Assembly (NCBI RefSeq): GCF_003171515.1 | Contig: NC_089392.1 | Coordinates: forward strand, 1,488,001 to 1,552,000 | Length of the DNA stretch: 64,000 bases | DNA from: Pyrenophora tritici-repentis | Taxonomy: Eukaryota > Ascomycota > Dothideomycetes > Pleosporales > Pleosporaceae | Reading direction: 5' to 3' | In this document: positions 1 to 64,000 of the stretch, piece by piece | Layout of the letters: every line of letters starts with the position of its first letter | Numbering within the stretch: the first letter of the stretch is position 1 | Made by a program: the position numbers and the translations under genes | Notes under the pieces: model-generated | What the model was told of the DNA's origin: nothing | Databases searched by the model: none | Seen by the model: only the letters and a program-made list of their open reading frames with translations

Positions 1-690
1 AAAGGTTACTCTGAGTTTATGTTCTAGGGTTATTTTACGTACGAGAAGAAAGGACCTTGTCATTGCTGGAGGCCTGAAACAAAGCAAGAGAAGGAAGAGG
101 CTGCAAGAAAGATTAATGAATTAAATGCTGAGTTGGAGCATCTAATGAGAAAGAACTGGGAGCTTAAAATAGGCATACGGCGGCTTGATCTCCGTACAAA
201 GCCTGGCAAGAAACCTGAGTGGAGATGGAATCAAAAGAATGGCAAATTATCACGAGGCAAGGGCTCAGGCATAGACTGGTGGCGGTACCAGTCAATTATT
301 ATGCGGCCAAAGTTGATTCCTTTTGCAAAGAAGTGCATGAAAGAGGCCTAGTACTGTGATTTAAGAGGATAAAGCACCTGCTCACAGCTATTACGTTCAA
401 AGCTGGGTGTACAGTCAAGAGCACGTAGCACAGTTGCTTTGGTGCGGCAATTCACCTGACTTGAATGCTATTAAGCCTTGCTAGTTTTGGATGAAGAGAT
501 TCACAACAAAGAAAGGAGCTCTTAAGAGTAGAGCTTAGGCTATTCGTGCGTGGGAACAGTGCTGGGATGAGCTGCCTCAAGAGAAGATACAGGCCTAGAT
601 TGAGCATATTCCAATCTATATCAAACAGATCATTGACTTAGAGGGAGGAAATGAGTACAAGGAGGGCAGAAATGTACGTAGGACTGATTG
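1..690 (+). pseudogene. Tc1/mariner-type transposase remnant (3' part)
   Basis: The plus strand reads as the catalytic part of a fungal Tc1/mariner DDE transposase. Recognisable pieces are GIDWWRYQ, IPFAKKCMKE, NSPDLNAI, WMKRFTTKKGA, ELPQEKIQA and IEGGNEYKE-like text near 640. The frame is broken by several TAG/TAA codons (for example after MKEA at 349-351, in the Trp codon near 482, and near 595). These are the kinds of change expected from C-to-T mutation on either strand, as in RIP. The 5' end lies outside the window and no terminal repeat was found. It is a dead relic; the downstream pogo element sits just to its right. Confidence 0.8.
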
Positions 691-794
691 AAATTAATTG
701 TATTGGGCCGAATCACCCCTGTACTTGCTTTGTGTGTTGACCAGGGGGTGGGAAAAGACTTTTGAAATGCACCTCCGTAGTGTTCGGCCACATA

Positions 795-839
795 ACGTGT
801 CTGTGCGCGTGATGCCCATAATCGCGTGCCGCACACCCC
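795..839 (+). repeat. Left terminal inverted repeat of pogo copy 1
   Basis: 45 bp, identical to the reverse complement of 2849-2893. It is preceded by the TA duplication at 793-794. Confidence 0.92.
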
Positions 840-951
840 ACCAATATCGCGACGACGGCAAAGTTGAGGCTGTGCAGCCACGTACAATAACTATTATCGC
901 GAGATTTTCCGGTGTATTGATCTATAGACGTAGCTCTACAACTTTGTCTAT

Positions 952-2793
952 CTATATTTTGCCGGAGTATTGACGGCCCGGCCGCGTCGGGTGGTTGTTG
1001 GTGGGGAGCCGGTGCAGCCACCTCAGCCAGAGTGCCACCGCCAGCACCACCCACGCGTCGTTTTTTTGGCTGTTGCTTTGCAGCGGGCTTTGAAGCCTTA
1101 CGCTTGCCCGATTGGGGTTGTTGTATAGCCTTTGCAGCGTCGCGATCGCGTCGTTTGGCGTCAAGTTCGGCAGCCTTTACAGCCTTGGCTTCATCCCGCA
1201 CCTTCTTTGCCTCCTCACGCGCCGCCCGCGCTGCCTCTTTGATCTTAAGTTGATAGATCCTGTTGTTCTCCTTTGCCTCTTTCAACTCTATCTTATCAAG
1301 TAGCTCTTTCTCCTTCTCCTTCTCCTTCACTAGCTGCCTGAAGCGGGCCTCTCGAAGCTTGCACGGCGACCACCAAACTGCCCCTGAATGGAACGCTTTT
1401 CGCTGCTGTAGATCTAGGGGAGGTTCGTGCCGATTGCGGGGCTTCTGGTGAACGTGTAGCGCCGCGCGCAGTGCGTCCTTCTCGTACTCGGCGATCTCTT
1501 TGGCAGCCTGGAGGCGGAGGAGTATTTCTGAGAGGTTGTTGGCCGCAATAGAGCTCGGATCGTAGGCCTGATTAATGAGGTTCGTGATAGTAGCTCTACT
1601 CACGTTCACTAGTGGCGGCGGTGCTGTTAGTGTTGACTTTCGGAACTTTTTAAGTACTACTTCGGGATCTATAGGAGCTATCCCAGTGGCTTTAAATGCC
1701 TTCAACGCGTGCTTCTTAATGAAAGAGGAGTCCCAGGCAGGCTTGAAAAGACGGTAGAAGTCATCCTTCCTCACAGCTAAGAGACCGTGGCTCGCCTGGA
1801 GGTAGTGCTGCAAGCTGAGTGAGTACGCGGCTGCCAGAGGTTTGAACATTACCACATCGAGTGGCTGCAGCGTATGGGTACTATGGGGGGTAGTATGAGT
1901 AACATAATATTGTGGGCGATCGCATAGTCAATAAACTCCATAGTAACGTGACTCCCATGGCCGTCAAGGATGAGTAAGCGTGTGTGATTGCCGGCCTTCT
2001 CCTTCGTATGGCGATCAAACACCTGTTCGAGCCATGCCAGGCCTACCTGATCATTGGTCCACCCTGAGGGACTTGAGGTAACGTAGACTGGATCGTCAAT
2101 TGCGATATCATCAACCCATCTGGCGTACATGTTGCCCGAAGTAGCTTCGTATATAATCGCGGGCGGTAACGTACTCCCATCAGCACATATAGCAGCGATA
2201 ACAGTGATCCAATCTCTGTTGCCGTCCTGTATCACTTTCTTAAAGCCCCCAGTCTCATATTTCTGCTTACTAAACACTCTCTTACTCCTCCCCGTCACTC
2301 CAATAAGGAATCCCTTCTCATCCATATTATATACATCCTGCGCCCGAATATGGTGCTGAGCCATTTTAGTAGATAGTAGATCAAAGTACGACTCGTACTT
2401 GTATACAGAATCAGCCCGGTGGCGATTGCGGTCCAAACCAGTTGACCAACGTGATATAATCGCGTCGGGATGACGGTGAAAGAAGCGCGTCACCCAGCTT
2501 TGGGAGGTAGCCCTTCCGGCTATAGCACTAGCAAAGTTCTGGATCATAGTCCTCGTCGGTGGTAAGCCAGCATCAGTAAGCTCGTCAATGTGCTCTAGAA
2601 GCTGTAGCTCCTGGTGTGGGTGAAGGAGTTGCTGATTACGTGATTTGGCTTCATTTGAGCCCCGGATCTGTTGATGGCGTCGCGACAACGTAGAGCGATC
2701 AACACCAAAGCGGCGCGCAACCTCAGAGTATGTAAATTTATCTCCGGGATCACGCGATTCAATAGCTTCAATCGCAGCGTTGATACAACTCAT
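952..2793 (-). pseudogene. pogo-type DDE transposase, frameshifted
   Basis: The first ATG in frame is at 2793 (MSCINAAIEAIES). Domains in order are an N-terminal psq-like helix-turn-helix (FTYSEVARRFGVDRSTLSRR), a CENP-B/Tc5-type DNA-binding domain (LPPTRTMIQNFA to WVTRFFHRH), and a DDE_1 core with YNMDEKGF and LLILDGHGSH, then a lysine-rich coiled-coil tail. The frame breaks once in a run of six Gs at 1884-1889 on the plus strand. The reading continues one frame over with LAAAYSLSL; one more G would close the gap. A second shift near the 3' end is likely, because the tail matching copy 2 (RPGRQYSGKI, stop at 952) is in another frame from the preceding coiled coil. The breaks may be real or homopolymer sequencing errors. 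Confidence 0.85.
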
Positions 2794-2848
2794 GGTTGTG
2801 GAGTTATGGGTGGTTGAAGTGGTAAGGGTGGATTGGTGTTGATGTTGC

Positions 2849-2893
2849 GGGGTGTGCGGCACGCGATTATGGGCATCACGCGCACAGACACGT
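2849..2893 (-). repeat. Right terminal inverted repeat of pogo copy 1
   Basis: 45 bp, identical to the reverse complement of 795-839. It is followed by the TA duplication at 2894-2895. Confidence 0.92.
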
Positions 2894-3285
2894 TATACCC
2901 TGCTGCCCGGCCGTCCGAGCCACCCTGAACACCAAAACAGCAGCTTAACTTGAGGCTGTAGAGCCACGAACGATAGCTATTATCGCGATATTTTCTAGAG
3001 TTGAATTCTATAGGCATTGATTGATATATATAGCTATCTATATTTAGCTGGGAGCTTGATTGCTCGGCCGTGTCGTGATTGAGATGGTGGTGGGCCTGCT
3101 GCAGCACCTGAGGCATCATCACCACTCTGAGGCTGCGCAGCTGCTCTCTTTTTTGAGCCTGCCTTAGTAGCTGCCTTGAGGTCTCTCCTCTTGCCTCTTT
3201 GGGCAGTTTTTTGAGCTTGCTGGAGTCGTTGTTGAGTCCTACGAGCTGCCTGTCGTGAGGCTCGATCAGCAGCCTTACGAGCTAT

Positions 3286-3440
3286 CACGGGGCGGAACAG
3301 TAGGATCGAGGTAAGAACATAGTTGTAGTGTAAAGGTCTATGTACAAGAGCGCGGGGAGGATATGTACCGTAGGGTAGCAGGCGCTAGGCTAAGATAGGG
3401 ATGGGGCACGTGACCTACAGAGCGCCGAGTTGGTGCCGTG
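3286..3440. mobile_element. Small MITE-like insert in the pogo copy 2 transposase
   Basis: The transposase reading ..RQEEKARV and IARKAADRA.. is continuous if about 150 bp are removed here. The insert begins CACGGGGCGG and ends GTGCCGTG, giving a five-base inverted end (CACGG/CCGTG). It has no coding potential that I recognise. The family is unknown and the exact borders are uncertain. Confidence 0.35.
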
Positions 3441-4096
3441 ACACGAGCCTTCTCCTCCTGCCTTATTATTTGAGCTGCTGCCCTTGCTGCACGCTTCTGT
3501 TGAGCTGCCTGAAGCTTCTCCTGCTTCTTTACTTCACGTAGGCGAGCTGCCTTAGCTCTCTAGTGTTGTAGTTGCTCTTCTTCGAGCCCTTGTTAGAGCT
3601 AGCGATCACGTGCCTCCTTCACCTTCCTTGGAGACCAGAATACAGCCCCACCGTGATAGTCCTCGCCTGCCTCTAGAGGGAGAGCCTTGCCTCGCTTTCT
3701 ACGCTGCATCTCATTAACAAGAGCCTGCATAAGGCCTTGAGCCTCGTGTGTGAGAAGGCTTTTCTAAACTGAGATAGAGTAGAAAGCTCGGCTGAACTTT
3801 TAAGCTCGTGGATCATTCCCATCACCTACTACCTAGCGTAGAAGGCGTTCAGTTTTCCGCCAGTCAGAGGCACTCAAGGCTGAGAAGTCGCTATCACTTA
3901 ATTGGCCTAATTAAGCTGGCTAGTTGAATCGTTTGAGTATCACCTCTAGGTTGAGAGGTGAGACGCCAGTTGCCTCAAAGGCCTTAAGTATAGTCTCTTT
4001 CTTGAACGAGGCCTCCCAGGCAGCCATAAACATCGGATAGAAGTCTCTTTTGCTCATAGATGTGAGCCCTTGACACCTCTCCATGAACGCAGCTAC

Positions 4097-4104
4097 CTAG
4101 TTTG
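4097..4104. repeat. 8-bp target-site duplication, left (CTAGTTTG)
   Basis: Identical to 7209-7216 on the other side of the hAT element. Confidence 0.93.
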
Positions 4105-7100
4105 CACACCTGAGATCAATCAAGCTAGCTTGATAGCTTGATTGGAAGATTGATGCCAAGCCAATTCAATCAATCCAGCCAAACCTCATACAAAAACGCA
4201 ATCAATCCAGCTGAGCTTTTCCGTGAGCTTGATTCAGATTGATAGCTTGATTGCCTTAAGTATATAGTAGATTTCGGTGATGAGGCAGCCCATGAGGCAG
4301 CTTAGATAGCTGTAAAAGCTCTATACTGAGCTTTTTTTGGTGTTTTAGTTACGCCGTGTAACATTGAGTAATATCCGATAGCTCCGTGTAACTAGCAGCC
4401 AGCGCGTCGTCTCATATAGTATACTCCATCTCCATCTCCATCACCCACAATACTATATACTTTTGGTGTTGCAGATCTATCGCCGTATACCTCACCTCAT
4501 CGTCGCCCTCATGCCGCCCAAAAAACGCGTCTCTGATAGCGCTCCCTCGCCTAGAAAGCGCGCGCGCGGCACTGCGAGCCAGCCCGTCGCGATCGACTCG
4601 CAGTCATATCAATCTCAGCCATCTGCTCTATCTCCGCCGCCTCCATATACACATACTTTCGAGTCGCGATTGCGCGAGTCGCAGCCCGAAGACGCTATCG
4701 TCGCGCCCGCCGAGGGCAGTGAGCAAGCTACGCTCGCTCCGTCTTCTGAAGCCGCCGACGACGCTGTAGATGAGGCTTTTGACGCCCATCTCGAAGACAA
4801 TTATGATGGCATAGATTGGGGTCGCCTTAAGCTGTATACGAAGCCTATCACGACGCACCAACACAAGCGGAGTTGGATCTATCGCCACGGCTATCGCGTC
4901 GCTCTTCTCAAAGATCCAACCCGCGTATTCTTCATCTGCCACTGGTGTTTCAAGCACAAGCTCACGGATATTGGTATTGGGATATACAATACAAGCGCAG
5001 CAGTCTCGTCAGCCGCGCGCCACCTCAGCGAGCAGAAACCTGGCCATAGGCTAGTAGCACCAGGCAAGACTCCAGTTGCTAGTGTTTACAACGCGCTCAC
5101 CACTGCGAGAGTCCCTATCTCACAGGCAGTAGCTAATCAGATTAACGGGTTTAGCAAGCAGCGCTTTAGGTTTGCCGCAGTAGACTGGCTCGTCGCGAAC
5201 AACCACCCCATCTCTGAGTTCGAAACACCAGCTTTTCGACGCCTAATTGCTATCGCCAACCCACTTGCAGAAGCAGCGCTCTGGAAGAACCACAAGAGCG
5301 TCTCCCAATACGTCATACGACTGTTTGACTGGCTCAGGCCCCGCGTTGTCCACGAGCTGTCACAATCGCTTAGCAAGATCCATATAAGCTTTGACGGATG
5401 GACAACGAAAGGCGGCAAGCGCGGGTTTCTCGGTATCGTCGCCCACTACGTCAACTCAGATGGCAAGCTCCGAGACCTGCCTATCGCGCTGCCTCAGCTC
5501 ACAGGCGCTCACTCCGGCGATCGATTAGCTGAGGTTGTATTATCAATCTTAGAGCAGTTTAGCATAAGCGAGCGCACACTCGGTTACTTCGTCCTCGACA
5601 ATGCCTCTAATAACGACACCGCTGTCGCTGCGATTGCCCACGAGCTTAACTTCAATCCTATACACCGACGCCTCCGCTGTGGCCCTCATACGATCAATCT
5701 GATTGGGCAGAGACTGCTCTGGGGCAGAGATGCAGACTCATACAACAACGAGGGAGTTGACGAGCTCGCCGACGAGGCAGCGTTTATAAAGGAGTGGCGA
5801 AAGCACGGGCCTTTAGGCGTACTTCTCGATATTGTCAACTATATCCACACACCGCAGCAGTACAATCTTTTTGAGAAGGCGCAGCGTACAGCTTACCGTG
5901 AGCTACCTCACGACGCAGACGACAAGCTCACGATACTACAGCCAATCAAGCCAGTAGTCACACGCTGGAACTCATACTTCGACTGTTTTGAGCGAGCTAT
6001 AAAGCTCGCGCCGGCCATCAACGCGTACGCGAACACCCACATACAAAATACAGCAAAAGAGGATATCTACGCCGACTCACAGGGCAAAAATCGGCCTGCT
6101 GCTCCACAGTGGATGAGATCAGACGGCCTCACAGCTGCCGATTGGGCTGTTGTTACCGACTATATAGAGGTTCTTAGGCCACTTAAAGAGTGTACAAAGC
6201 GCTTTGAGGGACGTGGCGAGTATAGCTTTGGCGCGATCGCTGAGGTGATCCCAACGTTTGAGTTTCTACTCACTCAATTAGAAGCTCGCCTCCTCTACTA
6301 CGATTGCGTAGTCCATGACGCTCACGACGAGGCACCCGAAGATCACCTTCCTATTAATCTACGCGCAGCGCTACTTAAGGCGAACGAGTACTACGCTAAA
6401 CTCGACGACTCGCCAGCTTACTACGCTGCTACAATACTCCATCCTCGCTACAAACACTACTGCGATCAAGCGTGGGCTGAGAAGCCTGACTGGCTGGCGC
6501 TTAATAATCTTAATTTCCAGGCACTGTGGGCGGATTACAAGTCGCTGCCGTTACCGAGGCCTTGCTACACACGCGCACCGAAGAAACCGAGCAATATTGA
6601 CGACGCGATTGACGGCATTATTGATCCCACACGCGGCAATACTAAGGAGGATGAGTATGAGCAGTGGAAGCGCGAGCCAATCGTTGGCAAGGGCACCGAT
6701 CCTATACAATACTGGTTCGGGCTGCGCGATCAATATCCCAACCTTAGTAAGATGGCGCTTACTATACTCTCTATACCCGCTTCAAGCTGTGAGTGTGAGC
6801 GCGTCTTCAGTGAGCTCGGAGATCTACTAGAGCCTCGCCGACGCTGTATATCACCTGAGCTACTAGCAGCACTACACTCAGTACGACGATGGAGACGGGC
6901 AGGTTTTGGTGGCGGCGACAACGACGATATGGGCCAATCAAAGCTTACCGACGAGCAGATGGACGTTTTGTACGAGCTTAGCAAGTGGGTGGGCGAAGAC
7001 GACGATCTAGATACATGGGACGACGGCTGAGACTCAACACCAAAAAATATATACAACTTTCCTATTTGGGAATCAAGCACCCAAGCTACCAATCAAGCTA

Positions 7101-7208
7101 ACAACTTTCCGCCAAGCCAATTCAATCAATCCAGCCAAATCTCATACAAACAGCCAATCAATCAAGCCGGGGGCTGTCAGCTTGCTTGATTGATTGATCT
7201 CAGGTGTG
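4105..7208 (+). mobile_element. hAT-family DNA transposon, apparently complete
   Basis: The ends are CACACCTGAGATCAATCAAG at 4105 and its near mirror ending CTCAGGTGTG at 7208. An exact 8-bp target duplication, CTAGTTTG, lies at 4097-4104 and 7209-7216, diagnostic of hAT. Subterminal regions are full of TCAATCAA/TTGATTGA words, and a direct repeat (CCAAGCCAATTCAATCAATC at about 4155 and 7108) occurs near both ends; these are probable transposase binding sites. The single gene inside is open. It inserted into pogo copy 2, so it is younger than that element. Confidence 0.95.
4511..7030 (+). CDS. hAT transposase, intact, 839 aa
   Basis: The first ATG (MPPKKRVSDSAPSPRKRARG) begins a basic, nuclear-localisation-like N terminus; the frame is open 48 bp further upstream only from a non-ATG codon. 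A BED-type zinc finger is suggested by FFICHWCFKHK followed by a His near 175. The RNase-H-like core shows HISFDGWTTKGGKRG (about 295), YFVLDNASNND, RCGPHTINLI and KPVVTRWNSY. The C-terminal dimerisation domain is clear: SSCECERVFSELGDL with RRRCISPELLAALHS near 760-790. The length is typical of a full hAT transposase and no frame break is visible, so this copy may be autonomous. It would bind the element ends and carry out cut-and-paste transposition in the nucleus. Confidence 0.93.
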   Translation: MPPKKRVSDSAPSPRKRARGTASQPVAIDSQSYQSQPSALSPPPPYTHTFESRLRESQPEDAIVAPAEGSEQATLAPSSEAADDAVDEAFDAHLEDNYDGIDWGRLKLYTKPITTHQHKRSWIYRHGYRVALLKDPTRVFFICHWCFKHKLTDIGIGIYNTSAAVSSAARHLSEQKPGHRLVAPGKTPVASVYNALTTARVPISQAVANQINGFSKQRFRFAAVDWLVANNHPISEFETPAFRRLIAIANPLAEAALWKNHKSVSQYVIRLFDWLRPRVVHELSQSLSKIHISFDGWTTKGGKRGFLGIVAHYVNSDGKLRDLPIALPQLTGAHSGDRLAEVVLSILEQFSISERTLGYFVLDNASNNDTAVAAIAHELNFNPIHRRLRCGPHTINLIGQRLLWGRDADSYNNEGVDELADEAAFIKEWRKHGPLGVLLDIVNYIHTPQQYNLFEKAQRTAYRELPHDADDKLTILQPIKPVVTRWNSYFDCFERAIKLAPAINAYANTHIQNTAKEDIYADSQGKNRPAAPQWMRSDGLTAADWAVVTDYIEVLRPLKECTKRFEGRGEYSFGAIAEVIPTFEFLLTQLEARLLYYDCVVHDAHDEAPEDHLPINLRAALLKANEYYAKLDDSPAYYAATILHPRYKHYCDQAWAEKPDWLALNNLNFQALWADYKSLPLPRPCYTRAPKKPSNIDDAIDGIIDPTRGNTKEDEYEQWKREPIVGKGTDPIQYWFGLRDQYPNLSKMALTILSIPASSCECERVFSELGDLLEPRRRCISPELLAALHSVRRWRRAGFGGGDNDDMGQSKLTDEQMDVLYELSKWVGEDDDLDTWDDG

Positions 7209-7216
7209 CTAGTTTG
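7209..7216. repeat. 8-bp target-site duplication, right (CTAGTTTG)
   Basis: Identical to 4097-4104. Confidence 0.93.
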
Positions 7217-8279
7217 AGTAGGCTGATGAGAATGGCTTGAACATGACGACGTCAAGCGGCTAGAAGGTATAAGTTGAATAAGGAGGGTATACTGCAAGGA
7301 GGATTCTATTCCAATCGCAGTACTCGATAAAATCCATCGTGAGATGAGATCCATGGCCATCAAGGATGAGTAATCGATAGCTCCGCCCTGCCTTCTCCTT
7401 CGTAGATCGATCAAACGCTTGTTTGAGCCAGGATAGTCCTATATCGTTGTTCGTCCAGCCAGAAGGTGAGAAGGATATATATACTCGATCCTCCGGCCTT
7501 AGAGCTTGTAGCCAGGTGTCCTGTATTAAGTCTGAGGCTAATTGATATATCAGCGCAGGCGCAAGGGCTGATCCATCAGCGCATATGCAGGCTAGCAGCG
7601 TTATCCATTCCCGATTACCATCCTAGATATAAGCCTTGATCCTCCCCTCCTCATATAGCCTCCTGCTGAACACCCGCTTTGAGCGAGTAAGTATCCCTAG
7701 CATGCAGCCTTTCTCATCCATATTGTATGTATTGCCAGCGTCAACGTCATATTTGCTTATTTTCTCGCGCAGGAGGCTAAAATAGAAGGTATACTTTAAT
7801 ATAGAATCAGCCTGGTGGCGCGCGCGATCGATTCCAGTCGCCCAGCGTGAGATGAGATCAACCTGGTGTCGCTCGATATATCGATCAACCCAGTGTACGC
7901 CAAGCTCCTTCTTCGCAATATCTGAGGCAAATCGTCGTATCATAGGCCGTGTAGGAGGTAGACCTTGCCTTGTAAGGCGCTCGATATAGCGTAGAAGCTC
8001 CTGCTCTTGCTGTGGGTGAAGAGCTTGCTGGTTTTCCTGGCGGATTGCGCGTGAGGATGAAATGTCTTGATGCCTTCGCGCGAGCGTTGTACGGTTACAG
8101 CAATACTTTGCTGCAATTTTGCGATAGCTGAACTGTTCTCCTGGTTGTAGCGATTCGATAGCTGCAAGCGCAGCCTTAATTGAGCTCATGTTGACAGAGT
8201 TATCGCGTGTTGAAGTTTAGTTGATGTTTTGGTGGGGTGGCTCGTTGGGCCGTCCGGCTCGTTGGGCCGTCACCCACGG

Positions 8280-8637
8280 TAGTCCCCGCTAAGGAAATCC
8301 TAGCGAGAAACTCGGCGCCGCTCGAAGAAATTCAAGAGAAACTTGAAAATCTCGTGGTAAGCCTTGAGTAGGACTAAGTGCCCAGCTTGCAAGCGTCAAG
8401 AGCGTCCAAGCTGAAGGGGTGTGTCAGATAATAGCACTGTTGAAGATGAGAGCGTACAGACGCCGGGTCTGACTAGTGCGACCCGGCATCTGTGAGAGCC
8501 AATCAGAACACAGAAAGGCTTAGCACCCCCTAGGTGTGCCCACAACCGTAGACAGAACCACAACACAATCAATCATTAATATCATCATCATCATTACCTA
8601 TTTCATCAGTATTCCAGATGAGAGTGAATATCTGACA
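8280..8637 (+). mobile_element. 5'-truncated Ty1/copia end (pol tail plus 3' LTR)
   Basis: The sequence from 8280 matches the 3' end of the full copia element at 17488-17843: the last codons of pol, the spacer AAGCTGAAGGGGTG and a 216-bp LTR at 8422-8637. It differs by scattered substitutions, so it is an older copy. Everything upstream is missing and the break coincides with the end of pogo copy 2. Confidence 0.9.
8422..8637 (+). repeat. 3' LTR of truncated copia copy
   Basis: 216 bp, starts TGTCAGATAATAG and ends GAATATCTGACA, aligned end to end with the LTRs at 12663-12878 and 17628-17843. Confidence 0.9.
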
Positions 8638-8655
8638 GTGTGTAAGTACTGCCAT

Positions 8656-8819
8656 TGTCAGATATAATGAGATATTGCACAAAAGTGATGGATGTTGATG
8701 ATTGTGTGTATTGTGTTCTGTCTATCGTGTGTCCGCGCTTGTGGCCCTCTTGAGGGGTGCACTGACCCTCTCTACGCTGATTGGTTGCTGCCAACGTCGA
8801 GTAACCCTGCTATCTGACA
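8656..8819 (-). repeat. Solo LTR of a related copia family
   Basis: 164 bp starting TGTCAGATATAATG and ending TATCTGACA, flanked by the 5-bp duplication GCCAT (8651-8655 and 8820-8824). The reverse complement resembles the 216-bp LTR (shared ends, GTTCTGTCTA.., GATTGG), so it belongs to a sister family. It is a product of LTR-LTR recombination. Confidence 0.85.
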
Positions 8820-8824
8820 GCCAT

Positions 8825-9415
8825 GTACACAAAACTATCAACGCTGGCCGTGGTGGTTTGTTCAACATTACTTAGGCTACAACCTCAGCAGCCACCCATC
8901 TCAGCTAACTAAGGCCTGGCCACAACCTTACGAAAGATGGCCCAAAGTTAGCACAGAGAGCTCGAGGCCAGCTGTCGTTGTGGCTATAAGGGTCTCACAT
9001 GGGTCAGGTATTTGAAACTGTGTTGAATTACAAAGTAATTGCAGTGCGGAGCTTGTAAGAAGCTCTGCGCGGAATATATCTAAGTGGGGGTGCGCATGGG
9101 CCACCAAACAGGTGGCTCGTGCACGAACATCAAAACAACGCTAAGGCATCTGGCAGGTGGCCTGTGCGGGGCAACGGCCCAAAACCATCACAGTGGCAAG
9201 CTTTTGACGCTAGTTTAGTTAGACGTACAACAAAACACTGCTAACGCGTTTAGTGTAAAGGCACTAGTACACTGCAATAGTTAGGATGCCTCTAATAAGT
9301 GAGATTGTGTGTACAGATCTATATACAAGTACGAGGGGAACTTTATTATTCCTCGCACGGGCCAACTGCCAGCGTGGCACGTGATTGTATGGCACGTGAT
9401 CGCGTGAGGGATCGT
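8825..9415. other. Non-coding spacer, nothing recognised
   Basis: No open frame of note, no terminal repeats and no similarity to the neighbouring elements was seen. It is probably old repeat debris. Confidence 0.5.
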
Positions 9416-9436
9416 AGGTTTGATTACGCTGGCAAA

Positions 9437-9606
9437 TGGGTTGGGTATACCCAGTCTTGGGTTGGGGTTGGGTTGGGGTCGCACAGACCATGGGTTAGGG
9501 TTGGGTTGGGGTCGCACAGACCATGGGTTAGGGCTGGGCTGGGGTCGCACAGACCAAGTGGTAGGGTTGGGGTTGGGTTGGGTTGGGTTGGGTTGGGGTT
9601 GGGTTA
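9437..9606 (+). repeat. G-rich telomere-like subterminal repeat, left
   Basis: Runs of GGGTTGGG and GGGTTAGGG, with about three units of roughly 33 bp that each contain GGGGTCGCACAGACC. The plus strand has many G-tracts of three or four, so it could fold as G-quadruplexes. It mirrors the C-rich block at the other end of the element. Confidence 0.85.
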
Positions 9607-9702
9607 TATTTTTTGGGTACTTTAACGGAACAACACTTAATTAAGATAATGTGTACACGTTGATGATATAGTAGATACATAAAACGAGATATATTAACAC
9701 AG

Positions 9703-10087
9703 CTAATTATCACGGTAGCGCTGAGGACGCTGGCGCTTTCGAGGTGGCAATTGACGCTCCTCCTGGACCTCTTCCTCCGACTCTTCTTCTGTAGTCTGGT
9801 TCTCCTCATCTATATCGAAGGTATGCTCTAACGAGGCTGGAAGCTCAAAAAGATCATTAACCTCGTCAATTGGCTCTCCATCCTCCCCTAATTGAGCAAC
9901 TAGGTAGTCTAGACCCTGTTCTTCCTCTTGAGATATTGTATCCTTAAGAACCATTATCTGCTGTATTGTCCGGGCAGATAGTCGGTGCCTCCGACTACCA
10001 ATAACATCCTTAGCAACATTGAAAACTCTTTCAACCCCAACCTGAGCAATTGGTATTGCTAGTATATCCTTCGCCACTTGGGATAGT
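9703..10087 (-). pseudogene. hAT transposase C-terminal dimerisation fragment
   Basis: The frame reads LSQVAKDILAIPIAQVGVE then RVFNVAKDVIGSRRHRLS, the conserved hAT dimerisation motif, followed by an acidic stretch and a basic end (RKRQRPQRYRDN). The N-terminal zinc finger and catalytic core are absent from the element. It directly follows the last intron of the minus-strand unknown gene. Splicing there enters a different frame that stops after nine residues, so whether this domain is ever translated as a fusion is unclear. Confidence 0.75.
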
Positions 10088-10624
10088 CTATTAGCAGATG
10101 TCTATGATAAACAGCTGTGATAACTTACCAGACTTTTTCTGGGTAAACCGCTTCTCTGAAAGTATATCCCACTCTTTCTCTAGCAGCTTAGCCTGTCTAG
10201 CACTATTTGCTAATTTATACTTAGGCTGTTGCAAAAGCGATTTCTTCAGTTGGTACTTCGCGGAGCGGTCGGCTGTTCTAACGCTTTCAAGTACCTTCTC
10301 CTCTTTATCGAAAAGAGCTTTGCGTTCACGTTGAGCAATAGCACGGGCGCTACCACTCAGAGAGCCAGTATAGGGGACGCTCAAATTGATAGGTCGGCCT
10401 TTTCGTGAACCCCCACTACCTCTTTGATCTAAGATACCGTCAATCTCGTCAGCTTCACACGCAAATCCCTGCTTATATTAGCATAAGCTGTGATAAATGG
10501 CTGTGATTATTACATCGGTAAGCTGCTCCCACTCATCTTGTTCGAACCCAGGCGGAGGTTCAAGTTTGATGGCTGGAACTAGGCCTTCAGGTACGTCGCC
10601 GACTTGCTCTTTCGCGACAGGCAT
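10059..10624 (-). CDS. Spliced gene of unknown function inside the hAT-type element, 159 aa
   Basis: I do not recognise this protein. Exons read 10624-10514, 10468-10129 and 10087-10059 (480 nt, ATG to TAG). The first exon starts MPVAKEQVGDVPEGLVPAIK and is acidic. The second is charged and helical (SARAIAQRERKALFDKEEKV, SARQAKLLEKEWDI) with a basic patch GGSRKGRPINL. Both introns (10513-10469 and 10128-10088) have GT-AG ends and CTAAT branch-like sites. They share the words TTATCACAG/TTTATCA with intron 1 of the H3-like gene. The gene is divergent from the H3-like gene across about 510 bp. It could be a second captured host fragment or a rearranged part of the transposase. Confidence 0.5.
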
Positions 10625-10758
10625 GGCGGGGACTGTGATAATGCGCTGTTGTAAATGGGGTGTTTTCAATGTAGTAAAGAGAGTTATTAGGTGTTGGGAG
10701 TTACTGGGCGTCAGGGGCTGGAGAAATGGGTAGACAGCATTATGCTCACCTAGAAATG

Positions 10759-11086
10759 GTCCGTGCGCTGCTGCCTGCGCTAGCGCGAAAACGCGGAAAT
10801 TACCCAAAATGATCAACACATCGATGATTCCTTCATTTTTGGGCTGTACGCATGCGCGAGCTCGGCGTTTATCACAGCAGTTTAACACGTTTGTATGATA
10901 TGCTCGCTACTGATTTTGCAACAGAAATGGTTGTATGCGATCGTGAAACAGCAAATTACGTCATGCAGTCCGTGCGCTGCTGCCTTTACTAGTGCGGAAA
11001 TCGGGAAATTGCCGTCGCCCAAACTTTCCAGCTACCTAACTCTTTCAGCCTACTACTTTCTTAATTGTCGACCACATTTATCACAG
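10759..11086. promoter_or_regulatory. Duplicated module in the divergent promoter region of the H3-carrying element
   Basis: Two similar blocks begin GTCCGTGCGCTGCTGCC at 10759 and 10968. Each is followed, exactly 109 bp after its start, by TTTATCACAG (10868 and 11077). The middle of the blocks has diverged. The region lies between the start codons of the minus-strand unknown gene (10624) and the H3-like gene (11135), so it probably holds both promoters. Confidence 0.5.
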
Positions 11087-11134
11087 TAATTAATCACATA
11101 CGTCGCCTACGTTCATCATCTACTCTACTACGCA

Positions 11135-11707
11135 ATGGCAAGGACAAAACCACGGCCTAAGGTCACCGGTAAAGCCGGCCGGGGTGGTCCTGATGGCAAG
11201 ACAGTTACTGGCGGCAAGCCGGCTCAGAAGGCCCTTGCTAGTAAGGCTAGACGTCAAGTAGCAGGAAAGTCTACGCGAAAGGCACCTGTAGCTGTTAAGA
11301 AGAAGCGCAAGTTTAAGGCCGGCAGTAGGTTATCACAGTCGTTTATCACAGCTATTTTCTAATTTAGCTTAGCTGTCGCATTACGGGAAATCAAGAGATA
11401 CCAGAGAGGTTTTGAACTACTCTTGCGAAAACTCCCCTTTTCCCGCGTAGTGCGCGAATTTGCACAGGTGCACAAGGCCGATATCCGCTTTCAACGATCT
11501 GCAATCGAAGCTCTTCAGGAAGCTACAGAAGCTTTCTTAGTTGGTTATTTTGAGGGTATAGTCTATCTACCCTATACTATTTTTCATTTAATAACTTTTA
11601 TAGACTGCAACATCAATGCTATTCACGCAAAGAGGGTTACTATTCAAGAGAAGGATTCTCAATTGGCTAGGCGCTACTTTGCGCGCGAGTTACTAGCTTT
11701 TCTCTAG
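11135..11707 (+). CDS. Transposon-borne histone H3-like protein, 158 aa
   Basis: Exons are 11135-11324, 11373-11555 and 11604-11707 (477 nt). The two introns are 48 bp each with GT-AG ends, and splicing restores [13 protein letters not shown] and [14 protein letters not shown] exactly at the H3 landmarks. The histone fold is complete: [51 protein letters not shown]. Loop 1 has canonical length, so it is not CENP-A-like. The tail keeps ARTK at the start but is about 22 residues longer than normal H3 and contains [15 protein letters not shown]. Neither ARKS motif (K9, K27) is present. The C terminus is replaced by [10 protein letters not shown]. It sits inside the terminal repeats of a hAT-type element, so it is a captured and diverged copy. 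Open frames and correct splice sites suggest a recent capture or selection to keep it coding. Confidence 0.88.
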
Positions 11708-11871
11708 ATTATAAGATATATCTAGATACACGTGCTTAAATGCTAGCTGGCGAAGCCTCTGTATATTATAAATGAAACTAGTTAATGCTACACTGTGTTA
11801 ATCTACTGTGATACTATATAAACTTTTCTTTTATTGAAATCTATATTATACATCTTGCAATTTTTTTACTA

Positions 11872-12010
11872 TAACCCAACCCTAACCCATGGTCCGTGCG
11901 ACCCCAACCCAACCCCAACCCAACCCTAAGCTTGGCGCTGACAAATGGGTTGGGGTTGGGTTGGGGTCGCAAAATTTCTAACCCAACCCCAACCACACCC
12001 CGACCCATTT
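11872..12010 (-). repeat. C-rich telomere-like subterminal repeat, right
   Basis: AACCCAACCCTAACCC-type repeats including GGTCCGTGCGACCCC, inverted relative to the left block. A short G-rich piece (11946-11968) sits inside it in the opposite sense, so the block may form hairpins. Confidence 0.8.
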
Positions 12011-12039
12011 GCCAGCGTAGGTTTGATCCATCACATTTA

Positions 12040-12354
12040 GAAACTTCGACGTAGAGGGCTTTTAAACAGCTACTGTTATGTAGCTTGTTAACTAAAACTA
12101 CTTGCTCAGCGAGCTTACAACGCCTAATTTTAGAGAGATAATAAGATTTGCTAACCTAGAGGCAGAGGCAGCGTTGTGGGTAAGTAATACCAGCGTTTCT
12201 ACCTTTGTAATAAGGTTGTTCCGGTCTATATAACCGCAAGTTGTTAACACCCTGTTAGGCTCAGTAAGCAAAATACACGTAAGCTTTAATAGCTAGACAA
12301 CAAAGGGTGGTAAACGTGGCTTCTTTAGAGTAGTCGCTCACTTTACCGACGCAG
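12040..12354 (+). pseudogene. Decayed hAT transposase fragment
   Basis: One frame reads LLSELTTPNFREIIRFANLE, LWVSNTSVSTFVIRLF, GSVSKIHVSFNS and TKGGKRGFFRVVAHFTDA. It is clearly homologous to residues of the intact hAT transposase around its DGWTTKGGKRG motif. Several TAG/TAA codons replace Trp or Gln, consistent with RIP-like decay. The H3-carrying element inserted at its left edge and a solo LTR cuts it on the right. Confidence 0.8.
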
Positions 12355-12521
12355 TGTGAGGGATCGATCAAGAAAGATTGGATTTGACAAGATACAAGCT
12401 ATCGAGCTATCTACGTTGTGAGCCCGAACTTATGCTGTGGGCGCCAAGGCGCTAGTCCGATAAGATAAGGATCTTATCGATATGGGGGCCATGGGCCGAG
12501 CGAGTCTATGGATCCGTAACA
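12355..12521. repeat. Solo-LTR-like 167-bp repeat, copy A
   Basis: Starts TGTGAGGGATCG and ends CCGTAACA, so it has TG..CA ends. It is identical by eye to the reverse complement of 17889-18055. The flanking five bases (CGCAG and CCTAC) do not match, so one flank has been lost or recombined. It interrupts the decayed hAT transposase. Confidence 0.8.
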
Positions 12522-12604
12522 CCTACTAACTAACTCTATTATTACGTGCCTAGTTACTACACTATAATAGCTTGGTAATGCACTACGCGTAGTAGTTAGG
12601 TAGG
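12522..12604. repeat. Short imperfect palindrome
   Basis: CCTACTAACTA at the left mirrors TAGTTAGGTAGG at the right over 83 bp. It may be a tiny MITE or a foldback; no target duplication was found. The following 12605-12657 shows nothing recognisable. Confidence 0.35.
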
Positions 12605-12662
12605 AGACATTACACCTGCAGCCAGCAATAATATTTACTTAGTCAACTTTAGACTCGACGTG

Positions 12663-12878
12663 TGTCAGATAATAGCACTGTTGAAGATGAGAGCGTACAG
12701 ACGCTGGGTTAGACTAGCGCGACCCGGCATCTGAGAGAGCCAATCGGATCACAGGAAGGCTTGGCACCCCCCAGGTGTGCCCACAACCGTAGACAGAACC
12801 AACAAACAATCAACAATCAATATCATCACCATTATTACCTATTTCATCAGTATTCCAGATGAGAGTGAATATCTGACA
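12663..12878 (+). repeat. 5' LTR of copia element
   Basis: 216 bp, TGTCAGATAATAG to GAATATCTGACA, identical by eye to 17628-17843. Confidence 0.95.
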
Positions 12879-12913
12879 ATTAAGAGTCTCACTATCTTTA
12901 CCTACCTACCAAA

Positions 12914-14174
12914 ATGACGACATTTACCACCCGCGACGCGACCGTGACTTTACGCGACCAGTCAGACTACACCGGTTGGATGCTACAACTGCAAGCGCGT
13001 TGCATAGCACACAATATTTGGGATAAGATTGACCCAAAGACTACTACTCACTTCTGGCATCGAAGAGCCAGGAAGACTTAGCGAACTATCGAACAGCGGA
13101 CAGAAAGCGTTTAAAGAAGACCTCGAGTACTATCGCATGTCGATGGAGCAGTACAAAAGCGACCGACACCAATACGAAAAGGAGCAGTCAAGCTTCCAGC
13201 ACATCATGACCCTGATTCAATCAAGCGTGTCACCGCACCTACTACGCACATGCTGTCTCCCAGACAAGACACTTCGCGAGTGGATTATAAACTTGAAGCT
13301 TACAGTTGGAGTGAGCGATCGCACCGAGAAGGAGCGAGCTAGAGAAAGATACCTAGCATCCCTCAAACCAATGAGGACCCCAAATCAATGGGACACGTGG
13401 CTGGCGGAATATGACCAAGCCGCCACGGAAGCTGAAGTATACAGCGTACCAGAAGTGTCACAACTTGATGCGATGTCAAAGGACTTTCTGGTGGCCGTCC
13501 AGAAAACAGCACCTATCTGGGCCGTAAACTTCCAAGAGAACGGACGATGGGCAGCTGGGATGAGCCGAAAGGAGATGATGAATCGGTTCCGAGAGCACAT
13601 GATGATGCACCATCCCCTTTTTAGATCAGGGAAGCACAAAGCAGCTATGGCAGCTTACGATGAAAGCACACATGATGATACAACTCTCGCTGGAGGTGCA
13701 TCCTACCAGCCACTGCGCGGGACGCCGAGCAGTGGGGTCACCGCGCCATCTACCAACTTGAATCCGGGGAATACCTCGCAAACAAAGTATCGGGGACGTC
13801 CTCGTAAACAACCACAAACCTCACGAGCCATGAGAAAGCCAGCACAGAAGCGGTCCTCAGCGCAAAGTGAAGGGACTACCTCCGGGCAGAAATGCCCAGC
13901 GTGTTATCAATATCATGAACTCAGAGCATGCTACTATGTCAATCCAGACCTAGCGCCAGAGTGGTGGACACCAAATGAAGCTACAAATGAACTAATCCCG
14001 TACACGCACGCCAGCTCTGAAACAATCACATACACCAACGCCGGAGTACTCTCAGTCACCAATCGAATGACTAGAAGGCCGAAAGATTACGGACGTAGAC
14101 GCCGCGTTCACTACCATCGCACGGAGTGGGACAGCCGAGCACACGTACCCTCTCGCACGATCATTCATTCTTGA
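12914..14174 (+). pseudogene. copia Gag region with two frame breaks
   Basis: Gag starts at 12914 (MTTFTTRDATVTLRDQSDYT). The frame is lost near 13050 (stop after HFWHRRARKT) and continues one frame over with LLASKSQEDLANYRTADRKR. It shifts again near 13112 into the long frame EDLEYYRMSMEQYKSDRHQY. Both breaks are explained by a single missing base, in a CC and a TTT run. A zinc-knuckle-like CPACYQYHELRAC lies near the end, which stops at 14174. The pol frame that follows is +1 relative to this frame. The breaks could be inherited, real inactivation or sequencing errors. Confidence 0.82.
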
Positions 14175-17100
14175 TTCAGGAGCGACGTGCCACATCACAA
14201 ACAATCCAGATCGGATATACAACTACCGCCCGTCATCATTAGGAGACTACATATGGGCTGGTAGTATAAAGATTTGGATACGGGGATACGGGACCACAGA
14301 CATCACGCTGCAACATCAGCATAGGACAACAAAGCTAGTGCTGCGAGATGTGGCAATCTGCCCAGAGATCGTATGCAATCTAGTGTCCTTCCGACTGCTA
14401 CGGCAGAGAGGAATCTGGTGGGATACCAAATCAAACCCAACCAACCTACGAGGACCAGACGATCAAGTTATTGGCAACCTCTTAGAAAATTTTGGCCAGT
14501 GGGTATTAGAGTACAATCCTCTAGCCCAGGCATTTGTCCACACAAAAGCCATCACAGCACGCACGCAGCGAGGACCAAAGAAGGCCTCAGCGATGCTGTG
14601 GCACAAGAGACTCGGCCACCCGGGACCAGCAGCAATCGAGCATCTCGTGCAGCAGTCTGAGGGGGTGCGAGTTCAAGGGGTGACGACAGTACAATGCGAC
14701 TCCTGCGGAAGAGCCAAGTCCAAGAGACAGATACGACGCCTACCGCGAACAAACGACGAAGGCCCAGGAGAGCGACTTGCTATCGACTTCCATACATACG
14801 AAGTCCAGGCGATCACAAAAGAGAAGAGCCAAATGCTCATTACCGATCGTTTCTCAGGCCTCCAATGGGACTTATACTTTACCGACAACCGGACAGCCAA
14901 GTCTATTATCCGGCTGCTCACAACTTTCTTCTCATTTATGAAGAACCATTACAATATATCCGTTAAGACCATAGAGTCTGACAACGAGATCACAACTGTT
15001 AAGCCAGATGTCGAGCGATGGCTGGCAACACAGGGCATCAGAGTCGAGCCCTCAGCCCCAGACACACAGGCACAAAACGGTGGAGCCGAGCGCTCAGGGG
15101 GTGTGAACAAGGAGAAGGCACGCGCAATGCGACTTGACGCCAATCTCTCTTGGGAATTGTGGCCAGAAATCACTCGAGCCGCAGTCTATCTCTACAACAG
15201 AACCCCAAACTACAACAATCACTGGAAGACACCATACGAAGTCTTCTTCACACGAGTAGCTTTTAGCAACGGAATAGTCACATCTCTCCGAAAACCAAAC
15301 CTCACTCATCTTAAGGCATATGGCTGCAAAGCTTTCGCCATGACAGACGACACCCACAGAGGGAAGTCGCGCCTACAACGCCTCGACCCAAAGGCATGGA
15401 TCGGATACCTAGTCGGATACCGGTCATCAAACATCTACCGAATCTGGATACCGTCACTCGCCAAAGTGATAAGCACTAGAGACGTTGTCTTCGACGAACA
15501 GTCAATCTTCGATGGCAAAACCGAAGACCTAATGGACAACCTCATGCACAATACGCTAGAAGAAATTGCGACACACGTGAGGACCATTGAGCTGCCAACA
15601 CCAGCGCAGCAACCAGAGACGGAGTCTTTCTATGAGGACAGTCCACCGGAGGAGTCACTCGCTCAGGACAGCGAGGGCGACCAGCCAGGATACTATCAAG
15701 GGAGAAAAATCCGGGACAGCTACCCGACACCTCCGGCGACACCGCCACCCGCAGCGTTGCTCGCGCGGCTAATGGCAGGAGCATCGCTAGATGAGAAGGA
15801 TCGACAAGGAACCCCTAAGACTGCCCCATGGGCAGCAGCGTTCATGGCGGGTACCCAGGCCGGAAAGGTTGGAGAATACAGAGGAGTAGCTATGGACAAG
15901 GCTGCGATTGTGAGAATGCTCGCCAAAGGCTTGAAGCCCCATCGCAGTCAGCTACCACCTCTGCCAACATGCCGAACTAAGCTTGAGGACCACCCAATGG
16001 GAGAACTATTCAAAGAAGCAGAACAGTCCCATCTGGCAAGCCACCATCAAATGAACTCATGGACAGAGATCCCTATAAAGAAAATCAAGCAAACAGGACA
16101 ACAAATCCTGGACTGCATGTGGGTATACACCTACAAACTTGACAAGCATCACCGACTACTCAAGTGCAAGGCACGACTAGTCGTCCGCGGTGATCAGCAG
16201 CGAAACATCACATCGCAAGACACCTACGCGGCAACACTCGCAAGCCGGTCGTTCCGAATGCTAACCGCAATTGCGGCAAAGTACGACCTAGAGCTCAAAC
16301 AGTACGACGTGGCAAACGCCTTCGTGCATGCGACAATAGACCGAGAAGTATTCATGAGAATGCCACGCGGCCATCAGAAGCCAGGTACTATACTCAAGCT
16401 TAACAAGGCATTGTATGGACTGCGCATATCCCCGCTCCTCTGGCAGAAAGAGTTCACAAGCACTCTCAAAGAACTCGGTTTCCAAGAAGTACCGCACGAG
16501 CCCTGCTGTCTCATCAAAGGCGGCATCATTATCTTCTTCTACGTGGACGACATCATACTAGCATACCACAAAGACATGGAGCAATCCGCCCAGCAGGCAA
16601 TTGCCCGCCTACAGGAGAAGTACCTCTTCACAGGAGGAAATGACCTACAATGGTTCCTCGGCGTCGAGATCATCAGAGATCGCAAATCAAGGACGATCCA
16701 ACTGTCGCAGGCGGCCTACGCAGACAAGATCAGTAGACTGGCCGACCGTACCGACATTAGACACGACACGCCGATGGCGACTGCCGAGCTACTCCCTAGA
16801 GATGGGCTCGCCTGCCCATCAGAGATCAACAAATACCAGCGCAAGATAGGCTCACTCCTCTTCGCAGCTGTAACTACCAGACCAGACATCGCCTTTGCGA
16901 CGTCGCGGCTCGCCCGCTTTCTCTCCAATCCAGGACTAGAGCACCACAACGCTGCCGACCGTGTTCTTCTATATCTACTAGCGACAAAACACCTCGCGCT
17001 ACAACTTGGAGGAGGCACTGGACTGCAGATAGCCAGCGACGCCTCCTTTGCCGACAATACCCTAGACAGGAAGAGCTCACAAGGCTACGCGATTAAGCTC

Positions 17101-17577
17101 TTTAATGGACTCATCGCATGGAAAGCAAACAAACAAGACACTGTTACAACATCAACGACAGAAGCCGAGCTTCTCGCCCTGTCTCAAGTGGCTAAGGAAG
17201 CTCTATTCCTGTCCCGTCTCCTCAAGGAGCTGAACATCCAGCTTGACACCCCTAGTATCACTATTCAATGCGACAACAAACAGACTATTCGCCTAGTCAC
17301 CGAGGAGGTCTCAAAGCTTCAAACCAAACTCAGACATGTCGACATACACAATCACTGGATCAGACAGGAGGTGTCGACAGGCCGGATCTCCGTAGAGTAC
17401 ATACCTACCGCGGATATGATCGCCGACGGTCTCACCAAATCATTGCCACCAAACAAATGGCCAGAATTCCTAGAACAACTAGGACTAGTCCCCGCTAAGG
17501 AAATCCTGGCGAGAAACTCGGCACCGCTCGAAGAAATTCAAGAGAAACTTGAAAATCTCGTGGTAAGCCTTGAGTAG
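14164..17577 (+). CDS. copia Pol polyprotein, open
   Basis: The pol frame contains an aspartic protease motif FILDSGATCHI at 14164 and stays open to the TAG at 17575. An ATG is not needed if pol is made by frameshifting from gag. Domains in order: GAG-pre-integrase zinc module (LWHKRLGHPGP, then CDSCGRAKSKR), integrase core with catalytic Asp in AIDFHTY, Asp in IESDNE and Glu in NGGAERSGG, reverse transcriptase (KARLVVRGDQQ, LKQYDVANAFVHA, FFYVDDIIL near 16540) and RNase H (IASDASFADN, STTEAELLAL). All key acidic residues are present. The C terminus ends just before the polypurine tract. Confidence 0.93.
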   Translation, partial: FILDSGATCHITNNPDRIYNYRPSSLGDYIWAGSIKIWIRGYGTTDITLQHQHRTTKLVLRDVAICPEIVCNLVSFRLLRQRGIWWDTKSNPTNLRGPDDQVIGNLLENFGQWVLEYNPLAQAFVHTKAITARTQRGPKKASAMLWHKRLGHPGPAAIEHLVQQSEGVRVQGVTTVQCDSCGRAKSKRQIRRLPRTNDEGPGERLAIDFHTYEVQAITKEKSQMLITDRFSGLQWDLYFTDNRTAKSIIRLLTTFFSFMKNHYNISVKTIESDNEITTVKPDVERWLATQGIRVEPSAPDTQAQNGGAERSGGVNKEKARAMRLDANLSWELWPEITRAAVYLYNRTPNYNNHWKTPYEVFFTRVAFSNGIVTSLRKPNLTHLKAYGCKAFAMTDDTHRGKSRLQRLDPKAWIGYLVGYRSSNIYRIWIPSLAKVISTRDVVFDEQSIFDGKTEDLMDNLMHNTLEEIATHVRTIELPTPAQQPETESFYEDSPPEESLAQDSEGDQPGYYQGRKIRDSYPTPPATPPPAALLARLMAGASLDEKDRQGTPKTAPWAAAFMAGTQAGKVGEYRGVAMDKAAIVRMLAKGLKPHRSQLPPLPTCRTKLEDHPMGELFKEAEQSHLASHHQMNSWTEIPIKKIKQTGQQILDCMWVYTYKLDKHHRLLKCKARLVVRGDQQRNITSQDTYAATLASRSFRMLTAIAAKYDLELKQYDVANAFVHATIDREVFMRMPRGHQKPGTILKLNKALYGLRISPLLWQKEFTSTLKELGFQEVPHEPCCLIKGGIIIFFYVDDIILAYHKDMEQSAQQAIARLQEKYLFTGGNDLQWFLGVEIIRDRKSRTIQLSQAAYADKISRLADRTDIRHDTPMATAELLPRDGLACPSEINKYQRKIGSLLFAAVTTRPDIAFATSRLARFLSNPGLEHHNAADRVLLYLLATKHLALQLGGGTGLQIASDASFADNTLDRKSSQGYAIKLFNGLIAWKANKQDTVTTSTTEAELLALSQVAKEALFLSRLLKELNIQLDTPSITIQCDNKQTIRLVTEEVSKLQTKLRHVDIHNHWIRQEVSTGRISVEYIPTADMIADGLTKSLPPNKWPEFLEQLGLVPAKEILARNSAPLEEIQEKLENLVVSLE

Positions 17578-17627
17578 GACTAAGTGCCCAGCTTGCAAGC
17601 GTCAAGAGCGTCCAAGCTGAAGGGGTG

Positions 17628-17843
17628 TGTCAGATAATAGCACTGTTGAAGATGAGAGCGTACAGACGCTGGGTTAGACTAGCGCGACCCGGCATCTGAG
17701 AGAGCCAATCGGATCACAGGAAGGCTTGGCACCCCCCAGGTGTGCCCACAACCGTAGACAGAACCAACAAACAATCAACAATCAATATCATCACCATTAT
17801 TACCTATTTCATCAGTATTCCAGATGAGAGTGAATATCTGACA
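17628..17843 (+). repeat. 3' LTR of copia element
   Basis: 216 bp, identical by eye to the 5' LTR, followed by target duplication ACGTG at 17844-17848. Confidence 0.95.
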
Positions 17844-17888
17844 ACGTGCGACCTAACATCTAGATCTTGCAAAGCGACTTATAGCTAG

Positions 17889-18055
17889 TGTTACGGATCC
17901 ATAGACTCGCTCGGCCCATGGCCCCCATATCGATAAGATCCTTATCTTATCGGACTAGCGCCTTGGCGCCCACAGCATAAGTTCGGGCTCACAACGTAGA
18001 TAGCTCGATAGCTTGTATCTTGTCAAATCCAATCTTTCTTGATCGATCCCTCACA
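17889..18055. repeat. Solo LTR, 167 bp, copy B
   Basis: TGTTACGG to CCCTCACA with a perfect 5-bp duplication GCTAG at 17884-17888 and 18056-18060, typical of a solo LTR. It is the exact inverse of 12355-12521. No internal region of the parent element is in the window. Confidence 0.85.
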
Positions 18056-18060
18056 GCTAG

Positions 18061-19068
18061 CTAGCAAAGTAGTCTTCTTAAACTTTTGTTCTAGAAGGTC
18101 AAGGCACTACTGTATTACATAGGAACCGTAGACAATAGAAAGCGTGGGATAGACAAGTATGCCGCCAGGCTAGCTCGCGTACAACACCGCGTTTCGTTAT
18201 ACACAGTAACAAGTCGAAAGACTATCTAGCACCTAGAATGTGTGCTATAACAAGATCACAGTTAGTAATCGCACGCGCCATGTTCAACCAACTACCGTTT
18301 CCCGAAAGCGACTGCAGCAAACAAACCGTAAGCAGTAACTTAATATTTCGCAGATCAGACAGGTGAACTTGTTCTCAAGATCCTATGGTCGTATGTGATA
18401 GATATAATCCATAGCATATGTTATATTCACGAGTCAATACGCTTACTACCAGAGTCAATTCGTGCCTCTTCACTCATAGCTATTGACGTCCTTTACCACA
18501 GCCTACGGATACTACACTCCGTTGCCTACCAGCTATCTCATATAGGGAATCTTATGGCCATGTCATATAATTAACTTGAGTGAAAGGAAGTAGAAGATTG
18601 AGAGCGCCGCTTCACAGCGAACCATTTCTGTGCCTGGCTAGCAGCGGCAATCGACTAGCTTAATACTCCTTCTGTCGGATTATAAGTATCGACAATATCT
18701 CAGTTACGCGATCAGGCGCACTAACCTCAGTCACGCGAACGAGCGCACTGATCGCAGCGTCCGAGCAGCGCTCAGATCAGAACCCCTGAGCCCTCCCTTC
18801 TGTAGTTCTCCTCCTTTGTACATCAATTAATCAGAACAATCACTACATAGAATGCATTCCTAGTTATCGTTATTTTCCTTTACGCACTTAGTGCAAAGCC
18901 AACCAACACCTTCTCTCTTTTAATTAAACTTGGCCATGCGCAGTTCACTGTGGATAAGATAGGGCGTGACAGAGTAAGAAATTTGACATGGTGATAAGTG
19001 TTGCTACTATGTCTATCCAAGGCGAGCGCTGACGCCAACATCTCTCAAACTTACCTCGTGTTGCTGTA
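18061..19068. other. Non-coding region at the edge of the transposon island
   Basis: No usable reading frame or known repeat was recognised. A short stretch near 18710-18780 repeats GCGCAC/ACGCGA words. It forms the 3' flank of the MFS transporter gene. Confidence 0.5.
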
Positions 19069-20799
19069 TTACCATATGTTACCCTTAGTTTGCTTTATGT
19101 CTTTGACGTTGATGTTCCGCCACATCAGCACCCCAACGGCACCAATGACCCACACACCAGTGCTCGCAGCGAGAAGCCTCAGTAGAGCATCTGCATATGC
19201 ATGCTGAATGGCTAGGCGCGTAGGGGAGCCCATTGGGTACGATAGCTGAGTCGAAATGTCGCCGTAGATCATGAGGAAATTTGGTAACTCCTCGGGAGGC
19301 AGGTACTCCATTAGCTTCTTTGGTAGAATATCCTGCCAAATGGCCGACGCAATGGTGAGACCGATAGCGCCCCCGGTATTGGCGAAGATTCCAAGGACAG
19401 CAAGGCAGACCGCAACATGTTCATGAGATACCGTAGCAAGAATGGCAATCTCGTCACAGATGACTATGACACCCTGGGCAATGGCGATAAAGATTTGGCA
19501 CACGAGAATGTAGCCAACATTTTCATCGGCAGAGCGAAAGTGCATCAGTAGACTCTGGCCGATTATGCTCATTGGAATGCCGACAAACGTAGCGACGTAC
19601 TTGAAGCGTCCGGTCTGATGGATAAGATAGCCCACCGATACTGCAACCAGTACGCCGATAACGGTATAGGATTGACTGACATAGCTTGCGTTTTGGATAC
19701 TGAGGCCCTTTACCACCTGGAGGAACGACCCAAAATAGCTGCTCCACAGCATATAGCTCATGAACAATCCAGCGGAGAGAAGACACGCCCCAAAGACGGT
19801 TCTATCCAAGAGAAGGTGGTACGGGATGAAGGTGATGGGCGCGAAGAACCTCTCCCATGCAACGAAAGCAAGGGTCAAGGTACTACCCACTACCAGCATA
19901 CTGATGACTAGTGGCGAGGACCAGCCTTTTCCCTGCATGCTGTAGAGATTGAAAGGAAGGAGGAATAGCGCAACGCCGGCAGATATGAGAAGAAGCCCAA
20001 CTGCATCGAATTGGCGACAATAATAGATAATGGATTGTGTAGTATTGTGATTGCTTTCCCGCTTTGGAACCAAGCCCAGGCGCTTAGCCTTCATGTAGTT
20101 GTTTATCAAGAGTCCGAACAGCGGTAGAGTGACGAGTGGAATGAGGATGCTGAACATTCCGAAGCACCAACGCCAGCCTGGTCCATCTAGAAAGCCTTGA
20201 GAGACAGGACCACCAAGCCAGCAGGTAACGAGGCTTGTAGAGTTGATAAGCGCCTGCATGAGGCCCCGGTTGCTTAGCTTGGTCGTGTCTGCGATGAAGA
20301 CAGAAATGACGTACTGGACGCCATTGTTACCAACGGTGTGGAAGATCATGGCAGCTGCATATGCCTCGACACCGTTACAAGCAGCCATCATGATCAACCC
20401 CATTGTACCAAGACAGACACAGAATATGAATCCTTGTGGCCGACCGAAAACATCGAGGATCTTAGCTATGGTGAGATTGGTCACTCCGCCGATAACGCTG
20501 CTCAGAATACCGACAGTGGGCGTAAGCGAATGTAGAGCGAAGGCCGAAGTAACATAGGGCGAGAGAGCGCCAGTGACCCCACTGAGCGTCGTTTCGACAA
20601 AGAATATGATCCACAAAATTGCATAAGCTACGACAAGGGAGTTTCTTGTCCATGCCATGGCGGTCGCCTGGATGTCCTGAACTCCGGCTTGTGCATCGGC
20701 ATCAGGAAGCTTATCACCATTGGGCGTTTCGGTCGAATGCACAGGTTGGGCAACATCGATATCTGTTTCTGCCTTGCTCTCAAACGTGTCGATAGCCAT
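19069..20799 (-). CDS. MFS transporter, siderophore-iron (SIT/ARN) type, 576 aa
   Basis: Intronless frame from ATG at 20799. The protein is a major facilitator with about 14 predicted hydrophobic segments after a roughly 50-residue hydrophilic N terminus. Features of the fungal siderophore-iron transporter family are visible: GTMGLIMMAACNGVEAYAAA, FHTVGNNGVQYVISVFIADT and the conserved C-terminal IASAIWQDILP with a long exposed loop (PKKLMEYLPPEELPN). Members import ferric siderophores at the plasma membrane or endosome. The substrate cannot be told from sequence. It ends 1 kb from the transposon island and has a gag-only LTR element 600 bp upstream. No iron-factor GATA sites were scored. Confidence 0.88.
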   Translation of the reverse strand: MAIDTFESKAETDIDVAQPVHSTETPNGDKLPDADAQAGVQDIQATAMAWTRNSLVVAYAILWIIFFVETTLSGVTGALSPYVTSAFALHSLTPTVGILSSVIGGVTNLTIAKILDVFGRPQGFIFCVCLGTMGLIMMAACNGVEAYAAAMIFHTVGNNGVQYVISVFIADTTKLSNRGLMQALINSTSLVTCWLGGPVSQGFLDGPGWRWCFGMFSILIPLVTLPLFGLLINNYMKAKRLGLVPKRESNHNTTQSIIYYCRQFDAVGLLLISAGVALFLLPFNLYSMQGKGWSSPLVISMLVVGSTLTLAFVAWERFFAPITFIPYHLLLDRTVFGACLLSAGLFMSYMLWSSYFGSFLQVVKGLSIQNASYVSQSYTVIGVLVAVSVGYLIHQTGRFKYVATFVGIPMSIIGQSLLMHFRSADENVGYILVCQIFIAIAQGVIVICDEIAILATVSHEHVAVCLAVLGIFANTGGAIGLTIASAIWQDILPKKLMEYLPPEELPNFLMIYGDISTQLSYPMGSPTRLAIQHAYADALLRLLAASTGVWVIGAVGVLMWRNINVKDIKQTKGNIW

Positions 20800-21405
20800 A
20801 ATAATGACTGGTGATAAGAGAGGATCGAGTTTTGGAGAGCGAAGGATAGATATCTGGGCGTGAAAGAAATCACAGAAGTTTCGAGATGTGAAGGGGAAGG
20901 CATGACTGCGCGTTCTGCGAACCTAAATGGATTCCGACCTCAGCGAACTCTATGTTGCTATCTAGTTAGACAACCTGTAGATGGTGGCAGATTTAACTGG
21001 TCAGGAATGTAGTATCTGTGTTGGTGTCGATATGGGGCAATGGGTCTAGTAAGACGGAGAGCATGTTTGCGATAGTTGTGGCGCCTGCAGCAACAAGGGT
21101 CTGCATCTAACGCTGTGTGGGTTCCCGCATCCCACACCACTACTTTAGAACTTATTAAGAGTTATCCGTTCACTCCAACGTTACCTGCGGCGCACCACCT
21201 CGCATCTCGGCGCTTGCTGTTGAGCAGCTATAGACATTGTTACTCTTTTCCATCGCCTAGACTTCAGCACCTGACACTATCTATGATAGGCACTGGAAGT
21301 ACGATTGGGAAAATCCCTGCAGGGAACTGCATGGGGCGATATCTGAGCTAGGCATGTACAGTGGTCAGGAGATTGAGGCGTGGAATGATACATGCCATCG
21401 CATAT
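20800..21405. other. Upstream region of the MFS gene
   Basis: About 600 bp between the MFS start codon and the LTR element. It should hold the promoter; no specific site was identified. Confidence 0.5.
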
Positions 21406-21552
21406 TGTTGGAGTGGGTGAACCGTACGCATAGGGAAGAAGTTGAGGATTGACTGAGGTTGTATTGTACAAGCTATGGAAAGTTTATGTAGGTGAGTGAC
21501 CATAAACAGCGCTAGTCTCAGATAGGCATCGTCCCATCACCAAACCGTGACA
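21406..21552 (-). repeat. 3' LTR of the gag-only element
   Basis: 147 bp, TGTTGGAGTG to CCGTGACA on the plus strand, identical to 22986-23132. It lies next to the polypurine tract at 21553-21562. Confidence 0.9.
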
Positions 21553-21573
21553 CACCCCCCAGTTGTCACCAAG

Positions 21574-22662
21574 TCAGTGAGTTGGTGATAACTGACCTGT
21601 ATCCAGCAGATGAACCACGAATGATGTACCACCACTAGGTGGTTGGCCGTCATCTACCTGAATCTTGTCTCTATACTGTTGACGTGAAGCCCATTCATTT
21701 AGGGCGTCCTTTATTTGCTTCGAAATCTTAGGATCCTTTTGAGCTTGTTCAACCTTGCGGACTCCAATAGGTGCTGGTGTCCAGTCTTTTGGTCGACCTG
21801 GGTGAAGTGGATTGAGTATCCAGCAGTCGGGTAAAGCGTGTGACAACCCACAAACACAAGGTAGGTTTGCAATCCCAAGCTTAGCAGCTGAGGTAGATAG
21901 CACACTTGACTCAGTGGCAGTGGTCTGGGCAGCTCGGCGGATGTACTTCGTCATCTTTTCGACGTAGGCGGGCAAGCTGAGTAGATTTGTACCGTTTATC
22001 TCGTGTTCGTATATCTGATCGAGGCAGGTAGTAGCGTAGTTTGGATAGTGAGCTTGGCAGGCAATCAAGAAATCCTCCTGAGGCCTGTAGCTAGTTGTCT
22101 CTGGTAGGTTGATCGATTGGCATTGAGAAGTGATGTGTATCCAGTCAGCCATCCATTCATCGAGTTTCTTTAGGTTGCGTGGAGCGGTCTTCAGATTGGT
22201 GTATCTTGCTATTAAGTCGCGACTCCGATCGGCTGTAGAAGGACAGAATTGCTTCTTGAGAGCGACAAGTCGATCGTACACAGTAGGGAGATCCTGTATT
22301 AGGTAGAGATGACGCGTGGCGATAGACCTAGTGATCTCTGTATTTAGCTGCACCAGAGCTCTCTCTTGTTTCTGCAGCGTGATCTCGTCGAGTCTCCATT
22401 GTTCAACCTCCCATCGGTAGGAATCACGATCCTCAGTGGATAGATCAGAGAGCTTAGAAGCTCTAGCCTTATAGTCGGTGAGCTGAGGCTTAGGATTGGC
22501 AGCCTCTAGGTCAGGCAGGCTCTCCTTTGGTGTATCTGGATTGACGTATTGCCAGATCTTGTGATCCTTCGCGAAGTCTCTGCAGAGAAAGATCCAGTTG
22601 AACCAGTCATCTGGTGTATTAAGGATAACAGTAACTCGAGTTACTGCTGATCCTGTAGCCAT
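21574..22662 (-). CDS. Gag of the non-autonomous copia-type element, 362 aa
   Basis: ATG at 22662 opens an uninterrupted frame. The N terminus shows the copia Gag signature LNTPDDWFNWIFLCRDFA, then a helical capsid-like body (LIQDLPTVYDRLVALKKQF, RYTNLKTAPRNLKKLDEWM). A zinc-knuckle-like CVCGLSHALPDC lies near residue 280. It ends with a stop at 21574, just inside the polypurine tract, without any protease motif. It would form the particle shell. It is only distantly similar to the Gag at 12914, so another copia family must be its partner. Confidence 0.88.
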   Translation of the reverse strand: MATGSAVTRVTVILNTPDDWFNWIFLCRDFAKDHKIWQYVNPDTPKESLPDLEAANPKPQLTDYKARASKLSDLSTEDRDSYRWEVEQWRLDEITLQKQERALVQLNTEITRSIATRHLYLIQDLPTVYDRLVALKKQFCPSTADRSRDLIARYTNLKTAPRNLKKLDEWMADWIHITSQCQSINLPETTSYRPQEDFLIACQAHYPNYATTCLDQIYEHEINGTNLLSLPAYVEKMTKYIRRAAQTTATESSVLSTSAAKLGIANLPCVCGLSHALPDCWILNPLHPGRPKDWTPAPIGVRKVEQAQKDPKISKQIKDALNEWASRQQYRDKIQVDDGQPPSGGTSFVVHLLDTGQLSPTH

Positions 22663-22738
22663 TGTGTGCGTAGAACAGACGTAGCAATCGTGCGTTATAG
22701 TGGACGCGGGGTAATCGAGCGCTGTGGTGGACGCGGGT

Positions 22739-22942
22739 AATCGTGCGGCTATGAGGGGCCTAGTAATCGTGCGCTATGAGGGACGCGGTAATCGTGCGGC
22801 TATGAGGGGCCTAGTAATCGTGCGCTATGAGGGACGCGGTAATCGTGCGGCTATGAGGGGCCTAGTAATCGTGCGCTATGAGGGACGCGGTAATCGTGCG
22901 GCTATGAGGGGCCTAGTAATCGTGCGCTATGAGGGACGCGGT
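22739..22942. repeat. 51-bp minisatellite, four units
   Basis: Four near-perfect units of AATCGTGCGGCTATGAGGGG... 51 bp long, each itself made of two related halves (CGTGCGGCTATGAGG and CGTGCGCTATGAGG). Diverged half-units continue to 22690. It sits in the leader between the primer site and gag of the gag-only element. Confidence 0.9.
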
Positions 22943-22970
22943 AATCGGGAAATGAGTACAATCAGGATGC

Positions 22971-22985
22971 AGCCGGGCTCATAAC
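22971..22985 (-). other. Primer-binding site, half tRNA-iMet type
   Basis: The plus-strand text AGCCGGGCTCATAAC directly abuts the 5' LTR. GGGCTCATAAC is the 5' side and loop of a Met tRNA anticodon arm (anticodon CAT). The minus strand would therefore pair with an internally cleaved initiator tRNA, as known for Drosophila copia. Confidence 0.7.
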
Positions 22986-23132
22986 TGTTGGAGTGGGTGA
23001 ACCGTACGCATAGGGAAGAAGTTGAGGATTGACTGAGGTTGTATTGTACAAGCTATGGAAAGTTTATGTAGGTGAGTGACCATAAACAGCGCTAGTCTCA
23101 GATAGGCATCGTCCCATCACCAAACCGTGACA
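22986..23132 (-). repeat. 5' LTR of the gag-only element
   Basis: 147 bp, identical to 21406-21552, next to the primer-binding site. Confidence 0.9.
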
Positions 23133-23137
23133 CATAT

Positions 23138-24488
23138 TAACCATGAAAAAAAAATCGTGTTCAAAAAAACGTATTATTAGCCGTATCAAGCAAATGTTTT
23201 GTATTCTAGGCGACAAATACAACCTTATTCCCAACTGACAGCCACGTCCGCTAACTCCGCATATCTTATGAACTCTTCATTACACGCAAACAATTCTCGC
23301 TCTGAAAACATGCTTGGTACTAACTCAACTCCCCTATTTTCTTCATTAGGTACGTAACTAGAAATCAAAATTCCTTATTGCCTCGCCCTAGTTGTGGTGA
23401 CATCATCTCCAGTGATAACCTATCATCAAACAAGGAGTCAGCGAAATTGATTTTGCTATTCTAGAAGTTTATAATGTTCAAAATCATTGCGTGCATGTGG
23501 TCGAGACCTGTAAGAACGTTTGTAATAATACCCGCAATCTGTTATCAAGGCGCTCAAAATATGGTAGCGACACTGGTACCATGGTACAGTCGACCCGAGG
23601 CACCTCCCCAAAACTACCGCATCCAAAAGTCCTCAAATGATTACATCGACGCAGCAAATTTGCGATCGAAGAGAACCCCTAGCCAACCTGTCATCAAGAG
23701 CTGAACGAAAAGGCCTCTGTGAAATCCGTTGAAGTTAGGAGACAATTACACTACACACAGTAAAAGGTGAGTAAATTCTATTACTTTACTTCTTATCAGA
23801 TGTCTATTCTAGCATGTCGTGTTCACTATCCACATAAGGAAGAGGGCGAGCAGCATCTGTAGTTTACATAAGTTAACGTGACCATAGGATAGGTTTAGGT
23901 AACCTGTGGAGACTATTGTATGTAGGCAGCATTTATTGAAAGCCTATCCGAATCTCTTCCTGTAAGAGAATAGCCTAGTAAATTATGCGTCAAGCAGACC
24001 CTCAAGAGTTAGTAGTTCCAGTCGTTTTATTAGCTACTACTGTAAAACATCTTTTACTATCAGAGACATAGGAACATCGCTCACCTTTGCGCATGTGTGG
24101 CATTTGGTCGCTGTTAGTACAGAAACAGATCACTTGACACTCTTTTCAGGGGATAGATAAAGTGTCGCATAGCCCGCCTTCACGTAAGCATAGATTGTTA
24201 GGATGTGTCGCAAATCGTGAGGGCCGATATAGCCCAAAAGCTATAGTTATAGGTTCCTAACTTCGACCAGATTATACAAGCACCAAGCTGTTTTGTGGCC
24301 TCTACGAAACATCGAGAGATGACGGCTGAGGAATGAGCACATTATCAGATACCTTTGTTGATGAGAAGACAACTTGATTTGGCTTGGCATCTGCCAGTCT
24401 ATCCATGATCTGGGGGGATGAGCCTGCGACCGTATCCCGGCTCGATGGCAACGCTTGGGTGTGGTACTCCAATATCTCCAACGGCACT
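23138..24488. other. Intergenic region downstream of the isocyanide synthase
   Basis: No convincing gene or repeat; AT-rich patches including a run of eight As at 23146. A 76-codon frame at 23474 shows no recognisable feature. Confidence 0.5.
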
Positions 24489-25903
24489 TCATGATCTAGA
24501 TGAGCCATCAGACGTAGGTTCGGAGGCCTTGATGGGGGTTGTGCGCCCGCTACCTGCTGATGTCATACTGGGCGATGAATGTCCACTTAGCCTGCCGTCG
24601 AATCGCTTGTGGGTATGCAAATAATCGGCAGTTTGTTTGCAGATGCTGAAATTGCCTGTAATGTCGAACTTTTCCTTGAAGTAGCTTGGCCGACCTTCTT
24701 CGTACACAACCTCTAAACGAGGATCCTTCTGAAACTCGCCCATAGGTGCGCTCACCCATTGACCATCGGCAAGTTGGGCGACACTACAATGCCATGGTGT
24801 AGTGTAGCCTGTGTTGGTGTTCAGGAGGCTAAACGAAACCTTGTGTTCTCCGATGGATTCGTGTATGGACAGTCTTAGATGGTTTGGAAACGCATCTTTA
24901 ATCGCACCAGCAAATGCCTGTCTCACTAGTCAGTTCTTTGAGAGTCCAAATTGTAGTCATCTGACTTACATATCCTCTGATCAGCATTTCCTTTGCAACA
25001 TACTTCACATCCCTCTTATACTGGTTGCTGCCGCGATCCTCACCGAGCGCGAAAATGTATTTCAGGTCTGACTCAAGGAACTTCCGGTAGCCGAGATAGG
25101 TCAGCATTGTATCCGGGTTGCTTTTGATTTCTTGATCGATGTTCATATTAGGCTTTCCATACTTGTTGAGAAGTAGGCGCCTAAAGTTCGTACAGTTGGC
25201 AACATAGGTGATCTCCCGTAACTTGTCAGGCAGCGGAAAGTCGAGCAGGTCTTGCATACGAGCAAAGCCAAGGTGGTTGAACTTTTTGTCTGCAGCCATT
25301 CTTCGTAAAGCCTCGCCGTATCTCCAAGTCTCGCAATCTGATATTGATAGTAGGTCTTTATAATCATGTCAATGCTGTAAATGGTAAGAAATCAAGTATC
25401 CGGGACGTACCATTGTATGTGATACCGTCAGAGATAATGGTGACCTTTGCACCTGGTTTATATATCTGTTCTATTCTCGCGCACATGGAGTTTAGTCGCT
25501 CGAGTGCCAGTTCTTCGGCTTTGTCTGGGAGGGGACCAAGTACTTTGTAGACCTTGTTGGCTGACTTGAATGGGAACGCCGGCAAACAAGTCTCCACTCG
25601 CTTTCCTGCCAAGACAAACTGATCGATGATAGATAGGAACTTTGCTGTTCCCGCTGCCATTCGATATTCCGAATCGTCAAATTTGTTGAGAGCATACTCA
25701 AAGATGATATCGAGAATTTGTGAGGAGATGTTGACTTGGAGCGGACTATTGGGAAGCACGTTTTGATCATCCATACTCGTGCAGATATAATCAGACAAGG
25801 TGTTGTTCATTACAGTTATTTTCGATGTATTATGTGAGAGATTCAGAGTTCCTTTGCTGGGAATAGTGATCGAGTCGCGTTCGCTGCTTTCGAAAGTGTG
25901 CAT
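24489..25903 (-). CDS. Isocyanide synthase-like protein (DIT1/PvcA family), 435 aa
   Basis: Exons are 25903-25411, 25355-24970 and 24917-24489 (1308 nt). Introns of 55 and 52 bp have GTACGT/GTAAGT donors. The family signature is clear: CLPAFPFKSANKVYKVLGPL followed by PDKAEELALERLN, KVTIISDGITYND spanning intron 1, CETWRYGEALRRMAAD, and CSVAQLADGQWVSAPMGEFQ. Known members convert an amino acid (Tyr or Trp) to an isonitrile or, in yeast Dit1, to formyl-tyrosine for the spore wall. No second TfdA-like dioxygenase domain is fused; the C-terminal 60 residues are low-complexity Ser/Thr-rich. The nearest gene on one side is the MFS transporter, on the other glutamate decarboxylase; all three are on the minus strand. 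The product is not predictable. Confidence 0.88.
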
Positions 25904-27551
25904 TTCGTATTTAGCTAGCGAAAAGTATCGTCTTTGAACTAGGAGGAAGCTCGATTATTATCCAAGGGTAGCGAGAACCGTACTTAAAAGACGCCGCGAG
26001 CTGAAAATCTAATTCGCCTGGTCAAAGGTATCCATAGAACCGCGTATTCGCTGAGAAGGCAAACCTGAGTTACGACAATAATGCCAGGACGTAGTTGAGA
26101 CAAGCCATCAACGAGGCGCTGACAGATCACGCATCATCTGGCATCAGCGCCCTTCTTGTGGGTGGTGAGTTCTTAATGGGTCTGGTTCATGCCTAGACGG
26201 GCGCGGCCCTTAGCCCTAGGCCAGCTGGAGTCCATCGCATCTACGCGCACGCCTAGAAATGTAGGGCGTACTAAGTAGACCCGTCTGACCAGAATTTTTA
26301 CCGCCAAGGTAGCGTGGAGCGTACAATATGCTCAAGGGGTGGCTGCAAACCACGGGTGATTTAGCGGCGCGTGGGACGTGGAAGGTGGGACGCGCGCATG
26401 TCCCAAGGACTGCTCATTGCCCCAGTTTGTCATTCGTACGACCCCTGCCCGACACAAGAGTCCGACCTGCTCAGGCGCTCACGATCCCTTGCCGATACCA
26501 CGGGCAATGTTGCTGATGAGCGTGGCATCGGTCGACGAGGCGCAAGCGTGCCGAGCTGCATATCAACTGCAGTTGCATGCGCTGCTGCGATACTATTTTC
26601 ACATTTGTCTTCAATGCATTAAGTACAACGTTATCTGCTGTGCGGTATTCGTATCACAATTGGTTTTTATAGATCTCAGCAATCGAGACCATCGCGTGTG
26701 CTTCAGTCACCAGACCAAACATTTTATGGCGCAATCGTGTGGACAGAATGAGCAAGATTTTGAGCGTCTCTCTTCGCTTGCAAAGTGCACGAGACGCCAC
26801 TCTTTCCTGTTCTTAGTCAGGCTCAAGATGAGTTCGCTGAGAATTACTAAGAAACCCTCGGTTCAGAGCGATGGTAATTTCGAGATAGGGATATTAATGA
26901 GGTCGACATTCCAGAAATACTACATGGATAGATATATGAGCAGTGCTTGCTGAAAGTGCTCGTCATGTAAGGTCACGTCGAACAAAATCATGTGATCAGC
27001 TCTTACTATATCAATACCTTTTCGCTGGTAAGTTTCGTTCCGCTCGGGGCGTCGTCCTAACATGTACCCAAATTCCTTACGACGGTATCGAACTTTGACG
27101 GTTCTCGATCTCGGTCTTCCTCATGGCCTACGTCAATATAGATGAGGATGGGTTGGTACCGTTTCTTTCATTCAGGTTGAAACTTGTCAGGTCAGGGAGA
27201 AGTGAGACTTCGAGTACGAGTGCAGTGATGACGAAGTAAGCCCCTAGATCAAGATTCAAAGATACGAAGCGCGATAAGTATATCGAGGCTTGATGGATTT
27301 GTGATCTCTGCATCAAAGGCTTGCAGCTATACATCCTATGTCTGAAAGATGTGCTAGATTCGGGAGGATATTGAAGCCATTTAATCTTGTATTTTTATCC
27401 ACATGCAATCAGCTGTTACGTGTAAGAGATACGGTGGAGCAATAAAACGGGATGTGGAAAATTCTTAATTTCATCTACATCTATATTTCGCGAAAAGCTC
27501 ATTTCACGTCTTTCCTCACAACCCAGCACTCTCAGATTCTCAACAACCGAT
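25904..27551. other. Intergenic, no gene recognised
   Basis: 1.65 kb between the isocyanide synthase start and the decarboxylase stop. A 191-codon plus-strand frame at 26378 has no recognisable motif and is rejected as chance. Confidence 0.5.
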
Positions 27552-29724
27552 TTAGCAAACAGCATGTGTTTTTCCAGTCTTTGCCTGTAGACTATGCTCC
27601 TCATCGAAATGGTCAGTCGCGTTCTTCTTGAAGATTGGGCTGACGAGTGTCGAGCGGCGGCGCATGGCAAATGCATGTCTACAAGATTGTCAGTATCATT
27701 GTTCGCTTTGGAAAATGTCTGCAAAGTACATACTGTTTCTGGTCTTCGATCTTCTTAGCATCAAGGGCGTCCAGCGTTTGCAAAGCAAGCTTGAAGTCTG
27801 CAATCAAAGCGTCGCAGCGAGACTTTGTGAAATCTTCGCGCACTACAACACGTAGCATCTTCATCTTTTCAGAGTGCGGGGCCATGGTGTAGGCGGGTAC
27901 GACCCATCCACGCTCGCGGAGTTGATGTGCGCTATCCGGGTTAGCATTGAGGTCTCACGAGACAAAGTATGAAAACTTACATGGCGAACTCATCGTACAT
28001 CTTGCCGAGATCTTCGTCGATACGGCAAGCAACAAGAGGAAGACCCTGACCGCCCCTCTGGCTCATGATTAAGAAACCCAAAGATTCCAGGTTTGCGGCA
28101 AGATAATCCGAAATACGCGTCAGGTTGAGCATTATCCTGCGGTATCCACGCTTTCCGAGACGAATGAGTTGGTAGTACTGTCCAATGATTTGCGATGCTC
28201 CACGGGAGAAGTTCAGCGTAAATGAAGCTTGGTCCGCGCCGAGGTAGTTGATGGTGAAGACAAGCTCTTGTGGCAGGTGTGCGGGGTCACGCCAGATGAC
28301 CCAGCCGACACCCGGGTAGACGAGTCCATATTTATGTCCGCTGACGTTGATGGTGGTGACCTTGGGTAGACGGAAATCCCAAAGAAGACCGGGGTTCACG
28401 AATGGTGCAACAAAGCCACCTGATGCAGCGTCGACGTGGATGTTGACATCCATGTCGCGCTCGACGAGGAGATCGTTGATGGCCTTGATGTCTTCGTACT
28501 CGCCAGTGTAAGTTGTTCCCAGAATTGCGCCTGGGGTTTCTACGTCAGCATCTAATTTATGACCTTCGCTCTTGGGGAACATACAAATACCAATGGTGTT
28601 CTCGTCGCAAAGGTCGACACACTCTTTGGGGTCGATCACGTAGCGATCAGTTGTGCAGTACACATACTTCTCTTCAATGTCAAAGTAGCGGCACGCTTTC
28701 TACGAAATGTCAGTATGTATTTTCGAAAACTTGCACGCGTATTATGAGAGAACGAGTGACTTACTTCCCAGCAGACCTGGACGGCCGAATTCATGACCAT
28801 GTTGGGCTTGTCGAACGGCTTGCCCTCCGCCTTGCGCTTGTTCTGCCAGAGTTTCTTCATGGCTAAGACCCCCAACTACACAAAATCAGCGCTCAGAGCC
28901 CCCTTTCCATTGTAGTGTGTGTATACTGACCATGATGGCCTCGGACGATCCGATTGTCGAAGTACCGATAGTGTTCGCATCCGCGTCGGCTGGAGCATGG
29001 AAGAGCTTCGCAATCATGGAGACACATCCTTTGTACCAGTCAGCTACTAACTTCTTCTCTATTGTGTGATGTGTATACATACGGTTCTGGATGTCGGCGC
29101 TAACAGGGTACTCTTCGTAGTCGATGAAGTTCTTGGAGAAGGCGTCGCTCGAGGGTTGCGTTAGTGAGGTGGTAGCAAGAATCAGAGTTATTGTACGTAC
29201 ACCATGAGCTTCTCGGCTTCATCTTCCTGGTTTGTTCCGTCAGTCTTTTCTTGTAGGGAAGGTGGGTATGGCAACATACCATGTATGTAGTGACGAACGA
29301 GGCCAAGTTCAGAGTGGGAGTACCGTCGAGGGTAAGGTCATCCTTGATCATGCGATAGGCACTGTTATCACTCAGTATGAGATTCACGATCATGTTCACG
29401 AGCTTTGTGTTTGGAAAAAGCGGAAAAACGCATTCGAGTCCTAGTCTTGTGTCCCAGAGGGAGCTATACGTACATCGCAGGCGGCATCTCTCGATCCTAC
29501 ATACAGTCAGTCTTGAGCAATGCAAAGGTACTTTATCAGCTTACCGGCATCTCATGTCTCGGCAGATCTTCAGCGGCATACTTGCTGCCATAGACAGTCG
29601 CCGTGTAGTCGTCGGCCTCATCTTCTTGAGAGAGATTGATAGTAGTAGAGGCCGAGATCTCCGCAAATTGAGCCTTCTCCTCGGTAATCTCCTTGGAGGT
29701 GGCTACACGATTGATATGTACCAT
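27552..29724 (-). CDS. GAD1: Glutamate decarboxylase, PLP-dependent, 524 aa
   Basis: Eleven exons: 29724-29545, 29496-29474, 29361-29280, 29226-29201, 29147-29083, 29028-28931, 28875-28765, 28699-28585, 28530-27981, 27931-27734, 27678-27552 (1575 nt). Start at [16 protein letters not shown]. Family text throughout: [61 protein letters not shown], and [18 protein letters not shown] with the PLP lysine. The enzyme converts glutamate to GABA and CO2 in the cytosol, feeding the GABA shunt. The N-terminal exons are very short (23 and 26 nt) but keep the conserved alignment. Intron 8 (28584-28531) is in frame, so an unspliced message would add 18 residues. The C terminus ([11 protein letters not shown]..) is the most variable part. 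Confidence 0.95.
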
Positions 29725-31145
29725 ATTGGCGTTGTTGTTGAAGCTGGGGATACGAAAGATGCACGATAGAAACCGGTGATCGCTCTCCGGGATAGATAAG
29801 ACAAGATTAGGAGGAACAGGAAGGAACAGAGCAGAGAAGCCGCCATGTACAGTTATATCGCTCATTGCTACCCCACCATGCTGAGCTCGCATCCTAATCT
29901 GGCCATTTCATGCAAGCCACCGCTTCACGGCGCGTCAATTAAACAGCGAGATGACCTGAGCCAATCTCTCGCGAATTGGACCCGCATTGAGCGTTTACCT
30001 GGCCCCGGGAACGCGTAACACTGGAAGGGAGCACGTTCGTAGGCCTATGATGCTGCTTCGAGACGTGTCATGGCGGGGTACCACGCATGGCTAAGCATTT
30101 TCCCGTGAAGCTTGTTCGCCCTAGCGACCCTGGATTCTACACCGCCTTTCACCTGCCACTCCACTCGCAGTAATCGGCTAGCCTTTTGTAGGCTGACTAA
30201 GTGCGGGGTTGGGCGGATGCAGCGGGAGGCCCAGGAACGATCTGACGTGAACTGTCAAAACTTCGGGATTAAGCACAGTTATGTGATGATCATTCAAATT
30301 TGAAAGGTGCTAAAGCGTTCGCCATCAGCTACTACAAGGGTTTCACACTCCTAGTTACGAAACATATTCGCACGGCAGCACAGCGCCTGCACGAACCCGC
30401 CCAGTTTCGATACACAGTAGTAACCCTCTGCTGCAGAGTAAGAACGCCTGGAACCTCGTGGGAAGTACTGATTGGGTGGGTTGGGTAGTGCTGAGAAATA
30501 GGGTTGCTGGCAAGACGTCCCAAGACACCAATTCAGCCAACTTCTGTCAGTGCTGAATATGCTGTACAATCGGTTTCTCGAGTGTCTACATCGTCATGCG
30601 GTGATAACACAGTCAGATTACTCAAAATCTGAATCATGGCAGACTCTATCGTGAATTTAAACAGCTTTTATAGAAAGTGCTAGACATGCCCGAACTTTAT
30701 CAGGTGCCGTGGCAATAAAAACATGTCGCCGAGTGTATGGCTGCTTGCTACACTCCGCTAGTAGCGCATATTATGGATGACTAAGTAAATTAATTGAACC
30801 GTTACCAAAAAGCAACTTAAGAGAGACCTAGATATACCCTCCAGGTTTTACATAACATGGATCATGCGCTCGGCATGCTCCGTTCTTGTTGCCCAGAACT
30901 TGCTGATCCCGATTCTTGACGGGAGATCGACCCGAGGACGTGCTTTTGTAAGGCTGCCACGTTATGCCTGCAGGAAACACTGATGTTCTTGTACATCTTG
31001 ATAGATGCGGCAAGTAAAACAGATTATTTCCCTACAACTGTTCCCTGTCGCGTATCGGCACGACATTCGGAACATATTTGCCCCAAAATGGACATCACCA
31101 ACATGCAAGTGCACACCTCCATGTTATCCAGCTTTCCTTCCTACC
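29725..31145. other. Intergenic, decarboxylase promoter and factor 3' flank
   Basis: 1.4 kb with no supported gene or repeat. The reading frame upstream of the decarboxylase ATG is open to 29892 but lacks family similarity. Confidence 0.5.
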
Positions 31146-33941
31146 CTATATAATGTTCGCAATGCTGATACGACTTGTACTAGATGGCGTCGGGCTTGGG
31201 TTCGCTGTTGTCTTCGGCGGTGAGAGAATATCCGTAGCCAGTTGTACACGCTTCACAGGGTTGTGCGGTGGTAGATAATAGGATGATGGCTGCGTGTTTC
31301 GATGGACATGTTCGCCCATCAATTGACGCACTGTATGCTCAATCTTTGCCCACTCATCCCAATCTGTCGTGCCGTTCGTTGGTGTAGAAGATGACGGTCG
31401 GTAGGGTAGCGCGTCTCTCATCGGCTCATCACCTCCTGACTGTCGCGGAGCACCAGGAAACACATCCTGTGAGGTTGACAAGGCCAAATCCGTGCCTGAC
31501 CAAACCCAAGAATGCTCTAGGCTACTTTGAGCATCACCACTGACGTATGCGATCATCTCTTCGTCCCGTTCAAGTTGTTGGATGCTTCCGTGGCCGCTGC
31601 GCACTCGATCCAGTAACCGGTCTAAAACGAATCCGATGTGTCTCCCACAGCCAACGTTAATCTTGCGCAGGTTTCCAATAGCCTTTGAAAGATGCAAGCA
31701 CATGAGCGCAGCATCGTACTCGCTTCGGAAGCACAACACTAGAATGCACCGCCACAAGTGCAAACAAACCGTGTTGCTCGCAATCAAAGCCACTCTTTCT
31801 GCCCAGTTCTTCCCAGCATCTTGCATTACGGGATTATGCAGCACTCTCGAGACGTACTTCGATGTGTCCTCAGCGACAGAGACGCAGCGATTCAATGCGT
31901 TCGTTCGTTCGTTCGGACCGGAGACGGGGCTGAAGTTGCGTCTGTAGAGATGAAATCGAGCAGAGAGTACGGCGAAGACGGTGGGTAATCCTTTCGAGTC
32001 GAAGTAACCATCTGAATCTGGTTTGTAGGTTTCTGGGAGTATTAGTAACTTTGAACGCAACTGCTCATCAAAGTTTTGCAACGTCTTTGGCATGATGACG
32101 CTCGACTTCAGCGCCTGAGATAATGGTGCGTATGAGCGGGTTATCTGTATTGTAGCCAAAAAGCCAGTACATGGAACAGGCTCCGGAATCCCTCGAAACG
32201 AGCCGTTGGGTGTAATGTAGTGGTCGGCCGACGAAGATGGGAGCGAGATTTCACAGTCGTCTTCGTGGATAAGCATTGGTCTACTTGTTTCCAGAGACGT
32301 GATTCTGTGTCAATATTAGCGATATACGTAAATAAGATCTACGGGTCAATGTGTTACCTGTCGCGCACATAAATGGCCCACCACAGCCTTCGCCGTGTTT
32401 CTCCCACAACAGCCGACCAGCAATCGACTTCAGGACAGATTTGTAACTCTTGCGCAATTCTTACGGCAGACGCAAGCCACATGGAGCTAACCGAGCGCAT
32501 GTTGCTCTCAGACGCATATATACTCAGTACCAGTGCCGCTTGCGCATGTGTGACGGAAAGATCCTGGGGCCAAGGCTGAACGGCGGAAGTTGCAATTTCG
32601 AACATTGCCTGACCTGTTGATGTTACAGAAGGAGACATTGGGCGATCAGTCCTGGGTCGCAAGGTACCGCAAGCTAGTATTGCAAAGAATAAACCAATCC
32701 ATGCACGCGGTCTGCCTTCAAAGCTCCTTGACGCATAAACGGCGTCTACCTCAAGTTGAAATGTGGGCCAATGAACTGCAGGATACGACTCATGTATTGT
32801 AACATGATACGCCTGGGAAAAATATACAAAATCCGTCCGTAAGGGTACTTCTGGCATATGCCAACTCGACTCAACACCGTGGCCGTGATTTCCGTGAGGC
32901 GTGCTGAATACACCCTGAGCATACGATATGATGTTGGTGCGGACGTGATCGAAATTGTGCAAGACTGGTACAGACATTCGCTGCGGTCCTGATGTGGCGC
33001 CAACGTGTGCTTCAGAGTATCTTCGCTTCATATCCGTCCGATCGGCTTCTAACGGGTCCTTGTCCGAAACTTTGGTTCGTAGCTGGGAGTTGACCTGAGT
33101 TAACTCGGCAATCTGACTCTGGAGGTCTTGAACCTGTCTATACCAAATAAGCATTCATTGGGCATACTACCGCACATGATGGCTACGTACTTGATCGAGG
33201 ACATTCGGCGATTGGTTTCTTTTGTGAACTGACACCTGTGGTTACGACTCGAACATTCTGAGCAGGCCGAAGTCTCCGTAGCATCGCACTGGAGTAGCGG
33301 TTAGTCAGATACGTTCTCAGAATGTCCGTCCAATGTCTCGCACTAGCATATAGTCATGGATATTCGCCTATAAGGCTTATATACTGAGTAGGCGCGCTCT
33401 ATTCCGCTGCTCTCCAGCTCAGTTGGGACTCCCCATTGCCGAATAGTCAATATAAAACTTGAGCTTGTGGACTTCTAATGACATTGGAGTCCCTGATTTC
33501 TAGTCGCATACTTTGAGAGCATGTTGAATTGATGTTTCTCGCTCAGAGACATACAAGCGGCCCATATCATGTAAAACGTACCTTCACTTTGCGTTCTCGA
33601 CAGGCGTCACACGAAGGATCTTTCCGTCGCTGCCTGTATGCTCGCTTCTGCGCATTTAGGTTCGCAGAGGACATCTGAGTAGGCGATCTCATCGAACCAG
33701 CACCATCGTGGTTTTGAAGCTCTGGCAGACTACCAGAGGCGGTGCTTGGTGACGTAGAGTGACTGTATGAGTGTGACGAGTATCCCGGGGACCTGGAGCC
33801 GATTTGGGGCACATTGGGAGTAGGGAGCGTAGTCGGGTGGATGTACGGCTGCTTCATAGCAAATGGATTTGGTGGAGGTACCATAGTCTGTGATGATTGC
33901 CCGTTTGCATTCGGTGGAGTTGTGCGCGTGGTGGAAGACAT
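31146..33941 (-). CDS. Zn(II)2Cys6 transcription factor, 798 aa
   Basis: Exons 33941-33582, 33288-33191, 33137-32358 and 32304-31146 (2397 nt). The N terminus is Ser/Pro/Thr-rich. The binuclear cluster CDACRERKVK..CDATETSACSEC..C (C-X2-C-X6-C-X7-C-X2-C-X6-C) is split by intron 1 just before the third Cys. A basic linker and a short coiled coil (VQDLQSQIAELTQVNSQL) follow. The fungal-specific middle homology domain is seen in SYPAVHWPTFQLEVDAVYAS, GETRRRLWWAIYVRDR and EDDCEISLPS. It is a nuclear DNA-binding regulator; targets are unknown. Intron 1 is long (293 bp). The frame continues 15 codons upstream of the ATG to a GTG, so an extra 5' exon is possible. Confidence 0.92.
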
Positions 33942-36900
33942 GTCATCCACTTGACGTGGGCCCGAGCCTTTGGGTGTCACTGCCACTTGGGACTGGAAGA
34001 GCTGCAGATAAGACAGGTGTTGTGGGGAAGGAGCTCTTCGGTAACAGCCGAGCAGGACGCTACTCGGAATTGCCCAACGATACGAGCACCTCGTGGCACC
34101 GGGGGTATCTGTGACGAGCCAATAGGAGCAGATGTTCAGCGCATCACGCTGGCTTGACGCAGAGTGCAGGTGATAGATGGGGCACGATGACTAAGTGCCT
34201 CTCAGCTAGAGTGGAGAAGCCGTACAAGCGGGCATCGAGTTTGGTAGGTTAGACGGTTCGGATATACAGGCTGGAAGCGTAGTTGTCGGGTGTTCGGTGT
34301 CGCTTGAGCGATTGTTGTCAGCCAACCGCTCGGTCAAGGGAGATGCCAAAGCTTTGGGCTAGAAACAGCGAGCAGGTTGATTGGAGTGGGCCACGAAAAC
34401 GATGTCTGCTGGGTGTATGGACACGGGAGAACAAGGCTAGAGGGAGGTGAGAAGGGGTTCAGCAGACGGCAAGGGTCGTGGGAATAATGATAAAATCTCG
34501 GCAAGTATCCGATGAAGTGAAGGTTTGGTAATCTGTCGCTTTCGTATGGGGCGGGTCTCCAAGTCGTAATACTAGAAAGATCAGTTCCCGAATGCAAGTG
34601 GTCTCGGCACAGCTCTTGGTGAGACGGTAGAAGGGCCGGGCCTAGTCGCCACCATACCTTTCAATATCGGACGAATGCAATGAACGACGCAGGGATTAGC
34701 AAATGTAACTCTTCCGCGGCATGTGTCACACTTTGCGATAGGTGCTGGATTAGGAAGTAGCTTCGGTGACGCTGGCTAGTTTTGTAGGATCCTGGAACGA
34801 CGGGGTACTTCCGCAAGTCTTTACCAACAGTAACACTCAACTAGGTACATGGGCATTGCATCTACCGGGCAGTTGGAAAGTCGGAGTTTATTATGGGTAG
34901 ATAGTATCAAAAACGCCTAAAGATGGTGTTTTGGCTCCCGTTAAGGGTGGGCCGATAGAAGCGGTGTTCAGCAACGTGCTTTGTGTTTCGTGAATACAAC
35001 CCAATGGCATCGTAGAGTGGGTACAGCTGGCGACGTTGGTCACTCGGGACGATGCGAAGCGAGTGCTCTAGTTCGAATACCACGCGGGCTTTCAGCTCCG
35101 TCGTCAGGTCGGATGTAGGTCCGGGTGGGAGACATCCACTACGGCTAGCTTTGCAAGTGAAGCCTCATGTTCCAGAAGATGGTCGGTTCGTGCCTAATCG
35201 CCAAAAGGTCCACATCGCTTCACCCAAAGTGTGTAAGGCATACCCTTTCGGCGAGATTTTGGCAGGGGTCTACCTGCATGAGGGATTGGGGGCTTTTCGC
35301 TAAAGCGTGCAGCCATGGCGAGAGCACGCGGTTCGTCTACAGCAAGAGAATTTGCTCGGGTGAATAGGTAGGGGCGGGAAGAAAGGCTGGCAGAAGAGGC
35401 GTACAACCGTATTTTGTCCCTCACCGACAAGGCAACAAGCGTGGTATGGTGATTCACTAGCGAAGCAGTCTCTCGCCCCTTAAGGTTTGGGGCAGCGGAT
35501 ACTGTAACCAGACCTGCTTAGCCACAGCACGTTGAGCGGCGAAGTCGCCGTACGCGGCAAGCCACAGCCACTGGAATTACCGTAAGGATTCCGATTTGTC
35601 TGTGCATCTGACATAGGGCTGGCCACGTTCCTTGCTAGATACAGTACTTACGTGGGTGATAATTTCCATACCAATCATGGACCCACAGGTGTTGAGCTGC
35701 TTCCTCGTCGTCTAGAACAACGTTCGGGATCATGGACACAGGACAAGCAGCGTTGCCGGGGAGAAACCCTGACATGTGCGGCACGCGTCAAAAACAACAT
35801 GTATGGCAATGGCACGCCTGCAAAACGTGTTTCCCCACGCTCGCTGCGCGTGTCCGCGTCCGTCCCGGAAGACCCGCAGGCGGGGCTAGTATTGTTAGTT
35901 GCTAGTCTGTCATTTCACGCTTGGCGTGACAGTGACCCCGGCCAGTCACAAGAGACATGGAAAGCAATCCGGTGCCAAGGAGACCGAAAACCTGGTCTAG
36001 GTGGGTGGAAACCTACTTCCAACTGCCGAAGTGTTCCGTCTAGACCGCGGCGTTAGGCTTAGGCGTCGCCACCTGAAGCTGACAGCAGTTGCCGGACAGG
36101 CAGGGCGGATCTGGCGCCCTACGAGACTTTGGGCCGGACTGTATCGAAGAAAGGGTCATGTTTCTGATACACGGCATAGAAGGTTGTAGCGTCCGCGCGA
36201 ACGAGGAGCAATCTTAGCTGGCCGTGACATGTGTTGAGTCTTTGAGCATGTTGATCTGGCCGTGCGCAGGCCATGCGCGCCACGCCCAAGTCTTCCACAC
36301 TCCCAGTCGGGAACGGGCATTCTTTGACTCCGAAATGTTAGTCTTTTTTATATCGTGTGCATCGTCGCACATGTCGCGTGGAGTCGACGACACAACGGTA
36401 ACATCCGCAGCCTGCCGACGAGTATTGATTCCATGTTGTCCCTGTTGACTGCATGCCTGGACTGCCTCGTTCAAGGAGGATGCTGGGTAAACAAAGTCTT
36501 CAGGATCTACAAAGGTGCTGACTCGGTGGTGTGGGATCGTCTATGATTGCGTGGCCCCTGGCGGGTCGGTAGCTTCCGTCTCAGGAAGGCAACCGATGGG
36601 GTTGCGAGCAGGCTGGGCTGGCATGGTCGAGGGTGTAGCCCGCTGCGAAGCCGCTCCTGCCGTGTGCGAGCTGCGAGTGCGAGACTGAGACTGAGACTGC
36701 GAGACAGGGCCGACGACATCTTGGCAGACGCGAGTGCGAGGGTTGAGTGGTGCAGCCCGAGCTGTGAGCTTGACATGTGCGTGATCGGCCCTTTGATAAG
36801 ACGCCGTTGGTGACAGGCTCCATTTCCGCCGCCGATCTCTCGCCTGGCGGTTTCCAACAACGCCGATCCACAGGTGTCAGTACCCGATGAGATCTCATGC

Positions 36901-37924
36901 AGAAAATCCTTTAGGGCCTCGGAGAATGGCAAAGCTTGTTGCTGGTCGGTGGGGGCAAGACGTGCGCAATTTGGAGTCGTGTTGGAGTAGAGTGGCGACG
37001 TGACGACGTGTACATTTGGCGGCTTTTGTGCCGGGTCGGCGAGCAGCGTCAAAATAGCTTTCGTCGACGCGCTGATCGTCTACCACATATGTCCTGCAAT
37101 ATCCGAACTTTCTTGGGCAAAACTTCTGCCCGGGTGTACTGTACACAACCTGCTAGTTTGCCAAGTCCCACAGGAACCAACAACCACGCAGTAAATGACC
37201 AGCTATCTCCGGCCTCACTTTACCTCGATGCTGTCAGCAGTGAGCCGAACAGACAAGAATCCTTTCCAAAGAGCCACAGACTCTTGTCGCGGTGCACCAG
37301 CCATCTATAGCAAAGGAAGGAGCATCCAGAACATGAGCAGGCGCAGGACGCCTTCATGTTGCTGGAAATCCACGGCTGCCGTACCAGATGAAGTGGTCCT
37401 TCCTTGTATACACGAATTAATGGTCGTTATCTCCCCGTACTAGATTTCTGGGTAGTCGCATACGATGATCCAAAATGACTATGTGTGTAGTCGACATCAA
37501 TTAGAGTCTGCTTCAAACAACCCCATTGCTCGACACACTTCCCAACGACCACATCATTCTCGTCGCTTGTACACATACGATAACTATCTTTCATCATGTT
37601 TTCCAGTCCGTCATACCCGCGCCTAGGCAGAACCACACAAACCATCAATCACTATCGAGGCGCGACCCATTGAACTTCCTATTACCCCTCATAGCTAGCG
37701 TCATTTCGTGCCTCGGTACAACGTACCTCAAGCATCGCCTGTCCTGCGCTAACACCTCGGTCGCATCACGACGGCAGCAACAACAGAGAATTGGTACGCT
37801 TCAGCAACTCATTCAAGCCCACAAACTTAAACATTCATCGCCGTCGGACTTTTCCTGTCGATCCATTGCCAGTGTAAAATCTCATTGTAACCTTCACGAA
37901 CTCGCCGGCAAGATAACCGCCATC
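33942..37924. other. Large intergenic region between divergent genes
   Basis: 4 kb separates the Zn2Cys6 factor (minus) and the SDR (plus). Several chance frames exist (for example 35652-36056 plus, 36507-37052 minus), but none shows a domain, convincing introns or family text. I find no rRNA, tRNA or repeat structure. It presumably holds long regulatory regions and UTRs. Confidence 0.5.
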
Positions 37925-38882
37925 ATGTCTACCCCGGCAGAACGAGATGTCCAGCTCCAGGACTTTTCAAACATCTTCAGTCTCAAAGGCAAAGTCGCCG
38001 TTGTAAGCGGCGGATCGCGAGGTCTGGGATTACACGCTGCATCTGGGTACATTCAAACCTCACAACCCGCCACAACCACTAACATCCTCTCAGCCTCCTC
38101 CAAGCCGGCTGCTCCAAAGTCTTCATCACCTCGCGCAAAGCTAGCGCCTGCACCGAAGCCGTCGCTGCCCTCAATGCGTTGCCCAACAAACAGCCCGGCG
38201 CAACCGCATATTCGATACCCGCCGACAGCTCCAAGGTTGCTGATATCGAACGGCTGGTCGCCGAAGTAGCAAAGCATACGGATCACGTTGATATCTTGTT
38301 TGCAAATGCAGGAGCTACCTGGGGAAGCCGGTTCGATGAGGTGGACGAGAAGAATGGATGGGATAGGGTCATGGACTTGAATGTCAAGGGCGTGTTTTTC
38401 ACGATACAGAAGTATGACTCTCTTCAGGCATGATTCGACGTTATACTGACAAAACTCCCAGATTCGCTCCCCTCCTCGCCAAATCCGCGACACGAGAAGA
38501 GCCCTCCCGCGTCATCGTCACTGGTAGCGTTGCTGGAATCGCCACAGCGTCCGTTGGCGATGAATCGGGCACGTACTCTTACGCCGCCTCCAAAGCCGCC
38601 GTGCTACATCTCGTCCGCAACCTCGCTGTTGAGCTGGGACCACGCCGCATCCTCGTCAACGGCATCGCACCCGGGTTCTTCATGAGCAAGATGGCGGCTG
38701 GGCTGATGGAAAAGGCAGGTGGAGAGGAAGCGCTGGGCAAGGCTAGCCCGAACGGACGAGTGGGTCGGCCAGAGGATATTGCTGCTGCGGTTGTGTTTCT
38801 GAGCAGTCGGGCAGGTGGGCATGTCAACGGTGATACGATTGTGCTTGATGGGGGCAAGATACATGGTGGTGTGAAGTTGTAA
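37925..38882 (+). CDS. Short-chain dehydrogenase/reductase, 286 aa
   Basis: Exons 37925-38046, 38094-38411 and 38462-38882 (861 nt). The classical SDR layout is visible: nucleotide-binding SGGSRGLG near residue 31, LFANAGATWG, catalytic Ser in VTGSVAGIA, active-site YSYAASK, and APGFF. The C-terminal DTIVLDGGK matches 3-oxoacyl-reductase-like SDRs. It most resembles the RhlG/FabG-like fungal group using NADP(H). The substrate is unknown. The upstream frame is open from 37526, but the ATG at 37925 begins the family-like N terminus (MSTPAERDVQLQDFSNIFSL). Confidence 0.92.
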
Positions 38883-39001
38883 ACTGCGTTGACAAGAGTA
38901 TGAACATCAGAGGACTGTATACATAAAGTTCTTGAATATACTTTTTTTTCACGTATCAATTTCTCAAGACAATATGGTTGACATGGAAAGATACATCATG
39001 T

Positions 39002-40040
39002 CTAAACCTCTCCCTCCGGAACACCCATCCCATGCATCCCCCTATACCCACTCCTCTCCGGCCTCTTCCACTCTTCCAACACCGCCTTATCCAAAACCTC
39101 CATTACCTCCACTTCAATCGGTCTACAAGTACTCTTCATCCCCTCTCCCTGTTCCTTTTCCTCCTCGGCTTGATGCCACCCCCACCTACTTAAATCACCT
39201 CCCGGGCACGTACTCAACGCACAAAGCAAATCCTGTTCCGCGAAGAAAGTAATATAACTATCTTCCATCGCGGGACTAGCTTCCATAAAGTACCGCCCTT
39301 GAGAGTCAAGACCCGTGACTTGAAACACATTGAGCACGTCATGGACGTCGTATTCCGTGAGACCGTGGGGAAGAACAGCGCGGACGAGGTTGGAGTGGCA
39401 GTGGTAGTTGTAGGATGTTGAGGAGAGCATGTTATTAACTATCATGTGGTTTTAGTTGATCGACCGATGGAATTTCTGTTTATCACAACGGCCTTTCTCT
39501 CACTTCCTCTACATGTATATACTTCTTTGGGAGAACATAAAGTCAACGTACCATAAGGATCACACCTCGTCCCCAACAAATCATGACACCTCCCACCCCA
39601 TTTAGTAACACCACCCCTGGCATCCCTCTTCTCCTCCCTCCCAACATCACCTATCTCACACCCATCATCAATCACCCCACACAACGGTCTCATGAACGGG
39701 AGACAACTCCACAACCGATCCCCTTCCTTGACATGGCTACTCTGCAACTGTCTTGTACGAGCGGCCCAGAATCGCTCGCGTGGGTCATGTGCGTTCCAGA
39801 TGTTTAGGTCGCCGACTTGGGGTCCTTGGGGCGTGGATAGGCGAAAGAGGGAGCCGGCGGGGACGTGCCAGGCTTTTCCGCTGCGGGGAGGGATGAGGAA
39901 GGAGAGGGTGGTGTGGAGGGAGGTGGGAGGGAGGGTTTTTAAAGAGGTGTAGAGGGCGGTTGGGGGTGGAGGGGGGACGAGGCGGAGGTGGGGAAGTAGG
40001 CTGGGGAGGGGGGGACGTTGTCGCTGGAATCGGAACCCAT
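39002..40040 (-). CDS. DUF1989 (urea carboxylase-associated-like) protein
   Basis: Two exons, about 40040-39552 and 39438-39002, joined across a 113-bp intron that restores TRCDPYVNN. Family text: IPPRSGKAWHVPAGSLFRLS, PQVGDLNIWNAHDPRERFWA, DLLGTRCDPY, HSNLVRAVLPHGLTEYDVHD, LCALSTCPGGDLS. The coding frame runs open upstream to 40197 without any ATG. The best start (MGSDSSDNVPP at 40040) is in the neighbouring frame and would join the family frame if the seven-C run at 40008-40014 had one more base. This is either a sequencing error, a real frameshift, or a sign of an unseen 5' exon. The biochemical role of the domain is unsettled; bacterial relatives lie beside urea carboxylase. Confidence 0.8.
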
Positions 40041-40489
40041 TTTTCTTCTCTTCTTTTTTTATTGTGGATAGGGAAAGATGAGCTGGTGGACTCTCTTGAT
40101 GCTGGAAAGGAATAAGGTGTGTAGTGATTGCTGCACTGACAAGAACGATGTCGGAATGTTTGACATGCTCAATGAGTCGTATCTGATCAGAATCCACATC
40201 TGTATTCCTTTGAGCCGGTGGTAAGCGTTCGATAGAAAGACGCCGATGTCGGCATTACATAAAACAAGCAATAGTGGACATGCATAGATGAAGGACTGAC
40301 GTGAATGGGCACTAAGAAGAGTCATGGACAAAATGCGTATCCGGTTATTCTAGGATATCTCAACAGATCTGACAAACCCATGTAACACTTTTGAACACCG
40401 TTTTCATGTCTTTCCCAACCAATGCCATATTTATTATGCACAACAAAGCAACTTTGAATCATTTACACACAAGCGCTCTTGGTATCTGC
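40041..40489. other. Spacer between LEU4 and the DUF1989 gene
   Basis: About 450 bp. It holds the 3' UTR of LEU4 and the 5' region of the DUF1989 gene (both on the minus strand); an exon of the latter could be hidden here. Confidence 0.5.
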
Positions 40490-42478
40490 CTAATTGCCAC
40501 TGACAGCAGCCTCCAGCTTATCCACTATCGAGCTACCATTTGCTTGCTTTCCGGTTCTCGTCGGACTTGAGTTGGGGCTGGGGATCTCGAGGGTATTTGA
40601 TCGTTTGGGGCGGAACGGGATGGGGGTTGATGGTCTCGATGAAAGGAACTAGGCTTCATTAGCACGGGGCCTCACTGAAGAGTAGCAAATAGACTTACTG
40701 AAGAAGCAGCACTCAACATGGCAATCAGAGATGCCTGGACTACATCGTGGTGAATTCCTACACCCCAAACCTTTTGACTGCTCTGTGCAGCTGTGCATCC
40801 AATATACGTTGCTGCTTTTGCGTCCTTGCTCGTACCGATGGTGTGTTCGTTGTAGTCCACAACATCCAGGTCGATACCCAGACTCCTGAGTGCATCAGCC
40901 AAAGATGACAGTGCACCGTTGCCTGATCCTTGGATCTTGTGTTCCTGTCCGTCAATCTCGATTACACCATTAAAGATACGGCGCAAATTACGGCTACTGA
41001 CTGTTCGGCCATCTTGTGGGGGCTGGGGCGTTTCTGAACGGTCGGCCTTGATCTCATAATCAATCAGGGAGAATCGAGGGTTACGCTTGAGATGGTATGC
41101 CTCCTCGAACAGGTGGGTAATCTCTGTAGGTAGAAGTTCGCGGCCGAGCATATCGGTTTCCTTTTGCACAATCTTGGAGAAAGCGATTTGCAGACCACGC
41201 GGTAGGTCGAGTTCCAGCTGGCGCTGAATAATCCAAGCAATGCCTCCCTTGCCACTCTGGGAGTTGACACGGATAATGGCTTCGTAGGTACGGCCAATAT
41301 CTTGGGGGTCGAGCGGGAGGTATGGGATCTGCCACCGGCTTTCGTTTGTGGCGCCATTCTTCTTGCGCATCTGGAAACCCTTCTTAATCGCGTCCTGATG
41401 TGAGCCACTGAAGGCGCACACGACAAGTTGACCACCGTATGGTGCACGCGGGTGTATTGGGATTTTGTTGCAGCTCTCGACCATGTCTATGGTTGACTTG
41501 AGGTCAGAAAAGTCAATCTTGGGGTGGATTCCTTGCGTGTACAAGTTCAAGCCCAGCGTTACAAGGTCGACGTTTCCCGTGCGCTCTCCATTGCCAAACA
41601 GGGTGCCCTCTACTCGGTCCGCGCCCGCCATCTGTGCCAGTTCTGCCGCCGCAACTGCGCAGCCTCTGTCGTTGTGCGGGTGCAGCGACACACAAATCTT
41701 CTCTCTCTCTGAAATGTTCTTGCAAAAGTATTCGATCTGGTCGGCGTATACGTTTGGTGTCGACATCTCCACGGTAGCCGGGAGATTGAAGATGAGCGGG
41801 TTCTCGACACTGGGCTCCCAGGCAGCCTTGACGGCCTCGCAGACCTTGATGACGAACTCGGGCGACGAGTCGGAGAAGGTCTCTGGTGAAAACTCATATG
41901 CCCATTCCGTGCCTACCTGCGCAGGGTCATCTTTTGTTATCGCACGCGCATATCGCGTGCACTCAACTGCCAGGGCAATCGTCTCCTCATCGTTCATGTC
42001 GAAGACAATCTGCTGGAAACAGGGGCTGGTGGCGAGGTAGAGGTGGAGGATGGCTTTGCGAGCACCTTTGAGGGAGTCGACGGTGCGGCGAATGAGTTCT
42101 TTGCGACATGGCGAAAGGACTTGTACCCAGACATCGTCTGGCACGATTCCGGGTGTTTGTATGAGGCGTTGGGTAAAGTCGAAGTCGGTCTGTGAGGCTG
42201 AGGGGAACGAGACCTCGATTTCCTTGTACCCGAGCTTTACGAGCATGTTGAAGTAGTCCCATTTTTGCGCGCCATCCTAAGGCCCGTGTCAGTGTAACCG
42301 ATGCGGCCCTATCTATAATACTCACCATGGGATCCACCAGACTCTGATTGCCGTCTCTGAGGTCAGTAGACAGCCAGCGCGGTGGCTTCTCTATGGTCTT
42401 GTTGGGCCATGTCCTGTCCGGCAGGTGCAATGGCTTGAATGGTTGGTATTTCTTCCAGGGCTCCGCGAGCATCGGCAT
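40490..42478 (-). CDS. LEU4: 2-isopropylmalate synthase, 629 aa
   Basis: Exons 42478-42326, 42276-40699 and 40648-40490 (1890 nt). The protein begins [20 protein letters not shown] and contains the HMGL-like catalytic motif [17 protein letters not shown] across intron 1. Metal-binding [14 protein letters not shown] and [13 protein letters not shown] follow, with [20 protein letters not shown] in the accessory domain. The C-terminal leucine-sensing LeuA dimer domain ([20 protein letters not shown]) ends in a short tail ([11 protein letters not shown]) encoded by exon 3. It condenses acetyl-CoA with 2-oxoisovalerate, the first step of leucine synthesis, in mitochondria or cytosol. Leucine feedback is expected from the regulatory domain. 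No clear targeting peptide precedes the first ATG. Confidence 0.96.
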
Positions 42479-43085
42479 GTTGAAATTATCTATGTGTACG
42501 AGGCGACAAGACGGATTAAAAGACGAGTGTGAGTAGAAATACCAGTGACGAAAGACACACAGGGCGGCTATATAGTGCGGATACTGAGGGTATGATTCAC
42601 ACCTCGAGGATAAAAGTTTGGTGCTCGGTCGTACTCTAGTAAGCCCACAAGAGCCGGCGATTGGCATATGACGATGCGGGGCGCAGAAATTCGCTTGCGC
42701 CCGGTCAGTCAATTGCGGGGTCCGACTTCGGCCGCGCTGAACTCGTCACCTGTAGCAAATCATGAGCATTTGATTGATTGTTTACGAGCTTTGCACTGCG
42801 CCGAACCCGATGGCCAAAGCACTATGATTCTAGTGTGCATACGCGCCCGCAGGTTAGATCGGTATAGATGGTTCCAAACCGGTTGCGTGCCTCCCGATTA
42901 GCCTATGGTCACTGTGCTTCGTAGTATGACAGCGGGTATTTCAGGTACGCTTTATTACGCAACATCTCATACGACGCGATTCAATGTGAGTGAAAAGTAC
43001 ACTTATATTCATGTAACCGCGTCATTCCATTACCACGCAGTCGGTAGCACCCATTTCCGTGGCTGGCTGTACCCCCCTAGCCCTG
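42479..43085. other. LEU4 upstream region
   Basis: About 600 bp with no gene. I looked for a Leu3-type CCGG-N4-CCGG site by eye and did not find a clear one. Confidence 0.45.
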
Positions 43086-44914
43086 CTAGAAGATGGGCAC
43101 CCTCAAACCACAACAGTCCACCTCACTGCCCTTGACCCCAACAGTACGCCCAAAGTACAGACTGCCAAACTCCTGCACAAACGCCCGGTCGGCTTCTGAC
43201 CAGCTGTCCAGTCCCATCCTTGACAAGTCATGTCTGTCAATGATCAACGCGTCGCCGTCCTCGTCTTCATCTTCATCTCTCTCCCCCTGTTGGTCGGCCT
43301 CGACTATCTGCGAGAGCGATTGTATTAACAAGGACGACTGGCGGTGGAAGTAGGCAATAATGGCTGTCTCTACTGACTGCGAGTAGTCGGAGAGGTCGCC
43401 AATCAGCTCCCGGTCAGTCTCCTGCTCCGCGGTTGTGAAAGCATCCTTCTCGCCCGCCGAAGCCCACCACATGTAGCCCATGTATGCTAGCCGTGACCAA
43501 GTCATTGGTTCCACCACTGTGTCGTCGTAGGCTTCGTTGAACTCGTCGTCGGCGCGTTTCGTGTCAACCTCGTCACGCGATAGCAGTGGTGCTGCATCGT
43601 CGCTGTCCTCGTCGGCATACGGCTCATGCGGTGTCTGCGACCGCGTTCGCTGTTTGAAGAGTTCCTTGTGCAGGAGCTTGTAGCGTGCCACATCCCGCTG
43701 ACTAGCCTTGATCAAGCTACCATCGCTCGTCCGTATCCGCGGCCAGCGTCGCTCCTGCGCGGGTGCGTCGTATGTGTGTGGTAGTTCGACTATGATGTCG
43801 TATAGTTGGGTCTTGGTCACAATGATCTCGTCGGTTGTGCATGCCACCCAGCCTTCCGATGCATCGGCATCTGGTGTGTGCGCTCCGTGTTTGGGGTTAC
43901 GAAGGTCTTCCAGGTACGGTATATCGTGCACGCCGAGGGAAAAGAGGCAGGGTAGGCGCAGGAGCCCATCAGATCCGGGCGTGCAATGTTCTGTGTCGCG
44001 GGGTGATATGCTGGAGAGGACAGAGAGGTTGTACACTGGCCACGTCAGCTTCAACTACTCATACCGTATCCGAGGGATTGAGGCATACCAAATTCGCAAG
44101 CAATCCTGACAGGAGGAACGCCCACAAAAAGTATCCTTTTCCGCAGCAGTGCCGCCTGCTGTAGTCGGAACACCTGGCCACGTCAGTTATTACATCTCAC
44201 ATGAGGCATATATGCTACTCACCAGGGGACCGAAGATATCGAGAAATCGCTGTATGGATAAGGCCGGGTGGTACTGTGGCAGCCTCTCTTCGTCCTTGGA
44301 CACAGCGCTGACGGTTGAGATGGCGCGCGGCCTATTGCGCGCATTGGTCTCTCCATTATCCATGGCATCACCCTTGGTATGTCTTGAGGCAGCCTGCTCC
44401 TGCCAGAAGTCCTCGAGTGGTGCCACCGTCTCAGAGTCGATCGCCAGTGCCGTCGCCAGCTTCTCCAGGCGGCCAGCGAGCAACCACGCCCTGCCTAACC
44501 GTCCATGTCTCCCCTCTTTTCTCACCAAGATGCCTACTGACACGAAATTGGCATTGCGGTCTTCCTCGCCGGCGTCGCCCTTTGCAAAGGCGCTGAGCCC
44601 TGCATAGCCGTCATGTGTAAAGTAGACGAGGTCATTGGGTACAGTATGGAGGCCCGATGGCAGCGATTTGTATTCGACGGCGTTTTCTAGCGATATCTCC
44701 TCGGTCAATGTGCGCTTCCAGGCGATAGTATAGCTACCTGTCGTCAGCGCACAACTCCTTTAGCAACTCTAGGCTACCATCATGGCCATTCCGACTATCG
44801 CATAACATACCCGACTTTCTTGTCAAACTTGATCAGAAACAGCGCCTCTACCCTGGGCGCATCCTCGTCATTCAAATCCACTTTGGTTGCGCTCGACTCG
44901 GTCGGAGCCGACAT
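43086..44914 (-). CDS. DENND11/LCHN-type (DENN-related) protein, 549 aa
   Basis: Exons 44914-44811, 44733-44223, 44173-44089 and 44035-43086 (1650 nt). The N terminus EALFLIKFDKKVGYTIAWKR and SLPSGLHTVPNDLVYFTHDG are the start of the DENN-like longin/uDENN module of the LCHN/DUF2347 family. KRILFVGVPPVRIACEF and VYNLSVLSSISP mark the central DENN core. Thereafter comes the fungal C-terminal domain (DUF4484-like) with TKTQLYDIIVELPHT and WWASAGEKDAF, plus an acidic GERDEDEDEDGD stretch. Relatives act in vesicle traffic or Rab regulation; the role in fungi is unproved. Confidence 0.87.
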
Positions 44915-45877
44915 AATGGGCTGCGAATGAAGGTCGACAACTCCCCGGATGCGCCGGTCATGCAACGGCTACCGGGAACGCCTCGCTTAGCCTTGCCTGG
45001 CTTTTGCGCCATCCGTCATGGCTTCTTCTACCAACTTCTGCACGATATCGTCGAAGAATAGAGCTAGTTACCTATTTCCGAGACGAATAATTGACATTAT
45101 TCTAGTCTAGTCGAGCCGTGTTTGTCAAGGAATCATGTACTTCAATGGCAGTGATCCATCGTCTGTGTCCACTACCTTATAGACTACTCCACCAAAGTCT
45201 TTATCTACCTTTTCAATTCCCACCTACTCTGATCATAGGCTTCCTCCTCATCCCTACTCCTCCTGGAATTGCTTTCTTTACATCCGTACCAAGTCAGAGA
45301 GATTGCTATAGCATTGTTTCCCGGTCCTTTGTTCCTCTCAAAGATCGTATACGATCCAAATTAGAACAGCTTCTGGTATCTTCCGGTTGTGATTCAATAG
45401 ACGTCATGTGTATGTATTGACGTTTGACATGGCAACATTGCATCTGCGATGATATGGTACTTTTCATGGATTTTGAGGCAGAATAAAAATGCCAGATAAA
45501 CCTTTTTAGCTTCTGTATCGTTGGTCATTTTCCATGGTTTCTTGATTGCAACGAGCACACAGTAGACTTTTGACCCTCGGAACATTTCCGTCATCGGTGA
45601 CGGCAACGAAAAAGGGCCGACTACGCAAAGTACAGTAACTATACTGTACACAAAGCTATTAGCGCAAGTTGAGGAATGTAAAGTATTGCGAAGAAGCATG
45701 AGCAAGAATACAACCAATGCTACATACCGAAGTCGCTGCCATCCGATATTTCATATCACATGATTTGGTTACGCCCAGCATGCACAGGCCAGGTCAGGAC
45801 ATCTGGATATGAATGACTGCCAGCTTCACATTGCTGAAAGTTTCCCAACGGCACCTTGATAGACCATCAAAAGAGTC
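44915..45877. other. Divergent promoter region
   Basis: 960 bp between the DENN-type gene (minus) and the second Zn2Cys6 factor (plus). Frames at 45118 plus and 45394 minus are short and show no motif. Confidence 0.5.
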
Positions 45878-48395
45878 ATGTCCAGCTTGCGAGATTTAGC
45901 GCCTCGTCCCCAAGACTTGGCTGCCAGTAATGCTGCGTCATCATCCAATGGTTCAGCTAGACCTTCGAGGGTTGCGATAGCGTGTACAGCTTGTCGCACA
46001 AGGCGTGCAAAGGTCCCTCACTTCTCCACGAACTTCTTCTTTGGTCGCAAGTAGAAAAAAAAGCTAACACTACTCAGTGCGACGGCGCCAGACCAACCTG
46101 TCGTAGCTGCGAGGAAAGATACCTGACCTGCCAATATGGTCAGCCAACAGGGCCACAGCTTGTCCAGGCACAGAAGAGGAAGATCGAGCAGTTGGAAGAG
46201 GACAAGAACTCATTTTATGAGGTTCTGTGGTATCTACAGACTACATCGCCAGAAAAGGCTTCTGCACTCCTTCAACATTTGCGAGCAGCTCAGGATGGAG
46301 ATATTGGGGCCATCCTGAAGCAGTTCGAACAGAATCGCAGCCAATCTGCTGAGCCCTCCTCTACATCCAACCCCAACGCGAGTGAATCGCCAGCATTTGT
46401 TATACTCGCTGCGCCAGGAATCATGGATCATCCCCGATTTTCGACCGTTCGTAAGCGTCACATTGAAGTGACGAAAGTGCTTCTACTTTCTCCTGACCAG
46501 TCAAGTGCAACCGTCGATAGACTGCAAGGTTCACTGAACATGTTCTTCGACTGCATAGGAGTATTATTCTATATCATGACCAGAGAAGATGCAGACACAA
46601 GTATCGTCACTATAACAGCTTCTGGCAATAGTCGGACTCCCCTTGGCGACCTCTTCAGCAATGGAAGTAGCCTTGAGCTGCGGACCTACGCCGCAGAACT
46701 CGCGGGTATGGCGGCTATTGGCGTCGTTCATGCGAAGTTGGCCGACCCGGCCACAGCACCGCCAGCTGAACTCGCTGATTACTTTTATGCGGTCGCCAAA
46801 CACGGCCTAGACTCAGCTATCTTGTACAACCCCTTACGTGCAATGAAGGTGTGCGCGCTGATAGGCATGTACAACGTTGTTGTCAAAGCCACAGTGGCTT
46901 TGGCTTATATCGGTATGAATCAAAAACTTTCTTTCTCCATGCTGCTAAGAGATTCCAGAACTCGGCTTGAGTCTTGCGCGCAACGAAAAGCTTGATCTTA
47001 AGCAATGCCCCTCATACTAGTCTGCAAGTGAATATGACGATATTCGTCGAACACATAGAACTTTCGTTCATCTGCAGTGGTGAATACTTTCTTGGCCGTT
47101 ACTGCGAATCATAAATCGCTGATCATTATCAAGCTGGCTGAGTGCCTCCCTCGACTACAATTCACATTTCTTAGGACCCATGTCTCCATCACCTCTCGAT
47201 GATCTTGACGTGCCTCCCGAGGATATGATCCGGCGTGAGTGTGTCAAGGTCTCTATCATCAAGGCTGCCTTACTTCATCGCCTACCAGCCAGAGCACCTG
47301 TCCCCGAAGTGGTCACATTGGACTTCCGTGCACAGCTATCGAGATTTCACGCCCAACTTCCTGAATGGATGACCGCTGCTAAATTGCTTGGCAATACTGG
47401 CGGCGATCTTATGATAACCTTTCGCCCGGTGATCTTCTACGTGCATCTTTTCTACCTGTCAGCTATGATGTTACTCGCCCGACGACTTATCATTGCGTAC
47501 ATTCCACTCGACGTTCCTGGCAAGGTTGATTTTCCACCAGAAGCACAACGCGCTGTTGAGGAAGGTTACCACGCGGCACAGATGAACGCTTCCGTGATGA
47601 ATATCATGCTTCAGGAAGGGAAAGTGGTCCAAGTTTGCTGGCTTTGCATGTGAGATACATTGGCCTACATAAGCGAGTAACAGCTAAAGAAAACACAGCT
47701 ACACTGCCTATACTGTGGGCGTCATGATCGCACACAAGGCCACCCAAAAGGCCCTACACGGAATCTCCAGCGTCGATAATATTGAGCTGCTGAACAAATG
47801 TGTAGATGTATTAGACTACTGCGCGCAAAAGGATGCCCTTGCCGTCAAGTTCCGTAGCCTCTTGACCGCTCAGATGGACATATTTCAGCAACATGATCTA
47901 TCTGGAAGTGGGTTTCAAGATACCTCTGCGGATGATGGCTTACCGGTGCATATCTATCTGCCAAACGTCCCCGCTGGCTCTTCCCCACTTCATAAAGCAG
48001 CCAGCTACCTTCTCCAAATCATACATCGTCCTTTCAGTGGCCTGGACGATGTCCTGGCTCAGAAGACTCTATCGAACCGTGCTGAGTCTACCATGGGCAC
48101 GCATCTCGAATGGGAATATGAAATCAAAGAGGGAAATTGTGTTGACAATACAGTGGGAGAAGAAGAAATGGCTGGTCTTGCGGATGCTCTAGGAGAGGCG
48201 GGTGACATACCTCGTACAATATCCGAACAGGGGGCTTCTATGCAACAGTTTCTAGGGGAGCCCGGGCCATCAGCTTGGAGTACATGGACGCCACCGACGT
48301 GGCAACAGTCGTTCAACATGCCCCCCCAGAATAGGAATCATCTTTTGCAATATTGGGATTCCCCCATTTCACTATTTCATGAGCAATCTACATAA
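45878..48395 (+). pseudogene. Zn(II)2Cys6 transcription factor with one in-frame stop (about 767 codons)
   Basis: Exons 45878-46012, 46078-46912, 46959-47079, 47134-47649 and 47699-48395 sum to 2304 nt and keep one frame. The cluster CTACRTRRAK..CDGARPTCRSCEERYLTC is split by intron 1 before its third Cys. A basic linker with a short coiled coil (AQKRKIEQLEEDKNSFYE) follows. The middle homology region reads HGLDSAILYNPLRAMKVCAL, ALAYIELGLSLARNEKLDL, then TAG at 47018-47020, then SASEYDDIRRTHRTFVHLQC and WLSASLDYN. That single nonsense codon in conserved text would truncate the protein at about 340 residues. Intron 1 has a weak donor (GTCCCT). It may be a young pseudogene, a strain-specific allele, or a base error. 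An alternative intron ending at that TAG (46969-47020) would remove conserved residues and seems less likely. Confidence 0.8.
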
Positions 48396-48641
48396 AAAAC
48401 GCTGTAAGGCGGCGATTTGGTTGTTTTGCTGTTTATCTAACCTCAAACTCCGAAAGGCAGTACCCTAATGCATTCCGTGAAACCTCAGAACAGTGGTGTT
48501 CAAGCCGCAACCTTTCCTGCACCTAAACGTCATAGCCCCGCACTTGGAAGTATACTACAAGAAACACATTTCGTAAGCAATCAAAGCAGAAAGAGCATAC
48601 TGTTACTATCTTCCTCCTATCTAGTCAGTACATACGTCAAG

Positions 48642-49700
48642 ATGACCCATCCTCCGCCAATCCACGTAGCGACCAAGGACCTTTTCAGATTAGATGGACG
48701 AACCATCATAGGTCTGGCACATTGCAACATGAATTCCTAAGCTAACCACGTAAAACAGTATCCGGAGGAGCAGGAGCCGTAGGGACATGTGTCGGCAAAG
48801 CAATCCTAGAAAGCGGTGGAGACGTAGTCTTCCTAGACATCATCCCCGAACCCAACCCAGAAACTTGGGGTACACACCACCCACCCCTCACCCTCAACCA
48901 TATTCTTCATACTAAAACCAATTGATCCAGAAACCATCCTCGAAACCGCCCGCGCCAACAACACCCACGCCTTCTACCATACCCTCAACATCCAAGACGA
49001 ACCCAGCATAACCACCGCCTTCACCGCCCTCCTCCCAATCCTCCACCATCCCATCCGCGGCCTCGTCCACTGCGCCGCAATCTCCGGAGAAAGCGACGCC
49101 TGCACCTACCCCACCGCCACCTTCCGCCGCATCCTCGACGTAAACCTAACCGGCACATTCCTCATCGCCCGCGCCGTAGCCAGTCAACTCCACCGCACCC
49201 AACAAACCGGCAGCATCGTCCTCATAGCCTCCATTTCGGGCCACGTTTCCAACCGCGGTATCAACACAGCCGCGTACAACGCTTCCAAAGCTGGTGTGCA
49301 CCAGTTGTGTCGGTCGCTGGCGGCGGAGTGGGGGCATCCACAGAATACTTTCCCGGGTAGTACGGTGTCGGAGACGAATCCTGAAGGAGGAGTCATGGGC
49401 GCGAGAGAGGTGTATCCGCCTATTAGGGTTAATTCGGTTAGTCCGGGGCATATCGATACTGCGTTGAGTCGGGCGGCGAGGGAGAGGGGTTTGACGGATG
49501 AGTGGGCGAGGCAGAATATGCTAGGGCGGATTAGTGTGGTTGAGGAGTTTAGGGCGCCGGTACTGTTTTTGCTAGGGGAGGGAAGTAGTTATGTTACTGG
49601 TTCAGTAAGTATTTGGGGTCATGGTTTGGGAGATTTGGGTGCGGTGCTAATGTGGGGGTTTTAGGACTTGAGAGTTGATGGTGGCCATTGTGCTTGGTAG
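48642..49700 (+). CDS. Short-chain dehydrogenase/reductase, 296 aa
   Basis: Exons 48642-48711, 48759-48869, 48931-49604 and 49665-49700 (891 nt). Motifs: cofactor loop VSGGAGAVG formed across intron 1, VHCAAISGES, catalytic Ser in IASISGHVS, active site YNASKAG and NSVSPGHIDT. The last 12-codon exon supplies the typical end DLRVDGGHCAW. The protein is a classical SDR similar to sorbose reductase/sorbitol-utilisation-type fungal enzymes. A 16-residue insert around NTFPGSTVSETNPEGG precedes the substrate loop. It follows the Zn2Cys6 gene by 250 bp on the same strand, so it could be a regulator-target pair. Confidence 0.92.
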
Positions 49701-50027
49701 ATATGGGCTGATTGCTCGATGTTTTGTTCGAGATCAACAGGTTGGAAGATAGGATTGTTTGCTGCCGGGATGCAGGGCAAGATGGCTAGTAGGTTGTTGA
49801 GATCAACAACATCTACGAGATCAGTGTTTCAGCAGAGTCCAAGACTTCTGGAAGAAATAATAAACATCCCAAGATTAAATTGAGATTTCAAACTATCAGA
49901 GTCACAAAACTCACAGCAACTGTATCGCTACACCTTCTCACATCCCTTCATAAGTACAGAAATATATGAATAAAACCTCTATTCTCATCTCTAAATCCGA
50001 AGTCTATAATCCTCCCTTCAAATCCAA
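49701..50027. other. Convergent 3' spacer
   Basis: 330 bp between the SDR (plus) and the aldolase gene (minus); holds both 3' UTRs and nothing else visible. Confidence 0.5.
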
Positions 50028-51122
50028 TCAATACCCCGGCCAAATAACCTCATCGCAATCCGGGTGCTTAAACGCGCCATTACTCATCTCATACTCGTAC
50101 TCCAGATCCGGCTGGAATTCCCAGTACAAACTCTCAGGATCACTCGACATCTTGAAGGTATACTCTGCCGCCTCGTCATCCACCAGCACCTTTGGAATGC
50201 CGTTTGCAGCCGCCGCCTCAACCCTAAGCTGCACGTCGCAAGAGCGCTCCATGAGGACGTACAAGAAGGCTGCTTCATCGACTGTTCCTCCCACCGTCTA
50301 CATATACGAGTCAGCCGAATCCACAAAACTGGGGTATCTTTGGAAGAAAGGAGGGAGAAGATCTTACCAGCAACCCATGATTCCTCAACACCATGCCCTT
50401 CCCCTTTGGCCCCAACGCCTTCGCCAACCTCTTCCCCTCTTCCTCCGTAAAAACCACTCCCCCAAAATCCTCATACACCGCCTGTGCCTCGCCATACAAA
50501 TAACACACATCCTGATTAATCATTTCGAGGGGTTTCGCAAACGCACTCCACGCTTTGCCTGCCCGGCCGTGGCAGTGGCACGCGGCATTCACATCCGGAC
50601 GCGCCTTGTGGATAGCGGAGTGGATTAGAAAACCTGCAGCGTTGGCGGGCCGGGCTTGGGAACCGCCGACGACGGCGCCCGAGTAGTCGACGAGGACCAT
50701 GTCGGAGGCTTTTAGGAGGCCGAAGTGCTTGCCCAGGGGGTTTGTCCAGAATGTGTGCGGGTGCTCTGGGTCGCGAACAGAGATGTGGCCCGACATTCCT
50801 TCCGTTAGGTTGTTGCGGGCGAAGATGCGGAAGGCGCCTGGAAGGGGCGTTAATGTTTTTTCTATGTTTTTGTTTTGTTCTTCTTGCTCGTGGGGGGAAG
50901 TCGAAGTGAGGGTGTTTTGATGGACGTACCGGCCATGTGAGACAGAATCCATGCTCGGTGCTTGTCGTACGAGGAAAAGAGTGGGATTCCAGGAAGACAG
51001 ACACCCTGCGAGATGGCTTGCAGAGGTGTCAATTCCTTAACTACATCGTCTTTGGATTTGGAGTTGAGTTGCTTTGATTGTGGGGTTGCCGTTGGTTCGG
51101 CTTGGACAGCGGAGGGTGCCAT
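50028..51122 (-). CDS. Class II aldolase/adducin-family protein, 310 aa
   Basis: Exons 51122-50930, 50837-50368 and 50297-50028 (933 nt). The aldolase II fold is seen in GAFRIFARNNLTEGMSGHIS, with the zinc-ligand segment ACHCHGRAGKAWS and the second ligand in LRNHGLLTVGGTVDEA. Relatives split sugar phosphates (fuculose-, ribulose-5-phosphate type) using Zn; fungal paralogues with a 50-residue N-terminal extension like this one are uncharacterised. It probably acts in the cytosol. The start ATG (MAPSAVQAEPTATPQ) is the first in frame. Confidence 0.9.
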
Positions 51123-51904
51123 GGTGGTAGAGAATATGATACTAGGTAGCTGTGGGTGAGTAAGTGAATGGAATGAGAAACGATTGTTCAAAGATGTTGG
51201 ATGGAAGCCTTGTTGTGCTTTCTTGGACTATATATACCCCACATGACAATCCAGCGTCTCGGGAAAAGATACCTTATCATCCCAGTCGCATAACGTATGA
51301 GCCGGTTATCGCTCGCTGTGATGTGGCGGTGCGAATACTGACCGGGCCGGTGCTTCGCTGTAGCAGGGTGATGTGAGATGTGGCGGTGCGTGGCCGCGGG
51401 GTAGCGCCTAGATGCTCCCCAGGGTCGCGCCGGGCCGGTAAAAGCAGAGAGCTCTTCAACAACGAGAGCCGCATTGACCAAAACACCATCCTTTTGATCG
51501 CATCGTGGTTTTCTGTCTCGAACGTCATCTCAAACATCGCAGCTTGTATCACACTGTCGACCTCAGCATCAACCGTTACAGACATCACAGAAGCAAGGTA
51601 TGAAAGGTGTTTTGACAACTCGTGTGAAATTCAGTTCTTGTATCTACGTGGTACAACAAATAAGCAAAACAAACAAAAGGATCCAGTCCCAAAACTCCTC
51701 ATCCTACTCATGCCCAGGGTATAGTTATGCTCGTTATGGTTTGCGCTACTGAACGAGTGTGACTTCCGCCTCGCATGGGCAAGGCAGGAAGAAAAGACAA
51801 AAAAGGGTATATATGCTGTAAAAAGGCCCCATCGGAATGAGGGAAAGAAGCAAAAAGCATTTCATAGCAGAAGGCTCATCAAGAGATGAATGCGCGTGTC
51901 AGAT
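51123..51904. other. Intergenic spacer
   Basis: 780 bp between the aldolase start and the GH55 stop. No gene or repeat recognised. Confidence 0.5.
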
Positions 51905-54250
51905 TTACCCCTGCGCGAATATGGCAAGGGTAGCGCAGAAGTTGGAACGGTTGTCTGCGTCCTTGGCTACAGCCTGGCCACCCATGGTGATCATGTTGAC
52001 AGAGGCCTTGGTCGACAGACCAAACCAGTTGACGTTGGTCGAGTTGGCAACCTCGTTCATGTCCTGCTGGCAGTTCTGGCCGACAACGCAGTCCTGGTCG
52101 TAGTTTTGGAAGAACGAGTAGGTACCGGCGCCGTAGCTCCAGATGTTGTCACTGCCATCGGTAACACGAACAGCCCAAGCAGCCTTGGCCTGGCTCATGT
52201 CTGGGTCGAAGAACTTGTCATTCTTGGTGAAAGGAACGGCAGCAGTCGGGTTAGGCTGGTAGTAGGGAGTCTCAGTCTGGATGGCACCGTAAAAGATGTC
52301 CTTTGCGCCAGAGAACTGGTACTGCACCATCTGGGAGTGCTCAGAGGCGGTACCGTAAAGCCAAACTGGTCCCTGCGATTCAACAAGCATACCGCGACCG
52401 TTGTAGATGTCGATCTGAGAGTGGTCTTCCTGATCAAGCTCATGGTCGGCAGTCCAGAGCCAAACGTTCTCGAAGTAGCCGTTGGAGCTCTTGGTGATGT
52501 GGAGCTGCATAAAGGAGCCAATGCACTCTGGGTTGGGGGTGTGAGTAGCGTTAGGGTTCTTCTTGCAGTTGGACGACTGGAGCTTGGTGCCTGCATAACC
52601 ACCAACACGGAAGTGGACGTCCCAAAGACCAGCTCCACCGTTCTCAGCAGCAATGTTCCACTCCATCAAGATACCACCGGGGGCAGGACCTTGAGTACCA
52701 ATGATGAGATCAGATGCCTCGAAGGAGCCCTTGTCACCGCTCTTTGCGCCGATCTGGAAACCAGGCTTGGGGTTGTTCATGTCCGAGAAAAACTCGCCTG
52801 TGATGAAGAAGGTGCTGTAGATCTCACCGACCATCTTGACGTTCTTTTCAGCAGGAATGGTGACAGTCTTGGTGATGAGGTAGGCACCGTGATCGACGTG
52901 AAGAACTTCGTCCTCCTGAAGGCCATCAATGGCAGCCTGGATAGCAGCGGTGTCGTCGGTCGCACCATCACCCTTTGCACCCTTCGACTTGAGACTGACG
53001 AACTTGGACACAGGGAAGGTCTCATACTGGGGCTTGCTGCGCTCGTACCAGCCGTTCAAGCCCTGGAGACTTTGAGGCTTGGTGGGTGCGTTGTTGACAT
53101 CGCCTTGAACACGGTTTTGAGCGTTTCCAGCGGAAACAGCGTTACCTTGGGCCCAGGAGGCGATCTTGCGACCACCTTCGAGGATGGTGTTACCGGTAGC
53201 GCCAACGATAGCCTTCGGGGAACCACTGAAATCAACATTGTCCAGAATGAGTGTGCCACCGGTGGTGGGGATGCTGTTCTCGGTGAAAGAGGAGTTGATT
53301 CCAATGGGCGTGTTGGTGAACTTGCTGTCGAGCAAGAGAACGGATCCGACGGTCTGGTTCTGAGGGCTGTTTGCCATGTCAAGGCCGACTTGGCAGTCGT
53401 TGATGAAGATGCTCTTGTAGGTGAACAACCAGTTCCAGTTCTGGAAGATGGCCGTGCCGCAGTTATTGAACGTCATGTTGCGGATGGTAAATTGCTGGGA
53501 GCCCATGAAAGCGCCAATGGCACCACCGTTGAAGATCAAATCAGACATGAAGCCACCGGAGCCGTTATCCTGGAAGATGCCCTTCTGGTCCTTACCAGCC
53601 TCGCCCTTGGCCATCTCGAAAACAATGTTCTGGAGACTGGTAGCTTGAGATACCTGCCAGTGGATACCGGCAGCAGCCTTGGTAGCCGAGATGTCGATGA
53701 CGAAGTTGCGGACTTGGCGGTAGAAGTTGTTCTGGTTGGTGTACCAGTTGGCACCGTTGCCACCGGGGATGTAGGGGTCAGCATCGATCAAGCCCATACC
53801 CTCGAATGCTGCAGTAGCCTTGAGAACAGGCATGTTCAATGGGTCTCCGACAAACTGAGTGTAGTAGTACTGGATGATAGGCTTGCTGATGATGTACGTG
53901 CCGGCCGGAAAGTAGATGAGAGCAGGGGTCGTAGTCGTTGAGTCACAGCCCTCGCCACAACGATCACCGTCAGCAATGATCTTGTTGATGACATCGGTGT
54001 CATCTGTGACGCCGTCACCCTTGGCTCCGAGATCTTTGACGTTGCGGAAGACCTTGTAGGATGCTGGGTTGGGGTTGAATGGGGCCTGACCCTGGCGCTG
54101 GATGGACTCCATCCAGAAGCCAGAGGTACCAGCGGCGGGTGCCGGGGCAGGTGCAGCAGGTGCTTGCGCAACTGGCACGGCAAATGATGGCGTTGCGGTG
54201 AGGAGGACGCGCAGCGTCAGAAGAAGCGCTCCAGCGCTAAAGGCAACCAT
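51905..54250 (-). CDS. GH55 exo-beta-1,3-glucanase, secreted, 781 aa
   Basis: Intronless. ATG at 54250 gives a hydrophobic signal peptide (residues 1 to about 24, ATPSFA-V) and a Pro/Ala-rich linker. The two tandem pectate-lyase-like beta-helices of GH55 each start with the repeat motif LGAKGDGVTDDT near 75 and SKGAKGDGATDDTAA near 415. Other family text: FPAGTYIISKPIIQYYYTQF, GWYERSKPQYE, NVWLWTADHELDQ. The enzyme hydrolyses beta-1,3-glucan outside the cell, acting on fungal wall turnover or on foreign walls. The length matches the family. The frame is open 615 nt upstream, but that part is AT-rich leader without similarity. The opposite strand carries a long chance frame (51890-53941). Confidence 0.95.
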   Translation of the reverse strand: MVAFSAGALLLTLRVLLTATPSFAVPVAQAPAAPAPAPAAGTSGFWMESIQRQGQAPFNPNPASYKVFRNVKDLGAKGDGVTDDTDVINKIIADGDRCGEGCDSTTTTPALIYFPAGTYIISKPIIQYYYTQFVGDPLNMPVLKATAAFEGMGLIDADPYIPGGNGANWYTNQNNFYRQVRNFVIDISATKAAAGIHWQVSQATSLQNIVFEMAKGEAGKDQKGIFQDNGSGGFMSDLIFNGGAIGAFMGSQQFTIRNMTFNNCGTAIFQNWNWLFTYKSIFINDCQVGLDMANSPQNQTVGSVLLLDSKFTNTPIGINSSFTENSIPTTGGTLILDNVDFSGSPKAIVGATGNTILEGGRKIASWAQGNAVSAGNAQNRVQGDVNNAPTKPQSLQGLNGWYERSKPQYETFPVSKFVSLKSKGAKGDGATDDTAAIQAAIDGLQEDEVLHVDHGAYLITKTVTIPAEKNVKMVGEIYSTFFITGEFFSDMNNPKPGFQIGAKSGDKGSFEASDLIIGTQGPAPGGILMEWNIAAENGGAGLWDVHFRVGGYAGTKLQSSNCKKNPNATHTPNPECIGSFMQLHITKSSNGYFENVWLWTADHELDQEDHSQIDIYNGRGMLVESQGPVWLYGTASEHSQMVQYQFSGAKDIFYGAIQTETPYYQPNPTAAVPFTKNDKFFDPDMSQAKAAWAVRVTDGSDNIWSYGAGTYSFFQNYDQDCVVGQNCQQDMNEVANSTNVNWFGLSTKASVNMITMGGQAVAKDADNRSNFCATLAIFAQG

Positions 54251-55945
54251 GATGAGGGTGCGTTTGTTGAAGTTGTGAGAAAAAACAGAAGATAATGATC
54301 GAAAAGACTGAGGTTTCTTCGTCAGTTGACCTGCAAAAGACGATCTGAAAGCGAAGTGGTGGTGGAAAGTTTGCAGGAATGCGAGTGGATTGTTAAAGAG
54401 TTGCCTAGCAACAATTGTGAAGAAGGTAGGAATGTGGTAGTGAGTCAAAAGCTCGTTAACAATAGAAATGAATGACAGTGAACAATAAGAATTGAAGCAA
54501 CACAATGAGTGTCGGAAGCTGACAGAAGCCTGCGTGAAGGGCAACAGAAGAGGGAGGCGCGGGGCTGTATAAGTAGACAGAGTATTCCGGAAGGTACTTA
54601 CAATAGCTTCGTCGGGCCAATCAATCGTCTGTAAACGCCTTGTTTCACGATTGGAATAGCCGGGGGTGGGTCTCCGATGTGCTGTGCTCGACGTATCCTT
54701 CCCACCCGTGAATGAACGTCTTATACCTTCTTCCACGTCGTCGTCGTCGTGATACAGAAACTCTTTTGCCTCTCCAGCCCGATTCCACGCCCCCCATTCT
54801 TCACCTGAATGTCCCGCCTCCTCATGGCCGTCTTCACGGCCGGTGGCCATGTTCGCAAGCCGCATTCCACGCCCGCAGGAGGTGCCAAGGGGTGGTTGTT
54901 AGAATGTGACGCCTGTCTCCCTCGCGTGCAGCCCAAAATTGCCAGAGTATCCACTTGCAGGATCCACCAGAGTTTCCCGTAGTATCCCTTTCTCCGCGTG
55001 AAACAAGCGGGTGTCGTAGGCCAGTGAGTGGTGGAGGATGTTCTGAGGTTGCGAGGCGAGCGTTTGTTCCTGGATGGGAAACAGGGGTATGGTTGGTAGC
55101 GCCACAACCGACAGCCGGAAGTGAGACGGCTTTGAAACGCCAGAGCATCTACAGGTCCACCGTGGCCGAACTCACGCATAACGCATCTGCCGGCGCTTCA
55201 GCGCCACGCTTGGAAACGTCGCAATTCGACGCGACGGCCCGGGAGGAGATCGTGCGTGGCATCGCTGCGAATCACCGGTCCACTTGCGCGAAGCGCCATG
55301 CAAGCCATGAGTGCTGGGCGACGATGCACCGACGATGCACTCGACCACGACATCGCCATGCCTCGGCATAGCACATGCCCTATGGAACTTTGCCTCCACA
55401 AATAGCTCATAGTAGTTTCTAAACAATTGCATAACACCCAGACGAGATGAAGGTGGGGGGCCACATGGCGTGGTCGACAAAAAAAAAGGCACATGCTGCA
55501 AACCTCAGTCAAGGCCGGCTGGGCCTCGTCGCAGCCGCCGCGTGCTACATGTCCTTATGCAGGTACACCTTACCAAGAGATGCAGTGGTCTGTCAGTCGT
55601 CGTATGGGTGTTCGTGTCTAACGGTGGTCGTGTTTCGCGCCATCGCCCGGCAACTGCTGTGTCTTTCCTTCATTTTACTCACGGTGCCGCTGTGGGGCGT
55701 GGACATGTTTTCCATGAAACAGTCCGTAGATCCCTGATGCTTAACAGGACCTCTATCGCTATCTTAGACGAATAGCCTTGCGTACGTCGAGACCTGCTGT
55801 TCTGGGCCTTGTGGCCCAAAAAGGAAAAAGGCACTGTAATAGATTGTACTTGTCAACCGCTATTCACCCGCCCACGAATAACTTCAACGAACATCCATAC
55901 TCATTTGCCTCTCCCTGCACTCAAGTCAATCTACGCCTTCATCAT
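54251..55945. other. GH55 promoter region and 3' flank of the aminotransferase
   Basis: 1.7 kb. Pyrimidine-rich tracts occur upstream of the GH55 start. No additional gene was supported; the frames here lack motifs and lie antisense to each other. Confidence 0.5.
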
Positions 55946-58007
55946 TTACCACAAGTCTTTTGCATCGCCCACTTGAGCAGCAGCGCCGTGTTTCGCCTTG
56001 CCGCCACTGGCTTCCTCGTTCAACATGCTGCTGATAATGGTGGCAAGTCGCTCAATACCCTCGGCCAGCATTTCTTCTTCTTCCCACTAATCACATGTTA
56101 ATCATACATACGCAGTCTACTGTATCTTGGACAACGTACCGCAAAGCACACCCTGACGTCGTTGTTGAAGCACGTGCCCGTGTATTTGGTGTCGCCGGGA
56201 ACCTGGGTCTATCAGCTATGAGTCCACGGCGGAAATGCACACCCACTTCAAACATTTCGCCCTATGAAAGCGTCATGATTAGCTGAATGCATGATGTGAA
56301 TCAGGGACTGGTCGCGGCTTGTACCTGTGCAACGGCCAAATTCGCATCCTCCTTTGCGCGCTGTGCGACAGCTGCACCCTCCAGCGGTGAAGGTAATGTA
56401 AGCCAGATGAAGTATCCACCGACAACCTTCCGATCTGACTGCGGGATGCGAACACCCAGTGGGATCAGGTATTTGCTAATCGCTTCGACCATTATACGGT
56501 ACCGACGACCGTAAGCAGGCTGAAGCGTGTCGTATACATGGCGCTGGAGTTCTCCTGTCTCCAAGGTCTCGGCCACACAGCACGCCGTCAGCTGACTGGG
56601 CGACCCGCCCGAACGACTGGATCCTCTGGAAAACGTTAGCCGTCACTACCACATCCGATGAGACAGCGTTGTCAGTGATCTACCCAGGTCTCTCGTACCT
56701 ATGACATTTTCATAGATCAAGCAAGGTTGATGACGCATGCCACTGAATGGAGTGTACCTGAGACGAAAAGGTCCAGAAGACTACACTTACGTCTGTGAAA
56801 CAGCATATGCCATTTTCGGTGTACCCTCGCACCATCCTGTTCGTAAGCCTGGTGCAAAGATCTTGGAGAAAGAGCCATTGGAAACGGAATTGCCGAAACC
56901 ATCTGCGCCATGTCTTTCGGCGCCGCCGTCAAGGTACCTATCGATGTCGACGATCCGGGGCAGACTGGCTTCTTCAATGGAAAGTACACTAGGGCTGAGA
57001 CTTGATGGCCATTGCAGGAAGTCGTAAACGTCGTCCGTAATGATAAGAGCGTCATATTCCCTTGCCAACAGTACTAATTCTTCTCTCCTCTTCAAGCTCA
57101 TCGTCTTGGAGCTAGGGTTCGAGAAAGCAGGCACGGCATATATTACATGTTTGTAGATCTTGTTCCAAGGCCGCGTAGGTTTAAATTGCTGGCCATCCAG
57201 TCAACAGCGCTCGGCAATACGCCTGCAATAAACAGTAGTCGAATTATATGTGATTGCGATCGGCTTCACCACCAAAAGCATGGTAGACATCTTCAATACA
57301 TTAGAGACGCCACTCACAGGTTCGTTGTTGTTTGCAGTTTTTGCTTCATCTTCGCTTATCTTAATTTGGCGTCTCAGGTAGTCCATGTCAATACCTTGGT
57401 CATCCTCAGGAACTGCGCGGAGTTTCTTGTGAAATCCAGCATCTTCAAAGATGCGGAAAGCAAGCATGTAGGCCGGCGCAACTATCCACACGTTCCTCGT
57501 GTACAAAGGGTCCGTGAAGTCTTGGAGTAAGCACGCCAGGTTTTGCGAGGCGCCACCGGTAATGCAGATTCGCTCTTCGGATACTGGATCGGCGGGTTGG
57601 TAGAAGTTGCTTAGCCACTGCGCCATGTTTTTACGTAGCCGTGGGTCTCCAGCATCTGGCCCGTAGCACAATGCGGGATAGGCAACTGGCCTCTGCTGGA
57701 GAACATTATGTGCTGCTTTGTCTAGCAATGGGATGGGAAGCAACGCCAAGTTGGGCCATCTGCTGTCGTTAGCCAATACTCGGGGTCGCAATGAGCGTGA
57801 TTGGGCCGCGTCATTTCCCAAAAGGGTATGCAAAGTGGTGCATAATTGCATCGACGGCGGTACTCGCGACTAAGTAATAAGTGGATTGACAACGTGCCCT
57901 CTGAGGAGATTGATGAGCTTCTTGGAGCTGGTTGCGGAACCAACAACATCCGGGAGGGCGAACGTCTTGAGGATTTGGTTTGCAATGGACTCGCCGCCGC
58001 CGCCCAT
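55946..58007 (-). CDS. Class I/II aminotransferase, PLP-dependent, 489 aa
   Basis: Seven exons: 58007-57898, 57759-57318, 57188-56791, 56625-56325, 56261-56247, 56202-56140, 56086-55946 (1470 nt). Family text: SSKKLINLLRG+WPNLALLP across intron 1, YGPDAGDPRLRKNMAQWL, ITGGASQNLACLL, PAFSNPSSKTMSL, ITDDVYDFLQW, GSFSKIFAPGLRTGW with the PLP lysine, and RMFEV-like GEMFEVPGDTKYTG. It resembles fungal 2-aminoadipate/aromatic-type transaminases of fold I. Intron 1 needs a GC donor (57897-57896), and exon 5 is a 15-nt microexon encoding GEMFE. Reading frames and family alignment support both, but cDNA would settle them. Confidence 0.87.
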
Positions 58008-58983
58008 ATTGGGAAATTGTTTTGGAAGCTGATGAGGCCGTATTCAGCAACAAGAGGCGAGACGGCGTTTGATCGCGCTACGTACCGACGTGGCTGGTGC
58101 GTAAGGGCGGGGCGCAGCGCTGCGTTGTCTCTGGACGACGAGCAATGCTGTACTTGGAGGTAGTTACAGGCCACAGTATTATGTCAGATAGGAGGTGCAG
58201 TCAGTGTCTGAGTCTTGGAAGAAAAGAGGCATCAAAGATGCTGCGGTCGGGTGGCCACAGGCGCGAGGCCCCTTTCAGACACACAAGATATGGGTAACGT
58301 TTACGTCATCTGAAAGCTGCCGACGCCTTTCGATAGTTGGCCTTTCGTACTTTTGGTGCCTTTCTTTTGCACTTGCTGACAAGAAACACACAGATGAGTA
58401 GCGACAGGCCATATGCAGCATTCGACGCTTACAGGCAAGTTGCTTTTGACAGACTTCGAAACGGTGGTATCAAGGCCGACAATGCGGCTGCGCAAGGGTC
58501 TGGTTCCGAGTATCATGGTGGGCCTTGCCTGCACCACGCGGCGCAGGGCCTGAACCAAGGCTTGGGAAGGGTCCTTTGCCTGACAGGTTCCTGTTTGGGG
58601 GGGCTGACGGATCCAATCTGCTAATAACACGCCCAGAAGCTGTTGTCTGAGACCAATGACAGGCACCAAGTCGCCATGGACAGACCCACGTTGTGGCCAC
58701 CCGACCTGGTCCTCGTGCACTAGCATGGTTACGACAGTGCCGGATCTGCGACATCTCAAATATAGATTACCTAGTTCTTTTCCACTAAGCTTTTCAGTCT
58801 CGTACCTTTATATACTACAGTGAACGGCCCGGCGCCCTGCATCAGTGACTGTCTGTTGTCTGCCTCTATTGCTCCTTGTTCGGATCGGACCGCATGTAAC
58901 CAAGCGTATAGCCTTTTGCCATTCCTGACTATTCTTCCACCGACACGCGGCCCACGTCGAGCACTGAGCCGGACCGTTGCATC
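58008..58983. other. Divergent promoter region
   Basis: About 980 bp between the aminotransferase (minus) and the serine-rich protein gene (plus). No gene seen. Confidence 0.5.
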
Positions 58984-61635
58984 ATGTTAGGAGACAAGAA
59001 GAAGTCGAGCCGCCGGCTGTCGAGTCTATTCTCAAGCGGATCGTCCGAGTCGTCTACGTCGACTTCCACCAAGCTGAGCCCAGCGCCCTCATCGGAATCT
59101 AGCAGCCGCCTTACAAAAGTGCGCAACCGCCTTTCGTCGGCAACACACCTCGCACCTGAACAATCGCCGCCATCGGCACCAAAGTCTCCCCATCGCCTCT
59201 CCGTCTCCAACCCCATCGCCCCGCCAGTCGTACCTGCCGACCTTGAGCCCCTCGAACCGCCGCCACCGCTCGACGTCCCTTCCCGCGCATCTTCGCCCTC
59301 TGGTAGCCGACCAGGAAGTCCAGCTGTCGATTCTACAGGAAAGTTGAAGAAGCTGCGCAGAAAGAGTGGTTTGTTTGGGAGCGGGCCAGTCATTAGTGCT
59401 GATGGCCTCGCAGGCGCGAATCAGGCGGGTGCGGGTCAGCCCGCCTGGATCGTCGGGCACAAAGGCAAGGTGCCATATGATCTGACGCTGTTGCTGAACG
59501 GCGAAAAGGTGCGTTGCTGTCGTGGGTCGGGGGGTGAAATAGCGGGTGTGCTGACAACGTGACAGGTGCCAGAACTATGGGACGACGCAGGAGACACTTT
59601 CGTCTACCTCTTTCCACGCACCTCCAACAAAGGCGCCTCTTTCCGCATCGACTCCACCGTCTATGCAGCCTCGCAGCTGCTTACGCGACTCGTTCATGGC
59701 AGTCTCTACAGCGACACTGTTGCGCCGTCGATACCTCCGCTCGACCTGGAAGAGCGACCATCGCGGCGCGTGTCCGGGGAGCCATTTACCCAGCAATCGC
59801 GCACCGCGTCGCCTGACCAGAGCCAATTGGGCAGTTCCGACAGCTCCAAAGGATCTAGAGCCTTGAGCGATGCTGTGGAGGACGACTATACCGAGAAGCA
59901 CATGTACATGCCCATTGCTCTGAGCTCAGACTCTGCCGTCACCCCGCATGAGGCGAAACTCAACGCAAACGACACCGACACACTCGTTACCTACCGTAAC
60001 TTCTTCGCTTTCCTCATCGGCCAATCGCTAGTCGCAACCGAGCGTCATTCGGACATCTTTGACATATTCCTGCGAATAGGCGACATCTTGTCGCACTATG
60101 CCTTCTCCAACGTGGACGGCTCAACCTTTGGCGAGGTCGCCGCTTCAAGCTTCGACTGCTATGTTGATGAGCTGGCCCTGGCAGATGTCAGACAGAGCCA
60201 TGAGAAGACCATTGAAGCCATTGTACTCGGCGAAAAGATGCGTTCTATGGCGCTCTACACGGAGGGATTTGTTCACGCTGCTGGAAAATACGACAGCATC
60301 AAGGAACTCGACTCCCCCAAGTTTGGCATGATCACACCCAAGACTGCAACCCGACTGGCTCGTGCTGCCATGGATCTGGACAACCGAGAAGCCATTATCA
60401 ATGGGAAACTCAAGGACTTTGAGTTCCCGCATATCTTTTCCGGCATCATGAACAGCGCTACGACCAGCGAGGGCAAGATGATAAGCTTCAAGAAGTGGAG
60501 GGCCGCTTTCGGAACCTTCAGAACCTTTGTGCTCGATTATTACAGACACAAATACGGCTCATGGCTACCAAAGGCCAAGTCGAAGAAGAACAACCTCACT
60601 ACGAGTGGTCTCAACCGACTAGTCTTGTTGGAGATTTACCGAGACATGTCTAGTCTGTACGACCTCCTGGTGGACAGGACGAATCTGACGAACCGCACGG
60701 CCGACGGTTTTATAGCCGAAGACGAAGGCACGGATATCGAGGCCATTGTCGCGCGTGCGCTCCGCAAAGTTTTGAGTGAGTATGACCGCAGCACTCCACC
60801 GGTGCAGCCACCAATACCCTTCGACTTACCGCTGTATCCAATCTCGCAAAACGCAAAAACAGGAGATGCAAAGAAGGACGCAAAGGCACGTGGGAAGAAG
60901 CTACACAAAGAGGACGTCGCCAAACTGCTGAAACAATCGCACAACGAAGACGCTGATACTCAAACACCCTTCTTGCAAGCCTTCCGCCAATTTGAGTTCA
61001 AGCAAGCCTCAGGCTCCAACATGGACGACATGTGGGATCTGCGATCCGGGCAATGGCTGTTCCTCTATGCCGTCATACAGTCACTGCCCATGTTGGTGGT
61101 AGACGCACCCGGCGTCCGATTTACCGAGGGCGTAGAGTATTTCCTGTGTGAGGTGCCACGCAGTGGTGTGCCATGGGCACGGGAGGACACAACACGGTCT
61201 CGAACATGGTTCGGTGTCGCAGGAGGTGCGCAAGTCGTCAGCTTACCTACTGACATCGTCGAGCACGGCGTGGAAGGCGTTTTCCGAAGATCTCACTGCT
61301 GGAAAATGGCACAGCAATGGGCAGCGAACGACACTCTCCTCAACGCTGCGATGCAGGAGCTAAATGCGAGTGCTTCGCCGTTACCCCCTCCTCCTGGACT
61401 GCTAGATCCTTCAGCGGCTTCGATTCGTGGACGATCACAGAGCCCCGACCGGCGTCGCGAAAGCGTCATGAACTTGGGCCTCGAGGCATTGCCGTTGCCT
61501 CCTGGCGTTGCCCCGCCCATTGGTGGCTCGCCGCTACTTAGGCCCGCATCGAGCAGCGACCCCAACAAGACATTCGATGCCATATTAGGGACCTCTCCAG
61601 GCTCAAGCCCGAAGCCAAAGAAGAAGAAGAAATGA
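58984..61635 (+). CDS. Conserved fungal protein of unknown function (DUF8004-like), 864 aa
   Basis: Exons 58984-59508 and 59566-61635 (2595 nt). The first 150 residues are Ser/Pro-rich and basic (MLGDKKKSSRRLSSLFSSGS), probably disordered and phosphorylated. From GKVPYDLTLLLNGEKVPELW a conserved globular domain begins (VYLFPRTSNKGASFRID, SLVATERHSDIFDIFLRIGD). It continues to SGQWLFLYAVIQSLPMLVVD and VEYFLCEVPRSGVPW. The C terminus is Pro/Ser-rich and ends KPKKKKK. I recall this type as a widely conserved Pezizomycotina family (DUF8004) with no assigned function; the name is from memory. No transmembrane segment or signal peptide is evident. Confidence 0.85.
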
Positions 61636-62019
61636 GCTACAGACGACGAGAGATGAGTGCATTGTCATTTGGATTGTTACACAAAAGCGCTTGATTTCTA
61701 ATATTTGGCATATACCTGGTGAAACTAGATGAGTCGGGATTCGTATTTTCAAGCATTGTTGTATTTACGCGTAGAACTTGTATGTTCATGTTGCCAACGA
61801 GCTATGATGTCGACGTCAGCTCTACTTAGATAAGAATGGCACCTAATTGTATCACCACGCTTAGGGCTAGCTCCCGCATCTATCCATGGATCAGTACTGC
61901 CGATATCGCCGCGCCTATTTACCCACACGCGCGCATATCTTCGTAATCGCAAGCACTTGTGCGCTTGGGTGGCTTTTATTGCTTCGCTCGCCGCTTTCTT
62001 CTTGTTGTATCTCGTCAAC
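61636..62019. other. Intergenic spacer
   Basis: 380 bp between two plus-strand genes; contains the sideroflexin promoter. Nothing else seen. Confidence 0.5.
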
Positions 62020-63341
62020 ATGACTTCCTCGCTGCCGGGCAACCGCGATCTGCCAGTGTCCCAGTTCGACTTGAGCACATACTGGGGTCGCGTGCAGCAC
62101 TCAGCCAACATATCAGATCCGAGGTGAGACATTGCGCGAGAGGTGGACTGCCTTTGCAAGATCTGGGGTGGTGAGTACCACGACCTTGGGCTTATACGGC
62201 GTTTTATTGTGTCATAAACATGGAGCTTCAGTGCATACAGGTAGCAAATGCTGACTATGTGACAGAACGCTTCTCACCTCCTCCGCTGGTCTCGAAAATG
62301 CGAAAAAACTTGTTACGGCATACAAGACGGGGAAGATGCCAGAGATGACACCAGAGCTGTGGAATGCGAAGAAGATAATCGACTCCACCATACACCCAGG
62401 TACTGCAATCGGTGCTTTCGGCGCAATCACACGTTGAGCGGACGTCGCTGACAGGATCAAAGACACGGGACAGCCGGTCTTTCTGCCTTTCCGCATGTCA
62501 TGCTTCGTTCTCACGAACCTGGTCGTCACGGCTGGCATGCTGACACCAGGTCTCAGTGTAAGTAACGCAGCAACAGCCCGCGTGGACAAGATACTGAATG
62601 GGGGCAGACGGCAGGAACGCTCGCATGGCAAGTCACGAACCAGTCGGTCAACGTTGGTATCAACTTCTCCAACGCGAACAAGTCGATTCCGCTCTCTACC
62701 TCGACCATTGTCCAGTCGTACCTCCTCGCAGTAAGCGCGTCCTGCGGTGTCGCGCTCGGCCTCAATGCGCTCGTGCCCCGCTTGAAGAGCTTGTCTCCCA
62801 ACGCAAAGCTTATTGCTGGACGTCTAGTGCCATTTGCAGCCGTCGCTACAGCAGGTGCACTCAATGTGTTCCTGATGCGCGGGGAGGAGATTAGGCAAGG
62901 GATTGACGTCTACCCGGCGCTGTCAGAGATTGAGAGGTACAAAGTTGAAACAGGTGATCTCGAGATCAAGCCTCTGGGCAAGAGCAAGAAAGCAGCCACG
63001 CTTGCAGTGGGAGAGACGGCGCTCAGTCGTGTCCTGAACGCGACACCGATCATGGTGCTGCCACCTCTCCTCCTTGTCAGGCTACAGAAGACAGAGTGGC
63101 TTAAGCAGAGGCCTAGGATGGTGACCCCGGTCAACTTGGGTGAGTCGATGTGGGGTGCAATATGACAGCATTAATAGCTAACGCGCAGCCAGGACTCATC
63201 TTCACAACTTCCATCTTCGCACTGCCGCTTGCGCTTGCTGCCTTCCCACAGCGACAGGCTGTCAGTGCGAAGACTCTGGAGCCGGAGTTTCACGATCGCG
63301 GTGGCAAGGATGGCTTAGTCGAGTTTAACCGTGGGATATGA
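62020..63341 (+). CDS. Sideroflexin-family mitochondrial carrier, 337 aa
   Basis: Exons 62020-62123, 62266-62399, 62463-62557, 62608-63139 and 63193-63341 (1014 nt). Family text: FDLSTYWGRVQHSANISDPR, HPDTGQPVFLPFRMS across intron 2, NLVVTAGMLTPGLS, WQVTNQSVNVGINFSNANKS, and LNVFLMRGEEIRQGIDV. About five hydrophobic segments fit the inner-membrane topology. Human SFXN1 carries serine into mitochondria for one-carbon metabolism; the fungal substrate is inferred by homology only. Length equals the family norm. Confidence 0.93.
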
Positions 63342-63972
63342 GCGACGGGAACCAGTGTGCAGAAAGCTTCTGTGCTCTGTCTTCCCGCAGACTCTCGTGG
63401 CAGGCTCTATGCGTGGCAATTTGGACACATGTGTCGCACGACCAAATATTGAGCACAGCTGCAATGCCGGGGCTTGTTGTCGCCACGGGGGCTGGTTTGC
63501 GGCGAAGACGTGCTTCCTGATGATATGATTGGCTAGAATGCTCAAAGCATCACGAGAGCCGCACCAGGCGGGCGTTCTTGGAAACGAGGATGAGAACAGG
63601 TGTTATAATTTCCAAAAACTCTCTAGGCAGAAGCAATTTAATAATTAAATGCGACAGCTGATTTATCTGTGACGTGGGTTGGCGATCGGGGGTCAAAGTG
63701 GCCTTTTGACAAAGACCAGGTGTCAAATAACTTCTGGACAGGGTAGCTTAAGAACTACATGTACCAGTGCATCTCTCCCATTCTACACCGACCGACATTA
63801 CCCCGTCGCATTTCTCTGGGATAGATTCCCATCCCTTCTATTCTATTCTGCCGCTTGTCCCTGTGACCTATACCTATATATTGTGCTTTGCCCCCGCAAA
63901 GCTCGCACATCCCACCTCGAGCGTCCCACGTCCGCAGTTGACGACAGATTGCACACGTTTCCTTCACACAAT
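63342..63972. other. Intergenic region
   Basis: 630 bp with CT-rich stretches near the right end that look like a fungal 5' UTR. No gene seen. Confidence 0.5.
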
Positions 63973-64000
63973 ATGGCGCCACCAGGACGCCGGAGAGGCC
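63973..64000 (+). CDS. Possible start of a further gene, cut by the window end
   Basis: ATGGCGCCACCAGGACGCC opens a frame (MAPPGRRRG) in a fair Kozak context (CACAATATGG) after a pyrimidine-rich leader. Only nine codons are visible, so the product is unknown. Confidence 0.3.

Follow-up and report, generated by a model that had tools for sequence, protein, structure and literature searches.

The window analysed here, i.e. the whole 64,000-nucleotide stretch of Pyrenophora tritici-repentis DNA, contains between positions 9425 and 12019 a hAT-type transposon of 2,595 bp in which a complete and spliced gene for a histone H3-like protein (H3L) is located. The left end, TACGCTGGCAAATGGG (9425-9440), forms together with positions 12004-12019 perfect 16-bp inverted repeats, and the element is flanked by the 8-bp duplication GGTTTGAT (9417-9424 and 12020-12027). 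The hAT assignment follows from these ends, from a perfect 8-bp duplication at 23 of the 33 copies found in the genome (see below), and from a transposase with a C-terminal dimerisation domain (PF05699; E=2.4e-20 for the long copy L043, modelled as a spliced protein of 848 aa, and E=2.9e-07 for the chimera exon of the window). A preliminary description of the window had placed the gene in a hAT-type transposon with the right coordinates and had also recognized the 16-bp ends; its duplication, framed as AGGTTTGA, was one base off and GGTTTGAT is the better frame. The tally of duplications across the 33 copies was made with the ends taken as TACGCTGG....

The H3L gene starts with the ATG at 11135 and its stop codon ends at 11707. 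Removal of two 48-bp introns (11325-11372 and 11556-11603), both GT..AG and both described previously, gives an open frame of 158 aa in three exons, and the spliced product matches the Pfam Histone family with E=9.4e-32. On the minus strand a chimeric gene joins the N-terminus of a central ORF to the C-terminus of the hAT transposase; it encodes 275 aa with a GTAAG donor in intron 2, and three other splice choices are likewise in frame. The features of the element are as follows (for the dimer motif, see below):

9417..9424, unstranded: target site duplication, left, GGTTTGAT (from the duplication comparison)
9425..9440, plus: terminal inverted repeat, left, 16 bp, perfect
9457..9607, plus: G-rich subterminal array, GGGTTGGG and units of approximately 33 bp (from sequence and inverted repeats)
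9694..9715, plus: dimer motif, 13-bp period, left subterminal, inward-pointing
9703..10076, minus: chimera exon 3, the hAT transposase C-terminus with dimerisation domain PF05699
10083..10088, minus: deletion junction gactat, long form to short form (from the copy overlap at query 444-449)
10102..10123, minus: dimer motif inside chimera intron 2 (10077-10128, GTAAG-donor model)
10129..10471, minus: chimera exon 2, from the central ORF
10488..10509, minus: dimer motif inside chimera intron 1 (10472-10513)
10514..10624, minus: chimera exon 1, the central ORF N-terminus
10633..10654, minus: weak dimer (2 mismatches), directly upstream of the chimera/central ORF ATG
10869..10890, plus: dimer motif upstream of H3L
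11078..11099, plus: dimer motif upstream of H3L, 35 bp from the ATG
11135..11324, plus: H3L exon 1
11325..11372, plus: H3L intron 1, 48 bp, with a dimer motif at 11330-11351
11373..11555, plus: H3L exon 2
11556..11603, plus: H3L intron 2, 48 bp, without dimer
11604..11707, plus: H3L exon 3 including the stop codon
11793..11814, minus: dimer motif, right subterminal, inward-pointing
12004..12019, minus: terminal inverted repeat, right
12020..12027, unstranded: target site duplication, right

The G-rich array at 9457-9607 has a rough mirror image at 11873-12002, and in both places telomere-like runs of the G-rich strand, GGGTTGGGG and GGGTTAGGG, lie mirrored inside the ends; such runs could form quadruplexes. 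Downstream of the element two long frames occupy positions 13029-17577, which on a reading of their motifs we take to be a Copia-like retrotransposon.

In its own genome (40.9 Mb) the element is present at 33 loci, i.e. 22 short and 11 long copies, which excludes chance as the origin of the structure and bears out the earlier proposal that the H3L element has multiplied. The long copies (5,840-5,882 bp) have approximately 3.3 kb extra at window positions 10083-10088, and in these both the transposase and the central ORF are present. With the exception of one locus the clean copies are 99-100% identical. Further insertions were detected within three of the 22 short copies (L038, L039 and L040), and in L040 the insertion starts in H3L intron 2. 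Two of the loci on C7 recur on C18, a contig of 35 kb, with 99.9% identity over 3,596 bases each, representing either a segmental duplication or an assembly duplicate, and 31 independent insertions is therefore the safer count. A head-to-head pair of H3L elements occurs twice, at G000:C18:5954-12899 and G000:C7:1128122-1135068.

Among the 23 copies with a perfect 8-bp duplication 22 duplications are distinct. For four copies the duplications are exchanged within two pairs, L032/L033 on C4 (within G000:C4:2928190-2937321) and L039/L040 on C6 (within G000:C6:2874257-2917100), which is the pattern that an inversion of the intervening DNA, through recombination between oppositely oriented copies of this transposon, would leave, and six of the 33 have no matching duplication. 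Ends identical to those of the window are all situated at H3L-bearing loci, where 62 exact and four one-mismatch ends account for two ends at each of the 33 loci. Searching by ends, exact or with one mismatch, for elements that lack H3L gave none with exact ends; 13 further one-mismatch ends correspond to five 134-bp mini-elements and three single ends. These mini-elements, at G000:C5:244071-244204 and four other places, have no room for a gene.

The central ORF of the long form matched no Pfam family above the cut-off (best GCFC, E=0.022) and no solved structure with better than E=0.56. In the 355-aa spliced model for L043, in which the acceptor is the first AG past CTAAT, the last 98 residues include 39 acidic and 4 basic ones; in the top-ranked alternative of 356 aa the acceptor is 10 bases further on and the C-terminus is different, so the acidic end is uncertain since it depends on one of two splice models. 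The modelled frames of the central ORF and of the transposase are open without further introns.

A short motif recurs throughout the element. It consists of two 9-bp boxes at an exact 13-bp period, TTAWCACRK-N4-TTAWCACRK. Allowing at most one mismatch per half, L043 contains 11 such dimers and no same-strand pairs at other distances up to 40, and 200 order-1 Markov-resampled sequences gave no dimer at the 13-bp period; a looser setting, run without control, gave 12 dimers in L043. One of these 12 lies near each end (as an inverted pair), both introns of the transposase gene and all three of the central ORF contain one, as does H3L intron 1, and four precede the start codons of the three genes, the one before the central ORF being weak. 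Judged by coordinates, 10 of the 10 non-terminal dimers are in the sense orientation of their gene. Moreover, the dimer constitutes the body of six of the seven modelled introns (for the central ORF and the transposase these are models, in which splice sites giving an open frame were sought around the dimers), starting 4-6 nt into the intron in five cases and 11 nt in one, while H3L intron 2 was checked and has no dimer. Genome-wide there are 131 strict matches, compared to one for a reversed control pattern, and at least 130 of the 131 belong to this family (128 at the 33 loci and two in the transposase fragment L058). Finally, L059, a relic of the central ORF that is 71% identical, has a degraded dimer at the corresponding intron place, and the dimer arrangement therefore predates the present burst.

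The dimers may be control sites for a protein of the transposon, or introns multiplied inside the transposon, and with either reading H3L is tied to the transposon's own genes. That introns were multiplied in an introner-like manner, such that the dimer of H3L intron 1 was copied from an intron of the transposase gene or the central ORF, is quite possible, although we rate it somewhat below even. The position of the dimers as intron bodies, their uniform sense orientation and the degraded intron dimer in the relic L059 all speak for it. The inverted subterminal pair and the dimers preceding start codons lie outside modelled introns, however, and would be better accommodated as binding sites for a putative protein of the transposon itself.

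A histone family search of the genome gave 41 matches, 33 of which are H3L and eight lie elsewhere; among the latter, L052 is the H3 gene of the host, and two matches at L053 belong to a CenH3-like gene. In the fold core (residues 44-131) H3L is identical to host H3 at 62 of 88 positions, and in the tail at 20 of 43 with 18 inserted residues in addition. Judged by the contact residues of nucleosome structures, H3L retains 15 of 16 DNA-contact residues (permutation P 0.019) and 8 of 10 residues of the H3-H3' bundle, the latter not above chance (P 0.39). In CenH3 (CENP-A) the loop that connects helices 1 and 2 (loop 1) is extended, and H3L lacks three loop-1 residues that are present in the host CenH3-like gene, which is why we rejected H3L as a CenH3. 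Host H3 and CenH3 can be told apart at 24 columns, and at these H3L agrees with H3 in seven cases, with CenH3 in seven and with neither in 10. Judged by its sequence, H3L is classified as a divergent H3-type histone and not CenH3. A scan of viral contigs with H3L, restricted to patterns of close relatives, yielded 17 pattern matches, none of which was confirmed as a relative, and a viral source of H3L is at present a suggestion without support.

The gene differs from host H3 also at the nucleotide level. Host H3 has one 70-bp intron within codon Q19, whereas H3L is interrupted by introns in codons T45 and D106 (H3 numbering); the comparison of intron positions suggested in the preliminary description thus revealed none in common. 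The GC3 value of H3L (0.459) is similar to those of the central ORF (0.454) and the transposase (0.409) and differs from that of host H3 (0.796), and 56 of the 83 residues that are identical between H3L and host H3 are encoded by different codons. Dimer and base composition together constitute evidence, at the level of sequence, that places H3L in the transposon's own gene set. H3L fits an old, constrained H3-type gene. The transposon-like composition, the absence of an intron at the host H3 position and the dimer-built intron 1 suggest that it has probably been resident in the transposon for a long time rather than being a fresh host copy. This reading is based on composition and introns, and a gene from an AT-rich donor species would give the same picture.

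A recent transduplication, in which the H3 gene of this fungus or its transcript was picked up and then drifted fast, is near the published wording but appears unlikely to us. Capture of a spliced transcript would fit the lack of an intron at the host position, and H3 has also been captured in hAT elements of Mycosphaerellaceae (PMC6710886). Such an event would, on the other hand, have to account for the difference in GC3, the 18 extra tail residues, a core that is only 70% identical and two introns elsewhere, which is much change for a family with near-identical clean copies, and for agreement with host H3 at only seven of the 24 columns that distinguish H3 and CenH3. Of the transduplication named in the preliminary description, the part that stands is an H3-like gene in a hAT element, while pickup of the host gene is weakened by the differences in intron positions and base composition.

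The H3L frame is open at 30 of the 33 loci and the same protein is predicted at 27; the 573-bp gene is identical in 19 copies and has one silent change in eight. The substitutions are E78G in two copies and Q104R in one (numbering from Met). L040 and L045 both lack one base in the G run at 11181, a deletion that may also have arisen repeatedly or reflect a sequencing error, and the frame of L051 is interrupted by stops. The preliminary description had considered that the gene would be a dead passenger if no other copies existed or if frames were broken elsewhere, and with 33 loci and 30 open frames neither is the case.

L051, a long copy at G000:C1:7525211-7532086, differs from the 32 clean copies. 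Compared to the long copy L046 it has 284 substitutions over 5,859 aligned bases, 231 of which are C to T or G to A, and since 183 of these 231 are in CpA/TpG context L051 carries the mark of strong RIP. This suggests that the clean burst is later than the RIP of L051, or that it escaped RIP; according to the accessible text of Manning et al. 2013 (PMC3538342), RIP in this species is inefficient, if it occurs at all. To analyse selection RIP-type sites were set aside, leaving 4, 7 and 8 differences between L051 and L046 in H3L, the central ORF and the transposase, respectively. The synonymous and non-synonymous differences are 1 and 3 for H3L (0.71 synonymous expected), 1 and 6 for the central ORF (1.38 expected), and 3 and 5 for the transposase part (2.41 expected), where only 274 codons were tested because L046 has a stop in the transposase, which is itself among the counted differences. 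With these few differences no excess of silent change was seen in any of the three genes, and the sole diverged copy, L051, gave no sign of purifying selection on H3L (four differences), although such selection may nonetheless act.

H3L could hence be a gene that was captured once and is carried between the ends as a passenger without function for transposon and host, its intact frames reflecting the recent burst, and we consider this to have nearly an even chance. Open frames say little when the clean copies are near-identical, and the deletion in L040 and L045, the stops in L051 and the absence of a purifying signal against L051 all agree with it. It is more difficult to reconcile with the fold being retained (62 of 88 core residues) while 56 of 83 identical residues use another codon, which suggests a long divergence under protein constraint, although this may predate the capture. 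In addition, the gene has been kept at all 33 loci with these ends, and ESTs have been published (PMC3538342).

Taking these data together, we consider it highly probable that the element in the window is a non-autonomous short form of the known H3L-hAT family, and that H3L is an H3-type, transcribed, long-time resident of the transposon. The short form would have arisen by a deletion at the 6-bp word gactat, in which the greater part of the transposase and a large part of the central ORF were lost, and it is presumably moved in trans by the transposase of the long form. H3L would probably have been in the transposon for long, with its intron 1 built on the dimer common to the transposon's other introns, and would encode a divergent H3-type histone with the residues expected for DNA binding. 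That the element spreads an H3 variant with possible entry into chromatin, as proposed in the preliminary description, is plausible because 15 of the 16 DNA-contact residues are retained. As a more tentative proposal, possible rather than probable, expressed H3L would pair with H4 and enter nucleosomes. We regard it as highly improbable, also because the acidic end depends on one of two splice models, that the long form brings along a chromatin kit of its own, in which the acidic central protein acts as histone chaperone for a dedicated H3 variant; if true, the dimers at ends, promoters and introns would mark the element for loading and its chromatin would escape host silencing.

Introner-like elements are near-identical introns in many unrelated host genes. 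The present case resembles these in that several introns share one underlying sequence and differs in that the dimer introns are confined to one transposon's own genes; we therefore do not assign the dimers to this class, at least 130 of the 131 strict matches being in copies or a fragment of a single transposon. In the accessible main text of one article on introner-like elements (PMC9860276), Pyrenophora, Dothideomycetes and hAT are not mentioned.

Capture of H3 by hAT elements in Mycosphaerellaceae, held to be independent by the authors, is reported in the available text of Dhillon et al. 2019 (PMC6710886). As here, an H3 coding sequence lies between hAT ends and has been amplified. Unlike here, the copies per genome number from more than a hundred to hundreds, and every one except the presumed original gene has been inactivated by RIP; the authors state that these elements do not resemble the hAT sequence of P. 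tritici-repentis.

The closest system is H3L-hAT of P. tritici-repentis itself. The preliminary description had referred to a report on this species, probably with involvement of H3, and this report exists (Manning et al. 2013, PMC3538342), so that the gene-in-transposon has been known since 2013. The accessible text describes a 5.6-kb form in 10 copies and a 2.3-kb form in 16, the short form arising via recombination at gactat and giving an in-frame chimera, and the H3L protein (PTRG_00559.1) as neither H3 nor CenH3. The window element has in common with H3L-hAT the hAT dimerisation domain, inverted ends, an H3-like gene, two forms, the gactat junction (10083-10088), the in-frame central ORF/transposase chimera and tens of near-identical copies, and because architecture, junction and chimera match we assign it to this family. 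The numbers and sizes differ, with 11 long and 22 short copies of 5,840-5,882 and 2,595 bp here as against 10 and 16 of 5.6 and 2.3 kb published. In the main text of PMC3538342 the words subterminal, acidic and intron (as whole word) are absent and "introns" appears in a figure legend; its available passages hold no dimer motif, GC3, host intron comparison, RIP-mutated copy or swapped duplications. As far as freely accessible main texts go, the dimer motif, the base composition and the copy mutated by RIP may thus be unreported. With dimer and base composition pointing to the transposon's gene set, the leading hypothesis is that any function of H3L would serve the transposon and not the host.
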